Shown piece after piece: positions 1-11,742 of a stretch of 11,742 nucleotides of DNA (position 1 is the first letter of the stretch; every line of letters starts with the position of its first letter). The position numbers and the translations under genes were made by a program. Under the pieces are notes generated by a model that saw only the letters and a list, made by a program, of their open reading frames with translations, had not been told where the DNA came from and ran no database searches. The DNA comes from Nitrospinota bacterium (GTDB lineage: Bacteria; Tectomicrobia; Entotheonellia; J063): positions 1-11,742 of the forward strand of contig RFHZ01000235.1 of NCBI GenBank assembly GCA_003696125.1, read 5' to 3'.

Positions 1-348
1 GTGGGGAGCGGCGGGGTGCTGGCCGGTATTGGTGGGGCGTACCTCTCCCTGGCCTATACGCAGATGTGGATCGAGAACATGACCGCGGGTCGCGGATGGA
101 TCGCCCTGGCCATCGTGATCTTTGGCGCCTGGGACCCGGTACGGACGGCGCTGGGAGCCTACCTCTTTGGAGGCATCCAGGCCTTGCAGCTTCGCCTGCA
201 GGCGCTGGGCATCGGGATGCCAACCTATCTCCTGATGATGGCTCCCTATCTCTTCACCATCATCGTCCTGATCCTGGCCGGACGGGAGCGGGTCCGTCGA
301 AGAATGGGGGCCCCGGCGGCGCTGGGGGTACCGTATAATAAGGAGTAG
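1..348 (+). CDS. BMP-type (nucleoside/simple sugar) ABC transporter permease, C-terminal part
   Basis: This is the 3' end of an inner-membrane permease that works with a BMP-family binding protein, as in NupQ/YufQ nucleoside importers. The window opens inside the gene: the GTG at base 1 is an internal valine codon, and about 115 residues remain of a protein that is usually near 300. What is seen is a glycine-rich membrane segment (residues 2-20), then the family signature ENMTAGRGWIALA at about 25-37. Two further hydrophobic stretches follow (about 36-60 and 75-92), and the tail is basic (RERVRRR). It ends in TAG 65 bp before the BMP binding-protein gene, on the same strand. The ATPase and the sister permease of such systems are usually adjacent, and here they would lie upstream, outside the window. 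Assignment to the BMP-linked permease group is confident; the substrate is inferred from the family only. Confidence 0.88.
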   Translation: MGSGGVLAGIGGAYLSLAYTQMWIENMTAGRGWIALAIVIFGAWDPVRTALGAYLFGGIQALQLRLQALGIGMPTYLLMMAPYLFTIIVLILAGRERVRRRMGAPAALGVPYNKE

Positions 349-413
349 AGGGAGAGATTCGGTGGTGAATGATGGAGAGTATGTGGTCTAGGAAAAGGTA
401 GAGGAGATAAGGT

Positions 414-1481
414 ATGCGCAAATGGCTGGTCATCCTGGTTGCAGGCATCCTCATCGGTTTCCTTGCTGGAGCAAAGGCGGAAGAGGCGTTCAAGGTCGGG
501 TTCGTCTATGTGGGACCGGTGGGGGATTACGGGTGGACCTTTGCCCATGACCAGGGGAGGAGGTATCTGGAGCAGCATCTCCCTGGGGTCAAGACAACCT
601 ATGTCGAATCGGTCTCTGAGGGGGCGGACGCAGAGCGGGTGATCACCAACCTGGCCCGCACCGGTCATAAGGTGATCTTTACCACCAGCTATGGGTACAT
701 GGATACGACGATCCAGGTAGCCCAGCGCTTCCCCCAGACCGTCTTTCTCCACTGTTCCGGGTACAAGCGTCGTCCCAATGTGGGGACCTATTTCGGTCGC
801 ATGTACCAGGCCAGCTACTTAACAGGACTGGTTGCCGGCAAGATGACCCAGAAGAACCTGATCGGGTATGTGGCTCCGATCCCGATCCCGGAGGTCATCC
901 GCATCATCAACGCCTTTGTCTTGGGGGCGCGTGAAGTAAATCCGGCGGTGAAGGTGCATGTGGTCTGGACCAATGCCTGGTACGATCCGGCCACCGAGAC
1001 CGAAGCCGCGAACAGCCTGCTCGATATCGGAGCCGATGTGATCGCCACGCAGAGCGATTCTCCGGCCCCGGTGCAGACCGCGGCCAAGCGGGGAGCGTAC
1101 GGGATCGGGTACAACTCTGATGCCAGCAAGTTTGCCCCGCAGAAGCACCTGGTATCGGCGGTATGGAACTGGGGACCGTACTACGTGCAGGTGGTCAAAC
1201 AGGTACAGGCAGGCACCTGGCGGAGTGAGGATGTCTGGTGGCCTATCGGGAAGGGGATGGTCGGGCTTTCCCCGTATGGTCCGGCGGTACCGGAAGAGGT
1301 AAAGGCGTATGTGGCACGGCGCAAGCAGGCGTTGATCGAGGGGAAATTCGATGTCTTCTGGGGACCGATCCGGGATCAGGGGGGGACGATGCGTATCGCC
1401 AAGGGGTACAAACCCTCGGATACCGAGCTGTTGAGCATGAACTGGTTTGTGGAGGGGATCGTAGGTACCGTGCCCCGCTAG
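414..1481 (+). CDS. BMP-family ABC transporter substrate-binding protein
   Basis: This periplasmic binding protein belongs to the BMP/Med family (COG1744), which captures nucleosides or related small solutes for the permease encoded just upstream. The product is 355 aa, normal for this subgroup. Residues 1-22 form a Sec signal peptide ending AKA before EEAF. No lipobox Cys is present, unlike PnrA/BmpA lipoproteins. Family landmarks are VGFVYVGPVGDYGWTFAHDQG (about 28-48; only its ends are diagnostic here), GRMYQASYLTGLVAGKM (128-144), IPEVIRIINAF (158-168), NAWYDP (187-192), SDSPAPVQ (214-221), IGYNSD (231-236), WNWGPYY (251-257) and MNWFVEG (342-348). The ATG is preceded by GAGGAG (401-406) with a 7-nt gap. 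The gene lies 65 bp after the permease and 45 bp before an ABC-2 permease, so all three are probably cotranscribed. The ligand is not readable from sequence; the SDSPAP-type subgroup is common beside purine or amide catabolism genes, which is only a hint. Confidence 0.93.
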   Translation: MRKWLVILVAGILIGFLAGAKAEEAFKVGFVYVGPVGDYGWTFAHDQGRRYLEQHLPGVKTTYVESVSEGADAERVITNLARTGHKVIFTTSYGYMDTTIQVAQRFPQTVFLHCSGYKRRPNVGTYFGRMYQASYLTGLVAGKMTQKNLIGYVAPIPIPEVIRIINAFVLGAREVNPAVKVHVVWTNAWYDPATETEAANSLLDIGADVIATQSDSPAPVQTAAKRGAYGIGYNSDASKFAPQKHLVSAVWNWGPYYVQVVKQVQAGTWRSEDVWWPIGKGMVGLSPYGPAVPEEVKAYVARRKQALIEGKFDVFWGPIRDQGGTMRIAKGYKPSDTELLSMNWFVEGIVGTVPR

Positions 1482-1526
1482 CTAAAAGGGGTCCCCTCTC
1501 AAGAGGGCTGGTGTAAAGGGGAGATC

Positions 1527-2684
1527 ATGTGGGAACGGGTGTACGAGATCATCAGGAAAGAGGTGTACCAGACCTTACGAGAGCCCCGGATGCGGATGGT
1601 GCTGATCTCTCCTCCCCTGATCCAGCTCATCATCTTCGGTTTTGCCGTGAATCTCGATGTGGAGCAGGCCCGGATCGCCTGGATGGACCTGGACCGTACC
1701 CCGCAGAGCCGGGCCTTGCTCTCCGCCTTTCAGGGGTCCAGGCATTTTCTGGTGACGCATGTGCTGGAGCGGGAAGCCGAGGTGCGGGAGTTGCTGGACC
1801 GGGGGACGGTACAGGCGGTGGTCCGGGTGCAGCCCGGTTTTGCCCGGCGTCTCCTCCACAACCAGACGGCCACGGTGCAGATCCTGATCGATGGGACCAA
1901 CTCGAATACCGCTTCCCTGATCTCGGTCTATACCACCCAGGTGATTGCCCGTTTCTCTGATCAGGCCCTCTGGGAAAGGGAGCGGAGAAGGCGGGTGGCC
2001 GTGAGTGTCGAAACCGGCACACCGGTCAATGTCCCTGCCCCTGGCATCTCTGTGCGGAGCCGTATCTGGTTTAATCCCGACCTGCGTAGCCAGCACTACT
2101 TTGTGCCCGGGATCATTGTGCAGGTGATCACGCTGGTGACCCTGATGCTTACCGCCATGTCCATTGTGCGGGAAAAGGAATTGGGGACCATGGAGCAGTT
2201 GCTGGTGACCCCGATTCGTCCTTATGAATTGATCCTGGGGAAGACGCTCCCTTTTGCCGTGGTGGGACTCCTGGAGATGGTGCTGGTAACGGTGGCTGCT
2301 CTGCTCGTCTTCCATGTGCCGCTGCGTGGACACTTCCTCCTCCTGATGGGATGCTCTGCCCTTTTCCTGATGACCAGTCTGGGCACCGGGCTGTTCATCT
2401 CCACCGTATCCCAGACGCAGCAGCAGGCGATGATGTCCTCCTTTTTCTTCATCATGCCCGCCTTCATGCTCTCCGGCTTTACCTTTCCTATTCGCAACAT
2501 GCCCCTGCCGATCCAGTATCTCACCTACCTGAACCCTGTGCGCTACTTCATGGAGATTGTGCGCGGGATTTTTCTGAAGGGGAGTGACATCACCATTCTC
2601 TGGCCGCAAATGCTCGCCCTTTTCCTGTTAGGCCTGGCCATCCTGGGGGCCAGTGTGCTCCGCTTCCGCAAGCGGCTTGAGTGA
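1527..2684 (+). CDS. ABC-2 type transporter permease (YhhJ/YbhR/YbhS-like)
   Basis: This is an inner-membrane permease of an ABC-2 type exporter (drug, lipid or cell-envelope substrate efflux class). The 385-aa protein has the usual layout. There is one N-terminal membrane helix (about 24-42), then a large soluble domain (about 43-190), then a five-helix block (about 192-212, 240-262, 270-291, 304-320, 360-377). Diagnostic family strings are FNPDLRSQHYFVPGII (182-197), SIVREKELGTMEQLLVTPI (212-230) and LNPVRYFMEIVRGIFLKG (335-352). The ATG follows AAAGGGGAGATC. The gene begins 45 bp after the BMP binding protein and appears to belong to that operon. It is odd in two ways: it is an export permease inside an import operon, and neither an ATPase nor the second permease usual for YbhFSR-type pumps is next to it. 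A homodimer served by a distant or upstream ATPase is the simplest inference. The transported substrate is unknown. Confidence 0.92.
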   Translation: MWERVYEIIRKEVYQTLREPRMRMVLISPPLIQLIIFGFAVNLDVEQARIAWMDLDRTPQSRALLSAFQGSRHFLVTHVLEREAEVRELLDRGTVQAVVRVQPGFARRLLHNQTATVQILIDGTNSNTASLISVYTTQVIARFSDQALWERERRRRVAVSVETGTPVNVPAPGISVRSRIWFNPDLRSQHYFVPGIIVQVITLVTLMLTAMSIVREKELGTMEQLLVTPIRPYELILGKTLPFAVVGLLEMVLVTVAALLVFHVPLRGHFLLLMGCSALFLMTSLGTGLFISTVSQTQQQAMMSSFFFIMPAFMLSGFTFPIRNMPLPIQYLTYLNPVRYFMEIVRGIFLKGSDITILWPQMLALFLLGLAILGASVLRFRKRLE

Positions 2685-2708
2685 TTCGGGCAAGAAGAGG
2701 ATTCGTAC

Positions 2709-2738
2709 TTGACAGGAAAACGCGGTTCCTGGGATAAT
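2709..2738 (+). promoter_or_regulatory. sigma-70-type promoter of the ugp operon
   Basis: TTGACA (2709-2714) is a perfect -35 box and GATAAT (2733-2738) a five-of-six -10 box, with an 18-bp spacer. It lies just after the ABC-2 gene and about 70 bases before the ugpB ATG, in non-coding sequence. I see no terminator between the ABC-2 stop and this promoter, so some read-through from upstream is possible. I see no obvious pho box, although ugp operons in enterobacteria are phosphate-regulated. Confidence 0.8.
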
Positions 2739-2795
2739 GAGGGGAAATCGAGCGTAGACACTTTCCCGGTCTATTGCTTCTTAACTTTTGTAGAA

Positions 2796-2802
2796 GAGGA
2801 GG
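2796..2802 (+). promoter_or_regulatory. Shine-Dalgarno sequence fixing the ugpB start
   Basis: GAGGAGG sits 7 nt before the ATG at 2810. It rules out the in-frame TTG at 2774, which would place the SD inside the coding region. The same GAAGAGGAGG string precedes the other binding-protein gene at 11211-11220. Confidence 0.85.
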
Positions 2803-2809
2803 CTCCACG

Positions 2810-4132
2810 ATGATGACCAAGTTCCGTCTCCACTATCTTTTGATCATCTGTTTTACCTTAACCTTATCCCTGGTCATGCTTCCCGCCCATGCCGAAGTGA
2901 CCATAAAGTTTTGGCATGCCATGTCCGGCTCGCGGATCGATCTGCTCAAAGGGATGGCCGAGCAGTTTAATAAGACCCATCCCGGGATCACTGTTCAGGC
3001 CCAATACATTGGGAGCTACAATGAGACGTTGAACAAGACCATTGCCGCGGTAAAAGCGGGTGATCCCCCCCATGTCTTCCAGCTCTATGAAGTGGGAACA
3101 CGGGGCATGATCGATGGGGGCATGATCGTTCCCATAGGCGATCTGGCCAAACCGGGCGAAGTCGATTGGTCAGACTACGTCGATGCGGTCATGTCCTATT
3201 ATACGATCGAGGGGAAGCTCTACTCCATGCCCTTCAACTCCTCTACGCCGATCCTCTATTACAACAAGACCTTTTTCCGGAAAGCCGGTCTCGACCCGAA
3301 CAAGCCTCCTGAAACCTGGAACCAGGTGCGGGAGATAGGGAAGAAGCTCATCGAGAGCGGGGTGGCAGAGTATGGAATCACCTGGAACCTCCATAGCTGG
3401 TATTTTGAGCAGTGGCATGCGGTACAGAACGCCCTGCTGGTCAACAACGGGAATGGCCGGCAGGGACGGGCCACCAAGGTCCTCTTTGATGGTCCGGTCG
3501 GGGTGAAGATCGTCAAGTGGTGGACCGATCTGGAAAAGGAGAAGATCTATTTGAACGCTGGCAGAGGATGGAGTAACCATCGCAAGGCGTTCATCAGTGG
3601 TCAGGCAGCCATGATGATCTCCTCCACCTCGGACGTCACCCAGATGACCAATGCGTTTAACGAAAAGGGCTGGGAACTGGGAACCGGTTTCTTCCCCCGG
3701 CCGGATGATGTCCCGCGGCAGGGGGTAATCATCGGAGGGGGAACGCTCTGGATAACAAAAGGGCATCCCCAGGAGGAGATCGATGCGGCCTGGGAGTTTG
3801 TGAAGTGGATGAGCATGCCCGAGCAGCAGGTCACCTGGCACAAAGGGACCGGGTACTTCCCCATCCGCAAGAGTGCCATGAAGCTCCTGGAAGAGGAGGG
3901 CTGGTATACCAAGTTCCCCAACTACAGGGTAGCGTTTGATCAGTTGCTGCAGACCAAAACCTCTCTGGCCACTCAGGGGGCGTTGATCGGGGTGTTTCCC
4001 CAACTGCGAGAGGCGGTACAGTCGGCTATCGAAAAGGTGATCGAGGGGAAAGCCACGCCGGAAGAGGCGCTGAAAGAGGCGGCACAGAAGACTAACAAAG
4101 AGCTGGAACGGTACAACGCCCTCTTTCAGTAG
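2810..4132 (+). CDS. ugpB: Glycerol-3-phosphate ABC transporter, periplasmic binding protein
   Basis: UgpB binds sn-glycerol-3-phosphate (or glycerophosphodiesters) in the periplasm and delivers it to UgpA/UgpE. From the ATG at 2810 the product is 440 aa, close to E. coli UgpB. Residues 1 to about 28 are a signal peptide ending AHA before EVTIKFWHAMSG, matching the family start (IPFWHSM in E. coli, from memory). Further shared motifs are QLYEVGT, MPFNSSTPILYYNK, a GGGTLW loop, WHKGTGYFPI and FPQLREAV, the last containing the Arg that aligns with a ligand-binding Arg of E. coli UgpB. The C-terminal EGKATPEEAL helix is typical. The next ATG, at 2813, is equally usable. The gene is the first of ugpB-A-E and has its own promoter and a strong SD. 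Specificity for glycerol-3-phosphate rather than another polyol or sugar is inferred from motif agreement and the UgpA/E partners. Confidence 0.9.
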   Translation: MMTKFRLHYLLIICFTLTLSLVMLPAHAEVTIKFWHAMSGSRIDLLKGMAEQFNKTHPGITVQAQYIGSYNETLNKTIAAVKAGDPPHVFQLYEVGTRGMIDGGMIVPIGDLAKPGEVDWSDYVDAVMSYYTIEGKLYSMPFNSSTPILYYNKTFFRKAGLDPNKPPETWNQVREIGKKLIESGVAEYGITWNLHSWYFEQWHAVQNALLVNNGNGRQGRATKVLFDGPVGVKIVKWWTDLEKEKIYLNAGRGWSNHRKAFISGQAAMMISSTSDVTQMTNAFNEKGWELGTGFFPRPDDVPRQGVIIGGGTLWITKGHPQEEIDAAWEFVKWMSMPEQQVTWHKGTGYFPIRKSAMKLLEEEGWYTKFPNYRVAFDQLLQTKTSLATQGALIGVFPQLREAVQSAIEKVIEGKATPEEALKEAAQKTNKELERYNALFQ

Positions 4133-4156
4133 GAGCCGTCTGGGGGCTTGATCCTA

Positions 4157-4194
4157 GCGAGTGCAGCGGGAGTAGGGAAGAGCGCTGCACTCGC
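4157..4194 (+). promoter_or_regulatory. Strong stem-loop in the ugpB-ugpA intercistronic gap
   Basis: GCGAGTGCAGCG (4157-4168) and CGCTGCACTCGC (4183-4194) are perfect 12-bp inverted repeats around a 14-nt loop. The stem begins 24 nt after the ugpB stop and ends 22 nt before the ugpA ATG. No T-run follows (CTGTGTGACC), so it is not a standard intrinsic terminator. The position suits an mRNA-stabilising or processing hairpin that keeps binding-protein mRNA more abundant than permease mRNA, as known for malE-malF. That role is inference; the repeat itself is directly visible. Confidence 0.8.
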
Positions 4195-4216
4195 CTGTGT
4201 GACCGGGACAAGGTTT

Positions 4217-5104
4217 ATGGAAGAAAAAGCGACCTTTAACAACAAGATACTCCCTTACCTCCTCCTGGCACCTTCCCTGTTTATTATCGGGTATTTTCTC
4301 TTCTATCCGACCTATGAGACCTTTCGTCTGAGTCTATACCGGCTGGGGCCTTTTGGCATTCGTAAGATCTTTGTCCGCTGGGAGAACTTCATCGACCTGT
4401 TCACCTCCCCCGATTATCTGCACAGCTTCAAGATCAGCCTCATCTTTTCCGCCTCGGTGGTGGTGTTTGGTCTGGCCATTTCCCTGGCCCTGGCGGTCTT
4501 GATTAACCGGGAGGTGTACGGGATCAACTTTTACCGGGCTGCCCTGATCTGGCCCTATGCCCTCTCTCCGGCCATTGCCGGTGCCTTGTGGGCTTTTCTC
4601 TTTGATCCCTCCTCCGGTTATCTGAACTACTTCTTCTCCCTCCTCTTCCATATCAAGCCGAAATGGCTCACCACCGGTTCTCTTGCTCTCCTGGTCGTCA
4701 CGGCAGCCGCAACCTGGAAGAACCTGGGTTACAATGTTATCTTCTTTCTGGCCGGCCTCCAGAACATTCCCAAGGATCTACACGAGGCGGCAGCCATCGA
4801 TGGGGCCAATCGCTTCCAGATCTTCTGGAAGGTGACCTTCCCCCTCCTCTCCCCCATGACCTTCTTCCTCCTGATCATGAACCTGATCTATTCCTATTTT
4901 GGCTCCTTTGGCTTGATCCATGTGATGACCGAAGGGGGACCGGCCAACGCCACCAACATCCTGATCTATGATCTTTACAAGGAGGCGTTTATCAATCATA
5001 ACTCTGGCCTGGCCGCGGCCGAGTCGGTGGTCCTGTTTGTCCTGGTGGTGGTCTTGACCCTTATTCAATTTGGAACCTCGGGAAGAAGGGTGCATTATCA
5101 GTAA
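4217..5104 (+). CDS. ugpA: Glycerol-3-phosphate ABC transporter permease UgpA
   Basis: This is one of the two inner-membrane permease subunits of the Ugp importer. From the ATG at 4217 it is 295 aa, the same length as E. coli UgpA as I recall it. It has a short cytoplasmic N-terminus and six hydrophobic segments (about 11-32, 73-96, 106-130, 154-180, 208-232, 267-286). The binding-protein-dependent permease EAA loop is EAAAIDGANRFQIFWK (190-205), which docks the ATPase. Other UgpA-like features are LPYLLLAPS, DPFG-like LGPFG, SGG-like TEGGPANATNILIY and a C-terminal RRVHYQ. A TTG at 4148 is in frame but lies before the intercistronic hairpin, which it would make coding, so I rejected it. The SD is weak (AAGG, 3 nt from the ATG), which would keep permease output below that of UgpB. 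The stop overlaps the ugpE start (TAATG). Confidence 0.9.
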   Translation: MEEKATFNNKILPYLLLAPSLFIIGYFLFYPTYETFRLSLYRLGPFGIRKIFVRWENFIDLFTSPDYLHSFKISLIFSASVVVFGLAISLALAVLINREVYGINFYRAALIWPYALSPAIAGALWAFLFDPSSGYLNYFFSLLFHIKPKWLTTGSLALLVVTAAATWKNLGYNVIFFLAGLQNIPKDLHEAAAIDGANRFQIFWKVTFPLLSPMTFFLLIMNLIYSYFGSFGLIHVMTEGGPANATNILIYDLYKEAFINHNSGLAAAESVVLFVLVVVLTLIQFGTSGRRVHYQ

Positions 5105-5931
5105 TGTACAAGAGACTGGTTCGCAGGTATCATCTCTTTACCCATCTGGCCCTGATCGTTGCCGTCCTGGCAGTAGGGGCCCCGGTGATCTTCGGGTTCA
5201 TCATCAGCACCCAGAGCCCGGTAGAGGTCTTCAGCTATCCTCCCAAGCTGCTTCCCGGGTCCCACTATGGCAATTATGGCCAAGCCTGGAACCAGGTGAA
5301 TCTGGGACGCCTGATGTTCAACAGCGCCTACTGTGCCATCATGGTGACGCTGGGGAAGTTCATCATCTCGGTCATGGCGGCATTTGCCTTCTCCCATTTT
5401 CGCTTCTGGGGAAAACGGTTCTGGTTCTTCCTGATCCTGGTCACCCTCATGCTCCCCATCCCGGTGCGCATCGTTCCCCTCTTTGAGATCGTCTCTGATC
5501 TCAGATGGGTCGATACGTACTGGGGGCTGATCGTCCCCTTCCTGGCCAGTGCCACCGGAACCTTTCTCTTCCGGCAGCATTTCTTGACCATCCCGGATGA
5601 GCTGACCGATGCGGCCAAGATCGATGGGTGTGGTCCCATCCGTTTTCTCGTCCAGATCCTGATTCCCCTGTCCAAGAACACGATCGGTGCCTTTGTGGTG
5701 ATCGAATTCGTCTATATCTGGAACCAGTACCTCTGGCCTCTGATCGTGGTGAACAAGGATCACATGAAGGTGGTACAGATCGGGATTAAGATGCTGATCA
5801 ACACCGAGGCGATGAACAACTGGGGGGTGATCATGGCCGGGGTGTTGATCGCCATGCTTCCCCCCCTGCTCATCTTTTTCCTGATGCAGAAGAGCTTTAT
5901 GAAAGGCTTTGCCTTTATGCGGGAGAAGTAG
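5104..5931 (+). CDS. ugpE: Glycerol-3-phosphate ABC transporter permease UgpE
   Basis: This is the second permease subunit, pairing with UgpA. It has 275 aa, near the E. coli UgpE length of about 281. The start ATG shares one base with the ugpA stop (TAATG at 5102-5106), indicating translational coupling. Six hydrophobic segments are visible (about 11-35, 71-96, 106-125, 138-158, 190-212, 243-265). Family strings include LMLPIPVRIVP (115-125), ASATGTFLFRQHF (148-160), the EAA loop DELTDAAKIDGCGPIRF (165-181), NQYLWPL and MQKSFMKGF. In the EAA loop the usual E is T, so it reads TDAAKIDG; this is a mild deviation. No ugpC or ugpQ follows. Instead a convergent gene begins at once, its stop lying inside the last codons of ugpE (17-bp overlap). 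The ATPase must come from another locus. Confidence 0.9.
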   Translation: MYKRLVRRYHLFTHLALIVAVLAVGAPVIFGFIISTQSPVEVFSYPPKLLPGSHYGNYGQAWNQVNLGRLMFNSAYCAIMVTLGKFIISVMAAFAFSHFRFWGKRFWFFLILVTLMLPIPVRIVPLFEIVSDLRWVDTYWGLIVPFLASATGTFLFRQHFLTIPDELTDAAKIDGCGPIRFLVQILIPLSKNTIGAFVVIEFVYIWNQYLWPLIVVNKDHMKVVQIGIKMLINTEAMNNWGVIMAGVLIAMLPPLLIFFLMQKSFMKGFAFMREK

Positions 5932-6703
5932 CTCCTTCTATGATCGCCACCGCCCGGCACCATCCCCCGCTGGCCCGTTCGATCTTGACCGGGAAGCAGG
6001 CGACCTTGAAGCCGAAGGGGTAGGGGAGTTGATCGAGATTGGCCAGCTTCTCGATCTGCAGGTACTCGCGCTCCCGTCCCACATAGTGTGCCTCCCAGAA
6101 GGCTGTAACGTGCCCGGCCTTGAGGTCCTGCACCATGACGGAAAAGGGGCGGTCCAGCCCCCAGGCATCGATGCCGATGACCTTGATCCCCTGATCCAGC
6201 AGCCAGAGGGTGGCTTCTCGCGTCATGCCCGGCTGGGCCTCCATGTAGTCAGGCTTATCGTACCGCTTGTCCGTATCGGTGCGGATGAGGACGATATCAA
6301 ACGGCTTGAGGGTGTACCCGATCTTGTGCAGTGCCGCCTGCACCTCGGCCGCACTGATCCCTTCTCCTGCCTTCTTGTGGGTCATGTCGAGCACCACCCC
6401 GTCGCCGTAACACCACTCCAGGGGAACCTGGTCGATGGTACGGGCCGGTTTTCCGGCAGAGACCGGGGTGTAATGATAAGGGGAATCGACGTGGGTCCCG
6501 GAGTGGGGGGTAAGCTGGATACGCTCGTTGGCTGCTCCTAACCCATCGGGAAGCACATCAGGGTCGATCCCCCAGATCCTGGCCCAGCGGCGGGCCGTAT
6601 CGCGATGGGTGAAGTAGGTGATCTCGGCGGGAGCAGATTCAAAGGCGTGGTTACGTAAGGGAACGCTGAGATCAATGATACGAAAACTTCGCTCAGCAGT
6701 CAT
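5915..6703 (-). CDS. Cyclase-family metal-dependent amidohydrolase (kynurenine formamidase-like)
   Basis: This belongs to the cyclase family (PF04199), metal-dependent hydrolases that include KynB and isatin hydrolase and cleave amide bonds in small cyclic or formylated substrates. The product is 262 aa with no signal peptide, hence cytoplasmic. The metal-binding signature HSGTHVDSPYH is at 67-77 (H67, H71, D73, H77). IDLSVPL is at 9-15, VIRTDTD-like LIRTDTDK at 139-146, GIDAWGLD at 177-184, FWEAHY at 202-207 and NLDQLP at 222-227. The C-terminal ACFPVKIERASGGWCRAVAI is typical of a longer, about 260-aa subgroup and not of the 210-aa KynB, so I do not call it kynB. The ATG has GGAGAGGAG upstream. 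It is the last gene of the minus-strand cluster, 223 bp behind the CoA-transferase, and its 3' end overlaps ugpE. The substrate is unknown. Confidence 0.88.
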   Translation of the reverse strand: MTAERSFRIIDLSVPLRNHAFESAPAEITYFTHRDTARRWARIWGIDPDVLPDGLGAANERIQLTPHSGTHVDSPYHYTPVSAGKPARTIDQVPLEWCYGDGVVLDMTHKKAGEGISAAEVQAALHKIGYTLKPFDIVLIRTDTDKRYDKPDYMEAQPGMTREATLWLLDQGIKVIGIDAWGLDRPFSVMVQDLKAGHVTAFWEAHYVGREREYLQIEKLANLDQLPYPFGFKVACFPVKIERASGGWCRAVAIIEGATSPA

Positions 6704-6788
6704 TTGCTCCTCTCCCTGCTTAAGTGACTATAACCAACATTTTGAACACTTTTCTATCCTCAGAATGCAGTGCTGCCTCCAGGTTTTA

Positions 6789-6860
6789 CACCACCGAGGG
6801 CGCCGAGCCCGCAGAGTTTTTAGGCTTATTCCTCTTGGTGCTCTCTGCGTGCTCGGCGGT
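6789..6860. repeat. Imperfect palindromic repeat of the ACCGAG/CAGAG type
   Basis: CGCCGAGCCCGCAGAG (6801-6816) pairs with CTCTGCGTGCTCGGCG (6843-6858), 15 of 16 matching, across a 26-nt loop. Both arms are built of about 9-nt units (ACCGAGGG, CGCCGAGCC, CGCAGAG). This resembles a widely dispersed intergenic repeat seen in many bacterial phyla, with arms such as ACCACCGAGGCACCGAG and CTCTGTGTCTCGGTGGT. Frames through it give the familiar spurious TTEG/LSACSAVKSF-type peptides. It lies between the CoA-transferase stop and the cyclase start and could fold in that transcript. Family membership is from recognition, not a search. Confidence 0.65.
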
Positions 6861-6926
6861 AAAGAGTTTTTCCGGTCATGCCTTTAGGGTGACTCAGAGG
6901 GCAAAAAGGTTAGAAAGAGCTTATGG

Positions 6927-8135
6927 CTAGATGATACCCCGGCTCTTGTACTCTGCCAGCGTCTCGGCAGAGAGCCCCAGGAGTCCCTGATAGATCTCCT
7001 CATTATGCGCTCCCAGGTCTGGTCCGGCCCAGCGGATGCGGCCCGGGGTACGAGAGAATTTGGGGATCACGCCGCTCATCTTGATCTTTCCCAGTTGTGG
7101 TGTTTCGACCTCCACCAGGTTTTCCCGGGCCTGGTAGTGGGGGTCGGCAAAGATATCGGCGATGCTGTACATGCGGGTGGCTGGCACCCCGGCCGCTTCC
7201 AGGATTTGGCTTACCTCCTCTGCGTTATAGGTCTGGACCCATTCCCCGATGAGCCGGTGTAACTCCTCCATGTGCTCTACCCGCTTGGTCATGGTGGCAT
7301 AGCGGGGATCATCGGCCAGCTCTTCCCGTCCCATGGCCCGGGCCAGGCGTCGCCAGATGTTATCCGTGCCGGCGATCAGCACGATCCACTGTCCATCCCT
7401 GGTCTGAAAGGTCTCGGCCGGCGCAATATGCGGGTTGACATTCCCGGTGCGTTCCCGTACCCTTCCCAGCTTATCATAGGCCTGGACCAGAGCCGAGATC
7501 CGGAATATCGGTTCATAGAGAGCCAGATCGATGACCTGTCCCTCGCCTGTCTGCCGGGCATCCCGGTGGTACAGGGCCATCATGACGGCCAGGGCATTGA
7601 AGATCCCGGCCATATAGTCGGCCACATTAAAGCCGGGCCGTACCGGTGGGGTTTCTGGAAAGCCGGTGACATAGGTGAGACCACCAAAGGCGGTCGCGAT
7701 ACGATCAAAGGCGTAGCGATCGCGATACGGACCGGTCTGTCCAAAGCCGGAGACGCGGGCCAGGATGAGACGAGGATTGAGGGCGTGGAGTTCCTCGTAC
7801 CCGAGGTTCCAGCGCTCCAGGGTGCCGGGCCGGAAGTTCTCGATCAGGACATCAGAGACCTTTACCAGACGCTTTAACAACTCCTGTCCCTCTTTTTCCC
7901 GCAGATTCAGGGTGATCGACTTCTTGTTGCGGGCAAATTCCAGCCAGTACAACCCTACCCCCTGATAGACCCCACCCAGGGTTCGCATCGGATCCCCCAC
8001 CCCCGGCTGCTCGACCTTGATCACCTCGGCTCCGAATTCGGCCAGCAGGCTGGCCCCAAACGGTCCCCCGATCAGCGTGCCGATATCCAGCACACGGATG
8101 CCGCTCAGCGGCAGTCTTTCGGTCTGTGCTTCCAC
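6927..8135 (-). CDS. CaiB/BaiF family (class III) CoA-transferase
   Basis: This cytoplasmic enzyme transfers CoA between acyl-CoA donors and carboxylic acids by the family III (formyl-CoA/carnitine CoA-transferase) mechanism. Its 402 aa is typical. Visible motifs are LSGIRVLDIGTLIGGPF (10-26), EFGAEVIKVEQP (33-44), RNKKSITLNL (69-78), ENFRPGTLERWNLGY (99-113) and SGFGQTGPY (129-137). The catalytic aspartate is D173 in NVADYMAG, near the Asp169 position of formyl-CoA transferase. The C-terminal small domain includes AAGVPATRMYSIADIFADPHYQARE. The start is GTG (8133-8135) with AGGAGG about 10 nt upstream. The M28 gene ends only 21 bp upstream, so the two are very likely cotranscribed. The family is broad, so the acid substrate (for example a carboxylate released by the neighbouring hydrolases) cannot be assigned. 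Confidence 0.92.
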   Translation of the reverse strand: MEAQTERLPLSGIRVLDIGTLIGGPFGASLLAEFGAEVIKVEQPGVGDPMRTLGGVYQGVGLYWLEFARNKKSITLNLREKEGQELLKRLVKVSDVLIENFRPGTLERWNLGYEELHALNPRLILARVSGFGQTGPYRDRYAFDRIATAFGGLTYVTGFPETPPVRPGFNVADYMAGIFNALAVMMALYHRDARQTGEGQVIDLALYEPIFRISALVQAYDKLGRVRERTGNVNPHIAPAETFQTRDGQWIVLIAGTDNIWRRLARAMGREELADDPRYATMTKRVEHMEELHRLIGEWVQTYNAEEVSQILEAAGVPATRMYSIADIFADPHYQARENLVEVETPQLGKIKMSGVIPKFSRTPGRIRWAGPDLGAHNEEIYQGLLGLSAETLAEYKSRGII

Positions 8136-8156
8136 TCTGCTCTTCCCTCCTGACTC

Positions 8157-9557
8157 CTATTTCCCTCGCTCTTGATAGAGTTTTTCCACCGCCTCCCGCA
8201 GGCGCATGATCTCCAGGTTGGCATCACTCTCCAGCAGGGTCCTGACCTGTTCCGGGGAGCGGCGTTTGACCGGCCACGCGGCATGGTTGGCGATCCGGAG
8301 GACGACTCGACAGACATTGGCGGCGGCCTCCCGGAGATTGGAGAGGAGGACCTTATCCACCGTATCAAAGGCGGTGTGTCCAAAACCGCGTCCTTCCCGG
8401 GGCGTCTCCGCATCCCCCATCATCCCGGTCGGTACCCCTTCCAGGAAGAAGGGGAAGTGATCAGAGAAGGCGCTGGTCTGCTGTCCGATCGGCATCTCGG
8501 CCACCATCTCGGCGGCCACCTCTTGCAGGAGCGGTTCCAGCTCTGGCCACTGGTTCAGCACGATCCCTTTGCGTTTTCGTCCCCCTGCACTGTCCAGGTT
8601 GAGCATGAAACGGATACGGGAGAGCTCGTCCTGGTGGGCTTTCACGTATTCCCGTGCCCCGATCAGTCCGATCTCCTCATTGCCAAATCCGATGAAGCGT
8701 ACCGTCCGGTCTAAAGCTTCCCGGGCGTATTTGGCCAGCACACGGGCCGCTTCCAGGACCACAACCATGCCCGAGGCCGGATCTTCGGCTCCCTGGGAGA
8801 TATCGTGTCCATCGTAGTGGGAGCCGATGATCACCAGTTCGTCCGGATAGCGCTGTCCGGGGAGTTCGGCCACCACGTTCCAGGACTGCATCGGCTCCGT
8901 TTTGTCGGTCGTCGTAATCCGTAAGGTCACCTCTCCCTTCCTTTCGGCCAGGCGCACGAGGAATTCTCCCCACTCCTTGGAGACAGAGATCCCGGGGATG
9001 AGTGCCTCCCGGTTGCCGGCAATACTCCCGGTTGCCGGTCCCAGGCCCGGATAGTGATTCATGAAGATGAAGCCGACAGCTCCGGCCACCACGCTGCGGT
9101 TGTACTTCTCAGAGCGGTGTACCCAGCGCGAAAGCTGGGGGGGATTCTTGCTGGTGACCATGACGATCTTGCCACGGATCTGGTCATGCTGGCGGGCAAA
9201 GTCGTCCGGTCCCCCCTCTCTCAAGTAGAGCAGCTTTCCCTGGATCTGGGCCGGGGGAGAGTAGGGGAGGGAGATGCAGGGAATGGTGCGCTGGATCGGC
9301 TCCAGGATTTCGAGACAGGCTTCTCCCCGGATCCAGCCGTTATAGGTGTACGGTTCGAGATGGGCGTTGGAGAGGCCGTACCCGGTGAATTTCTCTCGCA
9401 GAAAGGCCACGGCCTGTCGTTCCCCCTCGGTTCCGCCGAAGCGGGAGCCAAAATCGTCACAGAGGGTGATCAGATTATCCATGGCCTCTCCTGCCGTATA
9501 GATATCCCCGAGCATCTGCTGGTCATAGTTCAGATACGGATTCTCTCTTCTCCTCAT
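8157..9557 (-). CDS. M28 family zinc metallopeptidase with inserted PA-like domain
   Basis: This is a di-zinc amino- or carboxypeptidase-type hydrolase (PF04389) of 466 aa. Likely zinc ligands and catalytic residues are H247 (GSHYDGHD), D259 (GAEDPASG), E294/E295 (FGNEEIGL), D322 (NLDSAG) and H394 (GHTAFDTVD). SDHFPF (365-370) is a further family motif. Residues about 85-215 between the N-terminal segment and the catalytic core look like a protease-associated (PA) insertion (KIVMVTSK, GAVGFIFMNH, IPGISVSKEWGEFL). The DP after the bridging Asp recalls the glutamate carboxypeptidase II branch, where many M28 enzymes have DN. The C-terminal about 35 residues are helical and charged. No signal peptide is present (it starts MRRRENPYLN), so it is probably cytoplasmic, unlike most secreted M28 enzymes. 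The ATG has AAAGGA upstream. It lies 107 bp after the M20 gene and 21 bp before the CoA-transferase. The substrate may be a peptide or an acyl-amino acid. Confidence 0.9.
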   Translation of the reverse strand: MRRRENPYLNYDQQMLGDIYTAGEAMDNLITLCDDFGSRFGGTEGERQAVAFLREKFTGYGLSNAHLEPYTYNGWIRGEACLEILEPIQRTIPCISLPYSPPAQIQGKLLYLREGGPDDFARQHDQIRGKIVMVTSKNPPQLSRWVHRSEKYNRSVVAGAVGFIFMNHYPGLGPATGSIAGNREALIPGISVSKEWGEFLVRLAERKGEVTLRITTTDKTEPMQSWNVVAELPGQRYPDELVIIGSHYDGHDISQGAEDPASGMVVVLEAARVLAKYAREALDRTVRFIGFGNEEIGLIGAREYVKAHQDELSRIRFMLNLDSAGGRKRKGIVLNQWPELEPLLQEVAAEMVAEMPIGQQTSAFSDHFPFFLEGVPTGMMGDAETPREGRGFGHTAFDTVDKVLLSNLREAAANVCRVVLRIANHAAWPVKRRSPEQVRTLLESDANLEIMRLREAVEKLYQERGK

Positions 9558-9664
9558 GGCTGCGATTCCTTTCCGCTGAAAGACACGATCGATAACCCTG
9601 CTCTCCCAGAAGTCCTCAACCGGTCAGCTCTTTGCCGCATCTGGTCTGAGAGCCGTAGGGAAGC

Positions 9665-10909
9665 TCATGCTAAGAGCTGGAGGGCTACCCGGGTAAGGAC
9701 CTGTGTCGCCTTCACCAGGTCATCCGGGATGATATACTCGTCAGGGGCATGTGCCATGCTGATGGTTCCAGGACCATAGGTGATGGTGGGAATACCCAGG
9801 TTCCGTACCAGGTAGTGCGAATCGGCAAATCCGGGTGAGATGACCCGCTGCGGGCTCTTCCCGTAGATCTCCTCATGGCTGGTGGCTACGGTGGTGCAGA
9901 GGAGATGGTCGATCGGCACATGCGCCGGTTCGATACGCAGCGGGGTGGAGAGGTCTACCCGGAGTTCCGGGTCCTCGTTTTGCAATCGGGCTATCACCTC
10001 CTGGATCTCGGCATAGGCTTCCTGCACCGTCTCTTCAGGAATCAGGCGCCGGTCGATGCTCAGGAAGCATTCGTCAGGGACCACATTGGTCTTGACTCCG
10101 CCCCGCACCACTCCCCCGATCATGAGGGAAGGGTGTCGCTGTTCCGGTTCGATCACCGGGAAGGCTGTCTGCTTTTTGTGCAGGCGTTTTTCCAGCTCTT
10201 GCAGACCCAAAGCGATCTTGACCATCTTCTCAAAGGCGTTGATCCCTTTGTAGGGTACGCTGCCATGGGCGGTCTTGCCCCGGGTGACAAACTCGACCCA
10301 GAGGACGCCGCGATGACCGATCTTTACCAGATGGGGTTGTGAGGGTTCGGTGATGATCCCATAATCCGCCTGGATGAGGCGCTGTTCTGCCAGGTACCCG
10401 ACTCCCCCGTGTCCCCCCGTCTCTTCGTCCGGTGTGAAGGAGAAGGTCAGGTCCCCGCTTAACTCGATACGGAGGTCGGCCAGGGTCTGGATTACCCCAA
10501 GAATGCTGGCAATCCCTCCCTTCATGTCCGAAATACCCAGCCCGTAAAGCTTTCCATCCTCCAGCACCGGTTGAAACGGATCCTTGGTCCAGCCCTTCCC
10601 CGGAGGAACAACATCGAAATGACCGCTTAAATGCAGGCCAGCCCGCTGGGAGCGGCTTCCCAGGTACCTGCCGATGACACTCACCCGGGGATAGTCTTTT
10701 CCCCAGGGATAGAGTTCTTCGGCGCGGGAAGAGGGCACCCGGACCAGTTCCACCTGGCAGTTGAGGCCTTGCAGCGTGGTGAGCAGGTACTGGCAGAGGT
10801 CTTCGTAGTGGTCCCCGGGAGGATTGACGGTGGGGATGCGGACAAGGGCTTTGCAGTACTCCACAATCTGGTCGGCAATCTGCTCGATATGCACCAGAGG
10901 ATCAGGCAT
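9665..10909 (-). CDS. M20 family metallopeptidase (ArgE/DapE/ACY1/CPG2 group)
   Basis: This zinc-dependent amidohydrolase removes acyl groups from N-acyl amino acids or cleaves small peptides. Its 414 aa is typical. Expected zinc ligands and catalytic residues are H97 and D99 (SGHFDVVP), D128 (GISDMKGG), the E162/E163 pair (DEETGG), E188 (ITEPS) and H387 (AHAPDE). The dimerisation-domain signature RGKTAHGSVPYKGINA is at 210-225, with H215 positioned to reach the partner active site. NVVPDE (275-280) and D286-R287 (SIDRR) are also family-like. No signal peptide is present, so it is cytoplasmic. The ATG has AAAGGAGA closely upstream and a promoter about 57 bp beyond it. It is the first gene of the minus-strand cluster. 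The motifs do not separate ArgE, DapE and aminoacylase. With no arginine or lysine biosynthesis genes nearby, I infer a catabolic deacylase. Confidence 0.92.
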   Translation of the reverse strand: MPDPLVHIEQIADQIVEYCKALVRIPTVNPPGDHYEDLCQYLLTTLQGLNCQVELVRVPSSRAEELYPWGKDYPRVSVIGRYLGSRSQRAGLHLSGHFDVVPPGKGWTKDPFQPVLEDGKLYGLGISDMKGGIASILGVIQTLADLRIELSGDLTFSFTPDEETGGHGGVGYLAEQRLIQADYGIITEPSQPHLVKIGHRGVLWVEFVTRGKTAHGSVPYKGINAFEKMVKIALGLQELEKRLHKKQTAFPVIEPEQRHPSLMIGGVVRGGVKTNVVPDECFLSIDRRLIPEETVQEAYAEIQEVIARLQNEDPELRVDLSTPLRIEPAHVPIDHLLCTTVATSHEEIYGKSPQRVISPGFADSHYLVRNLGIPTITYGPGTISMAHAPDEYIIPDDLVKATQVLTRVALQLLA

Positions 10910-10965
10910 GGTCTCTCCTTTCTCTTGCCATGAGGGGTCTATGAAGAACAGTGGCTCTCGTCCTT

Positions 10966-10993
10966 ATCATAGAGCATTTCCCCTGTGAATCAA
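10966..10993 (-). promoter_or_regulatory. Promoter of the M20-M28-CoA-transferase-cyclase cluster
   Basis: Read on the minus strand, TTGATT (plus 10988-10993) and TATGAT (plus 10966-10971) form -35 and -10 boxes with a 16-bp spacer. The -10 lies about 57 bp upstream of the M20 ATG. It is the best minus-strand candidate in the divergent intergenic region. The match is good but not perfect. Confidence 0.6.
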
Positions 10994-11143
10994 GCAAAAA
11001 AAGTGGGTATTTTCCGAGGGAGTTTTGCTATCCTTTCTGTTGCTATGCTTGTCAGCGGGAGGGCCTCCGGCGCAATAGAGGGGATATCTTCACGACAGCC
11101 GCTGCCCGCATTGCAGGTCTTGCCTGATAGGAGCAATCGAGAC

Positions 11144-11173
11144 TTGACTCCTGGAAGAGAAGGGTTCTATAAT
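11144..11173 (+). promoter_or_regulatory. sigma-70-type promoter of the Liv-type binding-protein gene
   Basis: TTGACT (11144-11149) and a perfect TATAAT (11168-11173) are separated by 18 bp, the same spacing as the ugp promoter at 2709-2738. The leader to the ATG at 11227 would be about 45 nt. Confidence 0.85.
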
Positions 11174-11213
11174 GGCGGCTGGCTTTCCCTTGCATGTTTC
11201 CCTATTTGACGAA

Positions 11214-11220
11214 GAGGAGG
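11214..11220 (+). promoter_or_regulatory. Shine-Dalgarno sequence fixing the Liv-type gene start
   Basis: GAGGAGG sits 6 nt before the ATG at 11227. An in-frame TTG at 11194 would put this SD inside the coding region, so the ATG is preferred. Confidence 0.85.
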
Positions 11221-11226
11221 TGTGCC

Positions 11227-11700
11227 ATGAGGAGAAGAATGATGACATGGGGTGGCCTCGGTCTGGGTATCCTCGTCCTGCTCTTCTTTACGGGAAAAGC
11301 ACTTCCAGCCCAGGAGGCTCCCATTCCCGTAGGTATCCTGGAACCGTTCACCGGTCCGGCCGGTTGGGTGGGACCGAACATCATGGAAGGGGCGAAGGTC
11401 GCCCTGGAGGAGATCAATCAGGCTGGTGGGCCTTTAGGGCGGCCGATTCGACTGATCAGTGCAGATACCGAGGGGAGGACCGATGCGGCTCTGGCCGCCC
11501 TCTCCAAGCTGGCCGATGTCGATCAGGTGGTGGCGATTCTGGGTCCCACTTCCCTGACCGCTGTTCCGGTTACTCGTAAGGTCGAGGAGGAAGTCCACGT
11601 CCCGATTGTGGACCCGACCGGTGGGACCTCAGAGATCGATAACATCGGGGGTGTATTGGCCATCACCGGTCCCATCAGGGTATCAGAGAGCTGGACCTGA
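11227..11700 (+). CDS. Liv-type (branched-chain amino acid family) ABC transporter binding protein, N-terminal part with artificial end
   Basis: This is a periplasmic binding protein of the Peripla_BP_6/LivK class, which feeds amino acids, amides or related solutes to LivH/LivM-type permeases. The open frame gives 157 aa, while full members have about 380-420. Residues 1 to about 28 are a signal peptide (MRRRMM basic start, GLGILVLLFF core, LPA cleavage). The mature part begins APIPVGILEPFTGPAGWVGP, followed by GAKVALEEIN (55-64), GRPIRLISADTEG (71-83), VVAILGPTSL (101-110) and PIVDPTGGTSEID (126-138), all family-like. After V143 the frame (LAITGPIRVSESWT and the TGA) is unlike the family. 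The sequence there is an inverted copy of downstream DNA, so residues 144-157 and the stop are probably artefacts. The reverse complement of 11657-11707 supplies the expected continuation, VWAFQVQLSDTLMGPVMA. The gene has its own promoter and a strong SD. The substrate is unknown. Confidence 0.85.
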   Translation: MRRRMMTWGGLGLGILVLLFFTGKALPAQEAPIPVGILEPFTGPAGWVGPNIMEGAKVALEEINQAGGPLGRPIRLISADTEGRTDAALAALSKLADVDQVVAILGPTSLTAVPVTRKVEEEVHVPIVDPTGGTSEIDNIGGVLAITGPIRVSESWT

Positions 11701-11742
11701 AAGGCCCATACACCCCCGATGTTATCGATCTCTGAGGTCCCA
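11622..11742. repeat. Inverted duplication at the window end (probable fold-back chimera)
   Basis: Bases 11622-11656 are the exact reverse complement of 11708-11742 (35 of 35). Pairing continues over 11658-11661 with 11703-11706 after one mismatch. The 51 bases between the arms (11657-11707), reverse-complemented and joined after 11656, keep the binding-protein frame open and family-like for 17 codons. The arrangement X, inverted Y, inverted X fits a strand-switch chimera at a contig end better than a real palindrome inside a conserved gene. Confidence 0.85.

Follow-up and report, generated by a model that had tools for sequence, protein, structure and literature searches.

The end of contig C550 is most probably a fold-back (snap-back) chimera, a reading to which we assign a probability of around 0.92, and the true gene runs from an arm X through a short segment Y into a second contig, C284, encoding a LivK-type substrate-binding protein followed by livH and livM. 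The window, i.e. the whole stretch of 11,742 nt that was analysed, is C550 in full, one whole contig of a draft assembly that comprises 4,182,615 bases (4.18 Mb) in 990 contigs, with a completeness of 94.8 % and a contamination of 8.0 %; a search of this draft for a 16S gene was negative. The first 10909 positions are occupied by transport and hydrolysis genes, i.e. the end of a permease followed by a Bmp-type binding protein, an ABC-2 permease, a sugar-type ABC set, a cyclase-family protein, a CoA-transferase III, and M28 and M20 peptidases. The true 5′ part of the livK gene lies at 11227–11656 on the forward strand (143 codons plus 1 base, with an alternative start of the ORF at 11194) and is supported by the ORF itself, by a match to positions 1–105 of the Peripla_BP_6 profile and by its in-frame join to C284.

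Inverted arms at the contig end

The original prediction, made from the window alone, described 11622–11656 and 11708–11742 as perfect inverted copies, and the two are indeed exact reverse complements over 35 nt, with the second arm flush with the final base of C550. For this perfect repeat the chance expectation in the whole window is approximately 1e-13; a repeat search extended the arms to 40 nt with one mismatch. In 1,388 interior windows of 300 nt, taken from 79 sampled contigs of the same draft, perfect inverted repeats reached 17 nt at most. The first arm (X, forward strand) is the genuine copy in gene orientation, while the second (X′, reverse strand) is the artefactual one. Between them lies Y′ (11657–11707, reverse strand), a gene segment shown inverted, the reverse complement of which encodes WAFQVQLSDTLMGPVMA and matches C284 7540–7590 exactly.

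Base 11656, a T, is compatible with either side of the junction, and therefore the 87 nt from 11656 to 11742 are entirely true reverse-strand sequence, i.e. the reverse complement of X (35 nt) and Y, so that the second segment is an inverted copy of a nearby genomic segment. Read in reverse, the far arm presents X and Y contiguously. The chimeric junction itself falls at 11656/11657, where the true next base is G (GGGCC) and not T, and where the acceptor TTT is short of one T.

The other half of the gene

Searching the draft with the end of the window identified C284 (7,594 bp), the end of which matches window positions 11649–11711, with its final 56 bases identical to 11656–11711. The reverse strand of C284 starts with GTATGGGCCTTTCAGG and continues as VWAFQVQLSDTLMGPVMAKYALDQGWKKGVLLFGNTG... 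for 276 residues, i.e. this other strand carries the protein onward in frame (VWAFQVQLSDTLMGPVMAKYA...) and then livH and livM, two BPD_transp_2 proteins (LivH/LivM-type permeases) located directly downstream of the livK part. The normal gene order is thus present in the same draft genome. The first four bases of that strand, GTAT, equal window positions 11653–11656; since C284 reaches just these 4 bases into X, the evidence that X and Y are adjacent comes from the far arm, from the reading frame and from homology. When 11656 is followed by the reverse complement of 11657–11707, the in-frame translation is IGGVWAFQVQLSDTLMGPVMA, as had been proposed, and the order X–Y deduced earlier from the window alone is now backed by a contig that shares 56 exact bases and carries the remainder of the gene in frame. 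The overlap with C284, the in-frame continuation and the far arm, in which X and Y adjoin, together lead to the true order X–Y–C284.

The continuation on C284 also bears on two biological explanations of the contig end. A contig that finishes in a fold-back would agree with a linear replicon closed by a natural hairpin, but the gene and its operon run on into C284, the supposed loop is a 51-nt stretch of coding sequence in inverted orientation, and a fold-back also terminates contig C25, where a carboxypeptidase gene starts. We therefore rejected a linear-replicon end, the probability of which is close to nil, on the grounds that the operon continues. Template switching in living cells yields the same geometry as the chimera, and the contig alone is silent on when the switch occurred, so an inverted duplication present in some of the cells, for which a replicating strand would have switched template at the imperfect inverted repeat of 8 nt within livK, has to be weighed as well. 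Against it, the intact order exists on C284, C550 breaks off within the second arm, and X′ followed by unique sequence is found on no contig of the draft; moreover, the flush fold-back at the end of C25 suggests that the cause lies in the sample or the assembly and not in this locus. We consider such a duplication improbable.

Downstream of livKHM and in the same direction, C284 harbours a three-subunit molybdenum hydroxylase-like gene set (941–4635), with subunits judged by eye to be the large, the 2Fe–2S and the FAD subunit. No ORF for a LivG/LivF ATPase was found between livKHM and this set on C284. The Liv transporter may serve a substrate of the molybdenum hydroxylase-like enzyme.

The joined protein and the LivK family

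Joined in the order X (to 11656), Y and C284, the gene encodes a protein of 418 aa, which matches Peripla_BP_6 (PF13458) with 145.1 bits over profile positions 1–342 of 343, at a score cut-off of 31.7. Taken separately, the as-given protein from 11227 scores 76.6 bits (1–105) and the C284 part 61.8 bits (122–342), the two pieces covering complementary halves of the profile. The comparison with LivK homologues that had been suggested as a check of the joined protein thus came out in its favour: the joined protein fills the profile and matches solved members of the family (residues 29–320, e.g. 3td9) as expected for a LivK-type binding protein, in contrast to the as-given version, which lacks everything beyond the first third.

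The alignment with three full-length homologues, which come from other genomes and in two cases from the same class, passes through the join at 27–29 % identity (WAFQVQLSDTLMGPVMAKYALDQGWKK versus YVFRTCPSDALQGVVAGKLAKDLGFKK), and the homologue segment FRTCPSDALQGxVxGxLAK stands opposite WAFQVQLSDTLMGPVMAKYA of the joined protein. The as-given ORF, on the other hand, ends in the tail VLAITGPIRVSESWT with a stop codon at 11698–11700 on the forward strand, which arises from Y′ being read in the wrong orientation. The warning that this stop and C-terminal tail should not be trusted was well founded, as LAITGPIRVSESWT is absent from all three aligned full-length homologues while the joined order continues in frame. 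In phmmer searches the false tail aligned weakly to 4obb, up to residue 152, which is taken as a chance continuation because the joined protein gives a higher-scoring alignment to the same family (residues 29–320). The stop at 11698–11700 and the tail LAITGPIRVSESWT are not real, and neither they nor any residues past V143, nor the last 86 bases as oriented, should be used. Many more LivK-like proteins are encoded elsewhere in the draft.

The switch site

The proposed priming site is GGGTGTAT at 11649–11656 on the forward strand, with an inverted partner, ATACGCCC, just past Y (C284 7531–7538, other strand). The two match in inverted orientation at 7 of 8 positions, and this is the sole partner with at least 7/8 matches in the 1,026 bases around, lying exactly at the switch; the strand therefore probably annealed there and was copied back. 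The complementarity of GGGTGTAT and ATACGCCC at the junction presupposes the loss of one T; counted strictly, the exact overlap amounts to 1 nt, or to 4 nt (GTAT) if one base was lost.

In the mechanism that we propose, a forward strand ending in ...GGGGGTGTAT (11656) would pair with a forward strand, 52 bases further on, by way of the imperfect inverted repeat GGGTGTAT/ATACGCCC of 8 nt. Backward extension would then copy Y as Y′ and X as X′, with one T of TTT lost at the start. At least one such chimeric read would have entered the assembly, whereupon the contig would turn onto its own reverse strand and stop, the real continuation being left over as C284.

The same repeat could be read as a genuine invertible switch, in which Y flips in place between short inverted repeats and some cells carry X–Y′ followed by the rest of the gene, given that Y in the true order is flanked by the imperfect pair GGGTGTAT/ATACGCCC. 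An inversion in place predicts ATACGCCCTGGACC after Y′, whereas the window has ATACACCCCCGATG, a reversed copy of X; likewise, the right flank after Y′ was predicted to be ATACGCCCTGG and observed to be ATACACCCCCG, by which an invertible element was excluded. In addition, the repeat is short (8 nt, one of them mismatched) and is located within a coding gene, and there is no recombinase among the main genes of the window, all of which makes a switch exceedingly unlikely.

A pure assembler error without any chimeric molecule, i.e. the misjoining of the graph paths of both strands at a shared word, would fit the 56-nt end common to C284 and C550, which resembles a graph overlap. Yet the exact identity across the junction is 1 nt, which becomes 4 nt (GTAT) when a lost base is allowed for, far too little for a k-mer collapse, and we regard this explanation as very unlikely. 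As indicators of the k-mer of the assembler, the overlap of 56 nt and the reversed tail of 87 nt disagree, and end-to-end overlaps were not found among the other sampled contigs. With its short inverted repeat, the switch site favours a molecule primed by fold-back over a pure assembler error. We thus infer that the join goes back to a chimeric molecule and not to the assembler alone; this molecule would have arisen during amplification or during library preparation, between which we make no choice.

Chimeras of this inverted kind, with priming at short complementary stretches, are well documented (PMC1855051, PMC4595205, PMC10908179). In multiple displacement amplification (MDA), more than 85 % of the rearrangements were inverted in the study by Lasken and Stockwell 2007 (PMC1855051), and the end of C550 resembles these chimeras in that the second segment is inverted, genomically nearby and joined at a short complementarity. 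MDA inverted chimeras mostly overlap by 5–8 nt, with a peak at approximately 6 nt, and their distance peaks at 250–300 nt (PMC4595205). C550 differs from them in its distance of 52 nt and its small exact overlap of 1 nt, and MDA in particular is therefore not indicated. Library artefacts at natural inverted repeats, in which the sequence between the repeats is reverse-complemented in the read (the PDSM model, PMC10908179), are similar in that Y of C550 is inverted between GGGTGTAT and ATACGCCC; they were, however, described in human hybrid-capture libraries, whereas the case of C550 is known from an assembled contig end alone.

A second fold-back in the draft

We surveyed 158 ends of 79 readable contigs of the draft. 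Inverted repeats of at least 25 nt were found at two of the 158 ends (C550 and C25, both flush) and in none of the 1,388 interior windows (Fisher p = 0.01), a small number to which C550 contributes as the contig that prompted the survey. In C25 (12,697 bp), the inverted repeat at 12533–12697 is perfect over 52 nt, extends to approximately 74 nt with one mismatch and is flush with the end. Its centre is the palindrome GTGAGATCTCAC, and the start of an S13 D-Ala-D-Ala carboxypeptidase gene falls within its arm. In the mirrored reading the mismatch replaces R by K, which may reflect a second strain; a continuation of C25 was not found in the draft. Another, dispersed palindrome, GGGGCGACGCATGCGTCGCCCC, occurs in 2 of the 79 sampled contigs (C25 3228–3259 and C907 15–44) and is perhaps a small repeat family.

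In this draft, a truncated or novel protein end at the end of a contig should be accepted only after the ORF has been examined for a flush inverted repeat. The finding at the end of C550 is an ordinary artefact that truncates livK, and not biology; its practical outcome is the correct join of C550 and C284, and with it a complete livKHM gene set in the draft.
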